From an uncultured Bacteroidales bacterium (GTDB lineage: Bacteria; Bacteroidota; Bacteroidia; Bacteroidales; UBA932), in the NCBI GenBank assembly GCA_900320545.1, contig ONSU01000015.1:1-54069 (forward strand): a stretch of 54,069 nucleotides of DNA. The letters run 5' to 3'. Numbering within the stretch: the stretch's first letter is position 1; each line of letters begins with the position of its first letter. Positions 1 to 54,069 of the stretch are shown one piece after another. The notes under the pieces are model-generated. The model saw only the letters and a program-made list of their open reading frames with translations. It did no database searches and had not been told where the DNA came from. Made by a program: the position numbers and the translations under genes.

Positions 1-4
1 TTGA

Positions 5-31
5 AAACCGTGGCCGCCCGTGGCCTCGTGA
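5..31. repeat. 27-nt repeat, copy 1
   Basis: An exact 27-nt match to positions 38083-38109. It contains two GTGGCC-type blocks separated by CGCCC. The second copy lies between the M16 protease gene and the steroid-reductase operon, so the unit is a dispersed intergenic repeat rather than part of a gene. Confidence 0.8.
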
Positions 32-41
32 ACGGGAGGGG

Positions 42-80
42 CCCGCACGGCATCATCAGCAACGCTGATATGCCTGTGGG
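42..80. other. Long imperfect hairpin in an unassigned intergenic element
   Basis: CCCGCA (42-47) pairs with TGTGGG (75-80), GGCAT (49-53) with ATGCC (70-74), and ATCAGC (55-60) with GCTGAT (64-69) around an AAC loop. That gives about 17 pairs with two single-base bulges. The stretch from 1 to about 150 has no credible reading frame and could be the edge of a structured RNA or a small mobile repeat. I do not recognise it as RNase P, tmRNA, SRP RNA or 6S RNA. Confidence 0.45.
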
Positions 81-152
81 AGGGATGGAGGAGCGAAGCA
101 CCGGAAGTTTCTCAAACCCTGCTCCCGGAGACAAGCAGACGGTGGAGGGATA

Positions 153-180
153 GATTCCCGGAACTAGTTCGGGAATGATG
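153..180. repeat. Palindromic repeat (GATTCCCGG..CCGGGAATGA type), copy 1
   Basis: Arms TTCCCGGAACT and AGTTCGGGAA form a hairpin followed by TGATG. It is the same family as the elements at 926-953, 11381-11407 and 53244-53270. This is a REP-like short palindromic element outside any gene here. Confidence 0.7.
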
Positions 181-217
181 GAACGAGGGAGCGCAGATTT
201 TCCGGGGTATTTTTCGG

Positions 218-775
218 TTAATTTGTAGAGACATTTGTATTTTGCTTTGTTTTTTCGAGAAGAATCTTTATTTTTGCAATGAAATCCGCAATCGGGGAAT
301 GAGGAGAGTCAGGACTCCCGTCTTCCAACAGCCCTGCGGATTTTTGTTGTTCTATATCCACTGCCTCGATCGTATATATTTTGTTCCCCGTGTTTGTATT
401 ATACTCAAATACGGTGATCTTGATAGGTATATAGGTCTCCGTATCTTTGTCCCATAGCAAATTACCCAATCGATGGACACGTTCAATCTCTTTAGTGCCT
501 TTGGTATCTGGATGAGTAATGTCTATCTCCGCGTTTTCAAAGAGCCAATCAATATTAGCGATAGCCATTGTATGCAATTTGGCACTAATCGATTTCTTGA
601 TGGCCTTTCCACTTATAAGTTTCTCTGCTTTGGACCTTGAAATGCTTGCCGTTATGTCAAATAATTTATTGTAGAGGGATTTATCATATAGCATCTCCAC
701 TACTTTAAATGCTTCTGCAATAGAAGACGCCTCTCTAATGGGAGAATATTTCGCAATGGGTACAATGTTTTCCAT
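218..775 (-). CDS. Small protein resembling an LPD3-type (polyvalent protein/MuF-associated) domain
   Basis: 185 residues, no signal peptide or membrane segment. The middle reads as sites resembling SISRSKAEKLISGKAIKKS, then NIDWLFENAEIDITHPD, then IERVHRLGNLL, and ends in a strand pair with FEYNTNTGNKIYTIEAVDIE. This order (helical half, then xxHR and a KxYxIEAV strand) resembles the LPD3 domain found at the C-terminus of large polyvalent phage and mobile-element proteins, here as a stand-alone protein. The function is not established. The gene is clearly more AT-rich than its neighbours and lies between palindromic repeats, which suggests recent transfer. The ATG at 775 is the only sensible start. 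Homology is by eye only. Confidence 0.5.
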   Translation of the reverse strand: MENIVPIAKYSPIREASSIAEAFKVVEMLYDKSLYNKLFDITASISRSKAEKLISGKAIKKSISAKLHTMAIANIDWLFENAEIDITHPDTKGTKEIERVHRLGNLLWDKDTETYIPIKITVFEYNTNTGNKIYTIEAVDIEQQKSAGLLEDGSPDSPHSPIADFIAKIKILLEKTKQNTNVSTN

Positions 776-925
776 CTACATCAATTATTTGTTCAAGACA
801 AATTTCGGAAGTCCTTGCGAAACTTTATTCGTGAAACATAAAAACTTTCAGAACAAATCTTTCATTTGCATTCAAAAAACCGCGAAAACATTCAAAAAAC
901 ATAAAAATCTGCATGGAGAGGAATA

Positions 926-953
926 GATTCCCGGAACAAGTCCGGGAATGACG
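926..953. repeat. Palindromic repeat, copy 2
   Basis: GATTCCCGGAAC and the GTCCGGGAATGACG arm form a short hairpin. It differs from copy 1 at two or three bases and sits at the start of the 963-1072 repeat block. Confidence 0.75.
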
Positions 954-962
954 TTGAAGACT

Positions 963-1072
963 GTCGATATCCCTCCGGATGTGTGGGTGGTTATCGACGA
1001 ATTTGCCCGAAAACGTCGGACGAATTTGCCCGAAAACGTCGATATCCCTCCGCTCGTTTGGAGGGTTGTCGA
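963..1072. repeat. Composite repeat block: two hairpins around a 23-bp tandem duplication
   Basis: GTCGATATCCCTCCG occurs at 963-977 and 1038-1052, each starting an imperfect hairpin that closes with ATCGAC (about 993-998) or GTCGAC (about 1067-1072). Between them a 23-bp unit is duplicated exactly in tandem (996-1018 and 1019-1041). It starts GACGAATTTG and ends AAAACGTCG. Confidence 0.75.
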
Positions 1073-1147
1073 CACCTGCAGAGAAGGAGAATTCTTGCGA
1101 AAGTCCTGCGGGATGATTATCTTTGAGAGAATCAACGGAGTGCCCTT

Positions 1148-1957
1148 ATGAAACAAAGAAAAACATTCAGCGAAATCTCGCCGCTGACGTATTGGATTTC
1201 GAAGGAGAAGGAAATCCTGAAGAGGAATTGTCAGGACCTGGTCCATAAAGTGCGTTTTGCACGGACGGTTCAGGCGGAGAAGCTTCCGTACGAAGTGTTC
1301 ACGCATCAGTCCGTCATCCGGAGACGGCTCAAGAATCTCGACCAGCAGCTGCAGGAGAACAAAGCCGTCAATCTGAAACTCGCCACAGCGCATCTTTACG
1401 GCGTATTGATCCGCCCCGGAGAGACCTTCTCCCTCTGGAAACTCGTCGGACGCACGACCGCGCGAAAGGGATATAAAGAAGGCCTGACCATCGCCAAATC
1501 CAGAACCGGGAAAGGCATCGGCGGCGGGCTGTGCCAGCTCAGCAACCTGATCCACTGGATGGTGTTGCATTCCGAACTCACCATCGTCGAACACCATCAC
1601 CACGACAGCGTCGACCTCTTCCCCGATTCCGGCCGCAAAGTCCCCTTCGGGACCGGCACCAGCATCTCCTACAACTACCTCGACTACCGTTTCCGGAACG
1701 ACACCGACCATACATTCCAACTGTTCGTCCACGTCGACGAAGAAAACCTGTACGGAGAACTACTCGCCTCGGAAGAGCCGCAATATGTCTACGATATCCA
1801 CTCGGAAGGGGAGTATTTCGTCCGGGAATCCGACGGCAACATCTACCGCAACGGCACCGTCGTAAGAGACACCGTCGACAAGGCGTCCGGCACCGTAGTT
1901 GATCATCAAATCATCCGCACCAACCACGCCAGAGTCCTGTACGAAATGGACCTCTGA
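1148..1957 (+). CDS. VanW family protein
   Basis: 269 residues, predicted cytoplasmic since there is no signal peptide. The VanW domain spans roughly residues 75-220, recognised by GVLIRPGETFSLW, then the glycine-rich KGIGGGLCQLSN block, the histidine run EHHHHDSVDLFPDSGRKVPFGTG and the closing SYNYLDYRFRN strand. VanW was named from vanB-type glycopeptide resistance clusters, but it occurs widely and its biochemical role is unknown. No other van genes lie nearby, so resistance should not be inferred. The gene ends one base before the stop of the convergent transglycosylase gene. The ATG at 1148 overlaps the end of the repeat-derived frame upstream. Confidence 0.85.
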   Translation: MKQRKTFSEISPLTYWISKEKEILKRNCQDLVHKVRFARTVQAEKLPYEVFTHQSVIRRRLKNLDQQLQENKAVNLKLATAHLYGVLIRPGETFSLWKLVGRTTARKGYKEGLTIAKSRTGKGIGGGLCQLSNLIHWMVLHSELTIVEHHHHDSVDLFPDSGRKVPFGTGTSISYNYLDYRFRNDTDHTFQLFVHVDEENLYGELLASEEPQYVYDIHSEGEYFVRESDGNIYRNGTVVRDTVDKASGTVVDHQIIRTNHARVLYEMDL

Positions 1958-1958
1958 C

Positions 1959-2936
1959 CTAGTCCGGATACCGGACCTGGTAGCGGTGATAAGTGCGGAG
2001 GACCGAATCCACGTAGGGAATGGTCTGCTTGCCGGAGAAAGTGCGCATGCGGGGGATGGCGCGGACAGCGATGGTATCCCAGTTGCGGGCGTCCACCCCG
2101 ATGGACTCCGCGAAGCGGATGCACTGGAGCACGCGGCCCTCACCGCAGTTATAGGCCGCCAGCGTAAACTTCACATTCTGCTCGGCATCGGCGCTATAGG
2201 GCTTGAACATCTTCCGCATCCGGGAGAGGTGCTCAGCGCCTGCGCGGATGTTGAATTCCGGATTGGAGAGCTGCTCGGCCGAATAGCGGTACGGCAGAAT
2301 CTGCATCAGACCGATGGCGCCGCGCGGTGACACCGCATCGATCCGGAACCGGGACTCGTGACGGATCACCGCCGAAACCAGCCGCCAGTCCCAGCCGAAC
2401 TCCGCCGCATACTTCTTGATGTGCTCGTCGAAGGGGCTGATCTGCCACCCCGTCCTGCGGCTGCGGAGATAATCCTTCTTTAGATGGGCATAGTCGGGCG
2501 TAAGGTCCGTAAGCCAGGCGTTGAGGGCCAGGAGCCCCGCGGGATCGTCCGAGCGGACCACCCATACCAGACTGTCGCCGAACTGCCGCGAAACCAGGAT
2601 TCCGGGGATATCCAGACTGTCTCCCGCCATCGCCGCGACCACCTCCACCTTTCCCGAAAGGAGACTGTCCAGGGCTCCGTCACGCAGGAAATTGACCTCC
2701 GGCTTCACCCGCGCCTCCGAGGCATACCGCCGCAAAAGAAACGCGCTCATCCCGCCGTTGACGGCACGCGCGCCGGAAGCCGAGGCATCCGTCATCACAT
2801 AGCAGCGCACAAGCGTATCTCCCGAAGAGACATTGCCTCTCTGAGCGGGAACGGGACGGGGAGGGGACAGCAGGATCGCCGCCCCGGTACAGACCAGGGC
2901 GAAAAGCGCCTTCCGTATGCTTTGCCAGAGAGACAT
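1959..2936 (-). CDS. MltF-like lytic transglycosylase
   Basis: 325 residues. An N-terminal hydrophobic segment (about 8-25) exports it. Residues about 40-150 look like a degenerate solute-binding (SBP_bac_3-like) domain, as in MltF. Residues about 165-300 carry the SLT domain: HESRF with catalytic Glu at 194, SPRGAIGLMQILP, then AGAEHLSRM and LAAYNCGEGRV. It cleaves peptidoglycan glycan strands, giving 1,6-anhydro-muramyl ends, in the periplasm. The start lies 3 nt after the porin stop, so it is probably cotranscribed with porin and acyltransferase. The signal sequence has no convincing lipobox, unlike many MltF lipoproteins. Confidence 0.88.
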   Translation of the reverse strand: MSLWQSIRKALFALVCTGAAILLSPPRPVPAQRGNVSSGDTLVRCYVMTDASASGARAVNGGMSAFLLRRYASEARVKPEVNFLRDGALDSLLSGKVEVVAAMAGDSLDIPGILVSRQFGDSLVWVVRSDDPAGLLALNAWLTDLTPDYAHLKKDYLRSRRTGWQISPFDEHIKKYAAEFGWDWRLVSAVIRHESRFRIDAVSPRGAIGLMQILPYRYSAEQLSNPEFNIRAGAEHLSRMRKMFKPYSADAEQNVKFTLAAYNCGEGRVLQCIRFAESIGVDARNWDTIAVRAIPRMRTFSGKQTIPYVDSVLRTYHRYQVRYPD

Positions 2937-2939
2937 CGC

Positions 2940-5756
2940 CTAGAATCCTCCTCTTCCGCCGCCGCGAAGGCCGCCGAGCGCACCGCCGAGACCGCCGCCC
3001 AGGCCGCCTCCTCCGCCGAGACCGCCGCCACCGCCGCCGAATCCGCTTCCCGCCTTGCTGGAGAGCGTCTTGTTCTTGCCGGACATCACGTAGAACGGCC
3101 AGTAAATGCCGAACTTGAACGACCGCTGGGTCGTGATATAGTGGTGGGCGCTGAAATAATCCTTATGGCGGAGCGGCCATCCCTGCCCGACATTCTCCGC
3201 CTTGAAGAACACGCAGGCGCGCTTCCACTGGAGATTGACGAACGGGTCGAAAGTAAGACTGTGGCCGTACTTGAACTCGTCCTGCGTGTGGAACGTGCCG
3301 GAGACCGGATTGTAGGCGGGCGCGTACCACGGTGTATTGTACCGGGCGTCCAGGCCGATCTGCATCTTCATCACATCGGCGCGCACGATATTGAACTGCA
3401 CATAGTAGCGGATCCGCGCGGCGAACATCGGCAGCGGCAGCACCTCCTGGTTGGACGACATCTGGAACATCACGTCGTGGTCGAGATGCAGGATCTTCGC
3501 GATCGTGAAATTCTTCTGCAGGCCCACCGTCAGCACGCTCATCGGAGTCGCGTTCTGCTGCACGATACCCTTCGTGTCGTAGTAGATATTCCCCTTCAGA
3601 AGGGCGTATCCGGCATAGACGTCGAACTGCCACCGGGGGATCGTCACGGCCGCCTGGAACTTCGTCGTGGAAATCTTCCCGAAATCATTCTCCCACTTGT
3701 AATGGTTCGAATAGAAACGCTGCTGGAAGTAGTCGGGCGAATCGAGGGCCGTGGAGACGTGTACGTGCAGCGAGATCGGGCTCGACTTGTCGCGCCGGAA
3801 GGGGTACAGGCTGAAGGTCGCGTTGCCCCCGACATACATATCGTTGACCTGCTTGCCGAGGAAAGTGTAACTGCCCGTCGCATCCCACGAGATATACTTG
3901 GAGAAGCGGCCCTCCGCCCCCGCATAGACGTATGCCGAGTGCCACAGGTCGTTCTTCGGCTTCCGGATCATCGATGAGGGCTGGAACATATAATGCCACA
4001 TCAGCCGGTCGCCGACGCCGGCTTCGATCTTCGAGACGATGGCGTCGTCCTTCCAGGGCTGCAGCTTGAGGAAGACGCGGTTCTCCAGTTTCATCACCCG
4101 GAGCGAGTCGTAGCTCTTGGCGGGATGGATGTAGAAATTGTCGCCGAAGAAGGCGCTGGATTCCGCCTTGGAGCGGGAGATGGCGTCCGTGTAAGTCTTG
4201 GTGAAGATGGAGAAATCGGAACTGTGCCCGATGAAGGCCGTCGTGATGTCCTCTTCGTTCCAGGCGCGTTTTTTCTTTTTCCGCCCCTTCTTGTCCGTCG
4301 CCGCCGTGTCGGGCGGCGCGGCCGCCTCGAGGGAATCGAGGACCGCGAGCTGGAGGGAGTCGAGTCCGACGCGTCGGAGCGAATCGGCCGCCACCCGGGC
4401 CAGGGAGTCCTTCAGGGCCTTCTTCCGGTGGAGTTTATTGATGAACTCGAACGGGATGCGGTAGGTCTGGTCGAGGAAGAACGTGTTCTTGGAGAGTTTG
4501 TTGGAGGCGGCCGAGAGGAAGACGTTGATCTCCCGCGCGTCCACCGTGGTGTCGCGGATCCAGAAATTGTCCTGGATGCCGCCGTTCTCGGCGTGGACCA
4601 CCTTGTTGTGGATGAATCCGGCGTGGACGACGTGCTTCCTGCCGAGCCAGTTGCCGGCGAGGACGAGCGTCTTGTTGTTGGCGGATTCGTTGGAGAGCAT
4701 GCCCATTCCGCCGTATTTCTTGAACTCGAAGGTGAAGTTCAGTTGCGGGAGGATGTTCTGCGTGGTGAAGATGCGGATGTTGTCGGACGCCTTCGTCTGC
4801 GTGGAGAAGAGGGTGCCGTAGTATTCGAGTTCGGTGTAAGGCGTCTTGGTGTTGAACATCGGCAGGGTTTCGGGCGAATAGGTCCAGCTCTCGTAAGGGG
4901 CGAACCAGCTCACGCCGTCGACCGGGGTGCGCTTGAAGAAATTCCAGGTTTCCACGGGCGAACCGGCCACGCCGAGCCAGGCGGCGCCGACGTCGTTGCG
5001 CTGGAACGGGTAGTCGTGGAAATGGTAGTTGAAGGTGGTGTCCCAGGATTCGATGACGGGCTTTCCCCAGCGGCGGTCCTCCTTCCAGGCGACGAACCGT
5101 TTATAGTGGAGACTGTCGGGGAGGGCGTAGGTCTCGAGGATGCGCGGCGTGCTCTCGGTGATGCTGTCGCGGACCTTCTTGAGACTGTCCTTGCGCTGGA
5201 GGATGCTGTCCATCCGGTGCATCTTGGCGGGGAGGGCTTTGTCGTATTCGTACCGGCGGCGCTCCTTCTTGGAGAGGGACGCATACCATGCCTTGAAGCG
5301 CGCGTCGGCCGTCTCGGTGGAGTCTTTGCGGTAGAGCGAGTCGATGACGGGCCAGTCCAGCGAATCGCCGGCAGCCTTCAGCGAATCGACCACGATCCGG
5401 TGGGTAAGGGAATCCTTGACCGCGACGTACCAGCGATAGAGGAACGGGTCGGTGAGCTGCAGGGAATCGGGGACCTTCATCGTATCCCGCGCCATGATGC
5501 GGGGAGTGGTGTCGTTCTTCTCGCCGAAGAGGGAGAAATCGTCGTCATCCCAGTCGTCATCGTCCGTGACCGGAGCGGGCTTCTTGACGGTGTCACGCGG
5601 GGGAAGGGTGTCCTTTGGCGCGACCGTGTCGATCGAGGGGTACCAGTACAAGGCGCCGGAGCGCTCCGGACGGCGGTCCGAAGAGCCGATCGTGTGCGCG
5701 ATTACCATGGCGGCAAGGGCGGCAGGCACGGTTATTTTGCTCCAAAATGCCTTCAT
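2940..5756 (-). CDS. Putative outer-membrane porin (Porin_10-like) with glycine-rich tail
   Basis: 938 residues with an N-terminal signal segment (KITVPAALAAMVIAHTIG). Residues about 40-230 are charged and rich in Asp, Lys and DSL repeats, with little predicted structure. From about 250 on there are alternating polar/hydrophobic strands typical of a large beta barrel, with family-like features such as WYxFF/TPY motifs and long insertions. I assign it to the Bacteroidota putative porin family by overall pattern. The last 45 residues after the final strand (FGIYWPFYVM) are an unusual Gly-rich tail ending in Phe. The start is 18 nt downstream of the acyltransferase stop, and a possible promoter of its own lies at 5766-5773. 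Confidence 0.75.
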   Translation of the reverse strand: MKAFWSKITVPAALAAMVIAHTIGSSDRRPERSGALYWYPSIDTVAPKDTLPPRDTVKKPAPVTDDDDWDDDDFSLFGEKNDTTPRIMARDTMKVPDSLQLTDPFLYRWYVAVKDSLTHRIVVDSLKAAGDSLDWPVIDSLYRKDSTETADARFKAWYASLSKKERRRYEYDKALPAKMHRMDSILQRKDSLKKVRDSITESTPRILETYALPDSLHYKRFVAWKEDRRWGKPVIESWDTTFNYHFHDYPFQRNDVGAAWLGVAGSPVETWNFFKRTPVDGVSWFAPYESWTYSPETLPMFNTKTPYTELEYYGTLFSTQTKASDNIRIFTTQNILPQLNFTFEFKKYGGMGMLSNESANNKTLVLAGNWLGRKHVVHAGFIHNKVVHAENGGIQDNFWIRDTTVDAREINVFLSAASNKLSKNTFFLDQTYRIPFEFINKLHRKKALKDSLARVAADSLRRVGLDSLQLAVLDSLEAAAPPDTAATDKKGRKKKKRAWNEEDITTAFIGHSSDFSIFTKTYTDAISRSKAESSAFFGDNFYIHPAKSYDSLRVMKLENRVFLKLQPWKDDAIVSKIEAGVGDRLMWHYMFQPSSMIRKPKNDLWHSAYVYAGAEGRFSKYISWDATGSYTFLGKQVNDMYVGGNATFSLYPFRRDKSSPISLHVHVSTALDSPDYFQQRFYSNHYKWENDFGKISTTKFQAAVTIPRWQFDVYAGYALLKGNIYYDTKGIVQQNATPMSVLTVGLQKNFTIAKILHLDHDVMFQMSSNQEVLPLPMFAARIRYYVQFNIVRADVMKMQIGLDARYNTPWYAPAYNPVSGTFHTQDEFKYGHSLTFDPFVNLQWKRACVFFKAENVGQGWPLRHKDYFSAHHYITTQRSFKFGIYWPFYVMSGKNKTLSSKAGSGFGGGGGGLGGGGGLGGGLGGALGGLRGGGRGGF

Positions 5757-5765
5757 CGTAATCTA

Positions 5766-5773
5766 CAAAGGTA
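5766..5773 (-). promoter_or_regulatory. Possible -7 element upstream of the porin gene
   Basis: TACCTTTG on the minus strand fits the Bacteroidota TAnnTTTG motif and lies 10 nt before the porin ATG. No clear TTTG -33 partner is seen, so it is weak. Confidence 0.35.
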
Positions 5774-5774
5774 G

Positions 5775-6926
5775 TTACTTTTTGGTGATTCCGCAAACGC
5801 GGTCGACCGGGGTGGCGTAGATGGTAAGCATCAGATCCTTGAGGGCGTCGACGTCATAATTGTCGAATTTCGCGAGGGACTGGAGCCGTTCCCTGAACCG
5901 CTGCTTCAGTTCCGGCGTGTACTTGTCGCGGAATTTTCCCTGGCCGTAACGCAGGTCGTGGGCGAGGTAATTCGTGGGCCAGAGCCGGTAGCCGCCGAGA
6001 ATCCGGCGGTCCAGCAGTTCGGCGACCTCTTTGTTGAACCGGCTGCGGGTGAAATTGTCGAGGGCGAGCAGCTCTTCCTTGCGGACGGGGTCGCAGATCT
6101 CGAAGTGGACGCGGCCCTTGGGCTGGCTGATCCCCGTCATGATGCTGTTGAGGTCTTCGCCCGGCTTCTTGGTGTAAGCGCCCCGCTGGGCGGATTCGTA
6201 GGTCTCCAGAACCTTCAGGATGTCGCAGGGCTCCCATTCGTAGGAAACGGCGACGGGAACGATGTTCAGCTCCGCGAGGGCTTCGATCTTGTCGTCCGGT
6301 CCCGACATCCCGAACATCTTGATGATGCCCTGGTCGGTGGCGTCGTCCCCGTCCTTGGTGCGCCCGTTGCGCTGGGCGATCCACACGTGCTCGCCCTTGA
6401 CGGTAAGGGTCTGGCGGATGTAGGCCGAGAGGCGCTGCGAGAAGGCGAAGAATTCCCGCGGGGACGTGGTGGTCGAGGGGCGCTCGACTTTGAACATTTT
6501 GTTGGACTTGCCGAAGTCGATGGCCAGTTCGCCCTGCATCAGGTTGGCGCCGAAGGTAATCTCCGGCGTGCCGAAACCCTCCAGTAACATCTGCCAGGTG
6601 ATGATCATCGCGTCGAGGACGATGTCCCGGTGGTTGGAGACGAGGAGGTATTTCCTGCCTTTGTCGAGTTTCTCGAGGCCGGAGAAGGTGACGCCGTCCG
6701 TGGTCTTGTCGATGATGGACTTGACGCAGGGTACCATGAAGGTCTGCTGGAAGTCCGTGACGGACCGGGCCGACAGGAGAATGTCGCGGATCTCGTTCAC
6801 GCTCCGCTCCGGGAAGAGCCAGGCGGAGAGCATCGGGAAGGCCGGGTTGGCGGTCAGGCGCCGCATCGCGCCGGGGATTTCGGCGTCGGTGTACGGGCGG
6901 ATATCTTCGAAAGTATCGGGGGCCAT
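5775..6926 (-). CDS. Glycerol-phosphate-type acyltransferase (PlsC/GPAT superfamily)
   Basis: 383 residues from the ATG at 6926; an upstream TTG at 6932 is less likely. The acyltransferase signature is SNHRDIVLDA near residue 117, where the usual HX4D is HX5D, a variant I recall from Bacteroidota relatives. It is followed by FGKSNKMFKVER and a VSYEWEPCD block. Family knowledge points to acyl transfer onto a glycerol phosphate or lysophospholipid at the inner membrane. There are no strong membrane helices. It is the first gene of a probable operon with the porin and transglycosylase, and it diverges from the aryl-polyene-type operon, sharing its control region. The exact acceptor cannot be read from the sequence. 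Confidence 0.75.
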   Translation of the reverse strand: MAPDTFEDIRPYTDAEIPGAMRRLTANPAFPMLSAWLFPERSVNEIRDILLSARSVTDFQQTFMVPCVKSIIDKTTDGVTFSGLEKLDKGRKYLLVSNHRDIVLDAMIITWQMLLEGFGTPEITFGANLMQGELAIDFGKSNKMFKVERPSTTTSPREFFAFSQRLSAYIRQTLTVKGEHVWIAQRNGRTKDGDDATDQGIIKMFGMSGPDDKIEALAELNIVPVAVSYEWEPCDILKVLETYESAQRGAYTKKPGEDLNSIMTGISQPKGRVHFEICDPVRKEELLALDNFTRSRFNKEVAELLDRRILGGYRLWPTNYLAHDLRYGQGKFRDKYTPELKQRFRERLQSLAKFDNYDVDALKDLMLTIYATPVDRVCGITKK

Positions 6927-6955
6927 ATTCAATCAATTGAAATGTATCAAGCCTA

Positions 6956-6963
6956 CAAAGATA
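6956..6963 (-). promoter_or_regulatory. -7 promoter element for the acyltransferase/porin/MltF group
   Basis: TATCTTTG on the minus strand lies 30 nt before the ATG at 6926 and matches TAnnTTTG. The -33 position is AT-rich without a clear TTTG. Confidence 0.55.
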
Positions 6964-6999
6964 ACTAAAAATAAAATAAGGACGGGGATTTGCTTTTAT

Positions 7000-7030
7000 T
7001 TTGACAAAATAATAAAAATCAATATATTTG
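7000..7030 (+). promoter_or_regulatory. Promoter of the aryl-polyene-type operon
   Basis: TTTG at 7000-7003, 19 nt, then TATATTTG at 7023-7030: a full match to the Bacteroidota primary sigma consensus. A transcript start near 7037 would give almost no leader for an ATG at 7039 but about 20 nt for the ATG at 7057, which favours 7057. Confidence 0.75.
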
Positions 7031-7056
7031 TAAGTTTAATGGACTTTTTACGAGAA

Positions 7057-8277
7057 ATGAGAAGGGTAGTCGTAACGGGAATGGGAATCTGGTCCTGCAT
7101 CGGGACCGGACCGGAGGAGGTGCGCGCATCGCTCTATGCCGGCAAATCGGGCATCGGCCTGGAGCCGGAGCGGCTCGCGTACGGCTTCCAGTCGGCTCTG
7201 ACGGGCATTGTCCCCAGGCCCGGGATGAAGGGTCTGCTGGACCGTCATCTCCGCCGCGGCCTCTCCGAGGAGGCGGAATACGCCTATATGGCCAGCGCCC
7301 AGGCCCTGCAGATGGCCGGGCTGGACGAGGCCTATCTGGCGGAGAACGAAGCGGGATGCATTTTCGGCAACGATTCTTCCGCGAAACCGGTCATCGAGAC
7401 CGACCGTCTGATGCAGGAGAAGCACGACACCGAACTCCTCGGCCAGTCCTACATCTTCCAGTCGATGAATTCGACCGTGAACATGAACATCAGCACCATC
7501 TTCCGGCTGAGGGGCATCAATTTCACCGTCAGCGCGGCCTGCGCCAGCGGGAGCCATTCCATCGGCCTGGCCTATATGTTCATCCGCAGCGGCCTGCAGG
7601 ACCTGATCCTCTGCGGCGGCGCCCAGGAGACGAACTACTATTCGATGGCCTCCTTCGACGCCCTCGGCGCCTTCTCCCGGCGGATGTCCGACCCGGAGCG
7701 GGCCAGCCGTCCCTTCGACCGCGACCGCGACGGCCTCGTCCCGAGCGGCGGCGCGGCGGCCCTCGTGCTGGAAGAATATGAGCACGCCGTGGCCCGCGGC
7801 GCCGAGATCCTCGGCGAGGTGGTCGGCTACGGATTCTCGTCCAACGGGATGCCGAAGATCAGCCAGCCCAGCGCCGAAGGGTGTGTCCGTGCGATGAGCC
7901 GTGCGCTGCAGGACGCCGGGATGAAGCCTTCTCAGATCGATTACGTCAACGCCCACGCGACCAGCACGCAGCAGGGCGACCTGTGCGAGGCGCAGGCCCT
8001 CACGGCCCTTTTCGGCGGGGAGCACGCCCTGGTGAGCAGCACCAAGGGGATGACCGGCCACGAATGCTGGATGGCCGGCGCCAGCGAGGTGGTGTATTCG
8101 CTGCTGATGATGCGGCACGGCTTCGTCGCGCCCAATCTCAATCTGGAGAACCCCGACGAGGCGGCCGCGACGCTCCGCTTCGCCCGGGAGACCGTGGAGA
8201 CGCCCCTGGATGTCGTCCTCAGCAATTCCTTCGGCTTCGGAGGTACCAACAGCGCGCTTATTCTCAAGAAATTATAG
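7057..8277 (+). CDS. Beta-ketoacyl-ACP synthase (KAS I/II type)
   Basis: 406 residues, starting MRRVVVTGMG as usual for the family; an in-frame ATG at 7039 is possible but lies too close to the promoter. It has the complete Cys-His-His triad: SAACASGS, NAHATSTQQGD and STKGMTGHECWMAGA, followed by the closing SNSFGFGGTN. It performs decarboxylative Claisen condensation of malonyl-ACP with an acyl-ACP chain. It is the first gene of a 14-gene operon and most resembles the FabB/FabF-like elongating ketosynthase of aryl polyene clusters. The next gene, an acyl carrier protein, starts 4 nt later. Confidence 0.92.
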   Translation: MRRVVVTGMGIWSCIGTGPEEVRASLYAGKSGIGLEPERLAYGFQSALTGIVPRPGMKGLLDRHLRRGLSEEAEYAYMASAQALQMAGLDEAYLAENEAGCIFGNDSSAKPVIETDRLMQEKHDTELLGQSYIFQSMNSTVNMNISTIFRLRGINFTVSAACASGSHSIGLAYMFIRSGLQDLILCGGAQETNYYSMASFDALGAFSRRMSDPERASRPFDRDRDGLVPSGGAAALVLEEYEHAVARGAEILGEVVGYGFSSNGMPKISQPSAEGCVRAMSRALQDAGMKPSQIDYVNAHATSTQQGDLCEAQALTALFGGEHALVSSTKGMTGHECWMAGASEVVYSLLMMRHGFVAPNLNLENPDEAAATLRFARETVETPLDVVLSNSFGFGGTNSALILKKL

Positions 8278-8281
8278 ATTT

Positions 8282-8524
8282 ATGGAAAGAACGGAAATAG
8301 AAAACAAAGTCAGGGAATTCCTGATTGAAGACATTGAAATCGACGAGGAGAAGATCGTCCCGGAGGCCCGCCTCAAGGAAGACCTCGGCATCGACAGTCT
8401 CGATTTCGTGGACATCGTCGTGCTGGTCGACAGGCAGTTCGGCTTCAAGATCCGGCAGGAGGAGATGAAGGGGATCAGGACGCTCTCCGACTTCTGTGAC
8501 TACATCGAGGGAAAGATCGGGTAG
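8282..8524 (+). CDS. Acyl carrier protein 1
   Basis: 80 residues, acidic, with the phosphopantetheine site GIDSLDF and Ser39 as the attachment residue. It is the free carrier for chain extension in this operon. It lies between the first ketosynthase and an acyltransferase, with gaps of 4 and 5 nt. A second, different free ACP (12012) and an ACP domain fused to an AMP ligase (19483) are encoded further on, which suggests separate carriers for starter and extension steps. Confidence 0.9.
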   Translation: MERTEIENKVREFLIEDIEIDEEKIVPEARLKEDLGIDSLDFVDIVVLVDRQFGFKIRQEEMKGIRTLSDFCDYIEGKIG

Positions 8525-8529
8525 CGGAT

Positions 8530-9411
8530 ATGGGTGAGCGTCGCTGGGAAGGTGCAACGCACGGGAATGGATGGATGCATCGCAGTCTGATCGGGCTGCT
8601 GCGCTTCATCGATGTCCGTGTGTTCTATATTTTCTCCGACGTGTTCATCATCCCGTGGTGCGTGCTCTTCCGCCCCAGCCGGCGGACGGCGATGCGCTTC
8701 TACCGCGAGGCGATGGGCTATGGCTGGTGGAAGGCCCTTTGGTCTACCTATCGCAACCATTGCCTGTTCTCCCAGGTGGTCATCGACCGCTTTGCGATGT
8801 ATGCCGGCCGGCATTTCGACGTGGAAATCGTCGGGCACGACGCCTTTAAGGAGATGGCCGCGCGGGAAGCGGGATTTGTGCAGTTGAGTTCCCACATCGG
8901 CAATTACGAGATGGCGGGTTATTCCATTGTCTCAGACCGCAAGGCCATCTGCCCGGTGGTTTTCGCGGGGGAGAAGGCTTCCGTGATGGCGGGTCGCAGC
9001 GAACTTTTCGCCCAGACTAACATCCGGATGATCGAACTGACTCCGGATATGAGCTACCTTTTTGCCATAGACGAGGCTCTCTGCCGGGGCGACATTGTCA
9101 GTTTCCCCTCGGACCGCTTTCTGGAGGGATCCAAGGTCGTCAAGGTTCCGTTCTTCGGACGCGAAGCTTCCTTCCCGCAGGGGCCGTTCAGTGTAGCGAC
9201 GATGCGCGGGGTGGATGTCCTGGCCGTGAATGTGATGAAAGGCGGTCCGAAGCAGTACAAGATCTATCTGACGGAGCTTCCGTACGACCGGTCGCTTCCC
9301 CGCAGGGAACAGATCCGGCAACTTTCCGAAGCCTACGTGGCGGAATTGGAGAAGCGGGTGCGGGAGTATCCGCTCCAGTGGTTTAACTTTTTTGATTTCT
9401 GGGCCGTATGA
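8530..9411 (+). CDS. LpxL/HtrB-like acyltransferase
   Basis: 293 residues. A hydrophobic N-terminal segment (about 18-45) would hold it at the inner membrane. SSHIGNYEMAG contains the HX4E catalytic motif of lipid A secondary acyltransferases, and FPSDRFLEG and VPFFGREASFPQGP match the conserved downstream blocks. In polyene-lipid clusters such proteins transfer an acyl chain onto the lipid anchor. Its place inside the operon (stop overlaps the next ATG by 4 nt) supports a role in that pathway rather than in lipid A, but the acceptor is inferred. A later start at 8575 is possible; the WEGATHG stretch before it fits the family N-terminus, so I keep 8530. Confidence 0.82.
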   Translation: MGERRWEGATHGNGWMHRSLIGLLRFIDVRVFYIFSDVFIIPWCVLFRPSRRTAMRFYREAMGYGWWKALWSTYRNHCLFSQVVIDRFAMYAGRHFDVEIVGHDAFKEMAAREAGFVQLSSHIGNYEMAGYSIVSDRKAICPVVFAGEKASVMAGRSELFAQTNIRMIELTPDMSYLFAIDEALCRGDIVSFPSDRFLEGSKVVKVPFFGREASFPQGPFSVATMRGVDVLAVNVMKGGPKQYKIYLTELPYDRSLPRREQIRQLSEAYVAELEKRVREYPLQWFNFFDFWAV

Positions 9412-9860
9412 CGCTGAGTGAAGTGACAGACGCATTTGTCCGGTCGATCGACATCCACGGCGTCCTGCCTCAGCAGGAACCGTTCGTGATGGTCGGCTCC
9501 CTGGTGCATTTCGCGCTGGATAGTTCGACGACCGAAACGCGGGTCGCCGCGGACAATCTCTTCGTCGAGGACGGCTGTTTCTCCGCCTTCGGGATGATGG
9601 AGAACATCGCGCAGACCTGTGCGGCCCGGATCGGATTCTATAACAAATACATCCTCCTCAGACCGGTCGAGATCGGCTACATCGGAGCCGTCCGCGAGTT
9701 TGAGGTGTTCGGCCTGGCGGAAGCCGGGTCGGTCATCACGACGACCGTCGACGTGGAGGAGGAAATTTTCGGGATGACGCTGGCCCGCGCGACCGTCCGT
9801 TGCGGAGAGAAGGTGCTGGCGACGGCCCGGATTAAACTTGCCGTAAAGAATGCAGCCTGA
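9408..9860 (+). CDS. Hotdog-fold 3-hydroxyacyl-ACP dehydratase-like subunit (Glu, no His)
   Basis: 150 residues, one hotdog domain. LPQQEPFVMV aligns with the FabZ start LPHRxPFLLV, and MMENIAQTCA aligns with the FabZ helix carrying the catalytic Glu. The position 14 residues before that Glu, where FabZ has the His of HFPG, is Leu, and no His is nearby. The partner at 14869 shows the opposite loss. Aryl polyene clusters typically carry two dehydratase-like proteins, so this is probably one half of a heteromeric dehydratase. It starts in an ATGA overlap with the acyltransferase. Confidence 0.82.
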   Translation: MTLSEVTDAFVRSIDIHGVLPQQEPFVMVGSLVHFALDSSTTETRVAADNLFVEDGCFSAFGMMENIAQTCAARIGFYNKYILLRPVEIGYIGAVREFEVFGLAEAGSVITTTVDVEEEIFGMTLARATVRCGEKVLATARIKLAVKNAA

Positions 9861-10278
9861 CCTCATACTGACTGTCGAAAAGCCGTTTGCCATCCGTTTC
9901 AACGAGGTGGATATGATGGGCGTCGTGTGGCACGGAGCCTATCCGGTTTATCTGGAAGATGCCCGGGAGGCCTTTGGCGATAAGTACGGACTCTCTTATC
10001 ACCGCTATATCGCCGAACGGATCGCCGCGCCGGTCGTGGACCTTCACATCAACTACCGCCGTCCGCTCCGCTACGGGATGAATCCTGTCGTCCGCATCAC
10101 CTACCGGCCCTCCGAGGCGGCCAAGATCGTCTTCGACTATGAAATTGTCGATTCTGCCACCGGTGACGTGTGCCTGACGGCCCGTACCGTGCAGGTCTTT
10201 ACGGATTTCGAGGGTAATCTCTTCTGGGAATCCCCGGAATTCTATACGCAGTGGAAAACCAAAGTGGGACTGCTATGA
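9850..10278 (+). CDS. Acyl-CoA/ACP thioesterase, 4HBT hotdog family
   Basis: 142 residues. The segment FNEVDMMGVVWHGAYPVYLEDARE is the 4-hydroxybenzoyl-CoA thioesterase/YbgC signature, with Asp in VDMMG as the likely catalytic residue. It probably hydrolyses or edits acyl thioesters; aryl polyene operons include such an enzyme. It overlaps the preceding gene by 11 nt, and its TGA overlaps the ATG of the next gene (ATGA), indicating translational coupling. The natural substrate cannot be read from the sequence. Confidence 0.83.
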   Translation: MQPDLILTVEKPFAIRFNEVDMMGVVWHGAYPVYLEDAREAFGDKYGLSYHRYIAERIAAPVVDLHINYRRPLRYGMNPVVRITYRPSEAAKIVFDYEIVDSATGDVCLTARTVQVFTDFEGNLFWESPEFYTQWKTKVGLL

Positions 10279-12008
10279 CGGGTATTCTGGCGACAAATAT
10301 CACTTCTCCGATCGGACTTACGACGGCCGCGAATTTCGAGGCTGTCCGCCGGGGAGAGGTGTCGCAGAAGAACCTCGCCGGCTTCCGGGGGCTCCCGGTC
10401 AATATCTGCGCCGGCTGCTTCACAGAGGAGCAGCGTGCGGCGTTGCGCATCCCCGGATTCAGTTGGCTCGAGTCGCTGGAGATCCGTTCCGTACAGGAGG
10501 CTCTGAGCCATTGCGACGTGGACCCGGCGTCCCCGCGGACGCTCTTTGTCCTGAGCACTACGCTCGGCAACGTGGACGAGCTCTCCGCTTCTCCCGAGAC
10601 CGACGGCGACTTCCGGAATTACGGCGAATCCGCCCGCAAAGTGGCGCGTCATCTCGGCATCGTGACCGAGCCGGTCATCGTCTGCAACGCCTGCGTGTCG
10701 GGCGTGACGGCGCAGCTTCTGGCCGACCGGCTGATTGCCTCCGGCCGATATGACCACGCCATCATCTGCGGCGCCGATTCGCTTTCGCCTTTTATCGTGG
10801 CCGTTTTCACCTCCTTCCAGTCCCTTTCGCCGACGGTCTGCCGTCCGTTCGACATCGAACGGCTCGGCCTCAATCTCGGCGAGGCTGCCTCCACGGTGAT
10901 TCTTGGGAAGTCTTCCGGGGCTGGGACGTGGCGGATTCTCGACGGCTCTCTGGACAACGATTCCTATCATGTCAGCGCCCCCGATCCGACGGGCGACGGC
11001 GTCCGCCGGGTGATTGAAAAGGTCGTCGCGGGGCGGGATGTGTCCGATCTGGCGACGGTCTGTGTCCACGGGACCGGTACGATGTTCAACGATGAAATGG
11101 AGTCGAAGGCCATCGCTGCGGCGGGGCTGAGTGGTGTTCCCGTGTCGTCCTATAAGGCGTATTTCGGCCATACGATGGGCGCCTGCGGCCTTTTGGAGAC
11201 GGTCCTGGCCTTGTATGCGCTGGATCAGGGGGTGATCCTCCCGGCGGGCGGATACGAGGAGATCGGCGTCAGCGGGCGGATAGACATCAGCCCGGCGGAG
11301 CGCCCGACCGGGAAGCGGACGCTGCTGAAGATTGTGTCCGGCTTCGGTGGGTGCAATGGAGCGGCGGTGTATGGGAAGGAGATTCCGGGTCAAGCCCGGA
11401 ATGACGGAGAAGGACAGCCTCGGTATGACAGGGATTGGCAGGTGGTGCGGAGGCTGAGGATTCGGTCGGGAAAAGGAGAGATGGACGGAAAGGACTTGGT
11501 CGTGGAGTTGGACGGGCAGGAAGTGGCCGTGGAAGGGGAGGGGCAGGAGATGCTGACCGCCCTTTACAAGGCCCGGCTCGGCGACAATCCGCGCTATTTC
11601 AAGATGGATCCGTTCAGCCGGCTGACCTATCTGGGCGTCGGGCTGCTCCTCAAGGATATAAAGGTGGAGCCGACGAAGGTTGGCATTCTCCTGTTCAATG
11701 GGACGGGGTCCATTCTGGCGGACCGCAAGCATCTGGCGACCTTCACGGGCGACGCCGGATTCTATCCCAGCCCGGCCGTCTGTATCAACACGCTCCCCAA
11801 TGTGGTCGTCGGCGAGATCGCCTCTCGCTACCGCGTCAAGGGGGAGACGACATTCCTCATTCTCCCCGAAAAGAACGAGGCCCTGATGGCGGACATCACC
11901 GCCGCCACGCTTGCCGCGCAGGGGCCCTTTACAATGGTGACCGGCTGGGTGGACTGCCCCGAGCCGGACGCCTATGAAGCCGATTTACAAATAATTACTA
12001 CGCAATAA
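10275..12008 (+). CDS. Two-domain ketosynthase: KS + Ketoacyl-synt_2-like, with in-frame palindromic repeat in the linker
   Basis: 577 residues from the ATG at 10275. Residues 1 to about 365 are a ketosynthase with full catalytic residues: VCNACVSG, VCVHGTGTMFND and SYKAYFGHTMGACG. Residues about 425-577 resemble the N-terminal ketosynthase-like domain seen in aryl polyene and DAR clusters (Ketoacyl-synt_2), with no active-site Cys visible. The linker contains KEIPGQARNDGEG, the translation of a palindromic DNA repeat at 11381-11407. The other ketosynthase at 12269 has the same two-domain order without that insert. It likely works as a condensing enzyme or chain-length partner. Confidence 0.85.
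   Translation: MTGILATNITSPIGLTTAANFEAVRRGEVSQKNLAGFRGLPVNICAGCFTEEQRAALRIPGFSWLESLEIRSVQEALSHCDVDPASPRTLFVLSTTLGNVDELSASPETDGDFRNYGESARKVARHLGIVTEPVIVCNACVSGVTAQLLADRLIASGRYDHAIICGADSLSPFIVAVFTSFQSLSPTVCRPFDIERLGLNLGEAASTVILGKSSGAGTWRILDGSLDNDSYHVSAPDPTGDGVRRVIEKVVAGRDVSDLATVCVHGTGTMFNDEMESKAIAAAGLSGVPVSSYKAYFGHTMGACGLLETVLALYALDQGVILPAGGYEEIGVSGRIDISPAERPTGKRTLLKIVSGFGGCNGAAVYGKEIPGQARNDGEGQPRYDRDWQVVRRLRIRSGKGEMDGKDLVVELDGQEVAVEGEGQEMLTALYKARLGDNPRYFKMDPFSRLTYLGVGLLLKDIKVEPTKVGILLFNGTGSILADRKHLATFTGDAGFYPSPAVCINTLPNVVVGEIASRYRVKGETTFLILPEKNEALMADITAATLAAQGPFTMVTGWVDCPEPDAYEADLQIITTQ
11381..11407. repeat. Palindromic repeat inside a ketosynthase gene, copy 3
   Basis: GATTCCGGGTCAAGCCCGGA plus ATGACGG forms the same hairpin type as the intergenic copies at 153, 926 and 53244, but here it is translated in frame as part of an interdomain linker. 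Confidence 0.8.
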
Positions 12009-12011
12009 ATT

Positions 12012-12269
12012 ATGGAAGAACTGATCCACACCCTTAAACTTCAGATCATAGACGCCCTCAACCTGGAGGGAATGACCCCGGAAGACATCGGCAATGATGA
12101 CCCGCTCTTCGGCGAAGGCCTCGGGCTGGACTCGATCGACGCCCTCGAGCTGATCGTCATCCTCGACAAGAACTACGGTATCAAGCTCGCCAATGCCGCC
12201 GAAGGCAAGGAAGTCTTCAAGAGCGTCGCGACCATCGCCGATTACGTCTCCAAGCACCGTACGAAGTAA
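12012..12269 (+). CDS. Acyl carrier protein 2
   Basis: 85 residues with GLDSIDALE; Ser41 is the predicted phosphopantetheine site. It is more similar to carriers of type II PKS-like systems (long helix II ending in VILDKNYGIKL) than to ACP 1. It starts 3 nt after the two-domain ketosynthase, and its TAA overlaps the next ATG by one base, so it is translated together with both ketosynthases. Confidence 0.9.
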   Translation: MEELIHTLKLQIIDALNLEGMTPEDIGNDDPLFGEGLGLDSIDALELIVILDKNYGIKLANAAEGKEVFKSVATIADYVSKHRTK

Positions 12270-13969
12270 TGGCGGCCTCCATCGGCATCACCGGTCTCGG
12301 CATCATCTGCGCCATCGGCAACAACGCCGGTGAGGTGCGAGACGCCCTGCTCCGGAAGGAATCCGGCATCGGACCGATCCGTTACCTGCCCTCCCTGCAC
12401 ACCGAGCTCCCCGTCGGCGAGATCAAAATGTCGACCGCGGAGATGATGGAGATGCTCGGCGTCGACGAACCGCTTGCGAGCCGGACCGCCCTGATGGGCG
12501 CGATCGCGGTGAAGGAAGCCCTAGCGGATGCCGGAATCCGGGATGTTTCGGGGAAGCGGGTCGCCCTGATTTCCGGGACGACGGTGGGCGTGATGGACGT
12601 GACCGAGGTCCAGTTCGAGAAACTCGGCGGGATGGATCCCGGGATTCCGCGCGGCAACGAATGCGGCAAGAGCACGCAGGATACGGCCCGGTACGCCGGT
12701 CTTGAATCCGCATCCTGCTGCACGATATCGACGGCCTGCTCCTCGGCGCTCAACGCGCTGATGATCGGGGCGGAGATGCTGCTCCGCGACGAGGTCAACC
12801 TCGTGGTGGCCGGCGGGACCGAGGGACTCAGCAAGTTCCATCTCAACGGGTTCAATTCACTGATGATCCTCGATCACGAAAGGTGCCGTCCTTTCGATGA
12901 CACCCGCGCCGGACTCAATCTCGGCGAGGGTGCGGCATATGTCGTGCTGGAGAAGAATGCTCCCGGTGCGATGGCCTATATCGCGGGTTATGCCAACCGC
13001 TGCGACGCCTTCCACCAGACCGCCACATCCGCGGACGGGGACGGGGCCTTCCTGGCGATGACGGGAGCCCTCGACCGGGCCGGACTCGCGCCGGAGGATA
13101 TCCGGTATATCAATGCGCACGGTACCGCTACGCCCGACAATGACGTCGCGGAGAGCAACGCTTTCCACCGCGTTTTCGGCGAAGCGATCCCGGAGATGTC
13201 CTCCACCAAGTCCTATACGGGCCATACGACCTCCGCTTCCGGATCGATCGAGGCGGTCATCTGCGTGCTGGCGATGCGCGGCGGCTTCACGCCCGCCTCG
13301 CTGGGATGGTCCACGCCCATTCCGGGCGGCGCCGTTCCGACCCCGGGCCATACGGGCGTCCGTCTGGAGAACGTAATGTGCAACGCCTTCGGCTTCGGAG
13401 GCAACGATTCGTCGATGATATTCAGTCTGCAGGAGCGTATGCTGTCCTGCACGGATTCCTATGGCGTCCGTGAGGCGGCCCGGGTGCGGATCGACGCCCC
13501 GGAAGACCTTCCCTCGCTGAACGAATTCTACACCCCGATGGAGACGCGCAGGATGTGCAGACTGATGAAGGCGGCCCTGCTGTCGGCCTTCCGAGCGCTC
13601 CGCTCCGCCGGACTGGAGAAGCCGGAGGCCATCCTCTCGGCGACTTCGACCGGAATGCTCGAGACGAGCACCCAGTTCCTCTCCGACATCGTCGCCAACA
13701 AAGAGCAGATGCTCAAGCCGACGCTGTTTATGATGTGCACGCACAACACCATCGCCTCCGCCATCGCCATCCGGACGAAGTGCCACGGCTACAACTGCAC
13801 CTATTCCCAGAGCGGGGAATCCACCTTCTGGGCGATGCGGGACGCCCGGCGGCTCATCGCCTCGGGCGAGGCCGCCTCGGTGCTGGTCTGCTCGTTTGAC
13901 GAGAATTGCGCCGATGGCGTGACCACCGATTTTTTCGCCGAAACCGTTATTCTTACCCGGGATGCATAA
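12269..13969 (+). CDS. Two-domain ketosynthase: KS + Ketoacyl-synt_2-like
   Basis: 566 residues. The N-terminal KS domain (1 to about 395) has STACSSAL, NAHGTATPDND and STKSYTGHTTSASGS, so the Cys-His-His triad is intact, and ends NAFGFGGND. The C-terminal domain (about 415-566) starts TRRMCRLMKAALLSAFRAL and resembles the truncated ketosynthase domain typical of aryl polyene and dialkylresorcinol clusters. Its role there is not clear to me; a chain-length or structural partner is plausible. This is the third ketosynthase of the operon. Its 3' end overlaps the small transporter gene by 8 nt. Confidence 0.88.
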   Translation: MAASIGITGLGIICAIGNNAGEVRDALLRKESGIGPIRYLPSLHTELPVGEIKMSTAEMMEMLGVDEPLASRTALMGAIAVKEALADAGIRDVSGKRVALISGTTVGVMDVTEVQFEKLGGMDPGIPRGNECGKSTQDTARYAGLESASCCTISTACSSALNALMIGAEMLLRDEVNLVVAGGTEGLSKFHLNGFNSLMILDHERCRPFDDTRAGLNLGEGAAYVVLEKNAPGAMAYIAGYANRCDAFHQTATSADGDGAFLAMTGALDRAGLAPEDIRYINAHGTATPDNDVAESNAFHRVFGEAIPEMSSTKSYTGHTTSASGSIEAVICVLAMRGGFTPASLGWSTPIPGGAVPTPGHTGVRLENVMCNAFGFGGNDSSMIFSLQERMLSCTDSYGVREAARVRIDAPEDLPSLNEFYTPMETRRMCRLMKAALLSAFRALRSAGLEKPEAILSATSTGMLETSTQFLSDIVANKEQMLKPTLFMMCTHNTIASAIAIRTKCHGYNCTYSQSGESTFWAMRDARRLIASGEAASVLVCSFDENCADGVTTDFFAETVILTRDA

Positions 13970-14321
13970 TATACTTCTGATACCGCTCGCCGTCGTCCAG
14001 AGTCTGCTGTTGGCCTCCGGACAGGTTCTCCTGAAATTCGCCCTCGCGCGGATGCTGCCTTTCTCGTGGACGTTTCCGTTCTGGAAATCCGTCTTCGTGA
14101 ACTGGCAGTTCGCCGCCTGCGGCCTGTGCTACGGGGCGGGGAGCATCCTCTGGTTCTACATCCTCAAGCATTATCCGTTCAGCATGGCCTATCCGATGGT
14201 GTCGCTCAGCTATGTCTTTGGTATGATTGCTGCAATCGTGTTCTTCCACGAGCCGGTCAGTCTCGCCAAATGGCTGGGCGTGCTCCTGATTATGGCCGGC
14301 TGTTATTTTATCGCCAAATGA
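13962..14321 (+). CDS. Small four-helix EamA/SMR-type transporter
   Basis: 119 residues with four hydrophobic segments (about 3-22, 38-58, 67-90, 98-117). GQVLLKFAL near the start and YPMVSLSYVFGMIAAIVFFHEP are typical of SMR/ArnE-like half-size drug/metabolite transporters, which act as dimers. In this operon it may flip a lipid or polyene intermediate across the inner membrane, which is inference from position. Both ends overlap neighbours (8 nt and ATGA). Confidence 0.8.
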   Translation: MHNILLIPLAVVQSLLLASGQVLLKFALARMLPFSWTFPFWKSVFVNWQFAACGLCYGAGSILWFYILKHYPFSMAYPMVSLSYVFGMIAAIVFFHEPVSLAKWLGVLLIMAGCYFIAK

Positions 14322-14872
14322 AACGCATCCTGTCCGTCCTCCTTCTGCTGCTGTCGCTGGGTCCGCTCCGGGCTCAGGACGCCGATGCGCTGAAGCGCCG
14401 GATCGTCGATGCGGGGAAGCGGATCTCCGGCCTGTCCTGCGATTTCGTGCAGACCCGGCAGTCGGCGATGCTCGCCGAAAAGGCGGTTTCGACGGGACGG
14501 ATGGTCTACCGGAGTCCGGATTACCTGGAGTGGTCGTACCTGAAACCCTCGTCAAGAAAGTTCGTCTATGACGGTAGCGCCGCCGACACGGGGAAGGACA
14601 AGATGCTCCGGGACATGGCCCGGCTGATCGTCGGAAGCATCGCCGGGGGCGGTCTCGCGGACGAGTCGGCCTTCCGCACGGAGGCGTCGCTTTCGGGCGG
14701 GGAGATTGTGGTGAAGATGTACCCGCTGAAGCGGGATATGAAGCGGATGTTCACTTCGCTGGAGATCCGCTATAAGGCCGATACCCTGGAAGCGACCCGT
14801 TTCGAGATGGACGAGGCCTCCGGGGACGTGACCCTCATCGAATTCAAAAACAGCCAGATAACGCGCCGATGA
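14318..14872 (+). CDS. LolA-like outer-membrane lipoprotein/lipid carrier
   Basis: 184 residues from the ATG at 14318, with an N-terminal signal peptide (RILSVLLLLLSLGPLRAQ). The mature part has LSCDFVQTRQSAML and GRMVYRSPDYLEWSYLKP, the usual start of the LolA half-barrel. Aryl polyene operons encode a dedicated LolA-like protein, presumed to carry the lipid product through the periplasm between the MMPL exporter and the outer membrane. This is a cluster-specific paralogue rather than necessarily the housekeeping lolA. The ATGA overlaps on both sides support cotranslation. Confidence 0.83.
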   Translation: MKRILSVLLLLLSLGPLRAQDADALKRRIVDAGKRISGLSCDFVQTRQSAMLAEKAVSTGRMVYRSPDYLEWSYLKPSSRKFVYDGSAADTGKDKMLRDMARLIVGSIAGGGLADESAFRTEASLSGGEIVVKMYPLKRDMKRMFTSLEIRYKADTLEATRFEMDEASGDVTLIEFKNSQITRR

Positions 14873-15231
14873 AGCCTTTGTACAACGTGGATTTCGTCCG
14901 GGAAGCGGACGGGGGATATGACTGCGGGATCCACCTGGACCCCTCTCATCTTGTGTATCGGGCGCATTTTCCCGGCGAACCGATTACGCCCGGAGTATGT
15001 ATCCTGCAGATGTCCGTGCAGATCCTGTCGCGGATTCTGGATACGCCGCTTCGCGTGGAACGCTTCAAGAATGTCAAATTCCTGCAGATCCTCGTTCCCG
15101 GGGTCGCGGAGGATATCGTCTGGCGCTTCCGGGACATTCAGCGCGAAGGGGATGCCGTCGAGGCCCGGTGCGTGCTGACCTCCGGAGAATCCGTCATCGC
15201 CAAACTCAGCGTTTTATGCCGGAAGTCCTGA
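14869..15231 (+). CDS. Hotdog-fold dehydratase-like subunit (His, no Glu)
   Basis: 120 residues, a single hotdog domain. RAHFPGEPITPGVCILQMSV matches the FabZ active-site segment with its catalytic His, but the catalytic Glu of LILEAMAQ is Gln here. With the Glu-only protein at 9408 this makes a complementary pair, consistent with a composite active site in a heteromer as proposed for the two dehydratases of aryl polyene clusters. It overlaps LolA (ATGA) and the downstream glycosyltransferase fusion by 16 nt. Confidence 0.83.
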   Translation: MKPLYNVDFVREADGGYDCGIHLDPSHLVYRAHFPGEPITPGVCILQMSVQILSRILDTPLRVERFKNVKFLQILVPGVAEDIVWRFRDIQREGDAVEARCVLTSGESVIAKLSVLCRKS

Positions 15232-16724
15232 CGCCCGGGCAGGAAGCCCTCCGCCGCAGAGGCGTCTGCGTGGTGATCCCGACCTACAACAATGCCGGGA
15301 CCGTCGCGGATGTCGTCTCGCGGGCGCGGGAGCAGTGCGCGGACGTTTTCGTGGTGCTGGACGGCTGTACGGACGGGACGGAGGCGTTGCTCCTGGAGAT
15401 GCCCGTGCGCCGGATCGTCCTTCCCCGGAACGGAGGAAAGGGCAAGGCGCTGAAGGCCGGTTTCAGGGCGGCCCTGGAGGCGGGATTCGCTTACGCCATC
15501 ACGCTCGACGCAGACGGACAGCATTATCCCGAAGACATTCCGCTTTTCCTCGAGGCCAACCGGGCGCATCCCGGGGCGCTCATCGTAGGGGAGCGGCAGG
15601 GGCTGAAGGATGCCGAACGCTCCGGAGGGAGCCGTTTTGCCAACGCTTTCAGCAATTTCTGGTTCTTCGTCCAGACCCTCCGGCCGCTCAGGGATACCCA
15701 GACGGGCTACCGGCTCTATCCGCTCCGGCATCTGCACGGCCTGTCGCTTCTGACATCCCGCTATGAGGCGGAACTGGAGCTGCTGGTCTTTTCGGCCTGG
15801 CACGGAACCCCGCTGAAAAGTCTGCCCGTGCGTGTTTACTATCCGCCCAGGGAGGAGCGCGTGTCGCATTTCCGCCCAGGGAGGGATTTCCTCCGGATTA
15901 CGCTGCTCAATACGGCCCTGTGCATCCTGGCGCTGGTCTACGGGCTGCCGCTGACGATCGGACGGGCCGTATACCGGTTCCTCAAGTTCTTCCTGGGATT
16001 TACGACTTTCGCGGTCGTGACCTTTTTCTTTGTCACCCCCGCCGTCTTCCTGTATCTCACTTTCGGCGGGAAATCGCCGCGGAAGAAAGAGAAAGTGCAC
16101 GGATTTATCCATCGGCTGGCCCGTTTCGCGGTATTCCGCCTGGGATGGCCCGGTCTGAAATATACGCTCCACAATCCCTCCGGCGAGGATTTCTCGCGTC
16201 CGGCGATCCTGCTTTGCAACCACCAGTCGCACCTGGATATCCTTCCCCTCCTGGCGCTGTCGCCCAGGATGGTGCTGGTAACGACGGACTGGGTCTGGAA
16301 GAATCCCTTTTACGGCTATGTCATCCGGAATGCCGATTATCTCCGCGCTTCCGGCGGCCCGGACGAACTGATCGCCAAGGCCCGCGAACTCACGGCCCGC
16401 GGCTACATCGTGGCAGGATACCCCGAAGGTACGCGTGCGCTGGACGGAAAAGGCATCGGACGCTTCCACCAGGGCGCTTTCGTGCTGGCCCGGGAACTGG
16501 GTGCCGACATTCTGCCCGTTGTGCTTTACGGAACCGGGAGGGCGCTGCCGAAGCACGGACGGTCGATCCGCCGCTGGCCGGTCCGGATCGAGATCGGGGA
16601 GCGGATTACGCCCGAAGCGCTCCTGCAGTGCGGTGAAACCCCGCGGGAGCAGGCCTCGCGGCTCAGGAAATGGTATCGGACCCGTTTCGCGGAGATTGCG
16701 GACGAAATGGAGCAGCACGTATGA
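15216..16724 (+). CDS. GT2 glycosyltransferase fused to PlsC-type acyltransferase
   Basis: 502 residues from the ATG at 15216. Residues about 13-240 are a GT-A glycosyltransferase family 2 domain: VVIPTYNNAGTV, LDGCTDGT, LDADGQHY and DTQTGYRLYP. One to three membrane helices follow (about 230-290). Residues about 320-500 are a PlsC acyltransferase with NHQSHLD (HX4D, His336) and YPEGTR (Glu near 404). Such fusions occur in aryl polyene clusters and probably assemble the glycolipid anchor of the polyene. The start overlaps the upstream dehydratase by 16 nt, and its stop overlaps the MMPL gene in ATGA. Confidence 0.87.
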   Translation: MPEVLTPGQEALRRRGVCVVIPTYNNAGTVADVVSRAREQCADVFVVLDGCTDGTEALLLEMPVRRIVLPRNGGKGKALKAGFRAALEAGFAYAITLDADGQHYPEDIPLFLEANRAHPGALIVGERQGLKDAERSGGSRFANAFSNFWFFVQTLRPLRDTQTGYRLYPLRHLHGLSLLTSRYEAELELLVFSAWHGTPLKSLPVRVYYPPREERVSHFRPGRDFLRITLLNTALCILALVYGLPLTIGRAVYRFLKFFLGFTTFAVVTFFFVTPAVFLYLTFGGKSPRKKEKVHGFIHRLARFAVFRLGWPGLKYTLHNPSGEDFSRPAILLCNHQSHLDILPLLALSPRMVLVTTDWVWKNPFYGYVIRNADYLRASGGPDELIAKARELTARGYIVAGYPEGTRALDGKGIGRFHQGAFVLARELGADILPVVLYGTGRALPKHGRSIRRWPVRIEIGERITPEALLQCGETPREQASRLRKWYRTRFAEIADEMEQHV

Positions 16725-19486
16725 GTATTACCGGGATATATGACTTTCTGGCGCGTCACAAGTGGGTGAGGCGGGTGTCGCTGATCCTCATGACGGCCCT
16801 TCTCGCCGGTCTTGTCCTGACGATCCGATTCAGCGAAGATATCAGCGACTTCCTGCCGCTCGGGACGACCGAACGGGAGCATATGTCCGTCTACCAGAAT
16901 ATTTCAGGTGCGGAAGACCTTTATATCCTGTTCTCCAATCCCGGCGATGCCGACCGTACCGTGGAGGCGATCGACGCTTTTGAGGAGGCGGTGCATGCGA
17001 TGGATACGGAGCATTGGTGCGACGATCTGTCGTGCCATTACGATGTGGATTCGTTCCTGGAGCTGAGCGCGTTCGTGCAGGAGAATGTGCCGTATTTCCT
17101 GACGGAAGCGGACTATGCCCGGATGGACAGTCTTCTGGCGGAGCCCGGATATATCCCTTCGCGCCTCGCCGCCGACCGGGAAATGCTGATGTTCCCTTCT
17201 TCCGGCCTCTTCGCGGGCAGTCTTTCGCGGGATCCGCTGGGCCTGTTCAGCCCCGTCCTGCAGCGGCTGCAGCGCGCGAGCGGCTCGTTCGGATTCTCAC
17301 TGGTGGACGGATGCGCCTTCACCCCGGACATGAGCCGGGCCGTCGTCCGGATGCGGTCGCCCTTCGGCAGCAGCGAGACAAGCGGCAACGCCCGTCTGCT
17401 GGGCCTTCTGAATGACGCCGTCGACAGGATGCAGGCGGATTACCCCGACGTCCGGGTCGACTTCACCGGCGGGCCCGCCATCGCGGTGGGCAATTCGTCC
17501 CGCATCAAGAAGGACAGCATCCTGGCCATCACCCTGTCGGCCGTCCTGATCGTCCTGCTGCTCGTCTATTCTTTCCGCTCGCTGCGGAACATCCTCCTGA
17601 TCTTCCTCTCGGTGGGGTGGGGCGTCCTGTTCGCCCTCGGCGGAATGGCCCTTTTCGGAGACCGCGTGTCGATCATCGTGATCGGCATCGCCAGCGTGAT
17701 CATCGGCATCGCCGTCAATTATCCGCTCCATCTCATCGCGCATGTCGGTCATCAGAACGATAAACGGCTGGCTATCCGTGAGATCGTTTCGCCGCTGGTG
17801 GTCGGAAACATCACCACCGTGGGCGCTTTCCTCGCCCTGGTTCCCCTCAAATCCACGGCCCTTCGCGACCTCGGCCTCTTCGCGTCGCTGCTGCTCGTCG
17901 GCACCATTGTCTTCGTGCTGCTCTACCTGCCTCATTACATCGCGGTGCGGCGGACGGACGAGCGGGAGAGCCGGGCGCTGGATTATCTCTCCCGGCTGTC
18001 TCCGGAGCGGAGCAAGGTGTTTGTCGGCGCCGTCGTGGCCGTGACGCTCGTGCTGGGATGGTTCAGTTTCCGGACGGGATTCGACACCGATATGTCGCAC
18101 ATCAATTATATGACCGACACCCAGCGGGCGGATATGAAGTATTTCGAGGATCTGATGTCCCGGAACGAATCCGGTTCCGCGAAACGGGTGTATGTCTATA
18201 GCGAGGGGACGACGATGGATGCCGCGCTGGAGGCCAATGCCGCCGTGGCGACGCGGATCGACAGTCTTGTCGGGAAGGGGACGGCGACGCCTCAGAACGC
18301 GGTGTCGGAGATGATGGTGTCCCGTGGGGAACAGACACTTCGCATGGCTCGATGGAATGTCTTCGTCGAGCGGCATCAGCCCGCCTTCAGCACCGACCTG
18401 GATGCGGCGGCAAAGGAAAATGGTTTCACTCCCGGCGCCTTTGCACCGTTCAAGGCGCTGGTCGATACCGGCCGGCGTTGGGAGCCGCAGGAGTTCGCCT
18501 GGTTCGCTCCGTTGACGGAGACGGTATTCAGGCGCAATTTCACCACGCTGGAAAGCGGAAAATCCTATATGGTGACGGCCCTCAATGTGGAAGAAGAGAA
18601 TGTTTCTTCGGTGAGGGATGCCTTCGCGGGAAGTTTCGACCTCGCGGGGATGAATGCGGATCTGACGCGTTCGCTTTCCGACAATTTCAATTACATCGGA
18701 TGGGCGTGCTCGCTGATCGTGTTCTTCTTCCTCTGGTTCTCCTTCGGTCGGCTGGAACTGGCGCTGATCTCCTTCCTGCCGATGGCCGTCAGCTGGGTGT
18801 GGATCCTGGGCCTGATGGCGCTTGCGGGCGTCAAATTCAACATCGTCAATGTGATCCTGGCGACATTCATCTTCGGCCAGGGTGACGATTACACCATCTT
18901 CATCACGGAGGGCTGCCAGTATGAATATGCGCACCGGCGGCCGATCCTTGCCTCTTACAAGCGGAGCATCCTGCAGTCGGCGGCGATTATGCTGGTCGGT
19001 ATCGGGACGCTCATCGTCGCGCGGCATCCGGCGATGCACTCCCTGGCGGAAGTGACGATCATCGGGATGTTCTCGGTGGTGCTGATGGCGTATCTGATCC
19101 CGCCGCTGCTGTTCCGGTGGATCACGACCCGCAGGGGGGAGGTCCGCCGCTATCCGCTTACGCTGCGGTCCCTCTTCGCCGGGGCGCCGTCCGATCCGGC
19201 CGCGCAGGTGCGGGGTCGCTATCTGTATAAGGGGAAGGATATTATCCGCGTCGTCCGGCAGAATCTCCGGCGGCACGGTCCGGAGGTGGCCGCCCTGCAA
19301 TTTGAAGGTCCGGAGGTCCGTCTGACGGACGAAGGTTACGGGGAATTGGCGCTTCTCGCCGCCCTTTTGCATCCGGATCAAAAATTTACAGTAACTTTGC
19401 AATCTCCGGAGCATCGGCGGATCGCCACCGTGGCCGCCGACGGCTTTGTGAACAATGTGGAATTTATCGAATCGCAACCATTATGA
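16721..19486 (+). CDS. MMPL/RND-type lipid exporter
   Basis: 921 residues. An N-terminal helix (about 19-36) is followed by a periplasmic domain (about 40-260), a five- to six-helix block (about 265-435), a second periplasmic domain and another helix block (about 650-810), the duplicated layout of MMPL transporters. DLSD-like start IRFSEDISDFLPLG and the GQGDDYTIFITEG stretch in the second helix block fit the family and its proton-relay position. It probably exports the lipid-linked product to LolA. A soluble C-terminal tail of about 100 residues holds a candidate internal promoter for the next gene. Confidence 0.87.
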   Translation: MSITGIYDFLARHKWVRRVSLILMTALLAGLVLTIRFSEDISDFLPLGTTEREHMSVYQNISGAEDLYILFSNPGDADRTVEAIDAFEEAVHAMDTEHWCDDLSCHYDVDSFLELSAFVQENVPYFLTEADYARMDSLLAEPGYIPSRLAADREMLMFPSSGLFAGSLSRDPLGLFSPVLQRLQRASGSFGFSLVDGCAFTPDMSRAVVRMRSPFGSSETSGNARLLGLLNDAVDRMQADYPDVRVDFTGGPAIAVGNSSRIKKDSILAITLSAVLIVLLLVYSFRSLRNILLIFLSVGWGVLFALGGMALFGDRVSIIVIGIASVIIGIAVNYPLHLIAHVGHQNDKRLAIREIVSPLVVGNITTVGAFLALVPLKSTALRDLGLFASLLLVGTIVFVLLYLPHYIAVRRTDERESRALDYLSRLSPERSKVFVGAVVAVTLVLGWFSFRTGFDTDMSHINYMTDTQRADMKYFEDLMSRNESGSAKRVYVYSEGTTMDAALEANAAVATRIDSLVGKGTATPQNAVSEMMVSRGEQTLRMARWNVFVERHQPAFSTDLDAAAKENGFTPGAFAPFKALVDTGRRWEPQEFAWFAPLTETVFRRNFTTLESGKSYMVTALNVEEENVSSVRDAFAGSFDLAGMNADLTRSLSDNFNYIGWACSLIVFFFLWFSFGRLELALISFLPMAVSWVWILGLMALAGVKFNIVNVILATFIFGQGDDYTIFITEGCQYEYAHRRPILASYKRSILQSAAIMLVGIGTLIVARHPAMHSLAEVTIIGMFSVVLMAYLIPPLLFRWITTRRGEVRRYPLTLRSLFAGAPSDPAAQVRGRYLYKGKDIIRVVRQNLRRHGPEVAALQFEGPEVRLTDEGYGELALLAALLHPDQKFTVTLQSPEHRRIATVAADGFVNNVEFIESQPL
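19366..19399 (+). promoter_or_regulatory. Candidate internal promoter ahead of the ACP-ligase gene
   Basis: TTTG at 19366-19369, 22 nt, then TAACTTTG at 19392-19399, inside the 3' end of the MMPL gene and about 84 nt before the next ATG. The spacing is one base longer than the usual 19-21. Confidence 0.5.
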
Positions 19487-21024
19487 GAGACGAGATCAAA
19501 AACCTCCTGAGCGACGTGCTCCCCGCCGTGGATTTCGAGGCGGACTTCCTTTTCAGCCATCTGGATTCGCTCAGCATCGCGACCATCCTGTACATCCTCA
19601 ATGACAAGTACGGCATCAGTCTCGGAGCGGAGGATGTGACGCCCCGCAATTTCAAGACCCTCGACAATATCGTGCGGATGGTGCAGGCGAAGCGCAGTCT
19701 GGAGGCGCGGATCCTGCAGCACGCGGAGGAGAATCCCGACACCGTGGCGGCCGTGCAGGGAAGCAAGCATATCACCTACGGAGAACTCTGGCAGGCCATT
19801 CTTACCAAGGCGGACGAACTGCGCGCGGGCGGCCTGCAGCCGCACCGGCCGTATGTTTTCCGCAATCCCCAGGATTTCAGTTTTCTCGTCACTTACTGCG
19901 CCGTCCATTATCTGAAGGCGGTTGCCGTACCGCTCGGTCAGCAGGCCACGGACGAAGAATTCGAGGCCGTCAGGGCGGAGGTGGAGGCCAATGCCTTTGC
20001 GGACGATATCCGTGACGTGCTCTATACGACGGGCACGACCGGCAAGTCCAAGGGCGTGATGATTTCGGAGACGATGCTCATCGCCTGCGCGGACAATTTC
20101 ATCAGCGACCTGGGATTCCGGGCGGGGCTCCTTTTCATCATCAGCGGCCCGCTCAACCACATCGCCTCGCTGTTCAAGATCCACCCGACGCTGTCTTCGG
20201 GCGGCACCATCTGCATCATCGACGGACTGAGGGATATGAACGTCTTTTTCGATGTGTTCAAACTGCCGTTCGAGCGCTTCGCGACCTTTATGGTGCCGGC
20301 CAGTCTCCGCCTGCTGATGGAGTTCTCCTACGAGACGCTCTGCAGTCTGGATTCCAAGATCGAATTCATCGAGACGGGGGCGGCCCCGATCACGAAGGCG
20401 GATATGGAGAGACTGGCGAAAGCCCTTCCGCACGCGCGGCTCTACAACACCCTCGGCGGGACGGAGATCGGCTGCGTGTCGACCTACGATTTCAACGACG
20501 GGAAGTATATGGAGGGCTGCATCGGCCGTCCGCTGAAGAACGCCTCCGTGGAGATTTCTCCCGAGGGGAATATCATCGTCTACGGCCTGACGATCATGAG
20601 CGGGTATGTGGGCGATCCGGAGCTGACGAAGAGCGTCATTATCGACGGCAAGATCCATACGTCCGATCTCGGCTATTTCGACGAGAACGGCCTGCTCCAT
20701 ATCACCGGCCGGAGCGGTGACATCATCAACGTGGGCGGCTACAAGGTCAATCCGAACGAGGTCGAGACGGTGGCCAATTCCTTCCCCGGCGTCAAGGACT
20801 GTGTCTGTGCGCCCGCCGAGCATCCCGTCATCGGTACGATCCTGAAGCTGTATGTAGTCCTGGAGGACGGCGCGACGCTGGACAAGCACGCCCTCGCCGT
20901 GTACATCAAGTCGAAGCTGGAGGCCTACAAGGTGCCTACCTGGTACGAGGCCGTTCCGAAACTCGAGTATACGTATAACGGGAAACTGGACCGGAAGTAC
21001 TACAAGACCCTCAGTCAGCAGTGA
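19483..21024 (+). CDS. Carrier protein-AMP ligase fusion (starter-unit activation)
   Basis: 513 residues. Residues 1 to about 75 resemble an ACP (HLDSLSIATIL, with Ser29 as probable phosphopantetheine site). Residues about 85-513 are an acyl-AMP ligase: YTTGTTGKSKG (P-loop), NTLGGTEIG, HTSDLGYFDENG, GGYKVNPNEVE and NGKLDRK with the C-terminal catalytic Lys. The N-terminal part of the ligase is shorter than usual. In aryl polyene clusters a stand-alone ligase loads an aryl acid such as 4-hydroxybenzoate onto a carrier; here both parts are joined. The gene overlaps the MMPL gene by 4 nt and ends convergently within the hydrolase gene (14 nt overlap). Confidence 0.85.
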   Translation: MRDEIKNLLSDVLPAVDFEADFLFSHLDSLSIATILYILNDKYGISLGAEDVTPRNFKTLDNIVRMVQAKRSLEARILQHAEENPDTVAAVQGSKHITYGELWQAILTKADELRAGGLQPHRPYVFRNPQDFSFLVTYCAVHYLKAVAVPLGQQATDEEFEAVRAEVEANAFADDIRDVLYTTGTTGKSKGVMISETMLIACADNFISDLGFRAGLLFIISGPLNHIASLFKIHPTLSSGGTICIIDGLRDMNVFFDVFKLPFERFATFMVPASLRLLMEFSYETLCSLDSKIEFIETGAAPITKADMERLAKALPHARLYNTLGGTEIGCVSTYDFNDGKYMEGCIGRPLKNASVEISPEGNIIVYGLTIMSGYVGDPELTKSVIIDGKIHTSDLGYFDENGLLHITGRSGDIINVGGYKVNPNEVETVANSFPGVKDCVCAPAEHPVIGTILKLYVVLEDGATLDKHALAVYIKSKLEAYKVPTWYEAVPKLEYTYNGKLDRKYYKTLSQQ

Positions 21025-21928
21025 TTTCGGGGTAGAGTCCTTTCAGCCATCCGAGGAATTCGTGTTTCCACTGCCGCGAGCGGGAACTGCCGCGGTTTTC
21101 ATTGACACCGAACCCGTGACCGCCGGTCTCGTACTGGAGATATCGGTGGGGGACGCCGCGGGCCGTGAGGGCCGAGTCCAGCAGGACGGAGTTCCGGAAC
21201 TGCACGACCGGGTCGTCGATACAGTTGACGAGAAAGACCGGCGGACAGCCTTCCGGAATGTGCATTTCCAGGGAGAGGGAATCCATCAGCACCCGGTCGT
21301 GCTGGTGATTGTCGCCCAGCAGGCCTCTTCTGGAACGTTTGTGGACGAAGGGTCTCTGCATCGTGACGACGGGGTAGACCGGAGCGACGAAGGCCGGACG
21401 CAAGGGGGCCTCGGTTCGGATGCCGGTGTCTTCCAGGAACCGGGTGCGGCTGTAGCAGGCCGCCGACATCACGAGGTGGCCGCCTGCCGAGAAGCCCATC
21501 ATTCCGATTTTGTCCCGGTCGATCCGACAGGCGTCCGCATGTTCCCAGACCCACTGGAGCGCCCGTTGTGCGTCGGTGATCATGTCCGGATGCCGCTTGC
21601 CCCGGAAGAGGATCCGCGAGTGAAAGATGAATTCCGGAATGCCGACGGTGCGGTAGAAGAGGACAAAGGCGGTAATGCCCCGCTCGCTGAGCCAGGCACC
21701 GACCTCCCGGCCTTCCACCTCCCTGTCGAGCCAGTGGTAGCTGCCGCCGGGACAGACGATGACGCTTACCCCCGTGGGCCGCTCCGGTCGATAGACCAGC
21801 AGGGAAACCTCCTTCCCGTGCCGGACCTTGTGCCCTTCCCAAAGGGCTACGGTGTCGGCGGGGGATGCCGCGAAGAGCGAGAACACCCCGTAGAACAGAC
21901 CGGTCAGGAGCGGGAGCAGGCGGCGCAT
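21011..21928 (-). CDS. Exported alpha/beta hydrolase (acetyl-esterase/BD-FAE type)
   Basis: 305 residues from the ATG at 21928, with a signal peptide (LLPLLTGLFYGVFSLFAASPA). CPGGSYHW is the oxyanion region, GFSAGGH the nucleophile elbow (Ser), DDPVVQF holds the acid, and GGHGFGV the catalytic His. Overall it resembles the carbohydrate- or feruloyl-esterase-like hydrolases common in Bacteroidota. The ATG overlaps the upstream hydrolase stop by one base, so the two form an operon. The substrate cannot be told from the sequence. Confidence 0.8.
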   Translation of the reverse strand: MRRLLPLLTGLFYGVFSLFAASPADTVALWEGHKVRHGKEVSLLVYRPERPTGVSVIVCPGGSYHWLDREVEGREVGAWLSERGITAFVLFYRTVGIPEFIFHSRILFRGKRHPDMITDAQRALQWVWEHADACRIDRDKIGMMGFSAGGHLVMSAACYSRTRFLEDTGIRTEAPLRPAFVAPVYPVVTMQRPFVHKRSRRGLLGDNHQHDRVLMDSLSLEMHIPEGCPPVFLVNCIDDPVVQFRNSVLLDSALTARGVPHRYLQYETGGHGFGVNENRGSSRSRQWKHEFLGWLKGLYPEITAD

Positions 21929-22725
21929 CAGACGTTCAGGTTCTTTTTCAGGAAGTCGGTGGCGATGCCGGTCACGGTTTTCTTGTCGCCGCCGAGGAAG
22001 TGGCCTTCCTTCTCCAGGATATGGAGCTCGCTGTCGGGGTAGAGTTCGTCGTACTTCCGACTGTACGAGAGTGGCACGATCTTGTCCTTGGCCCCGTGAA
22101 TGAGGCAGACTTTGCCCGTGTAGCGGGTCGAAGTCTCGTAGATGGGATACTGCTGCGCCTCCAGGATGAATTTTCTTCCCAGCTTGTGGAAAAGGACGTT
22201 CACGAATTCCGGCGGATTGGCGGGGTCGTATTTGGCATTCATACACTGGCCCTTCAGCGCATCGTCCTTGAGGACGGCGGCGGGAGCCATCTGAACGAGG
22301 CAGACGGGTTTCACATCCTTATCCTCCAGTTCGCCGGCGAGAAGGCCCGCAACGACGCCGCCCTGGGAATGTCCCGCGAGGGCGATGCGGCTTACATAAG
22401 GCAGCTGCCGGGCGTATTCCCATACGGCCCTTGCGTCCGCGACTTCGCCGGAGAGCGTCATGTCGATGAATTTTCCCTCGCTCTTGCCATGGGCGTCGAA
22501 GTCGAAACTGATGGAGGCGATGCCCTCGGCGGCCAGCGCCTTTGCGAGCGCCGGAACGGGATACATCTCTTTCTTGGCGATGAATCCGTGCATCAGGATG
22601 ACCATCGGACATCTGTCCTTCCCGGGATCAAACCCTTCGGACAGGACGATCTTGGTGTCAATGCCCCCTTGCGGGCCTTGTACGGCATATGTCCGGGGAC
22701 GTTTCAGAAAAGAGAATAAAGCCAT
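21928..22725 (-). CDS. Cytoplasmic alpha/beta hydrolase
   Basis: 265 residues, no signal peptide. MHGFIAKKE is the oxyanion loop, GHSQGG the nucleophile elbow with Ser, IHGAKDKIVP the acid loop, and EKEGHFLGG the His. The layout fits feruloyl-esterase/monoacylglycerol-lipase-like hydrolases of the serine aminopeptidase S33 group. It is the first gene of a two-gene operon with the exported hydrolase. It has no visible link to the convergent aryl-polyene-type operon beyond position. Confidence 0.8.
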   Translation of the reverse strand: MALFSFLKRPRTYAVQGPQGGIDTKIVLSEGFDPGKDRCPMVILMHGFIAKKEMYPVPALAKALAAEGIASISFDFDAHGKSEGKFIDMTLSGEVADARAVWEYARQLPYVSRIALAGHSQGGVVAGLLAGELEDKDVKPVCLVQMAPAAVLKDDALKGQCMNAKYDPANPPEFVNVLFHKLGRKFILEAQQYPIYETSTRYTGKVCLIHGAKDKIVPLSYSRKYDELYPDSELHILEKEGHFLGGDKKTVTGIATDFLKKNLNV

Positions 22726-22794
22726 AAGGAGTTGTTTTCGAATTACAAAAATAATGTTTTTCCCTTATCTTCCGTCGTATTTCAGTAAAAAACC

Positions 22795-24033
22795 TTACGG
22801 ATCGATCACCAGCAGGGCCAGGGTGTCACGGTTGACGGGCGGACCGGCGGAGATGTAGAACATTGCGGTGCCGCCTTTTTTCGTGTGCAGGGTGATGCCG
22901 AGCCCGTCTTCGTCGTAGGTGTAGGAATATAGGTGGCTTTCGCCTTCGAGCCATTCGCGGTCGAATTCGACTTTGGTCCAGGGCGGGAAGACATCGCAGC
23001 GGAAGTGGAAATCTTCTCCGCTCCTGCATTCGTTGTACTGCGCCGGGTGGAGATCGAAAACCTTGGCGTGCTCCTGGACACCGAGGTGCTCCAGGTCTAC
23101 GCTCCAGCTGTCGCCGTGGAGCCCGTCGCCTTCCGGCCGGACGGTAATGTGATAGTGGCAGTTCCGGAAGAGATCGTAGTTGCCGGGCCGGGCGCCGATG
23201 TAGAAGCGGTACACCAGATACTGTCCGGCTCCGGAGTAGTAGATGTCCGAGAAGTACTCCAGCTCCAGTTCGACATAGGAGCATACCGGCTCCCTTAGCC
23301 GGTCTCCCTGGCGGTTCTCCAGCAAGTAGACGGCGCATTCGCGGCTGAGTCCGAGCGTTACCTCTTTGTTGAGGTCGTCGCACTCCGGGTAGATCTTGGT
23401 GAATCCCGCGGCGAAGACCTCCTCCGCCGTCTCCGCCCGGCTCGGGGAAAAGAGCAGGGCCGAGCGCGGACACCCGCCGACCGTCACGCGCCGCACCAGC
23501 ATCCGCACGTCCGGCGAGAGCGCTGTCCGGTCTAAGCGGAGCGAGACTTTCGCCATCATCCGTTCCAGGGCGAAAACGACCGGCTCGCCGTCCCACGCGA
23601 CGACGCCCTCCGCCCGGGCGGTCATCGGAACGCCCCGGGTGTATTCGTCCGGATAGGTCAGGTAGTACCGGTATCGCTCCAGTTCTTCGCGGGACGACAC
23701 CGGAAGGGCGTAGCCGAGGTTGGCGCAGACATATACGTCATAGGGAACATCCTTCAGCAGTTTCCGCTTGAAGGAGACCCCGTCCGCCTCCGGCGTCAGG
23801 TCTTTCCGGACCAGGTATGCCTTGTCTTCCAATACCCCTTTGTGGTTGAATATCAGGAGATTGACGTCGGTAATCAGGTTCTCGTCCGGGTCCGTGGCCC
23901 GCGAAGCGGCGGAAGGGGAGACCGCAAGGCAGAAAGCGATCTCCCGCTCCCGGTCCGCAATGCCATCTCCTGCAAAGGGGTGACAGGCGGTCGCGATGGC
24001 AAGTAACAGGATATGAGAGAGTGATTTCCACAT
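22795..24033 (-). CDS. Fimbrial-type surface lipoprotein (DUF4906-like)
   Basis: 412 residues from the ATG at 24033. A lipoprotein signal, LLLAIATAC, places the lipid on Cys17. ENLITDVNLLIFNHKGVLEDKAYL is the start of an immunoglobulin-like fimbrillin domain as in FimA/Mfa subunits, followed by CANLGYAL and several beta-rich blocks. It is probably an accessory or tip component of a type V-like fimbria. The start is 5 nt after the upstream lipoprotein stop. No protease-type (Rgp) site or other fimbrial genes are visible nearby. Confidence 0.65.
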   Translation of the reverse strand: MWKSLSHILLLAIATACHPFAGDGIADREREIAFCLAVSPSAASRATDPDENLITDVNLLIFNHKGVLEDKAYLVRKDLTPEADGVSFKRKLLKDVPYDVYVCANLGYALPVSSREELERYRYYLTYPDEYTRGVPMTARAEGVVAWDGEPVVFALERMMAKVSLRLDRTALSPDVRMLVRRVTVGGCPRSALLFSPSRAETAEEVFAAGFTKIYPECDDLNKEVTLGLSRECAVYLLENRQGDRLREPVCSYVELELEYFSDIYYSGAGQYLVYRFYIGARPGNYDLFRNCHYHITVRPEGDGLHGDSWSVDLEHLGVQEHAKVFDLHPAQYNECRSGEDFHFRCDVFPPWTKVEFDREWLEGESHLYSYTYDEDGLGITLHTKKGGTAMFYISAGPPVNRDTLALLVIDP

Positions 24034-24038
24034 AATCG

Positions 24039-25070
24039 TCAGAACAGAACGGGATAGGCGTCCATTTCCCGCCAGGGGAGAACCTGCATCGCGCAGCGTA
24101 CGGCTTCGGTCGAGACCGGGATGTCGGGGCCGGAAGTGCCGGTCCGGGTGATGGTCAGGTCGACGGAAACGGTTTCGCCCCGCCCGATGGAGGGAATGCC
24201 GACGGGGTACCAGTACCGTTCGCCCAGCAGGGTCCCTTCGACGACCAGGCAGGTGAGGGGCCTGCCGAGGCCTTCCTCGGCTGCGGCATTGGGATAGCAC
24301 CAGAATTCCGCTTCCGGCAGTGCGGTCCCCTCCACCCGCGCCAGGTGGACGGCGTCCGATGCCGGATCGTCCCGTTCGCCCATATTGATCCAGGAGGCGG
24401 GGAGCGTATGCGTGCCGTCGTCGAACAGCGCGAACGAACGGTTGACGTTGACAAGGTAGATATCGACATCCTGCAGTACGGCGTCTCTGTACGGCCGGGA
24501 ATGGAAGTCGCAGCAGAGCGAATGGAGAACGATCCGTGACAGCAGCGGCTCCAGGACCAGTTCGCCGCGTCGCTCTCGTCCCGCGCGCACCTCCGCGAGG
24601 CCCGTCATTACGGGCCGGTCCGGACGGTCGGCCGTCAGGTCCGAAACCCGTTCCGACAGCCGCTGAAAAGTGCGGATATCGCTCCAGGCCCACATGTCGC
24701 AGGGCAGGTTGAGGATGCCCGCGACGATCTTGTCGCCGGAGCGGGATGCGGCCTCGAAACTGCCCTCCGGCAGTGATTCGAACCGTTCATAGGAGTCCAG
24801 GGTCCGGAGCGGATCCTTATTGAAAAAGAAGAGGTCGAGCGTCCCGCCGGCGGCTGACGGAGGAATGCGGACGGTCATCTTTACGCAAACGGAAGGGGGG
24901 TCGGGAACCTGCTTCCCGCAGGCAGGCAAAAGGAGGGCCGGGAGGTATGTAAGCAAAAAGAAAAAGAGTGTTTGTGCCGCAGAAAGGCGGCGCCTCGAAC
25001 AGAGGCGGCAGAGATTCGTCCGGCCCGTCCTTTTCATCCTGTCCTTGCAGATATTCTTGAATCCGTTCAT
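24039..25070 (-). CDS. Fimbrillin/Mfa-like lipoprotein
   Basis: 343 residues. A positively charged start is followed by a hydrophobic stretch and the lipobox LLPAC (Cys about 51), an unusually long n-region. IYLVNVNRSFALF, FWCYPNAAAEEG, TCLVVEGTLLGERYWYPVGIP and VSVDLTITRTGTSGPD match the conserved end of fimbrillin (P. gingivalis FimA/Mfa) proteins. It is likely a pilin or anchor lipoprotein acting with the downstream lipoprotein. A start further in, at the Met of DRMKRTG, would give a more ordinary signal length. A promoter-like TAGTTTTG lies 44 nt upstream. Confidence 0.7.
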   Translation of the reverse strand: MNGFKNICKDRMKRTGRTNLCRLCSRRRLSAAQTLFFFLLTYLPALLLPACGKQVPDPPSVCVKMTVRIPPSAAGGTLDLFFFNKDPLRTLDSYERFESLPEGSFEAASRSGDKIVAGILNLPCDMWAWSDIRTFQRLSERVSDLTADRPDRPVMTGLAEVRAGRERRGELVLEPLLSRIVLHSLCCDFHSRPYRDAVLQDVDIYLVNVNRSFALFDDGTHTLPASWINMGERDDPASDAVHLARVEGTALPEAEFWCYPNAAAEEGLGRPLTCLVVEGTLLGERYWYPVGIPSIGRGETVSVDLTITRTGTSGPDIPVSTEAVRCAMQVLPWREMDAYPVLF

Positions 25071-25113
25071 TTTTCAATTTCCGGACGCACGGAATTGCGG
25101 CGTACCGGCAGTG

Positions 25114-25121
25114 CAAAACTA
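25114..25121 (-). promoter_or_regulatory. -7 promoter element for the fimbrial-type lipoproteins
   Basis: TAGTTTTG on the minus strand fits TAnnTTTG and lies 44 nt before the ATG at 25070. The -33 region is T-rich but has no clean TTTG. Confidence 0.45.
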
Positions 25122-25246
25122 CCGCGGAACAGGAAGAAAAAGAAGGCCCGGAAGATCCGGACCCTCAGATTTTGAAGTTTTTTGAATGAATTCGCTGTTT
25201 TTTTAATGGAAATTAAAGAAAAATACAGCGCTTAAAGATTTTTTCT

Positions 25247-25265
25247 TTCAAAAATATTTTTTGAA
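25247..25265 (-). terminator. AT-only hairpin after nqrF
   Basis: TTCAAAAA and TTTTTGAA form an 8-bp stem with a 3-nt loop, 2 nt after the nqrF stop. The lack of GC pairs makes it weak. Confidence 0.35.
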
Positions 25266-25267
25266 GA

Positions 25268-26542
25268 CTATCCTCCGAAGTTATCGTAGAAGATGCTCTC
25301 CGGGGCGACGCCGAGCGAATCGAGCAGCTGGTTGACGCACTGGGTCATCATCGGCGGACCGCACATGAAGTACTTGATGTCCTCCGGGGCCTCGTGATCT
25401 TTGAGATAGGTCTCGTTCATCACGTTGTGCACGAATCCGGGCGTATACTTGACGCCGGCGGCGTCCGCGGCAGGATCCGGACGGTCAAGGGCCAGGTGGA
25501 AGTGGAAATTCGGGTATTCCCGCTCGATCTCGGCGAAATCCTCCAGATAGAAGGCCTCGACGAGGGCGCGGGCGCCGTAGAAGAAATGCACTTCCCGTTT
25601 GGTGTGCAGGGTCTTGAACAGATGCATGATGTGGCTTCTGAGCGGAGCCATACCGGCACCGCCGCCGACGAAGATGTATTCCTGGCTGTCGGGATCGTCC
25701 TTGGGAAGGAGGAATTCCCCGTAAGGGCCGCTGATCATCACCTTGTCGCCCGGCTTGCGGGAGAAGACATAGGTCGACGCGATGCCCGGAGGAACGCCGG
25801 GGACGAACTTGAACACGCCCTTGGGCTGCGTCCTGTCGAACGGAGGCGTCGCGATGCGCACATTCAGCTTGATGACGTTCTTCTCGGCCGGATAACTGGC
25901 CATCGAATAGGCGCGGATCGTGGGAACGGTATTCTTGTACTTCAGCGAAGTGATGCCGTACTTTTCCCAGTCGCCCATATAGATCGGGTCGACATCCATG
26001 TCGGAGAAATCGGCCTCATATTCGGGAATGTCGATCTGGATGTACTCGCCGGACTTGAAGTCGATGTTCTCGCCCTCGGGAAGCCGGACCGTGAATTCCT
26101 TGATGAAGGTTGCGACATTTTTGTTGGAGATCACCTCGCACTCGAGTTTCTTGACGCTCAGCGCGCTCTCGGGCACGGCGATTTCCAGGTTGTCCTTGAC
26201 CTTGACCTGGCATCCGAGCCGCCATCCGTCCTTGATCTGCCGGCGGGAGAAGAACCCCGTCTCGGTAGGGAGGATGGTACCGCCTCCTTCGACGACCTGC
26301 ACCTTGCACTGGCCGCAGTTGGCCTTGCCGCCGCAGGCCGACGGCAGGAAGATGCCGTTGTCGGCGAGGGTGTGCATCAGGTCGCCGCCCGGAGCGGCGT
26401 CAAGTTCCCGGCTGCCGCCGTTGATGGAGATCTTGACGGATCCGGAAGGGGTCAGTTTCGCCTTGATCCCGAGGAGCAGGGCGACGAGGAGGAGGGTCAC
26501 CAGGGTGATGACGCAGATGGCTGATAAAATCGTTGCACTCAT
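25268..26542 (-). CDS. nqrF: Na+-translocating NADH:quinone reductase subunit F
   Basis: 424 residues. One membrane helix (about 4-26), then a 2Fe-2S ferredoxin domain with Cys70, Cys76, Cys79 and Cys111 (CX5CX2C plus a later Cys). Next come FAD-binding RAYSMAS and an NADH-binding FVGGGAGMAPLRSH block, ending YDNFGG. NqrF oxidises NADH and passes electrons into the sodium-pumping complex. It is the last gene of nqrABCDEF, 13 nt after nqrE. All cofactor residues expected by eye are present. Confidence 0.96.
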   Translation of the reverse strand: MSATILSAICVITLVTLLLVALLLGIKAKLTPSGSVKISINGGSRELDAAPGGDLMHTLADNGIFLPSACGGKANCGQCKVQVVEGGGTILPTETGFFSRRQIKDGWRLGCQVKVKDNLEIAVPESALSVKKLECEVISNKNVATFIKEFTVRLPEGENIDFKSGEYIQIDIPEYEADFSDMDVDPIYMGDWEKYGITSLKYKNTVPTIRAYSMASYPAEKNVIKLNVRIATPPFDRTQPKGVFKFVPGVPPGIASTYVFSRKPGDKVMISGPYGEFLLPKDDPDSQEYIFVGGGAGMAPLRSHIMHLFKTLHTKREVHFFYGARALVEAFYLEDFAEIEREYPNFHFHLALDRPDPAADAAGVKYTPGFVHNVMNETYLKDHEAPEDIKYFMCGPPMMTQCVNQLLDSLGVAPESIFYDNFGG

Positions 26543-26555
26543 ATTCTTCCCTCCC

Positions 26556-27170
26556 TTAGATTGAAATTCCCATAAAGGTCATGAAAGCCATGCCCATCAG
26601 GCCCACCGTGATGAAGGTGATACCGAGGCCCTTGAGGGCGGCGGGCACCTTGGAGTAGGCCATTTTCTCGCGGATGGCCGCGAGCGACACGATGGCGAGG
26701 AACCAGCCGAGGCCGCTGCCGAGGGCATACACGAGGGACATTCCCACGTTGGGGAAATCCTTCTGCTGCATGAAGAGCGAGCCGCCGAGGATGGCGCAGT
26801 TGACGGCGATCAGCGGGAGGAAGATGCCCAGCGAACTGTAGAGCGTGGGCGAGAACTTCTCCACGACCATCTCCACGATCTGGACGATGGCCGCGATCAC
26901 CGCGATGAAGATGATGAAACTCAGGAAACTGAGGTCCACGGTGGCGAACCCTTCGCCCAGCCAGCTCAGCGCGCCCGGCTTGAGCACGTACTCGTTGAGG
27001 AGGTAGTTGATGGGGAGGGTCACCAGCAGTACGAAGATCACGGCGACACCCAGGCCGGCAGCCGTCTTCACATTCTTGCTTACCGCCAGGAACGAACACA
27101 TTCCCAGGAAGTAGGCAAAAATCATATTGTCTACAAAGATGGACCGTACGAATAAACTTAAATATTCCAT
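26556..27170 (-). CDS. nqrE: Na+-translocating NADH:quinone reductase subunit E
   Basis: 204 residues, about six membrane helices, starting [29 protein letters not shown], very close to known NqrE. A Cys in the FLGMCSF helix matches one of the conserved Cys that, with NqrD, bind the membrane iron centre. It lies 18 nt after nqrD. Confidence 0.95.
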
Positions 27171-27188
27171 AATGCCGGGGTGTTAGCG

Positions 27189-27803
27189 TTATTTCTCTTG
27201 AAGGTCTTTCTGGACGGAGCGCTGGATCCACACGATACATCCCAGGAGGATGAGCGCGAACGGAGGCAGGATGACCAGATTGTTGGTAACATAGCCGAAG
27301 CGGTTGAGGATGTCGAAGCCGAAGAGGGTGCCGCTTCCGAGCAGTTCCCGGAAAAAGGCGACCACCAGCAGGATGAGTCCGTAGCCGGCGCCGTTGGCGA
27401 CACCGTCCAGGAAACTGGGCCAGGGCTTGTTGCCCAGGGCGAACGCCTCGATGCGGCCCATCACGATGCAGTTGGTGATGATGAGGCCGATGTAGACGCT
27501 CAGCTGCTTGTCGATGGCGTAGGTCGCCTCGAAAGACTTGAGCACCTGGTCGACGAGGATCACCATCATCGCGACGACGACGAGCTGGACGATGATGCGG
27601 ACGCGGCTCGGGATGGAGTTCCTCAGCAGCGAGAGGATCAGACTTGAAATGCCCGTCACGACGATCACAGAAAGGCTCATCACGAGAGCGCCCTTAAGGG
27701 TGACGGTCACCGCCAGCGAGGAGCAGATGCCCAGCACGAGGACGGTGATGGGATTCCCCTTGAAAATGGGGTTCAGCAGGGTTTCTTTGATTTTTGCATT
27801 CAT
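27189..27803 (-). CDS. nqrD: Na+-translocating NADH:quinone reductase subunit D
   Basis: 204 residues and about six helices. NPIFKGNPITVLVLGICSSLAVT and IITNCIVMGRIEAFA are strongly conserved NqrD blocks carrying the Cys of the NqrD/E iron centre. The stop to nqrE is 18 nt, and the start lies 3 nt after the nqrC stop. Confidence 0.95.
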   Translation of the reverse strand: MNAKIKETLLNPIFKGNPITVLVLGICSSLAVTVTLKGALVMSLSVIVVTGISSLILSLLRNSIPSRVRIIVQLVVVAMMVILVDQVLKSFEATYAIDKQLSVYIGLIITNCIVMGRIEAFALGNKPWPSFLDGVANGAGYGLILLVVAFFRELLGSGTLFGFDILNRFGYVTNNLVILPPFALILLGCIVWIQRSVQKDLQEK

Positions 27804-27806
27804 ACC

Positions 27807-28604
27807 TTATTCCTCCGTAACTGTCACGCTGTCATCCTCTCCGAGCGGAGTGATCTCGCTTCCGATGAAGTATTTGGCGTAGGCGGCCAGCCAGATGTCG
27901 ATCGCTTCCTCGAGGCCCTTGGAGGTCATCGTGGCGCCGGTGATCGCATCGATCTTGTTGTCGATGACCTCGGTGCCGTCCTCCTTGGGAGAACCGCCCT
28001 TGACGATCTCGAAGACCTTGTCGGACTCGAAGTCGGGGCGTTCGCCCTTGAATTTGTCCTGGAAGGCGGGGTCGTCCTTGATCCGCGCGCCGAGGCCCGC
28101 GGTCTCGCTCTCGTGGTCGAAGTAGGCGCCCTTGATGGCGAATCCGCCTTCCTGCGCCGGTTCGAACGCGATATAACCCCAGACGGGGCCCCAGAGACCG
28201 GCGCCGTAGACGGGAACCACGGTGATGCCGTTCTTGAATTCGAACACGGGGATGCGGGCTTCCGCCTTGTCGCCCTTGAGCAGATAGTTCTGCTTCTTGA
28301 GGCGGGCCGGGCTGAAGACCTCGCCGGGGTCGAGGTCACCGACTTTCTCGCCCTGGATGTTGATGATGAAGGCGCTGCCGATATTCTCGCCGTAACGCGC
28401 GATGACGGCGGCGTTGCCCATCTTCTGGAATTCGGCCTTGGTGCCGAATCCGGCCGCGGTCATCATCTGGGAGATGGTGTCGGCCTTCTCGTTGGCCTCC
28501 TGCCTCGACTTGAGGGACTGGGAGACGAAAGCGAGAACCGCCGCCACCGCCACGACGATGACCGTCGTATAAATGAATGTATAGAAATTACCGTTCGTAT
28601 TCAT
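27807..28604 (-). CDS. nqrC: Na+-translocating NADH:quinone reductase subunit C
   Basis: 265 residues. One N-terminal helix (about 10-28) and a periplasmic domain. DAITGATMTSKGLE holds the Thr (in the S/T-G-A-T motif) to which FMN is covalently attached. GLWGPVWGYIA and ETAGLGARI are conserved NqrC blocks. It requires the ApbE flavin transferase, which is not encoded in this window. Confidence 0.95.
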   Translation of the reverse strand: MNTNGNFYTFIYTTVIVVAVAAVLAFVSQSLKSRQEANEKADTISQMMTAAGFGTKAEFQKMGNAAVIARYGENIGSAFIINIQGEKVGDLDPGEVFSPARLKKQNYLLKGDKAEARIPVFEFKNGITVVPVYGAGLWGPVWGYIAFEPAQEGGFAIKGAYFDHESETAGLGARIKDDPAFQDKFKGERPDFESDKVFEIVKGGSPKEDGTEVIDNKIDAITGATMTSKGLEEAIDIWLAAYAKYFIGSEITPLGEDDSVTVTEE

Positions 28605-28616
28605 ACCTCACTGTCA

Positions 28617-29768
28617 TTAAGCGGTTTTCTTTTTGCCCGCCCTGCGGGATGTCGCGACCGACACGACGCAGTGGTCGATGAGCGGGGCGAAGGTGTTCAT
28701 CAGGAGGATGGCGAGCATCATTCCCTCGGCGTAGCCGGGGTTCCAGAGCCGGACCGTCACGGCAAGGGCGCCCACGAGGAATCCGTAGATCCACTTGCCT
28801 TTCTCGGTCTGGGCCGAGGTGACGGGGTCGGTCGCCATGAAGACGGTGCCGAAGGCGAATCCGCCGAGGATGAGCTGATACCAGCAGGGAAGCGCCGTGG
28901 CGCCCGCGAGCTGGCCGAGCCATCCGACGAGGAGGCCGCCGGCGACGGAGGCGAACATGATCTTCCAGCTGGCGACGCCGGTCCAGATGAGGATGGCCGC
29001 GCCGATGAGGATGGCGATGACCGAGGTCTCGCCGACCGAACCGGGCACGAGGCCGTTAAAGAGACTCCACCAGTCCCAGCCCGAGGCGTTGAGCGCGTCG
29101 ACCGTATGGCGGCCGGCAGCGTCGGTGACGGCGAGCGGCGTGGCGCCGGTGAATCCGTCCACGGCGGCCTGGCCCTTCGGCAGATGCACCCAGACTTCCG
29201 ATCCGGACATCTTCGAAGGATAGGAGAAGAACAGGAAGGCGCGGGCGAGGAGGGCCGGGTTCCAGATGTTCATTCCGGTGCCGCCGAAGACGCATTTGCC
29301 GAAGATGACCGCGAACGCGACGGCGAGGGCGAGCATCCAGAGCGGGACGTCCACGGGGACGATGAGCGGAATGAGGAAACCGGTGACGAGGTATCCCTCG
29401 TTCACTTCCTCTCCCTTGATCTGCGCGTCGGCGAACTCGATGCCGAGGCCGACGGCGTAGGAGACGATAAACAGCGGAAGGACCTTGAGGAGTCCGTACC
29501 AGAACATCTTCCAGAATCCCCAGGATGCGCCGGTGGCGAGAGCCGCCTGGAAGCCGGTGTTGTACATGCCGAACAGGGCGGCGGGGATGAGGGCGATGAC
29601 GACGATGATCATTACGCGCTTGAGGTCCACCGCATCCCGGATATGCGCGCCTTTCGTGGTGACGGTGCCGGGAACGCGGAGGAAGGTGTCGAAGGCGTCG
29701 ATGGACGAGTGCAGCCAATAAAGCTTGCCGCCTTTCTCAAAGAGGCCGGGTTTTTTCTCTTCTGCCAT
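28617..29768 (-). CDS. nqrB: Na+-translocating NADH:quinone reductase subunit B
   Basis: 383 residues, about ten helices. DGFTGATPLAV carries the second covalent-FMN Thr, while GTGMNIWNPALLARAFLFFSYP and DPVTSAQTEKGKWIYGFLVG are conserved. NqrB is the main sodium-translocating subunit. It starts 3 nt after nqrA and ends 12 nt before nqrC. Confidence 0.96.
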   Translation of the reverse strand: MAEEKKPGLFEKGGKLYWLHSSIDAFDTFLRVPGTVTTKGAHIRDAVDLKRVMIIVVIALIPAALFGMYNTGFQAALATGASWGFWKMFWYGLLKVLPLFIVSYAVGLGIEFADAQIKGEEVNEGYLVTGFLIPLIVPVDVPLWMLALAVAFAVIFGKCVFGGTGMNIWNPALLARAFLFFSYPSKMSGSEVWVHLPKGQAAVDGFTGATPLAVTDAAGRHTVDALNASGWDWWSLFNGLVPGSVGETSVIAILIGAAILIWTGVASWKIMFASVAGGLLVGWLGQLAGATALPCWYQLILGGFAFGTVFMATDPVTSAQTEKGKWIYGFLVGALAVTVRLWNPGYAEGMMLAILLMNTFAPLIDHCVVSVATSRRAGKKKTA

Positions 29769-29771
29769 AAC

Positions 29772-31118
29772 TTATGCCATTTCTTTGATCATCAGGTCGA
29801 TACCGCTCTGGATGATGGCCTGGATCTCGTTCTTGGAAGGATCGACGTAGTCGCACAGGGCGAGGTCTTCGGGAAGCACCTCGTAGATGCCGAACTGCTC
29901 CATCTTCTCGATGTCGCCCGCGAGGCAGGCCTTGATGAGGTAGATGGGGAAGATGTCCATCGGGGTGACGTCCGCGAAGCATTTCGAGACGACGAAGGCG
30001 CGGGGACCGCCGTGCACGTTGGTGTCGAGGTCGTATTTCTTGCCGGGCGTAAGCCAGGAGAAGTAGCTCTTCGAGGCGCTGAAAAGTTTCGGCCGGAAGG
30101 GTTTGGCCCATCCGAGAATCTCCCGCTCCGGACCTTCGCGGAGAAGGGTGAGCTGGTTGTCGAAGAAGCCGAGATAGCCGTCCTTGCCGACAGCCCTGCC
30201 GGTGAGGACGTCTCCGCTGATGACGCGGACGCCTTCGCCGATATGGGTAAGGGCGGAAACCGGCGTGCCGGGGAGCGTTTCCACATAGGCGGGATTGACG
30301 GCGGCGGGGCCGGTGACCGCGACCTTGCGGTCGAGGATGACCTTGCCGGTGCGCAGGAGCCGTCCGATGGCCGCGACCATCAGGAGGGAAACCGTCCAGA
30401 CCGTTTCACCCTTTCTGACAGGGGCGATGTGGCTGATCTGCACGCCGACGTTGCCGGCGGGATGCGGGCCGCTCACGATATGGAGGATGGCGCCTTCGAG
30501 TTTGTGGAAGGGGGACTTGGAATAATTGTTCCGGGAAATGCCGATGTGGACGCCGCCGTCGGTGAGACGGGAGAGGGCGCGGACGCCCGCCTGGATGTCT
30601 TCGGCCTCGTCACCGAGGGCGAAATCCGAATCGGGTGCGAGCGGGGCGGAACTGAACGAGGATACGAAGACGGCCTTCGGCTTCAGGGAAGGATCGGCGA
30701 CGATGCCGTAGGGACGCTGGATGACGGCGGCGAAGAGTCCGCTCCTGAGGAGCAGGCCCCTGACGTCATCACCGGTCAGCGCGTTGAGATCCCGGGCGCC
30801 GAAATCGACGTATTCCCGCTTCTCGTCGGCGTTGATGACGACGGCGAGGAGTTTGCGCTTGTCGCCGCGAATGACGCTTCCGACCGTGCCGCTGACGGGG
30901 GCCGTGACGAGAATGTCCGGATTCTTCTTGTCGGAAAGGACGGGGGAGCCGGCGAGCACGCGGTCACCCTCCCGGACGAGCAGTCTCGGGGCGAAACCCG
31001 GGAAGTCGTCGGGACAGACGGCGACGGTGCCGCTGGAAACCACCGCGTTGACTTTCCGGTCTGCGGCACCCTTCAGGGGGATGTCCAGACCTCTTTTCAA
31101 ATCGATGTTTTCAGACAT
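29772..31118 (-). CDS. nqrA: Na+-translocating NADH:quinone reductase subunit A
   Basis: 448 residues starting SENIDLKRGLDIPLKGAADR, the typical NqrA N-terminus. PDDFPGFAPRLLVREGDRV and YGIVADPSLKPKAVFVS are family blocks. NqrA is a cytoplasmic-side subunit without membrane helices. It is the first gene of the operon, with a TATCTTCG -7 element 38 nt upstream. Confidence 0.95.
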   Translation of the reverse strand: MSENIDLKRGLDIPLKGAADRKVNAVVSSGTVAVCPDDFPGFAPRLLVREGDRVLAGSPVLSDKKNPDILVTAPVSGTVGSVIRGDKRKLLAVVINADEKREYVDFGARDLNALTGDDVRGLLLRSGLFAAVIQRPYGIVADPSLKPKAVFVSSFSSAPLAPDSDFALGDEAEDIQAGVRALSRLTDGGVHIGISRNNYSKSPFHKLEGAILHIVSGPHPAGNVGVQISHIAPVRKGETVWTVSLLMVAAIGRLLRTGKVILDRKVAVTGPAAVNPAYVETLPGTPVSALTHIGEGVRVISGDVLTGRAVGKDGYLGFFDNQLTLLREGPEREILGWAKPFRPKLFSASKSYFSWLTPGKKYDLDTNVHGGPRAFVVSKCFADVTPMDIFPIYLIKACLAGDIEKMEQFGIYEVLPEDLALCDYVDPSKNEIQAIIQSGIDLMIKEMA

Positions 31119-31155
31119 TATGATGATTGTTAGATTTTGTAGTAAAAATATCGTG

Positions 31156-31163
31156 CGAAGATA
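31156..31163 (-). promoter_or_regulatory. nqrA: -7 promoter element for nqrABCDEF
   Basis: TATCTTCG on the minus strand, one base from TAnnTTTG, 38 nt before the nqrA ATG. It lies in the divergent region shared with the helicase gene. Confidence 0.5.
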
Positions 31164-31175
31164 CTAATTTTTCCT

Positions 31176-31183
31176 TAATTTTG
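31176..31183 (+). promoter_or_regulatory. -7 promoter element for uvrD/pcrA
   Basis: TAATTTTG matches TAnnTTTG, 30 nt before the ATG at 31214. No clear -33 TTTG. Confidence 0.5.
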
Positions 31184-31213
31184 TATCCGATATGATTGGA
31201 AAAGTTCTGAAAG

Positions 31214-33739
31214 ATGGGTGCTGATTTACTGGATAATCTCAATGAGGAACAAAAGGCGGCCGTAACCTGTGTCAAGGGCCCCGTGCTTGTCGTCGCGGGG
31301 GCCGGTTCCGGCAAGACCCGGGTGCTGACGACCCGGATCGCCCTCCTCATCGAGCAGGGCGTGCGCCCGGACAGGATTCTTGCGCTCACCTTTACCAAAA
31401 AGGCGGCGGGGGAGATGAAGGAAAGGATCGCCGTGATGGTGGGGGCGCAGAAGGCACGCCGTCTCTGGATGGGGACTTTCCATTCCGTATTCATCCGCTT
31501 CCTCCGCGAATATGCCGACCGCCTCGGCTATCCCGCCGACTTCACCATCTACGACCAGAGCGACCAGGTCAGCGCCGTCAAGGCCTGCATCAAGGAATTG
31601 GGCCTCAATGAAGACACCTACAAGGCCAAGGATGTCCTCTCGCGCATCTCCAAGGCCAAGAACAACCTCGTGACACCCAAGGGCTACGCGGCCAACACGA
31701 CGCTCCTGACCAACGACCGCGCCGCCAGGAAGCCCGAGATTTACAAGATCTATCAGCGTTATGACGCCCTCTGCAGGACGGCCCACGTGATGGATTTCGA
31801 CGATATCCTGCTGAATACCAACATCCTCTTCCGGGATCATCCGGACGCCCTGGAGGCGATCGCCGCCCGCTTCGACCAGATCCTCGTGGACGAGTACCAG
31901 GACACCAATTTCGCCCAGTACCTGATCCTGCGGAAACTGGCGCAGGGGCATCGCAATATCTGCGTCGTCGGAGACGATTCCCAGTCCATCTACGCTTTCC
32001 GCGGCGCCCGGATCGACAACATCCTGAATTTCGCCAAGGACTATCCCGATTTCAAGAAATTCGAGCTCCGCAGCAACTACCGCTCCACCCGGATGATCGT
32101 CGAGGCCTCCAACGCCCTCATCGGAAAGAACTCCGAGCGGATCCCCAAGAAGGACTGCATCTCGATGGGGGAGGAGGGAGAGAAACTCCGCCTCGTCCGG
32201 GCTTATACGGAAGGGGAGGAGGCGACGCTCCTGACCGAGGAGATCCTCTCCCGGATGCGCTCGGACCATGCCAGTTACCAGGATTTCGCCATCCTCTACC
32301 GGACCAACGCCCAGTCGCGTTCGCTGGAAGAGGCGCTTCGCCGCCGCAATCTTCCTTATAAGGTATGGTCGGGCAATTCGTTCTTCGACCGCGCCGAAGT
32401 GAAGGATATGATGGCGTATTTCAAACTCTCCGTCAACCTCGACGACGAGGAGTCCTTCAAGCGAATCGTCAATACGCCGGCTCGCGGCATCGGCAAGACC
32501 TCCGTCGACGCGCTCATCGCGGCGGCACGCGCGCTGGAAATATCGCCTTTCCGTGCGGCATACCGGGACGATCTGGACGTCTACGGGCTCCGTACGGCGG
32601 GTGTCCAGAAGATTCGCCAGTTCTGCGAGATGATCCGGCGGATCGCCGTCACGGTGCCGGACACGGATGCCTATAAGGTGGCTTCCGACCTGGCCCGGGA
32701 GTCCGGCCTGCTGGCGCTGTACAAGAATGACAATTCGGTCGAGGCGCAGGCCCGGGCCGCCAACATCGAGGAACTGCTCAACAGCGTGGCGGTCTTCCGC
32801 GAACAGCGGCAGGACGAGGTCCGGAACGACCTGCTCGCCGAGCGGGATGTCGAGGAGATTCCTGACAGCGAACTCCCTACGGTCACCCTTGGAGACTTCC
32901 TGGAGTCCACCGCCCTGCTGAGCAATGCGGATGTCGAAGACGAGGACGCCGACAACAAGATCGCCCTGATGACGGTGCACACGGCCAAGGGACTGGAGTT
33001 CCCGTACGTGCTGGTGGCGGGGATGGAAGAGAATCTTTTCCCTTCCGGCGGCACCCTGCTGTCGGAGCGGGAAATGGAAGAGGAGCGGCGGCTGTTCTAT
33101 GTCGCCGTGACGCGGGCCAAGAAGGCCGTAGTCCTGTCCTTCGCCGTCTCCCGGATGCGCAACGGCAAGCACGAGAGCAATCCTCCGAGCCGTTTCCTGA
33201 AGGATATCCGTGCGGAATATCTGGAAAATCCCCAGCTCCTGTCCAGCCGCTTCGGCGGCGGGGAAGACGACTACGAGGCCGGCGGTTTCGGATCCCGGGG
33301 CTTCGGCTCCGGCGGCTTCCGTCAGTCGGGGCAGCGTTTCGGCGGCACTTTCCGCTCCAGTTCGCACTTCTCCTGGAAGGACGACAGCACCTCCCGCGGC
33401 TCCGGTCAGGAGTCCCGGCCCGGTCCGTCCTCCGCCGCCCCCGTTTCCAGGCCCGCGGAGCAGCGTCACCTCGTCAACAGCCGCACGGGCCGCGCGCTCA
33501 CAGAGGACGAAATGCGTCATGTGAGGGGCCTCTCGGCCCTGCCGCCCAAGACGGAGAACTTCGTTCCCACCCCGGTCGACCAGCTTCGCACCGGCGACGC
33601 GATCGAGCACGACCGCTTCGGCAAGGGCCTCATTCTCGAGATTACGGGCACCCCGCCCGACCTCAAGGCCAAGATCGAATTCGAGAAGCACGGCACCAAG
33701 ATCCTCCTTCTCAAATACGCCAGACTCCGTAAGGTATAA
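31214..33739 (+). CDS. uvrD: UvrD/PcrA-type superfamily 1A DNA helicase
   Basis: 841 residues. Walker A is GAGSGKTRV (residues 29-37). Motif Ia is LTFTKKAAGEMKER, motif II DEYQDTN, motif III GDDSQSIYAFRGA, motif IV SNYRST, motif V MTVHTAKGLEFP, motif VI VAVTRAKK. It unwinds DNA 3'-5' in nucleotide-excision and mismatch repair and removes RecA. A Gly/Ser/Phe-rich linker at about 685-755 joins the C-terminal tail, which ends in a Tudor-like block (GDAIEHDRFGKGLILEI) as in PcrA. The naming between uvrD and pcrA is open. A strong terminator follows directly. Confidence 0.94.
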   Translation: MGADLLDNLNEEQKAAVTCVKGPVLVVAGAGSGKTRVLTTRIALLIEQGVRPDRILALTFTKKAAGEMKERIAVMVGAQKARRLWMGTFHSVFIRFLREYADRLGYPADFTIYDQSDQVSAVKACIKELGLNEDTYKAKDVLSRISKAKNNLVTPKGYAANTTLLTNDRAARKPEIYKIYQRYDALCRTAHVMDFDDILLNTNILFRDHPDALEAIAARFDQILVDEYQDTNFAQYLILRKLAQGHRNICVVGDDSQSIYAFRGARIDNILNFAKDYPDFKKFELRSNYRSTRMIVEASNALIGKNSERIPKKDCISMGEEGEKLRLVRAYTEGEEATLLTEEILSRMRSDHASYQDFAILYRTNAQSRSLEEALRRRNLPYKVWSGNSFFDRAEVKDMMAYFKLSVNLDDEESFKRIVNTPARGIGKTSVDALIAAARALEISPFRAAYRDDLDVYGLRTAGVQKIRQFCEMIRRIAVTVPDTDAYKVASDLARESGLLALYKNDNSVEAQARAANIEELLNSVAVFREQRQDEVRNDLLAERDVEEIPDSELPTVTLGDFLESTALLSNADVEDEDADNKIALMTVHTAKGLEFPYVLVAGMEENLFPSGGTLLSEREMEEERRLFYVAVTRAKKAVVLSFAVSRMRNGKHESNPPSRFLKDIRAEYLENPQLLSSRFGGGEDDYEAGGFGSRGFGSGGFRQSGQRFGGTFRSSSHFSWKDDSTSRGSGQESRPGPSSAAPVSRPAEQRHLVNSRTGRALTEDEMRHVRGLSALPPKTENFVPTPVDQLRTGDAIEHDRFGKGLILEITGTPPDLKAKIEFEKHGTKILLLKYARLRKV

Positions 33740-33742
33740 ACG

Positions 33743-33776
33743 AAAAATGCAGACTGCCGGGCAGCCTGCATTTTTT
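33743..33776. terminator. Bidirectional terminator between helicase and tRNA
   Basis: AAAAATGCAG (33743-33752) pairs with CTGCATTTTT, and inside it CTGC pairs with GCAG. U-tracts are present on both strands, so it can stop both the helicase transcript and the convergent tRNA transcript. Confidence 0.85.
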
Positions 33777-33778
33777 GA

Positions 33779-33850
33779 GCGGAATACGGGATTCGGACCC
33801 GCGACCTCGGGCTTGGGAAGCGCGCGCTCTACCAACTGAGCTAATTCCGC
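33779..33850 (-). tRNA. tRNA-Gly (anticodon CCC)
   Basis: 72 nt on the minus strand, with a full cloverleaf: acceptor GCGGAAT/ATTCCGC, D arm GCTC-AGTTGGTA-GAGC, anticodon loop TTCCCAA, variable AGGTC, T stem GCGGG/CCCGT, discriminator T, CCA not encoded. Two oddities: the anticodon stem CGCGC/GCCCG has a C-C mismatch at 29-41, and the T loop reads TCCGAAT with C instead of the near-universal T55. It has its own promoter (33861-33892) and terminator. Confidence 0.9.
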
Positions 33851-33860
33851 GAAAGGACTA

Positions 33861-33892
33861 CAAAGGTAGAGAAAGTTGCGGAAAGTTGCAAA
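33861..33892 (-). promoter_or_regulatory. Promoter of tRNA-Gly
   Basis: TTTG (33892-33889), 20 nt, TACCTTTG (33868-33861), reading on the minus strand: an exact fit to the Bacteroidota consensus, about 11 nt before the tRNA. The -33 element begins directly after the stop codon of the upstream gene. Confidence 0.8.
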
Positions 33893-34963
33893 TTATTCAG
33901 AGAATTCTTTGACATTTTTCAGGCCCGGGAGGCCGAAGTAGGCCTCGACGAGGTCGCCTTTGAGGAAAATCTGACGGCCGAGCAGGTCGGGATGGTCCAC
34001 CAGGTTGAGGGCGTCGCGCACCGGTCCCTTGGGTAGTTCGACGCTGAGGCAATACTCCTTTTCGGTGAGCGAAGAGCGGCTGGCGATGGCGAAATGGGTG
34101 TCTTTTGAAAAGGGCGGCGCGGTGTTCATCTTGCTCCCGGTAGAAGAGAGGTCGCCGCCGACGATGTAGCCGCATACCCAGACGCCGGTCACTCCGGCCG
34201 ATGCCCTGGCCTGGGAGACGCTCAGGGCGTTCCCGGGGGAGGATCCGGCCGCGCCGTCGTTTTCTTTGTAGGTATAGTCGTGGTAGACTTTGACCGTATC
34301 GACTTCGACCGAGACTGCCGCGCCGGTCACGCCGCCCGCCCCCGGGGCCGACAGCCCGACCGTGAGGATTTCGCGGGGCTCCATTTCGCGGGAGAAGAGC
34401 GTACGGGTATCGCTGTCGAGATGCAGGAGCAGCGACACCATCCCCGGTTGGAAGTAAGCCGTGCGGGTCTCGGTATAGCCGTATTCCAGACGGCCGTCCA
34501 GCGACGAAAGTTCCAGACGGCCGCCGGGATAGGCCTCCCGGAACGCCGCCGGAATCCGGAGCCGGATGCCGCACCCGAGCATCGTGCAGGATAGCGTGAC
34601 GTAGGTGGTCTTTCCTGCCTCGACCGGAACGATTTGCGTGTCGCCATAGACGGGCGAGTCGAAGGCGGGAGCGGTGAAGACGGCCGATACGGCCGATACG
34701 GTATAACTCCCCGCCGCCACTTCGAGCCGTTCAGGGGAACTTCCATAAGGCCCTTCGAACAGTACGGTCCCTTTGCTGTCGGTTACCTTTAGTATAAATT
34801 GATTTGTGTCCGGGAGGGCGGCGGCCCTGACGGCCGGGAGGAAGCGCCAGACGAGCGTGCCGGTTCCCGCGGCGGCGTTTCCGCCACCGGAGAGGAAGTC
34901 TTCGCAGGAGACTGCGGTAAGGGTCGTTGCCGCGGCGAAGGCGGCGAGAAGAAGTCGTTTCAT
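33893..34963 (-). CDS. DUF4493-domain lipoprotein with C-terminal OB-like (DUF6359-type) domain
   Basis: 356 residues. Lipobox TAVSC (Cys20). Residues about 35-200 follow the DUF4493 pattern: LVWRFLP, then NQFILKVTDSKGTVLFEGPYG, LEVAAGSYTVSAVS and DTQIVPVEAGKTTYVTLSCTM. Residues about 245-356 (SVSQARASAGVTGVWVCGYIVGG, FAIASRSSLTEKEYCLSVELP) fit an OB-fold domain like DUF6359. Surface lipoproteins of this kind are common in gut Bacteroidota; the function is unknown. It is a single gene with a TAACTTTG -7 element upstream. Confidence 0.75.
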   Translation of the reverse strand: MKRLLLAAFAAATTLTAVSCEDFLSGGGNAAAGTGTLVWRFLPAVRAAALPDTNQFILKVTDSKGTVLFEGPYGSSPERLEVAAGSYTVSAVSAVFTAPAFDSPVYGDTQIVPVEAGKTTYVTLSCTMLGCGIRLRIPAAFREAYPGGRLELSSLDGRLEYGYTETRTAYFQPGMVSLLLHLDSDTRTLFSREMEPREILTVGLSAPGAGGVTGAAVSVEVDTVKVYHDYTYKENDGAAGSSPGNALSVSQARASAGVTGVWVCGYIVGGDLSSTGSKMNTAPPFSKDTHFAIASRSSLTEKEYCLSVELPKGPVRDALNLVDHPDLLGRQIFLKGDLVEAYFGLPGLKNVKEFSE

Positions 34964-34985
34964 AGCCTTGCAATGTTTCTTTCTG

Positions 34986-34993
34986 CAAAGTTA
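34986..34993 (-). promoter_or_regulatory. -7 promoter element for the DUF4493 lipoprotein
   Basis: TAACTTTG on the minus strand, 23 nt before the ATG at 34963. No good -33 TTTG in the 19-21 window. Confidence 0.5.
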
Positions 34994-35026
34994 GACCCTC
35001 CCGCCGAGACCGGATTCATGAAACGG

Positions 35027-35064
35027 AAAAAGATTCCTCCATTTTTCTTTCAAATGAAGGAATC
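35027..35064 (-). terminator. Intrinsic terminator after the M16 protease gene
   Basis: On the minus strand GATTCCTTCATTT pairs with AAATGGAGGAATC (12 of 13) and is followed by TTTTT. It lies about 70 nt after the protease stop. A second, weaker hairpin (CACTGT...ACAGTG) sits in between. Confidence 0.6.
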
Positions 35065-35132
35065 CTTGATTTTTTTTCTTTCACTGTCTTAAAAAAACAG
35101 TGTAGAAATGAAAGAAACGCGCAAAAAGTCGC

Positions 35133-38018
35133 CTAGTACCCGAAAATCTCCTCCAGTGACAGGACTTTCACGGGGCCGAGCGTCTTGAGATAGGCCATGT
35201 CCATATCGTCGGGGTCGCCCGTCAGCGCGTAGACATAGGTGCGGCCCTTGATCCACTTCGCGTGCGTGGCCTTGAGGTCGTCCATCGTCAGGGAGGTGAC
35301 GGTCTCGAAGACTTTCTTGTCGCGGTTCCCGGTGACGCCGAGTTCCTCGTCGGCGATGTACTGGAAGAGCACGTCTTCGCCGTTGTGGCGTTCGGTGCGG
35401 AGACGGGTTTCGATGGCTCCGCGGGCGATCTCCAGGTTGGCGTCCGCCACGGGCATCTCTTCGATGATGGTATCGAACGCCTCGACGGCCTTCTGCAGCT
35501 TGTCGTTCTGCGATCCGATCATCGCCCGGAAGGTGTAGCTGTCATCCTTCCAGGCCGGCTCGCCCAGCCAGGCGCCGGCGCTGTAGGCCAGGGCGCGGGA
35601 TTCGCGCATCTCCTGGAAGACGATGGCGTTCATTCCGCCGCCGAAATACTCGTTGAACAGGGCGATGGCGGCGTCATCCTCTACCGAGAGCTTCTCGCCC
35701 CGGCAGGAATACTGCATATAATTGAACTGACGCGATTTGTAAGGCGCGATGTAGACGGCGGTCTTCGGGGTGAGGAGGGCGGCGGCGCGTTCGGACTCGG
35801 CCGGCGTGTCGTCGTAGACGCTATGGCAGACGTCGATTTCGTGTTCCGCAATCTGGAATTCCTTCGGTCCGTAATACAGGATCCTGTGGTAGCAGTCGAG
35901 CAGCGACTTGGCCTTGGCGAGGAGTTCGTCGGAGGTGAGAGCCATCACGGCATCGTTGGTGAGGGTGGTCTTCCGGATGAGCTCGGGTCCGTACATCACG
36001 TATTTCCGCAGGGCGGAATTGCAGGCCTGCATGTTGAGCTTGTCGTCTGCGCGGCCCTTGATGAGGTCGGCCTTGAGGGACGCGAGGATATCCTCATCGC
36101 CCACGGCTTCGCGGATCAGGTCTTCCACGGTGCCTGCCGCCTGACAGACATTCTCGGCGAGGCCGCTGATGCGGACGGTCGTGGCGTTGGCGCCCACGCG
36201 GATGCTGAAGTCGCAGGCGAGGCCGTACATCTCGGAGGCGATGTCCTCCGCCGTCTTTCTTTCCGTTCCCAGATACTGGATGTAGTCGGCCGCGAGGGAA
36301 AGGGCCGGATCGTCCGCCGAACCGCGGTTGAAGCGATAGGTGATCGAGGCGATCTGGTTCTTGACGTTTTTCTTGTAGAGGAAGGGGAGCCCGTCGAAGG
36401 CGGATTTCCGCATATCCTTGTCGTAATCGAGGAATACGGGCTCGATGGGCTTCACCTCGGCGGCGGCGATTTCCTTGAGGAAGTCGCTCTGCATCTCGCG
36501 GTTGGTCACGATCGGGGTGATCTTCGGAGCTTCGATCTTCTTGATGGAGGTGTCCTTGCCGATGTGCTTGTAGACGACGGCGATCTTGTCGGCGGCGAGG
36601 TATTCGGAAGCCCAGGCGACGACGTCCTCACGGGTGACGGCCGCGAGGCGCTCGTCCTTCCCGGCGTAGACTTTCCAGGGCGTGTCGCTGATGAAGGCGT
36701 TGACAAACTGCATCGCCCGGCTGCGGTTCGACTCGAGCGAACGCATCTGCTCGAGGCGCTTGTTGTTGAGGACGGCGCGGAGGAGTTCGTCGCTGAATTC
36801 ACCCTTGGCAAGTTTCTCCACCTCGGCGAGGAGGATGTCTTTCACTTCGGTGAGGCTCTGTCCGGCCTTCGCCATTCCGAGCACGATAAAGGTGCCGTAA
36901 TCGACTCTGCCGTAAGGGAATACATAACTTTGTAACACTTTCTGGCGCTGGTTGACGTTGAGGTCGATCAGGCCGGCCATCCCGTTGTAGAGGAGAGAAC
37001 CGGCAACCTCGGCGATCTCGCTGTCGGTGGTCTTGTCACCGGGGGTGCGCCAGCCCATCATCACGAATTCGGCCTCTTCGCCGACGACGTCCTTGACCAT
37101 CGGCTCTCCGGCGGGCTCCTCCGCTGCGGCCTCCCACTTGGGAAGCGCGGGATTGGGCTGCCAGTCGCCGAAGTATTTTTTGATGATGGCGACCATCTCG
37201 TCGGGATCGAAATCACCGGACAGGCAGATGGCGACGTTGTTGGGAACATAGTAGGTGTCCTTGTGGCTGCGGATGGTGCGGAGCGAAGGATTCTTGAGGT
37301 GATCCTGCGTGCCGATCACGGTCTGCGTCCCGTACGGATGGTTGCGGAAGAGCATCGAATCGAGGGCGTCCAGCGCCTTTTCCTGGTCGTCCACGAGACC
37401 CATGTTCTTCTCCTCGTACACGGCTTCGAGCTCGGTGTGGAAGCCGCGGAAGACGCAGTTCTTGAAGCGGTCGGATTCAATTTTCGCCCACTCCTCGATG
37501 CGGTTGGCGGGGATGTCCTCGGTGTAGCAGGTAACGTCGTTGGAGGTGAACGCGTTGCTGCCTTCGGAACCGATGAGGGACATCAGCTTGTCGTATTCGT
37601 TGGGAATGGCGATCTTGGAGGCCTCGTAACTGATGGAGTCGATCTGATGGTAGATCGCCGCCCTTTCGGCGGGATCGGTCCTGAGCCGATAGACCTCGAA
37701 GAGACTGTCGACGGCGGCGAGCATCGGCTTCTCCGCCTCATAGTCGGACGTGCCGAACTGCTGACTGCCCTTGAACATCATATGCTCCAGGTAGTGGGCG
37801 AGGCCGGTATTGTCGGAAGGGTCGTTCTTCCCGCCGACTTTCACCGCGATGTAAGTCTGGATGCGGGGCTCGTCCCTGTTGACGGTCATATAAATCTTCA
37901 GGCCGTTGTCGAGGGTGCAGATCCGCGTCTGCATCGGGTCTCCCTTTACGGTCTCGTACCCGGGGCCGCAGGCCGCCGCCATCAGCAGCGCCGCTGCAAG
38001 AATCAACAATTTTTTCAT
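35133..38018 (-). CDS. M16 family zinc peptidase (two-repeat, lipoprotein)
   Basis: 961 residues. Lipobox AAAC puts the lipid on Cys17. The inverted zinc motif HYLEH (His75, Glu78, His79) with downstream ELEAVYEEKN is in the N-terminal peptidase repeat; the second, inactive repeat starts near residue 520. Length and layout fit pitrilysin/insulinase-like peptidases with four M16 units. It probably degrades peptides in the periplasm or at the outer membrane. Single gene, with a TAACTTTG -7 element upstream and a terminator downstream. Confidence 0.9.
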   Translation of the reverse strand: MKKLLILAAALLMAAACGPGYETVKGDPMQTRICTLDNGLKIYMTVNRDEPRIQTYIAVKVGGKNDPSDNTGLAHYLEHMMFKGSQQFGTSDYEAEKPMLAAVDSLFEVYRLRTDPAERAAIYHQIDSISYEASKIAIPNEYDKLMSLIGSEGSNAFTSNDVTCYTEDIPANRIEEWAKIESDRFKNCVFRGFHTELEAVYEEKNMGLVDDQEKALDALDSMLFRNHPYGTQTVIGTQDHLKNPSLRTIRSHKDTYYVPNNVAICLSGDFDPDEMVAIIKKYFGDWQPNPALPKWEAAAEEPAGEPMVKDVVGEEAEFVMMGWRTPGDKTTDSEIAEVAGSLLYNGMAGLIDLNVNQRQKVLQSYVFPYGRVDYGTFIVLGMAKAGQSLTEVKDILLAEVEKLAKGEFSDELLRAVLNNKRLEQMRSLESNRSRAMQFVNAFISDTPWKVYAGKDERLAAVTREDVVAWASEYLAADKIAVVYKHIGKDTSIKKIEAPKITPIVTNREMQSDFLKEIAAAEVKPIEPVFLDYDKDMRKSAFDGLPFLYKKNVKNQIASITYRFNRGSADDPALSLAADYIQYLGTERKTAEDIASEMYGLACDFSIRVGANATTVRISGLAENVCQAAGTVEDLIREAVGDEDILASLKADLIKGRADDKLNMQACNSALRKYVMYGPELIRKTTLTNDAVMALTSDELLAKAKSLLDCYHRILYYGPKEFQIAEHEIDVCHSVYDDTPAESERAAALLTPKTAVYIAPYKSRQFNYMQYSCRGEKLSVEDDAAIALFNEYFGGGMNAIVFQEMRESRALAYSAGAWLGEPAWKDDSYTFRAMIGSQNDKLQKAVEAFDTIIEEMPVADANLEIARGAIETRLRTERHNGEDVLFQYIADEELGVTGNRDKKVFETVTSLTMDDLKATHAKWIKGRTYVYALTGDPDDMDMAYLKTLGPVKVLSLEEIFGY

Positions 38019-38033
38019 TTTTAATAATTTTTA

Positions 38034-38041
38034 CAAAGTTA
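38034..38041 (-). promoter_or_regulatory. -7 promoter element for the M16 peptidase
   Basis: TAACTTTG on the minus strand, 16 nt before the ATG at 38018. The TTTG found upstream is only 13 nt away, shorter than normal. Confidence 0.5.
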
Positions 38042-38082
38042 ATCTTTTTTGATACAAAAAAAAATCGCAGTGCAGGTTCGGG

Positions 38083-38109
38083 AAACCGTGGCCGCCCGTG
38101 GCCTCGTGA
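38083..38109. repeat. 27-nt repeat, copy 2
   Basis: Exact match to 5-31. Here it lies within an inverted repeat AGGTTC (38074-38079) and GAACCT (38111-38116), so the unit can form the loop of a larger hairpin between the protease and the steroid-type operon. Confidence 0.8.
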
Positions 38110-38164
38110 GGAACCTATACTGCTAATTTTAATAATATTTCAAAGATGTTTCAAAAATATTTCG

Positions 38165-38172
38165 TACATTTG
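38165..38172 (+). promoter_or_regulatory. -7 promoter element of the steroid-reductase-type operon
   Basis: TACATTTG fits TAnnTTTG and ends 7 nt before the first ATG, so the transcript would be leaderless or nearly so. The nearest -33 candidate is TTTC with a 23-nt gap. Confidence 0.5.
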
Positions 38173-38178
38173 TAAGTT

Positions 38179-38955
38179 ATGAATTCATTTGATATCGTTT
38201 TGTTAACTATGGCCGTCCTCGGCGTGATCGTATTCGTCTCGCTGTACTTCGTGGACGCCGGTTACGGGAAGATGATTTCTTCCAAGTGGGGCCCGACTCT
38301 TCCGAACAAACTCGGCTGGTGCCTGATGGAATGCCCGGTATTCTTTGTGGTGCTCTATTTCTGGATTACCTCCGAGGTCCGTTTCCAGCTGCCCTACCTG
38401 CTTTTCTTCCTGTTCTTTGAATTGCATTATTTCCACCGCAGTTTCGTCTTCCCGCTCCGGATGAAGGGGAAGAGCCGGATGCCGCTTTCGATCATGGCGA
38501 TGAGCATCGCCTTCAACCTCACCAACGGCTTCATCCAGGGCTGGTGGCTTTTCCGGCTGGCTCCCGCCGATCCGCACTACAGCGGCCTCTACGCGATGCA
38601 GTGGCTGTATGATCCGCGCTTCATCATCGGCGCCGTGATCTTCTTCACCGGAATGTTCATCAACCGCCAGAGCGACAACATCATCCGCAACCTCCGGAAG
38701 CCGGGCGACACCCGTCACTACCTTCCCAAGGGCGGTATGTACAATTATGTCACCTCCGCCAACTATTTCGGCGAGCTGACCGAATGGCTGGGATGGAGCA
38801 TCCTCACCTGGAGCTGGGCGGGCCTGATCTTCTTCTGGTTCACATTTGCGAACCTCGTCCCCCGGGCGAACTCCATCTATCACCGTTACGAAACCGAATT
38901 TGCGGAAGAATTCCCGCAGCGCAGGCTGAAGAGAGTCTTTCCGTTTGTGTACTAA
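38179..38955 (+). CDS. Steroid 5-alpha-reductase family membrane enzyme
   Basis: 258 residues with about six or seven membrane helices. The match to vertebrate SRD5A1/2 is close over the whole length: LMECPVFFV (Glu51, equivalent to catalytic Glu57 of human SRD5A2), HYFHRSFVFP (Tyr84, equivalent to Tyr91), and the C-terminal NADPH/substrate region GMFINRQSDNIIRNLRKPGD, ANYFGELTEWLGW, RANSIYHRYE, ending RRLKRVFPFVY. The family reduces the delta-4 double bond of 3-oxo steroids with NADPH to 5-alpha products. Gut Bacteroidales homologues are known to act on bile-acid or steroid 3-oxo-delta-4 intermediates. It is the first gene of a seven-gene operon, 6 nt ahead of an OYE-type reductase. Confidence 0.93.
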   Translation: MNSFDIVLLTMAVLGVIVFVSLYFVDAGYGKMISSKWGPTLPNKLGWCLMECPVFFVVLYFWITSEVRFQLPYLLFFLFFELHYFHRSFVFPLRMKGKSRMPLSIMAMSIAFNLTNGFIQGWWLFRLAPADPHYSGLYAMQWLYDPRFIIGAVIFFTGMFINRQSDNIIRNLRKPGDTRHYLPKGGMYNYVTSANYFGELTEWLGWSILTWSWAGLIFFWFTFANLVPRANSIYHRYETEFAEEFPQRRLKRVFPFVY

Positions 38956-38961
38956 ATAATT

Positions 38962-40230
38962 ATGTCTGAACTTTTTACCCCTTATCAACTGGGTCCTGTC
39001 ACCCTTCGTAACAGGACCGTTCGCAGTGCGGCTTTCGAGAATATGTGCCCCGGCAACAAGCCGAGTCAGATGCTATATGATTATCATACCAGTGTCGCCC
39101 GCGGCGGCATCGGCATGACCACCGTGGCCTACTGCGCGGTGGACCGGAGCGGCGTCAGCTTCGACGGACAGCTCTATGTCCATGACGAGATCAAGGAAGA
39201 TCTCAAGAAACTCACCGACGGCATCCACGCCGAAGGAGCAAAGGCCAGCATCCAGCTCGGCCACTGCGGCAACATGACCCATTTCTACACCTGCGGCAAC
39301 CAGATTCCCGTAGGGGCCTCCACCGGCTTCAACCTGTATTCTCCGACCATCGTCAGGGGACTTAAGAAGAACGAGATCGCCGAGATCGTCAAGCATTTCG
39401 GCGACGCCGTCGACTTCTGCCGCGAATGCGGATTCGACTGTGTCGAGATCCACGCCGGGCACGGCTACCTCATCTCCCAGTTCCTCTCGCCCTACACCAA
39501 CCATCGCCGCGACGAGTACGGCGGATCGCTCCAGAACCGGATGCGCTTCATGAACGAGGTGCTCGACGAAGTGATGCGCCGCGCTGGGGACGATATGGCC
39601 GTCGTGGTGAAGACCAATATGTACGACGGATTCAAGAGGGGTCTCCAGGTGGACGACTGCATCACGGTCGCCAAGGAGATCGAGAAGCATGGCGTGCACG
39701 CCCTGGTGCTGACCGCCGGCTTCGTGAGCAAGGCCCCGATGGTCGTCCTGGGCGGTGCGATGCCCCTCAAGACGATGACCCATTATATGAATCCCTGGAA
39801 ATTCGGATGGCTCCGGGTGATGGTCCGTCTCTTCGGCCGGATCATGGTTCCCACCGTTCCTTATAAAGAGATGTATTTCCTCGAGACGGCGAAGAAATTC
39901 CGCGCCGCGCTCAAGCTGCCCCTCATCTATGTCGGCGGTATCCAGAGCCGGGAGAACTGCGAGACGGTGCTCGGCGAGGGCTTCCAGCTGATCCAGATGG
40001 CCCATGTGCTGATCCAGGATCCCGCCTTCGTCAACCACATGAAGGAAGCGGATATGAGTTACCGCTCGAAGTGCGGCCGTTCCAACTACTGCGTCGGCCG
40101 TATGTATACGCTCGAGATGAAGTGCCACGAATGCGTGGAGAACCTGCCCTGCCGTCTCAAGAAAGAGATCGAAAAGGCCGAGGCCGACGCCGCGAAGAGC
40201 GTCGCCGCGGCGAAAGCCCAAGCGAAGTAG
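38962..40230 (+). CDS. Old Yellow Enzyme-type flavin reductase, candidate 5-beta-reductase
   Basis: 422 residues. A single TIM barrel (1 to about 350) of the NADH:flavin oxidoreductase/OYE family: FTPYQLGPVTLRNR, QLGHCGN, EIHAGHGYLISQFLSPYTNHRRDEYGGS and YVGGIQ. Cys371, 377, 388, 391 and 397 near the C-terminus could bind a [4Fe-4S] cluster, though the spacing is not the canonical one. It lacks the FAD/NAD domain of BaiCD/BaiH and 2,4-dienoyl reductases, so it needs an external electron donor, perhaps the oxidoreductase at 41716. Next to a 5-alpha-reductase, a stereo-complementary enone (5-beta) reductase is the leading guess. An Ala/Lys-rich tail ends the protein. Confidence 0.88.
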   Translation: MSELFTPYQLGPVTLRNRTVRSAAFENMCPGNKPSQMLYDYHTSVARGGIGMTTVAYCAVDRSGVSFDGQLYVHDEIKEDLKKLTDGIHAEGAKASIQLGHCGNMTHFYTCGNQIPVGASTGFNLYSPTIVRGLKKNEIAEIVKHFGDAVDFCRECGFDCVEIHAGHGYLISQFLSPYTNHRRDEYGGSLQNRMRFMNEVLDEVMRRAGDDMAVVVKTNMYDGFKRGLQVDDCITVAKEIEKHGVHALVLTAGFVSKAPMVVLGGAMPLKTMTHYMNPWKFGWLRVMVRLFGRIMVPTVPYKEMYFLETAKKFRAALKLPLIYVGGIQSRENCETVLGEGFQLIQMAHVLIQDPAFVNHMKEADMSYRSKCGRSNYCVGRMYTLEMKCHECVENLPCRLKKEIEKAEADAAKSVAAAKAQAK

Positions 40231-40234
40231 CCCT

Positions 40235-41014
40235 ATGTTATCACTTGTGACAGGCGCCAGCCGGGGAATCGGAATCGAATATGCGCGCACCCTGGCGAGA
40301 GATTATGGCAGTGATTTACTGATCGTTTCAAGCCACGAAGCGGACGTGCAGGGCGTGGCGGCGGACATCGCAGGCGATTATGGCGTGAACGTGATTCCGC
40401 TGGCGATGGATCTGGCGCAGCCCGACGCCGCCGAGCGGCTCTTCGCCTATACGCAGGAAAAGGGAATGGAAGTGGACGTCCTCGTCAACAACGCCGGGAT
40501 GTTCTTCTTCAATCCGCTCGTCGACACGGATATGGCACGCATCGAGCGGATGCTCACGCTCCATGTCCTCACCGTCACGAAACTCTGCCGTCTGTTCGGC
40601 GAAGTGATGTGCAGGCGGGGGAGCGGGTATATCCTCAATATGTCCTCCCTGTCGATCTGGATGGCCTATCCGGGCATCCAGGTCTACAATGCCTCCAAGG
40701 CCTATCTGTACAATTTCTCCCGGGCGTTGTGGTATGAGTTCAAGCCCAAGGGCGTGCACGTCCTGGTCGTGACGCCCGGAATGGTGGACACCACCCTGTA
40801 CGGCCTCAAGCCGGAACTCCGCGCGCTCGCGGTCCGTCTGGGAATCAACACTCCGACCCCGCGTCTGGCCAGAAAGGCCGTCCGCCGTCTCTTCCATCGC
40901 CGGAAATACTGCATGCCCGGCATTATCAACCATCTTTTCAAGCCCTTCCTCAAGCATCTCCCCGACTGGCTTGTCTTCTTTGTCATCAAAAAAATCGCAA
41001 AGTACCAGAAATAA
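40235..41014 (+). CDS. Short-chain dehydrogenase, candidate hydroxysteroid dehydrogenase
   Basis: 259 residues. Rossmann TGASRGIG (6-13), NNAG (85-88), catalytic Ser138, Tyr151 and Lys155 in the YNASK motif. The C-terminal extension (about 200-259) is basic and hydrophobic, as in 17-beta-HSD3/12-type membrane-associated SDRs. Between two enone reductases of a steroid-type operon, a 3-alpha/beta- or 17-beta-hydroxysteroid dehydrogenase role is likely but not shown; other SDRs (ketoreductases) look alike. It is not near the aryl-polyene-type operon, whose missing ketoreductase it could in principle supply. Gaps to neighbours are 4 and 8 nt. Confidence 0.85.
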   Translation: MLSLVTGASRGIGIEYARTLARDYGSDLLIVSSHEADVQGVAADIAGDYGVNVIPLAMDLAQPDAAERLFAYTQEKGMEVDVLVNNAGMFFFNPLVDTDMARIERMLTLHVLTVTKLCRLFGEVMCRRGSGYILNMSSLSIWMAYPGIQVYNASKAYLYNFSRALWYEFKPKGVHVLVVTPGMVDTTLYGLKPELRALAVRLGINTPTPRLARKAVRRLFHRRKYCMPGIINHLFKPFLKHLPDWLVFFVIKKIAKYQK

Positions 41015-41022
41015 CGCTCCGT

Positions 41023-41694
41023 ATGGACGCAGTCAAAGTCATCGAGATCAAGAAGAGTGTGTTTGCCGACAATGATGAAGATGCGGCGAAACTCCGGAAA
41101 GAATTGAAACAAAAGGGAGTGTATCTCCTCAATCTGATGTCTTCGCCGGGAAGCGGCAAGACCACGACGCTCATCCGTCTGATCAACCTACTGAAGGACC
41201 GGATCCGCATCGCCGTAATGGAAGCGGACATCGACTCGGACGTCGACGCCGTCAAGATCCGCGAGGCGACGGGGATTCCCTCCATCCAGCTCCACACGGG
41301 CGGGATGTGCCATCTGGATGCGGAAATGACGCGCCAGGGACTCGACAATGTCCCGCTGGACGGGGTGGACCTCGTCATCCTCGAGAATGTCGGCAACCTC
41401 GTCTGCCCGGCGGAATTCGACACCGGCGCCGTCCGCAACGCGATGATCCTCTCCGTTCCCGAAGGCCACGACAAGCCGCTCAAATATCCCCTGATGTTCT
41501 CCATCTGCGACATGGTCGTCATCAACAAGATGGACGTGGCTCCGTATTTCGATTTCGACCTGGAGAAATGCAGGGAGTACGTACGCCTGCGCAACCCCCG
41601 CGCAAAGGTCCTCCCGATCTGCGCCAAGACGGGGGAGGGCGTGGAGGCCCTCGCGGACTGGCTGCTCGGAGAAGTCCGCGCCTGGAAAGAGTAA
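41023..41694 (+). CDS. hypB: Nickel-insertion GTPase HypB
   Basis: 223 residues. P-loop SSPGSGKTT (40-48), AVMEADIDSDVDA, and the metal site GGMCHLDA (Cys96, His97) with NLVCP (Cys128). There is no N-terminal CXXCGC motif or His-rich tail. HypB delivers nickel, driven by GTP hydrolysis and together with HypA, mainly to [NiFe] hydrogenases. No hydrogenase or other nickel enzyme is visible in the window. It sits in the steroid-type operon, separated from HypA by the oxidoreductase gene. Confidence 0.92.
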   Translation: MDAVKVIEIKKSVFADNDEDAAKLRKELKQKGVYLLNLMSSPGSGKTTTLIRLINLLKDRIRIAVMEADIDSDVDAVKIREATGIPSIQLHTGGMCHLDAEMTRQGLDNVPLDGVDLVILENVGNLVCPAEFDTGAVRNAMILSVPEGHDKPLKYPLMFSICDMVVINKMDVAPYFDFDLEKCREYVRLRNPRAKVLPICAKTGEGVEALADWLLGEVRAWKE

Positions 41695-41715
41695 CCAACT
41701 AACAACCATATAATT

Positions 41716-44541
41716 ATGCCTGAAATGTCCACCAAGTTCGTCCCGAAACACAAGGGCGACAAGAATCCCAATCCGAAACTCCTGAAATTTGTCCGTCACG
41801 TAACGGACCGGGTTCCCGGCAAGATCAAGATGACCACCGACGCCCCGGAATACTGGGGCCTCGCCTGCATCTTCGAGGATGAGATGGATCCCGTGACGCG
41901 GGAGGCCTCCCTCGACCTGCTGCTGGATATGCTGCCGAAGAATTTCTTCAAGGTCCGCGAGCACCGGAGTTATGCGCTCCTCCACGAGTGGAACGCCAAG
42001 AAGCATTACACCCCGGACGACAAGTCCTTCGACGAACTGCTGGACAAACTCTCCTACTTCGGGATGCTGGAGTATGACTACGGCGACAAATACACCAAGG
42101 ACGGCCCCGTCCCCGGCACGACCTACAACCGCGAGGACCGCATCTACTGGGTCCCGATGTTCGTGCCCGGTTCCGCCGAGTATACCAATATGAATGTCGA
42201 CCTGATGGACAGGCATCCCGAACTGGCGATGTTCTTCGAGCGGATGACCTTCCTCCCGCTGGAGAAGATCACTCCGATGGTCCCGATGGGCGGATCCGGC
42301 ATCGGAATGCACGTCATCCCGGTGGAAAAGGCCATTTCGATGGAGAATCAGTCGGTCGACATCGAACACATCTCCTACTGGCTCAAACGCTACGAGGGCC
42401 ATCTCGGCGTGGGCATCTGCTCCTGCCGCTACGGCCGCAAGAAACTTGACGAGGGCTGTGCCGACGATTACCGCGACTGGTGCATCGGCGTGGGCGACAT
42501 GGCCGACTATCTGGCCGAGACGGGCCGCGGCCACTATATCACCTACGACGAGGCGATGGCCATCCTGAAGAAGGCCGAGGATCACGGCTTCGTCCACCAG
42601 GTCACCAACATCGACGGCGAGGGCAAGATCTTCGCCATCTGCAACTGCAACGTCAAGATCTGCAACGCCCTCCGGACCTCGCAGCTCTTCAATACTCCGA
42701 ATATGTCGCGCAGCGCGTATGTCGCCAAGGTCGATCCCGCGAACTGCGTCGCCTGCGGCCGCTGCGTGGAATATTGCCCCGCCGGCGCCGTCAGGCTCGG
42801 CCAGAAACTCTGCACCTCCCACGGCGCCGTCGAGTATCCCCGTCAGGAACTTCCCGACGCCGCCAAGTGGGGCCCGCACAAGTGGACCGAGGACTACCGC
42901 GACAAGAACCGCGTAAACTGCTATCCGACAGGTACTTCTCCCTGTAAGACCGCCTGCCCGGCGCACATCGCCGTCCAGGGTTACCTGAAGAAGGCCGCGG
43001 AAGGCAAGTATCGCGAGGCGCTCGAACTCATCAAGCGCGAGAATCCGTTCCCCGCCGTCTGCGGCCGCGTCTGCAACCGCCGCTGCGAGGACGCCTGCAC
43101 CCGCGGCACCGTCGATCAGCCCATCGCCATCGACGCCGTCAAGAAATTCATCGCCGAACAGGATCTCAAGGCCGAGACCCGCTTCGTCCCCGAAGTCAAC
43201 ATCTGTTCCAACGTGCAGGAGCGCTGGGAGGAGAAGATCGCCGTCATCGGCGGCGGCCCGGCCGGCCTGAGCTGCGCGTACTACCTCGCCACGATGGGTT
43301 ACAAGCCCACCGTCTTCGAGAAGAGTGAGGAGCCGGGCGGCATGCTCCGCTACGGCATTCCTTCCTACAAGCTCGGAAAGGACGTCCTCGCGGCCGAAAT
43401 CGACGTGATGCGCGAGATCGGCGTCGAGATCCGCACCGGCGTCGAGGTCGGCAAGGATGTTACCATCCAGGGCCTTCGCGAAGAGGGCTACAAGGGCTTC
43501 TACGTGGCAATCGGCTGCCAGGGCGGACGCCTACCCGGCATCCCCGGCGAGACCCTCCCGGGCACGACGACGGCCATCGACTTCCTCCACGGAGCCAATT
43601 GCGGCAAGGTGAAAGTCAGCGGAAAGGTCGTGGTGGTCGGCGGCGGCAATGTCGCCATCGACGCGGCCCGCGTGGCGAAACGCAGCGGCGCCTCCGAGGT
43701 GACGATGCTCTCGCTCGAGACCGAAGACATTATGCCCGCCTCTCCCGAAGAGCGCCGCGAAGCCCGTGAGGACGGTGTCGTGCTCAACCCCGGCTGGGGT
43801 CCGAAGGAGGTTCTCGGCTCGGAGAAGGTCGAAGGCATCGTCTTCAAGAAATGCACCTCCGTCTTCAACGCGGAGCACAAGTTCGCTCCGACCTATGACG
43901 AGTCGGAACTCATCACCCTTGACGCCGACATGGTCATCTTCGCCATCGGCCAGACCGTCATCCTCAAGGACCTTCTGAAGGATACCAAAGTCGAGTTCTT
44001 CCGCGGTGTCTATCCCGTCGCCGACAAACTGACCTATCAGACCGCCGAAGACGACATCTTCGTCGGCGGAGACTGCTTCACCGGCCCGAAGTTCGCCATC
44101 GACGCCATCGCCGCCGGCAAGGAGGCCGCCGAATCCCTGCACCGTTTCGTGCAGCACGGCCATCTGACCATCGGCCGCAACCGCCGCGACTTCATCGAAC
44201 TCAATAAGAAGGATATCGTCCTCGAGTCCTACGACAATTCCGCCCGCCAGGTGGAAGGGACGGCCGAGGAGCGCGATCCGTTCCGCGAATATCATCAGAC
44301 CTTTACCGAGGAGCAGGTGCGAAAGGAAACGGCCCGCTGCCTGGGCTGCGGCGCCTCCGTCGTCGATCCCAACCGGTGCATCGGCTGCGGCGTCTGCACG
44401 ACCAAGTGCGGCTTCGACGCCATCCATCTGCACAGGGAGCATCCCGAGGCCAGCCATATGGTCACTTCCGAAGACAAGTTCAGCGGCATCCTGCCGTATA
44501 TGCTGAAGCGGACAGGGAAGATTCTGTTTAAAAAGAAGTAG
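41716..44541 (+). CDS. Large multi-[4Fe-4S] FAD/NAD(P) oxidoreductase (GltD-like core)
   Basis: 941 residues, no membrane helices. Residues 1 to about 330 are an uncommon N-terminal domain with Cys235, 237, 248, 256, 309, 311 and 316, and a ferredoxin site at Cys344/347/350/354. Residues about 400-490 resemble the Fer4_20 domain of glutamate synthase small subunit (SPCKTACPAH, CGRVCNRRCEDAC). FAD fold at IGGGPAG (511-517), NAD(P) fold at VVGGGNVA (640-647), then C-terminal clusters with Cys875, 878, 888, 891, 894, 898. Such cores move electrons between NAD(P)H, FAD and Fe-S carriers. Lying between hypB and hypA downstream of two reductases, it probably supplies their electrons. No true GltB partner is present. 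Confidence 0.85.
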   Translation: MPEMSTKFVPKHKGDKNPNPKLLKFVRHVTDRVPGKIKMTTDAPEYWGLACIFEDEMDPVTREASLDLLLDMLPKNFFKVREHRSYALLHEWNAKKHYTPDDKSFDELLDKLSYFGMLEYDYGDKYTKDGPVPGTTYNREDRIYWVPMFVPGSAEYTNMNVDLMDRHPELAMFFERMTFLPLEKITPMVPMGGSGIGMHVIPVEKAISMENQSVDIEHISYWLKRYEGHLGVGICSCRYGRKKLDEGCADDYRDWCIGVGDMADYLAETGRGHYITYDEAMAILKKAEDHGFVHQVTNIDGEGKIFAICNCNVKICNALRTSQLFNTPNMSRSAYVAKVDPANCVACGRCVEYCPAGAVRLGQKLCTSHGAVEYPRQELPDAAKWGPHKWTEDYRDKNRVNCYPTGTSPCKTACPAHIAVQGYLKKAAEGKYREALELIKRENPFPAVCGRVCNRRCEDACTRGTVDQPIAIDAVKKFIAEQDLKAETRFVPEVNICSNVQERWEEKIAVIGGGPAGLSCAYYLATMGYKPTVFEKSEEPGGMLRYGIPSYKLGKDVLAAEIDVMREIGVEIRTGVEVGKDVTIQGLREEGYKGFYVAIGCQGGRLPGIPGETLPGTTTAIDFLHGANCGKVKVSGKVVVVGGGNVAIDAARVAKRSGASEVTMLSLETEDIMPASPEERREAREDGVVLNPGWGPKEVLGSEKVEGIVFKKCTSVFNAEHKFAPTYDESELITLDADMVIFAIGQTVILKDLLKDTKVEFFRGVYPVADKLTYQTAEDDIFVGGDCFTGPKFAIDAIAAGKEAAESLHRFVQHGHLTIGRNRRDFIELNKKDIVLESYDNSARQVEGTAEERDPFREYHQTFTEEQVRKETARCLGCGASVVDPNRCIGCGVCTTKCGFDAIHLHREHPEASHMVTSEDKFSGILPYMLKRTGKILFKKK

Positions 44542-44550
44542 ATCCCGTTT

Positions 44551-44898
44551 ATGCACGAACTGGGAATCGTATTCTACATCATCCGCGATGTCAAAAAGGC
44601 GGCGGAGGAGAACGGCGTGTCGCATGTCTCCACCGTCGTGATGAACATCGGGGAAGTGTCCACCGTCATCCCGGAATATCTCACCGACTGCTGGCGCTGG
44701 GCCGCCGACAAGGAAGATTTGCTCCGGGACTGCGAACTCCGGTGCGATATCATTCCGGCGGTGACGCGCTGCGAGGACTGCGGCAAGGAGTACGGGACGG
44801 TCGCCCACGGCAAAGTCTGCCCGCACTGCGGGAGCGAGAACACCTTCCTGTTGCGGGGAAATGAGGTGGAAATCAAAGAAATCGTTGTTAATTCCTAA
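44551..44898 (+). CDS. hypA: Nickel metallochaperone HypA
   Basis: 115 residues. The N-terminal MHE (nickel ligands Met1, His2, Glu3) and four zinc Cys at 74, 77, 90 and 93 (CX2C...CX2C) are all present. It pairs with HypB in nickel delivery. Other Hyp proteins (C, D, E, F) and hydrogenase subunits are absent here. It follows the oxidoreductase by 9 nt and precedes the membrane protein by 20 nt. Confidence 0.93.
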   Translation: MHELGIVFYIIRDVKKAAEENGVSHVSTVVMNIGEVSTVIPEYLTDCWRWAADKEDLLRDCELRCDIIPAVTRCEDCGKEYGTVAHGKVCPHCGSENTFLLRGNEVEIKEIVVNS

Positions 44899-44918
44899 TA
44901 ACCAAATTTATTTCAATT

Positions 44919-46031
44919 ATGTTTTTTCAAGTTTATGGGGCTAACGCCCTTTCGCAGTGGGGAATGCTGCTGGTCGTCCTGGCCGGCCTGATCCTCCTGA
45001 ATGAATTCGCCCGTCGCACCAAACTCGGCGGCATCATCACGTTCCTCGCGGTTCCCGTCGCCCTGACCGCCTACTTCCTCGCCATCTGGATCGGCGTGAA
45101 GGTCGGTGCGCAGTGGGCCCTGGAGAACCAGACCCACGTCTATATGGCCGGATGGTTCCACTATGCCAAGCTCTATGCGGCGACGGCCGGGTGTATCGGC
45201 TTTATGATGATCAAGTACAAATGGGGCGTCGGCGCCAAAGAGTGGTTCAAGCCCTTCCCGTTCGTGATCGTCGGCATCAACATCCTCATCGCCTGCGTCT
45301 CCGATTTCGAGAGCGCCATCAACGGCTGGAACAAGTGGTGGCTCACCGCTGAAGGTGTCTGGCAGTACGGCGGCTGGCACAATGTGATGAACGGCGTGGC
45401 CGGTCTCATCAACATCTTCTGTATGACCGCCTGGTGGAAGGTCTATCCGTCGAAGGACAAGAAGGATATGATCTGGGCCGATATGACCTGGGTCTACATC
45501 GTCATCTACGACATCTGGAACTTCGCCTACACCTACAACTGCCTCCCGACCCACAGCTGGTACTGCGGTATCGCGCTGCTCCTTGCCCCGACCGTGGCGG
45601 CCCTCCTCTGGAACCGCGGCGGCTGGATCCAGAACCGCGCCAACACCCTCGCCATCTGGTGTATGTTCGCACAGGTGTTCCCGCTCTTCCAGGAGACCTT
45701 TATGAACGGTAAGCAGTGGTTCAGCTGGGCCACCCTTCCCGTCCTCTATCCGGAAGGCGTCGGCACCATCGAGAAACTTTATGCGACGGCTGGTTTCGTG
45801 GGAGAAAAACTGACTCCTGAAATGATCGGAACGACCGTGGATCCCTCTCAGGTGGCTGCCAATCCCACGATGATGACCGTCATCAGCGCCCTCGCCCTCG
45901 TCACCAACCTTATCGCCATCTGCTACATCATCTACGTTGCCAAGAAGCGTCACATCAATCCTTACAAGGAAGACGTCTTCGTCAACCAGAAGTACTATCA
46001 GGATGCGATGGCCCGTGCCGATCTCAGCTAG
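44919..46031 (+). CDS. Multi-pass membrane protein (DUF5692-like)
   Basis: 370 residues with about nine or ten hydrophobic segments. Sequence features include several Trp-rich turns (NGWNKWWLTAEGVWQYGGWHN, WADMTWVYIVIYDIWNF) and few charged residues in the helices. It resembles DUF5692 family proteins by memory; the function is unknown. As the last gene of the steroid-type operon it could be a transporter or a membrane redox partner. A strong terminator follows 24 nt after the stop. Confidence 0.65.
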   Translation: MFFQVYGANALSQWGMLLVVLAGLILLNEFARRTKLGGIITFLAVPVALTAYFLAIWIGVKVGAQWALENQTHVYMAGWFHYAKLYAATAGCIGFMMIKYKWGVGAKEWFKPFPFVIVGINILIACVSDFESAINGWNKWWLTAEGVWQYGGWHNVMNGVAGLINIFCMTAWWKVYPSKDKKDMIWADMTWVYIVIYDIWNFAYTYNCLPTHSWYCGIALLLAPTVAALLWNRGGWIQNRANTLAIWCMFAQVFPLFQETFMNGKQWFSWATLPVLYPEGVGTIEKLYATAGFVGEKLTPEMIGTTVDPSQVAANPTMMTVISALALVTNLIAICYIIYVAKKRHINPYKEDVFVNQKYYQDAMARADLS

Positions 46032-46055
46032 AGCCGGTTCCTGTAAGAATCCATC

Positions 46056-46088
46056 GGATGCGTCGGAATTCCGGCGCATCCTTTTTTT
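46056..46088 (+). terminator. Intrinsic terminator of the steroid-type operon
   Basis: Stem of 11 pairs: GGATGCGTCGG with CCGGCGCATCC, loop AATT, then seven T. The T-run doubles as the -33 element of the next promoter. Confidence 0.9.
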
Positions 46089-46117
46089 GGCAATTCCGCG
46101 AAGAATCGCTATTTTCG
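46086..46117 (+). promoter_or_regulatory. Promoter of the D-2-hydroxyacid dehydrogenase gene
   Basis: TTTG at 46086-46089, 20 nt, TATTTTCG at 46110-46117 (one base off TAnnTTTG). The -33 part lies in the terminator U-tract DNA. Confidence 0.6.
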
Positions 46118-46137
46118 CGTATTAATTGATGCCGCTT

Positions 46138-47073
46138 ATGAAAATCGTTTTTCTGGATGCCCTGACTCTCGGCGACACGCCGCTTACCCCGATTGACGCC
46201 CTTGGTGAATTAGTCTGTTATCCGACCTCTTCTCCGGAGGAGGCCCGCGCCCGGGTGGGGGACTGCGAGGTGCTGATCGTCAACAAGGTCCGGGTCGACA
46301 GGGCCCTGCTCGCGGCGGCGCCCTCGCTCCGGCTGGTCTGCGAAGCCGCGACCGGTGTCAACAACATCGACCTCGAGGCCTGCTCCGAGCGGGGGATTCC
46401 GGTCCGCAATGTGGCGGGTTATTCCACGGAACCGGTTGTGCAGCAGACTTTTATGCATATTCTCTCGCTGATGGGGAACGCCCCTTATTTCGATGGCGTC
46501 GTCAAGAGCGGCTCCTATTCCCGCGGGCCGGTCTTCACCGACCTGAGCCGCCCCGTCCGCGAACTGGACGGCAGGACAATCGGCATCATCGGGATGGGGA
46601 CCATCGGACAGCGGGTGGCCGCCGTCGCCCGGGCTTTCGGGATGAATGTCATCTACTATTCGACCTCCGGGACTTCACACTGCACGGATTATCCTTCCGT
46701 CTCTCTGGAGGAACTTCTGAAGAAGTCCGACGTGATTTCCATCCACGCTCCGCTGAACGGGCGGACGCGCGGCCTGATCGGAGCGGCGGAACTCGCCCGG
46801 ATGAAGCGGGATGCCATCATCGTCAATATGGGCAGGGGAGGGATCGTCGACGAAAAGGCCCTGGCCGTGGCCATCGATAAGGCGGCCATCGGCGGCGCTG
46901 CGACGGATGTCTTCGAAACGGAGCCCGTTCCGGAGAATCATCCGCTGCTGCATACCCGCCATCCCGAACTGCTCCGCTTCACTCCGCACACGGCATGGGC
47001 GAGCGTCGAAGCGCGGGGACGCCTCGTCGCACGCATCGCCGATCATATCAGGGAATTTATTTCCGCTTCGTGA
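46138..47073 (+). CDS. D-2-hydroxyacid dehydrogenase (glycerate-dehydrogenase-like)
   Basis: 311 residues from the ATG at 46138; 46129 (MPLM) is an alternative. Catalytic Arg lies in NVAGYSTEPVVQ... /NMGRGG, NAD fold is GIIGMGTIGQRV, Glu in FETEPVP and His in TPHTAW. These enzymes reduce 2-keto acids such as hydroxypyruvate, or form D-lactate-type acids. It has its own promoter. Its 3' end overlaps the convergent PAP2 gene by 17 nt. Confidence 0.9.
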   Translation: MKIVFLDALTLGDTPLTPIDALGELVCYPTSSPEEARARVGDCEVLIVNKVRVDRALLAAAPSLRLVCEAATGVNNIDLEACSERGIPVRNVAGYSTEPVVQQTFMHILSLMGNAPYFDGVVKSGSYSRGPVFTDLSRPVRELDGRTIGIIGMGTIGQRVAAVARAFGMNVIYYSTSGTSHCTDYPSVSLEELLKKSDVISIHAPLNGRTRGLIGAAELARMKRDAIIVNMGRGGIVDEKALAVAIDKAAIGGAATDVFETEPVPENHPLLHTRHPELLRFTPHTAWASVEARGRLVARIADHIREFISAS

Positions 47074-47791
47074 GTCTTTTGAATTCTTTCTTAGCCCGGG
47101 CGACCTGCTTCCGGTAGGCCGGACTGGTCTGCAACAGCGAATACGCGATGCTGGCGGCCGGACGGCTGGCGTCCACGTCGCTCCACCAGTGCGCGCCGAC
47201 GATGACGCGGCTCACTCCGTACTCCCATCCCTTGTGGTAGAGCGCGTTGGCGGCGGCGGGATTGATCTCGGACAGGATCAATGCGGCGCCCCATCCCCGG
47301 ATGGTATGTCCGGAGGGATAGGACCCCTCCCCACGGACGTCATTCTCCTCCCAGAGGTTCATCACGTGCTCGTTGAAATATTCGAAAGGACGCTGGCGCA
47401 TAAAGTGCTTTTTGGGCCGTACGCGGATCAGTTGCAGGGTCGCGACGCCGCGGGTAAGCAGCTGATAGATCTGCGGAGTGCTTTTGGGAGAAATCTCCAT
47501 CCCGAACGGTTCGCTGAAGATGACGGCCAGCGAGTCGAAATCCCAATAGGCGTCGTGCTCGGCAATCGCCGCCTGCTCGGGGTCGAGCCGCTGCTTCTTG
47601 CCCCACTCGTACCGCTGCACGTCGAGGGCGAATTCCGCGCTGCCGGGAGCGGGCGGCGCCGGAAGGCATTGCACCAGGTCGGGCATATCGTCGATCGTGA
47701 GATAGGGCTCCGGCGTCGTCTGGGCCGAGAGGCATACTCCGCACGAAAGCAGGATAGAAATGGCAAAAATCCTGTAAAGTATTTTTTTCAT
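47057..47791 (-). CDS. PAP2-family phosphatase (class A acid-phosphatase type)
   Basis: 244 residues from the ATG at 47791, with a signal peptide (YRIFAISILLSCGVCLSAQ). The phosphatase motifs are present in order: KKHFMRQRP, GSYPSGHT and SRVIVGAHWWSDVDA. It is a periplasmic soluble enzyme resembling class A non-specific acid phosphatases. No TAnnTTTG promoter is clear upstream. Confidence 0.88.
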   Translation of the reverse strand: MKKILYRIFAISILLSCGVCLSAQTTPEPYLTIDDMPDLVQCLPAPPAPGSAEFALDVQRYEWGKKQRLDPEQAAIAEHDAYWDFDSLAVIFSEPFGMEISPKSTPQIYQLLTRGVATLQLIRVRPKKHFMRQRPFEYFNEHVMNLWEENDVRGEGSYPSGHTIRGWGAALILSEINPAAANALYHKGWEYGVSRVIVGAHWWSDVDASRPAASIAYSLLQTSPAYRKQVARAKKEFKRLTKRK

Positions 47792-48043
47792 TGTGACTGT
47801 ATTTTTTGTATATGGAAATACTCTTCCATCGCTCTCATGAATACAAATAACTCGCACTCGAGTCATTTACTTAGCCAATAAAGATAATACTTTTGGCGGA
47901 AATATGAAAATTTTTTATAATCTGACATTCCCTTTTCTTGCCAGACTCTCCAGGCGGCGTGTTGGAAAAAAATTCAGGCATGCAGGCTTATCTCCAGTTG
48001 ATGAGAACGGCAATGCCAATATGCTGTCAGGCGATACACGGCG

Positions 48044-48130
48044 ATGGAACTGAAAGATCGTTTTGCGCTTATGAACGCGGCCTTTGACCAGAGCCCTTAC
48101 AAGGTAAACAAGGAACTTGAGGTTATTTGA
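48044..48130 (+). pseudogene. Possible truncated XRE/HTH remnant (28 residues)
   Basis: Starts MELKDRFALMNAAF and ends in VNKELEVI. This resembles the N-terminus of XRE-type DNA-binding proteins up to the first helix of the HTH, then stops. It lies 5 nt before the first dyad. It could be chance. Confidence 0.3.
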
Positions 48131-48135
48131 ACAAA

Positions 48136-48173
48136 TGTAAAGATTCTTTACAACATTGGAAACAATCTTTACA
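48136..48173. promoter_or_regulatory. Tandem dyad sites (probable enhancer/UAS) of the sigma-54 regulator
   Basis: TGTAAAGATTCTTTACA (48136-48152) is a perfect dyad (7-bp arms, 3-bp centre). TGGAAACAATCTTTACA (48157-48173) matches it in 14 of 17. Centres are 21 bp apart, two helical turns, and 66-87 bp upstream of the -24 element: the layout expected of an NtrC-type activator. Confidence 0.7.
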
Positions 48174-48230
48174 CAAACCATAAAACGACAATTCTCATAA
48201 ATATTTAGTAACCAGTCGTTTGCTGAATCA

Positions 48231-48244
48231 GGCACAGGGGTTGT
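48231..48244 (+). promoter_or_regulatory. Sigma-54-type promoter of the response regulator gene
   Basis: GGCACAGGGGTTGT has -24 GG and correct spacing to the -12 dinucleotide, which is GT instead of the usual GC. The first ten bases equal those of the promoter at 50599. The start would be near 48256, giving a leader of about 30 nt. Confidence 0.55.
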
Positions 48245-48286
48245 ACTTGCGCGTGCAACAGAAAATGCTTACATTCGTATTTGATT

Positions 48287-49632
48287 ATGGCTTTAAAGAA
48301 AGGGAGAATACTCGTAGTGGATGATAACGCCGGCATCCGACGGGCGTTGGAGATTTTGTTGCCGACTCATTTTGCAGAGGTGAAGACGATTCCATCACAT
48401 TGCTGTCCTCGCTGGAGCAGTTCCGGCCGGATGTGGTGCTGCTGGATATGAACTTCAACACTTCTATCAATACCGGCAACGAAGGCCTCTACTGGGCTGG
48501 AGAAATCAAGAAGATGGTGCCGGAAGTGGAGGTTGTCCTCTTCACCGCTTATGCCGATATCTCCCTGGCGGTAGAGGGGATGAAGCGCGGCGCGTTTGAT
48601 TTCATCGTGAAGCCTTGGGACAATGAGAAACTGATTGAGGTGCTGACGGCAGCGAGGGATAAAGCCAGGAAGGCGATGAAGCGGGATGGACGGAAGGCCG
48701 ATGCACCTGCGGGCGACAGTCCGATGTTCTGGGGCACCTCCAAGCCGATGGCGGCCATCCGGAAGACGCTGGAAAAGATTGCGCCCACGGACGCCACCGT
48801 GCTCATTACCGGCGAAAACGGCACCGGCAAGGATGTACTGGCGCGGGAAATACACGCCCACAGCCTCCGGAGCGGGAAGCCGATGGTAGCGGTGGATGCC
48901 GGCGCCATCACGGAAACACTGTTCGAGAGCGAACTTTTCGGCCACGTCAAGGGCGCTTTCACCGATGCTCACGCAGACCACGTGGGCAAATTCGAGCAGG
49001 CCGACGGGGGGACGCTCTTCCTCGATGAAATAGGCAATATCCCCCTGCACCTGCAGGCCAAGCTGCTGCGGGTGATTCAGAACCGGAGTGTAGTTCGTGT
49101 GGGCGGCTCCCAGGCCACTCCCGTGAACATCCGGCTGATATGCGCAACCAATATGGACTTGGAGCAACTGGTACGGGAAGGCCGGTTCCGGGAAGATTTG
49201 TACTACCGTATCAACACCGTCCATATCTCCCTGCCGGCCCTGAGGGAACGGCGCGAGGACATCGTGCCGCTGGCGCAACTGTTCCTGGAGCGCTTCGCAG
49301 AGAAATATCATCGACCATTGACGGGGATTGCTCCGGACGCGGCGGAGATGCTGACGGAGGGTCGCTGGAGCGGCAATATCCGCGAGCTGCAGAACTGCAT
49401 CGAGAAAGCGGTCATTCTTTCTGAGGGTCGCGAACTTACGGCAAAAGACATACAGCTGGAGTCGGTGGCCAAACCGGTCGGAACTACCATCAAGGCCGTG
49501 AATGAGGCCGAGGAAGAGCGGCTGGTCCGCGAGGCGATGGACCGGACGGACGGCAATATTTCAGCTGCGGCAAAGATGCTGGGTGTGAGCCGGCCCACGC
49601 TGTACGCAAAACTGAAGAAGTACGGACTATGA
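48287..49632 (+). pseudogene. Sigma-54-dependent response regulator (NtrC type) with frameshifted receiver
   Basis: The receiver starts at the ATG at 48287 (GRILVVDDNAGIRRALEILL with the acidic pair). At about 48395-48397 the frame shifts by loss of one base (VKTIPS then TLLSSLEQF), and continues in a second frame with VVLLDMNF (phospho-Asp), VLFTAYAD and KPWD. Then comes the AAA+ domain: Walker A GENGTGKD (48811-48834), GAFTDA in place of GAFTGA (48952-48969), FLDEIGN, and a Fis-type HTH at the end. Everything after the shift is intact (48400-49632). It would activate sigma-54 promoters. The shift is either a sequencing/assembly error or a real lesion. It overlaps the kinase gene in ATGA. 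Confidence 0.75.
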
Positions 49633-50477
49633 CTTTTACTGTCTGGCTGGTGGCGGTGATTGCTACTATCCGAGCACGCCAGAAGGACATCAAGAAGGTA
49701 GCATACATGATGGACGCCCTGGAGGACGGTGAACTGAACTTCCGCTTCCAGGACAAAAACAAGTTCAACCGTACCCTGAACCGCATCCGGACCATCTTTG
49801 AAAAGCAGCGGCAGGCGCACGAACAGGATTCCTGGACCAAGCTCATACGCGTGCTTACGCACGAGATTATGAATACGGTGTCGCCGATTGCTTCTTTGAG
49901 CGATGCGATGGCCAAGTCGGTCGATGAAAATGGCCATAGCGAGCTGGACATCAAGGCCGGGCTGGAAACCATCAGCGACTCATCGAAGAATCTTATCGGC
50001 TTTGTGCAGACCTACCGGCAGCTTTCCGGTGTGGCGAAGCCCGTCCGCAAGGCCCTCGATTTACTGGAGTTGATGGACAATGTCATAGGCCTGAACAGCG
50101 AGTTTGCAGCCAATTGCGGTGCCACCTGCAAGTATCGGCCGGAAGAGGATGACCTGATGATTTATGCCGATGAAGGGCAAATCTCGCAGATCCTCATCAA
50201 TCTCATTAAAAACGCCCTGCAGGCAGGTGCCAAGCACATAGACATTAGCGCGAAGATGGGCAAGGAGGATGACGTGATTATCCAGGTGGCCAATGATGGC
50301 GAGCCTATACCGCCTGCGGCCCAGGAGCAGATTTTCATTCCGTTCTATACCACCAAGAAGGAGGGGTCCGGCATCGGCCTCAGCATCTCCCGGCAGATCA
50401 TGCGCAACCACAACGGTACCATTGAACTGCTCCGGAGCAACTCCCGGCAGACCGTATTTGAGCTGCGATTCAGATAG
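49629..50477 (+). CDS. Sensor histidine kinase (short N-terminus)
   Basis: 282 residues. A single short hydrophobic segment (about 2-14) and charged linker, then RVLTHEIMNTVSPI with the phospho-His, N box NLIKNALQAG, and G boxes VANDGEP, FYTTKKEGSGIGLSISRQI. It is the partner of the sigma-54 regulator. Related kinases usually have a longer sensor part with two membrane helices, so the start may lie in lost or altered DNA. The ATG lies inside the regulator stop (ATGA). A hairpin with a T-run follows. Confidence 0.85.
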   Translation: MTFTVWLVAVIATIRARQKDIKKVAYMMDALEDGELNFRFQDKNKFNRTLNRIRTIFEKQRQAHEQDSWTKLIRVLTHEIMNTVSPIASLSDAMAKSVDENGHSELDIKAGLETISDSSKNLIGFVQTYRQLSGVAKPVRKALDLLELMDNVIGLNSEFAANCGATCKYRPEEDDLMIYADEGQISQILINLIKNALQAGAKHIDISAKMGKEDDVIIQVANDGEPIPPAAQEQIFIPFYTTKKEGSGIGLSISRQIMRNHNGTIELLRSNSRQTVFELRFR

Positions 50478-50493
50478 CCTCCATAGGAGAAAG

Positions 50494-50540
50494 TGTAAAG
50501 TGTTAAGCCCGAAAGTGTAAAGTGAAATGTAAACTTTACA
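50494..50540. promoter_or_regulatory. TGTAAAG half-sites and TGTAAACTTTACA dyad (probable UAS, also a terminator-like hairpin)
   Basis: TGTAAAG at 50494-50500 and 50516-50522 (22 bp apart) and the dyad TGTAAACTTTACA at 50528-50540, 60-105 bp before the sigma-54 promoter at 50599. AAAGTGTAAAGT (50512-50523) can also pair with ACTTTACACTTT (50533-50544), followed by T's, so it could end the kinase transcript. Confidence 0.6.
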
Positions 50541-50598
50541 CTTTTTTCTTATTCGGTCTTTTGCGGAAATGTCTACAAATCAGCACGTTATTACTTTC

Positions 50599-50612
50599 GG
50601 CACAGGGGATGC
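50599..50612 (+). promoter_or_regulatory. Sigma-54-type promoter of the efflux genes
   Basis: GGCACAGGGGATGC keeps GG at -24 and GC at -12 with exact spacing. The start near 50624 gives a 21-nt leader to the ATG at 50645. It matches the regulator's promoter in the first ten bases. Confidence 0.75.
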
Positions 50613-50644
50613 TTAGGTTTGGCCGGTTAAACAAAAGTATTGAC

Positions 50645-51976
50645 ATGAGAAACCTTTTCATTAGTTGTGTAGTTATGGCACTGGCGTTCGCAGGGATTGC
50701 GCGCGCCAGTGCCCAGACTACTTTAACCCTGAAAGACTGTATGGCCTACGCCATTTCCAATTCCACCAAGATCCGGATTCAGCAGGCAGATAGCGGCGAC
50801 GCGAGGCTGGACAGGAGGGACGCGGCGCTGGCGCTTTTTACCCCGCAGATTACGGCGCAGACGTACGCCTACTACAACTTCGGCCGCAGTATCGATCCGC
50901 AGACCAATACCTATTTCAACACCACATCATTCCATAACAATTACGGCGTTTCGGCGGGCATTGACCTGTTTGACGGCTTCAAGGCGGTGAACAACTACAA
51001 GATTTCCAAGACGGGAATGCTCATTGCCGATTCCCAGGAGAAACAAGTTGAAGCAGACATTTGTCTGGCGGTGATGGAGGCCTACTACAATGTGGTGTAT
51101 TACAAGCGGCTGTGCGATGTGTACCAGGAGCAGGTGGCTGTGGCCGAGCAGGCATTGGCCAAGGCAAAGAGACAGGAAGAACTGGGGCAGAAGGGGCACG
51201 CCGATGTGATTCAGATGGAGGCCGATTTGGCGGACCGTCAGTATGACCTGACGAACACCTACAATATGTATCAGGACCAGAAAATGACGCTGGCGGACCT
51301 GATGTTCTGGCCGGTGGATGAGGAACTGGACATCGATACGTCGATGCCGGTGTGGCAGATTGAGCCGGTGGCCACAGAGTCTGTTATTGACTTCGCCCTG
51401 GAACACAATCCCGGTGTCCGGATTGCCAGTTGGAAGCAGCTCAATGCCAAGCGGGAACTGAGCACCGCCAAATGGCAACTGCTGCCTTCCATTGGCCTTT
51501 ATGCAGGCTGGAGCACCAGTTACTATACCTATCAGGGCTCCAGCACCCATCCATTTTGGAATCAGTTCAAGAACAACGGGGGAGAGTATGTAGAAGTTTC
51601 CGTGTCGATTCCTATTTGGAACCGTCTCGGCAGGCACTCCGCCATCTCCAGAAAGCGGCACGCCTTAGACAAAGCCACGGCCGAGCTGGACCAGAAGAGG
51701 CGGGATGTGGAGAGCGAGGTTCGCCGGGCTATTCAAGACCGGGACGGCGCCGCCACGGCCTACCAGCAGGCGCAGCGCAAGGCCGAAGTCCAGGCCGAGG
51801 CCTATACGCTGAACCTCAAGAAACTGGAACAGGGACTGATTTCCCCGCTGGAGTTCCAGACGGCGAACAACAACTACCTTAAGGCTCAGGCCGATGAGAT
51901 GAACTCCCTGTTCAAGTACCTCATCAAGCAGGCGGTGGTGCGCTATTATAATGGTGTTGAATACGCAAATCAGTAA
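50645..51976 (+). CDS. TolC-like outer-membrane efflux protein
   Basis: 443 residues from the ATG at 50645, 21 nt after the predicted sigma-54 start. Signal peptide NLFISCVVMALAFAGIARASAQ. TLTLKDCMAYAISNSTKI and long coiled stretches (AEQALAKAKRQEELGQKGHADVIQMEADLADRQYDL), repeated near the C-terminus, fit the two OEP repeats of TolC. It would form the outer-membrane channel of the tripartite pump with the MFP and ABC permease downstream. The MFP starts 6 nt later. Confidence 0.88.
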   Translation: MRNLFISCVVMALAFAGIARASAQTTLTLKDCMAYAISNSTKIRIQQADSGDARLDRRDAALALFTPQITAQTYAYYNFGRSIDPQTNTYFNTTSFHNNYGVSAGIDLFDGFKAVNNYKISKTGMLIADSQEKQVEADICLAVMEAYYNVVYYKRLCDVYQEQVAVAEQALAKAKRQEELGQKGHADVIQMEADLADRQYDLTNTYNMYQDQKMTLADLMFWPVDEELDIDTSMPVWQIEPVATESVIDFALEHNPGVRIASWKQLNAKRELSTAKWQLLPSIGLYAGWSTSYYTYQGSSTHPFWNQFKNNGGEYVEVSVSIPIWNRLGRHSAISRKRHALDKATAELDQKRRDVESEVRRAIQDRDGAATAYQQAQRKAEVQAEAYTLNLKKLEQGLISPLEFQTANNNYLKAQADEMNSLFKYLIKQAVVRYYNGVEYANQ

Positions 51977-51982
51977 GAAACA

Positions 51983-53239
51983 ATGGATAAGATCATTGAA
52001 AATAAAACCGGATGGCGCGTAGCATTCACGAAAAAAGCCTTGCCGTGGTGGCTGGGAGCGCTGCTGCTGGTGTTTGTGATATACCTGATAGCAAGGCCGA
52101 ATAACAAGACCCTGCGCGTTGATAAGGATACCGTGACCATTTCAACCGCGGTCAAGGGAGAATTCAACGACTATATCCGCATCAGCGGCCGCGTGCAGCC
52201 GATGACAACCATCCAGCTGAGCCCGCAGGAAGGCGGTATCGTGGAGAAGATTCTCATCGAGGAGGGTTCCCCGGTGAAAGCCGGTGATGCGATTCTCATC
52301 CTGAATAACGACAACCTGGACCTGCAGATCCTTAATTCGGAGGCCGAGCTGGCGGAGAAGGAGAACATCCTCCGCAACACCCAGATTCAGATGGAGCAGC
52401 AGAAGTTGGACGTGCGCCAGAACGTGCTGGAGTACGGCATGCAGGTGGATCGCCTGAGGCGCGCCTACGAGCAGCAGAAGGCCCTTTATGAAGACAAACT
52501 CATTGCCCGTGAAGAGTACCTGAAGGCCGAAGAAGACTACAATTTGGCTCTGCAGAAGTACAATCTGATGACCGAGCGTTCCCGTCAGGATAGCCTGTAC
52601 CGAGGCACCCAGATTGACCGTATGGAAGAATCTCTGGAGAATATGCAACTGAATATGTCGATGATTCGCAGGCGCAAATCCAACCTTATTGTGAAAGCGC
52701 CCATCGACGGTGAACTGGGCCTGCTGGACGTGGTCCTGGGCCAGAGCATCGCTGCAGGCACCAAGATTGGCCAGATCAATTCCGTTGGCCTTTACAAAGT
52801 TGAGGCACAGATCGATGAGCATTACATTGACCGCGTGGTAGCAGGTCTTGAGGCTACTTTCGAGCGCCAGGGAGAGACCTATTCCACCGTCATTCGTAAG
52901 GTCTATCCGGAAGTCCGTGACGGCAAATTCAAGGCCGACTTCAAGTTCGATGGTGAGCAGCCGGACAACATCCGCAGCGGACAGACTTACTACCTGAACC
53001 TGCAGCTGGGCCAGCCCGAAGAGGCGGTCATCATCCCCCGTGGCACTTTCTACCAGAAGACGGGCGGCAAGTGGATCTACGTCGTTAACAAAGATGGCAA
53101 CAAGGCCGTCAAAAGAGAGATACGCATCGGCCGCCAGAACCCGCAGTACTACGAAGTGCTCGAGGGTCTGGAACCCGGCGAAAGGGTGATTACCTCCGGG
53201 TATGATACGTATGGTGATAGTGATGTGTTAGTGTTTTAA
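51983..53239 (+). CDS. HlyD/MacA-type periplasmic adaptor
   Basis: 418 residues. One N-terminal helix (about 20-40), then a barrel-sandwich hybrid half (SGRVQPMTTIQLSPQEGGIVEKILIEEGSPVKAGD), a long coiled coil (about 115-215), the second lipoyl half (VKAPIDGELGLLDVVLGQSI), a beta-barrel and a membrane-proximal domain. It links the inner-membrane ABC transporter to the TolC channel. It ends 35 nt before the broken permease, with a palindromic repeat in between. Confidence 0.9.
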   Translation: MDKIIENKTGWRVAFTKKALPWWLGALLLVFVIYLIARPNNKTLRVDKDTVTISTAVKGEFNDYIRISGRVQPMTTIQLSPQEGGIVEKILIEEGSPVKAGDAILILNNDNLDLQILNSEAELAEKENILRNTQIQMEQQKLDVRQNVLEYGMQVDRLRRAYEQQKALYEDKLIAREEYLKAEEDYNLALQKYNLMTERSRQDSLYRGTQIDRMEESLENMQLNMSMIRRRKSNLIVKAPIDGELGLLDVVLGQSIAAGTKIGQINSVGLYKVEAQIDEHYIDRVVAGLEATFERQGETYSTVIRKVYPEVRDGKFKADFKFDGEQPDNIRSGQTYYLNLQLGQPEEAVIIPRGTFYQKTGGKWIYVVNKDGNKAVKREIRIGRQNPQYYEVLEGLEPGERVITSGYDTYGDSDVLVF

Positions 53240-53243
53240 AAGA

Positions 53244-53270
53244 GATGCCGGGTCAAGCCCGGCATGACGG
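53244..53270. repeat. Palindromic repeat, copy 4
   Basis: Arms GATGCCGGG..CCCGGCATGAC, same family as 153, 926 and 11381. It lies just upstream of the broken permease start. Confidence 0.75.
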
Positions 53271-53274
53271 GAAA

Positions 53275-54069
53275 ATGAAAGTATTCAGAAAAACAGGCGT
53301 TTCGACGCTGATCAATATCCTGGGTATGAGCGTCGCTTTTGCGGCGGCGATGATCCTGATGGTGCAGGTGCGCTAATTGGATTGATGACGGACTGTTCTC
53401 TTCCCATTTTTGCCGGCCGATGATTGAAAGAATCAGGTTGTCCAGCCCCAACATTGAGGCAGTTGGCACGATGATGGGATTGGGAAATCAGGTTTACTAT
53501 CGGGAGGGAGACAAGGAATCAGCCGTCACCGTTCCAGCCATTCTGGTGGACAGTACCATGTTCTCAGTCTTTCCTTTCGAGTGGGTGGAAGGTTCGGCCA
53601 GGGAATTCACGGCTGCAGGCACTGCGGTCATAAACGAGGCCTTTGCCGAATTGTTCTTCGGCGATGAAAGCGCCATCGGCAAGATTCTTCAGACTGGGGA
53701 CGGAACCACGGCCCGTATCGTAGGTGTTTTCAAGAATTCTCCGCGCAACTACAGCATGCACTACGGCATCTTCGAGAATCTTGGCGACAAATGGATAGAC
53801 AAAACCGATGAATGGTCTTTCCCTGCGTTCGTGAAGCTGAAGGACCCGTCTCAGGCAAAAGAGACTGCATCGGCTATGCTGGATGAACTTATAGCGTTTT
53901 TTGGGGATAATATCGATGCGGACGAAGTTGACAGTGTCCGCAAGGGATTCCGCCTGAGCAATTTGCATGATGCACATTTCGAGAGGGATGTACGGGCTTC
54001 TGAAGCTGCGGCGAACAAGGCTGTCATGGTCACGCTGGCCATTATCGCTATCCTGCTGATTCTCATCGC
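53275..54069 (+). pseudogene. Broken FtsX/MacB-type ABC permease, continuing past the window
   Basis: ATG at 53275 reads 33 codons (MKVFRKTGVSTLINILGMSV...ILMVQVR) and meets TAA at 53374. From 53375 the other frame continues with FSSHFCRP, then a MacB periplasmic core domain (PAILVDSTMFSVFPFEWVEGS, GTAVINEAFAELFFG, IGKILQTGDG) and a membrane helix at the window edge. The region expected after MVQVR (a YD..Y..F...IYR-type stretch of about 20 residues) is missing. Thus a small deletion with frame change is likely. The permease would otherwise work with the MFP and TolC genes. Confidence 0.75.

Follow-up and report, generated by a model that had tools for sequence, protein, structure and literature searches.

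The window, by which we mean the whole stretch of 54,069 nucleotides analysed here, carries on its forward strand a row of seven genes, A to G, whose intergenic gaps measure 4-21 nt by their ORF coordinates. Gene A (38179-38955) encodes an SRD5A-like steroid 5-alpha-reductase of 258 aa (Pfam, alignment and PDB profile), gene B (38962-40230) a short OYE-type flavin reductase of 422 aa that lacks an FAD domain, and gene C (40235-41014) a short-chain dehydrogenase of 259 aa (both Pfam/NCBIfam and alignment). Behind them lie D (41023-41694), for a HypB-like nickel GTPase of 223 aa (Pfam, TIGR00073 and alignment); E (41716-44541), for an IsrA-type FAD/Fe-S oxidoreductase of 941 aa, and F (44551-44898), for a HypA-like nickel chaperone of 115 aa (both Pfam, NCBIfam and alignment); and G (44919-46031), for a DUF5692 protein of 370 aa with several hydrophobic stretches (Pfam). 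The first-pass annotation had set an SRD5A-like gene, an OYE gene and an SDR gene side by side at the head of a larger operon, and this agrees with what we find: the three ORFs lie where it placed them, 6 nt (A-B) and 4 nt (B-C) apart, and as a layout the larger operon is there, seven genes on one strand. Six nucleotides 5′ of A, TACATTTG (38165-38172, forward strand) is a candidate promoter element, a match to TAnnTTTG, which we take to be the Bacteroidales -7 element. A terminator-like hairpin on the same strand (46056-46081; 11 pairs, 8 of them G-C, then seven T) closes the unit; it is the first-listed match of a terminator scan whose 10 matches, against 9.5 expected from shuffles, are overall about what chance would give.

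The protein encoded by A matches the Pfam Steroid_dh model at 149 bits (cut-off 22.6), DUF1295 at 20.5 bits, just over the cut-off of 20.4, and PEMT at 20.3 bits. The profile of a 20-sequence alignment of A matches nearly full-length both a bacterial steroid 5-alpha-reductase (7c83, 6.6e-69) and human SRD5A2 (7bw1, 4.1e-52), these SRD5A structures scoring 235 and 180 bits; it also matches very-long-chain enoyl-CoA reductase, at 52 bits. Judged by these profile scores, A does not group with DUF1295-type proteins, an outcome that the first-pass annotation had named as part of what would overturn its assignment. The Glu51 and Tyr84 to which it had drawn attention are indeed invariant across 20 aligned relatives, and each lines up with a residue of its own kind in the two structures, in 7bw1 presumably Glu57 and Tyr91 of SRD5A2. 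The likeness of A to 7c83 and 7bw1 consists of the profile match and the aligned Glu and Tyr; operon context is where they differ, and the activity of A is predicted from its sequence.

Gene B is the sole PF00724 match in the source genome assembly, its barrel scoring 209.9 bits (cut-off 27). What we take to be the OYE active-site residues, His164, His167 and Tyr169, align with YqjM (1z41) and have a conservation of 0.99 apiece across 131 sequences; three cysteines (371, 377 and 388) are invariant. A comparison with BaiCD had been proposed, and by the NCBIfam model NF041087 B is not a BaiCD: it scores 194.4 bits, below the cut-off of 825, with its best stretch at residues 3-258, and its sequence stops once the Cys region is complete, so that the FAD half found at the C-terminus of BaiCD is missing. 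What B shares with BaiCD and with the Clostridium 5-beta-reductase ci2350 (as described in part of PMC12238238) is the OYE superfamily and the proposed 3-oxo-delta-4 substrates; it differs in being a 422-aa protein without the FAD/NADH half. The surveyed loci held 139 relatives of B, a count of ORFs within 15% of its length, longer forms being excluded by the filter. In C, Ser138, Tyr151 and Lys155 are conserved in the alignment; family models do not separate it from other SDRs, and we regard it as a candidate 3beta-HSDH.

Taken together, A-C is a module of known type. A cluster of 5AR, flavin oxidoreductase and 3beta-HSDH has been described in Bacteroidota, including Parabacteroides, and disruption of the 5AR in P. 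merdae prevented the formation of alloLCA derivatives, according to the portions of PMC10382948 used here. Since their gene content matches that description, A-C alone are another instance of a cluster already reported, as the first-pass annotation had supposed in pointing to gut Bacteroidales such as Parabacteroides. Like the P. merdae 5AR/5BR/3beta-HSDH cluster of the Honda group (PMC10382948, PMC9645264 and PMC12789469, each in part), they bring together an SRD5A-type 5AR, an OYE-type oxidoreductase and an HSDH, a likeness of gene content as described; unlike it, the window cluster runs on into genes for HypB, an IsrA-type reductase, HypA and DUF5692. The pairing of A with B is widespread. 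The two are direct neighbours in 19 of the 20 loci covered by an order survey and at most 400 nt apart in 71 of the best 80 of 592 named A loci, a set dominated by MAGs from ruminants and horses that are titled Paludibacteraceae or Bacteroidales, with P. merdae not among the 80; within that set C comes next in 54 of the 72 loci with at least 2.6 kb downstream. A Phocaeicola massiliensis record carries A-B at 59/62%. From family and cluster, C would interconvert the 3-hydroxyl and 3-oxo groups, A, as a membrane SRD5A homologue, would give the 5-alpha product by reducing the 3-oxo-delta-4 enone, and B, as an FMN enzyme, would approach the 4,5 double bond from the beta face; between them, the three would produce flat iso-allo forms of bile acids or steroids.

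The first-pass interpretation, sound as to cluster type, missed the separate cassette that follows, which usually lies elsewhere in the genome. By its domains and motifs, the D-G cassette (41023-46031) belongs to the IsrA "clade 9" type, IsrA being the putative isoprene reductase of Acetobacterium wieringae and founding member of that clade (Kronen et al., PMC10134865, cited here and below from parts of the paper). D matches TIGR00073 (HypB) at 237.2 bits (cut-off 121.2), with Cys96-His97 and Cys128 conserved. F matches the Pfam HypA model at 103.3 bits (cut-off 28.9) with His2 and two CxxC conserved, and stays below the cut-off of the NCBIfam HypA model TIGR00100 (70.5 versus 88.1 bits). E combines PF14691 and PF07992 with Fer4 motifs that flank the FAD part on either side, and its two CxC motifs (235/237 and 309/311), invariant in 71 sequences, are separated by 72 residues, the spacing that C182 and C254 have in IsrA (PMC10134865). 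Its likeness to clade 9 is to the published description, an FAD/Fe-S protein of roughly 900 aa that has a pair of CxC motifs and HypA and HypB alongside; a tree from the first 219 residues of E has an unsettled bootstrap. G is the sole DUF5692 match in the source assembly; DUF5692 lies near 40% of 988 IsrA homologues in the same account (PMC10134865). Structures predicted from single sequences for G and for the N-terminal portion of E had mean pLDDT values of 42 and 35, so we draw no conclusion from them. The A. wieringae isr operon, as partly described, has five genes, including two for HypA and one for a separate ferredoxin; the window cassette has one HypA gene and no ferredoxin gene in 41023-46031, and it sits behind a steroid-type module.

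A role of HypA and HypB in hydrogenase maturation is unlikely, because the source genome, 93.3% complete, has no [NiFe] hydrogenase large subunit; Kronen et al. noted the same of their strain (PMC10134865). On the model of what those authors propose, HypB and HypA would deliver nickel, and E would take electrons from NAD(P)H and relay them, by way of its FAD and Fe-S clusters, to a site rich in cysteine and perhaps containing nickel, where a conjugated double bond would be hydrogenated; DUF5692 would be a membrane partner.

The cassette is common in the source genus and usually located apart from A-C, and in Subdoligranulum variabile D-E-F-G recur in the same order (72/62/53/54%). Directly behind C, at 7-8 nt, D is found in the window and in one related species (G625), whose order is M16-A-B-C-D-E with a C-D gap of 7 nt. 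We reject a chimeric assembly, because G625 shares this gene order and its DNA, 88% identical, can be aligned continuously through the C-D join. In a close relative, G783, the equivalent site has no D-G and DNA homology stops at 41014, the last base of C; the cassette would have been inserted behind C in the lineage of the window and G625, or lost from that site in G783. A further genome, G721, has the order D-E-F-G-A-B, with the cassette some 21-27 nt upstream of A-B. Among the 74 other cassette loci checked, A is present in one, and neither E nor G occurs in any of the best 80 of 592 named A loci. Plasmid records hold two matches to A and one full-length match to E, and in viral contigs no relatives of either were found.

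We consider that A-G form one transcription unit built of two modules, A-C for ring A and D-G the IsrA-type cassette, and we put the probability of this at about two in three; against it stand the fact that the transcripts and activities of A-G are predictions from sequence, the single A among the 74 other cassette loci, the lack of E and G in the 80 named A loci and a co-occurrence of A and E in the genus that does not exceed chance. A shared transcript suggests, without proving, that a single class of lipid is the target of both modules.

What the join is for is a different matter. Nearly as good as an even bet is the view that the cassette is a chance passenger that serves another lipid, for example conjugated fatty acids, and that came to lie downstream of C by accident and is now driven from the same promoter, a view compatible with the two-module anatomy. 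The neighbours of the cassette are diverse, three ORF clusters each lying at most 4 kb from it in 7 of the 74 loci, compared with one for A (by inspection, two of the three are GlpA/GlpB-like). Nor do A and E co-occur in the genus beyond chance (both in 50 of 250 genomes, Fisher p 0.70, with the weak 36% match in G770 left out, 106 becoming 105), and we reject genome-level co-selection of the two for lack of any excess. In A. woodii and A. fimetarium, moreover, an oleate hydratase is reported in the vicinity of the clade 9 genes (Kronen et al., PMC10134865, in part). Against a passenger, the join has been retained in a second species, G625, and the cassette of G721 again sits immediately beside A-B.

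We think it unlikely that the substrate of E is instead a conjugated dienone of the steroid or bile-acid series (3-oxo-delta-4,6 or delta-1,4), which E would hydrogenate, leaving A or B to finish, so that the operon would handle dienones beyond the reach of A-C alone. In favour of this, 3-oxo-delta-4,6 bile acids are intermediates of 7-dehydroxylation, strains of A. wieringae that carry such a gene cluster are reported to turn conjugated dienes into monoenes, and operon-type joins occur in two orders, A-B-C-D-E-F-G and D-E-F-G-A-B. The linkage is weak, however: with the window/G625 pair excluded and contig breaks ignored, joins within 3 kb number 1 against 0.12 expected (P 0.11) and those within 10 kb number 2 against 0.4 (P 0.06). 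The literature searched held no paper joining IsrA-type enzymes with steroid chemistry. In its full form, an operon that hydrogenates steroids or bile acids in two stages, in which a nickel-chaperoned, IsrA-type E reduces the distal dienone double bond and the 5AR/OYE/HSDH set completes ring A, the proposal seems to us improbable.

It is quite doubtful that A-C acts on a non-steroid lipid enone, such as a polyprenol or a dietary triterpenoid. Sequence cannot tell the substrate, and the A profile does reach the very-long-chain enoyl-CoA reductase; its SRD5A matches are nevertheless much stronger, and it was alloLCA derivatives that were abolished when the P. merdae 5AR was disrupted (PMC10382948, in part). 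That E is the electron donor of B, which stops short of an FAD/NAD(P)H half where E has a GltD/Nfn-like one (residues 504-749 weakly matching the FAD half of the BaiCD model, 61.9 bits), is very unlikely, since most of the 139 similar-length relatives of B have no E seen nearby and E is therefore not a general requirement for B.

With A-C a module of known type, its join to an IsrA-type cassette is the unexpected part of this locus. With the A-C genes, a further bacterium joins those possibly able to form 5-alpha steroids or bile acids of the flat iso-allo kind, and should the cassette be only a passenger, the result adds modestly to what is known. That gut bacteria hydrogenate alkenes with the help of nickel would, if true, surprise specialists. 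IsrA clade 9 is a large family, most of it uncharacterised, and for it the join offers a concrete though weak hint of substrate, and D-G a testable set of genes with which the substrates of the clade may be sought.

The three open reading frames that the first-pass annotation placed at 38179..41014 are present there on the forward strand, separated by gaps of 6 and 4 nt: A (38179-38955), B (38962-40230) and C (40235-41014). The SRD5A-like assignment of A holds, since Steroid_dh scores 149 bits versus 20.5 for DUF1295 and 20.3 for PEMT, and the proposed catalytic residues, Glu51 and Tyr84, are both invariant among 20 aligned relatives. A profile of A from a 20-sequence alignment matches the bacterial entry 7c83 (6.6e-69) and human SRD5A2, 7bw1 (4.1e-52), the Glu and Tyr aligning with a Glu and a Tyr in each. 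The OYE barrel expected of B was found within its 422 residues, and B is the sole PF00724 match in the window's genome assembly. Its active-site residues His164, His167 and Tyr169, aligned with YqjM, are conserved at 0.99 each across 131 sequences, and Cys 371, 377 and 388 are invariant. A Pfam search matched no FAD domain in B, and its score against the NCBIfam BaiCD model, 194 bits, is under the cut-off of 825. The description of C as a 17-beta-HSD-like SDR stands as regards the SDR, with Ser138, Tyr151 and Lys155 kept (85 sequences); family models do not tell the substrate.

As judged from layout, the suggestion that A-C head a larger predicted operon also fits, for D (41023-41694), E (41716-44541), F (44551-44898) and G (44919-46031) run on along the same strand. 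The gaps are 8 (C-D), 21 (D-E), 9 (E-F) and 20 nt (F-G), and the unit ends in a terminator-like 11-pair hairpin with a T run (46056-46081). Ahead of A, a DUF4493 and DUF6359 gene (33893-34963) lies between open reading frames that we take to encode a UvrD-type helicase and an M16-type peptidase (M16). The open reading frame of a sigma-54 response regulator (48287-49632) opens in one frame at ATG 48287 and goes on at length in another from 48400, and the gene therefore looks frame-broken in the window.

D is HypB-like by Pfam and NCBIfam and keeps Cys96-His97 and Cys128 (69 sequences); F, HypA-like by Pfam and under the NCBIfam cut-off, keeps His2 and both CxxC motifs (55 sequences). G is a DUF5692 protein, the only one in the window's genome, where no NiFe hydrogenase large subunit was found. 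E, of 941 residues, has Fer4 motifs, PF14691 and PF07992, an N-terminal part with no family assigned, and CxC motifs at 235/237 and 309/311 that are invariant, as are most of its other cysteines (71 sequences). The one paper turned up by a text search for DUF5692 is Kronen et al. 2023, on a putative isoprene reductase, IsrA (PMC10134865), described there with 901 residues, CxC at C180/C182 and C254/C256, a six-cysteine site suggested by its authors as a nickel site, and co-occurrence frequencies among 988 IsrA homologues of 0.73 for HypA, 0.56 for HypB and 0.4 for DUF5692. E shares the domains of IsrA and the 72-residue spacing of the CxC pair. The A. wieringae genes were named a putative diene reductase cluster in a 2025 announcement (PMC12509576).

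A matches 101 of 393 Bacteroidales genomes (E <= 0.001, weak and partial matches counted); at E <= 1e-20 it matches 83 of 199 genomes from the same family and, within the genus, 123 of 250. B directly follows A in 19 of 20 order-survey loci, the twentieth having just 0.9 kb of contig behind A. A set of 59 short loci, to which the window's own belongs, shows B in 58. Among named loci (the best 80 of 592 records, mostly MAGs from ruminants and horse; matches under 60 bits left out), 71 have B no more than 400 nt from A, 5 have it farther off, and 4 show no B; where the contig runs on for at least 2.6 kb past A, as it does in 72, C comes next in 54. These sets overlap, some named records being genomes that also count among the other loci. 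A Phocaeicola massiliensis record carries the A-B pair at 59 and 62%. That such modules occur in other gut Bacteroidales, such as Parabacteroides, agrees with a described cluster (PMC10382948). A-C is a cluster of already known kind: that paper describes a 5AR, flavin oxidoreductase and 3beta-HSDH cluster for Bacteroidota and reports that disrupting 5AR in P. merdae prevented alloLCA derivatives.

Among the order-survey matches listed, E aligns at full length solely in genomes G000 and G201 (89%); the remainder match its GltD-like part, from about residue 390 onward. A search with residues 1-390 alone finds matches in 16 of 199 genomes of the family and in 106 of 250 of the genus, one of them weak in each set and some cut by contig ends. 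Of 74 cassette loci (13 and 60 from the family and genus searches, plus L326 of Subdoligranulum variabile), 53 have the order D-E-F-G, 16 are incomplete and 5 (L110, L217, L221, L219, L222) are rearranged, with DUF5692 proteins approximately 56-68% identical to the window's. A gene for a small membrane protein (~111 residues) accompanies the cassette at 56 of these 74 loci, L208 among them, and at 46 it lies between F and G; it is absent from the window's cassette, where the F-G gap is 20 nt and no convincing match was found. S. variabile, a clostridial species, keeps D-E-F-G at 72, 62, 53 and 54% on a record listed as a plasmid; in this unannotated stretch (L326, 7310-12890) a methyltransferase gene follows the whole cassette.

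The window's join recurs in one genome, G625, where M16-A-B-C-D-E run in the same order up to the contig end, with a C-D gap of 7 nt and DNA aligning to 38135-42372 at 88%. A relative, G783, lacks it: the M16-A-B-C site is present, homology runs up to the final base of C (41014) and restarts at 48082, and the cassette sits on a different contig. In the E tree, whose bootstrap is not settled, G783 falls in a 51-row group (95/95) that excludes the window and G625. Directly behind C in G783, at the cassette's position, is an MFS transporter gene (L227, 2189-3589), a candidate carrier of the module's substrate. In G721, D-E-F-G come first and the A-B pair lies behind them, 21 or 27 nt past G depending on the start codon chosen, and G618 has A-B-C approximately 6.9 kb ahead of the cassette. 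Behind A-B-C in G618 (L240, 8417-11236) come genes for a further SDR, an esterase and a flavodoxin, and this flavodoxin could donate electrons to the short OYE. By eye-reading of the match tables, A and E share a contig in 5 of the 50 genus genomes having both: the window, G625, G721, G618 and G793 (71 kb).

One could imagine a single dienone pathway, in which E takes out the second double bond of 3-oxo-delta-4,6 or delta-1,4 compounds. We consider this unlikely, and the linkage evidence for it is thin. A functional link between the two modules is disfavored by the counts: A and E are not enriched together in the genus (both 50, E only 55, A only 73, neither 72; Fisher p 0.70), and, contig breaks ignored, joins outside the window/G625 pair number 1 within 3 kb versus 0.12 expected (P 0.11) and 2 within 10 kb versus 0.4 (P 0.06). 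Among the 74 cassette loci other than the window's, A occurs in one, whereas three other clusters of open reading frames each turn up close to the cassette in 7. Neither E nor G was found in the 20 order-survey A loci or in the best 80 of 592 named A loci, 55 of which span 5.5 kb on both sides.

Two reductive modules sharing one transcript is the most likely reading. A-C would act on ring A of bile acids or steroids, and D-G, with a putative nickel site in E, on a conjugated double bond of a lipid.
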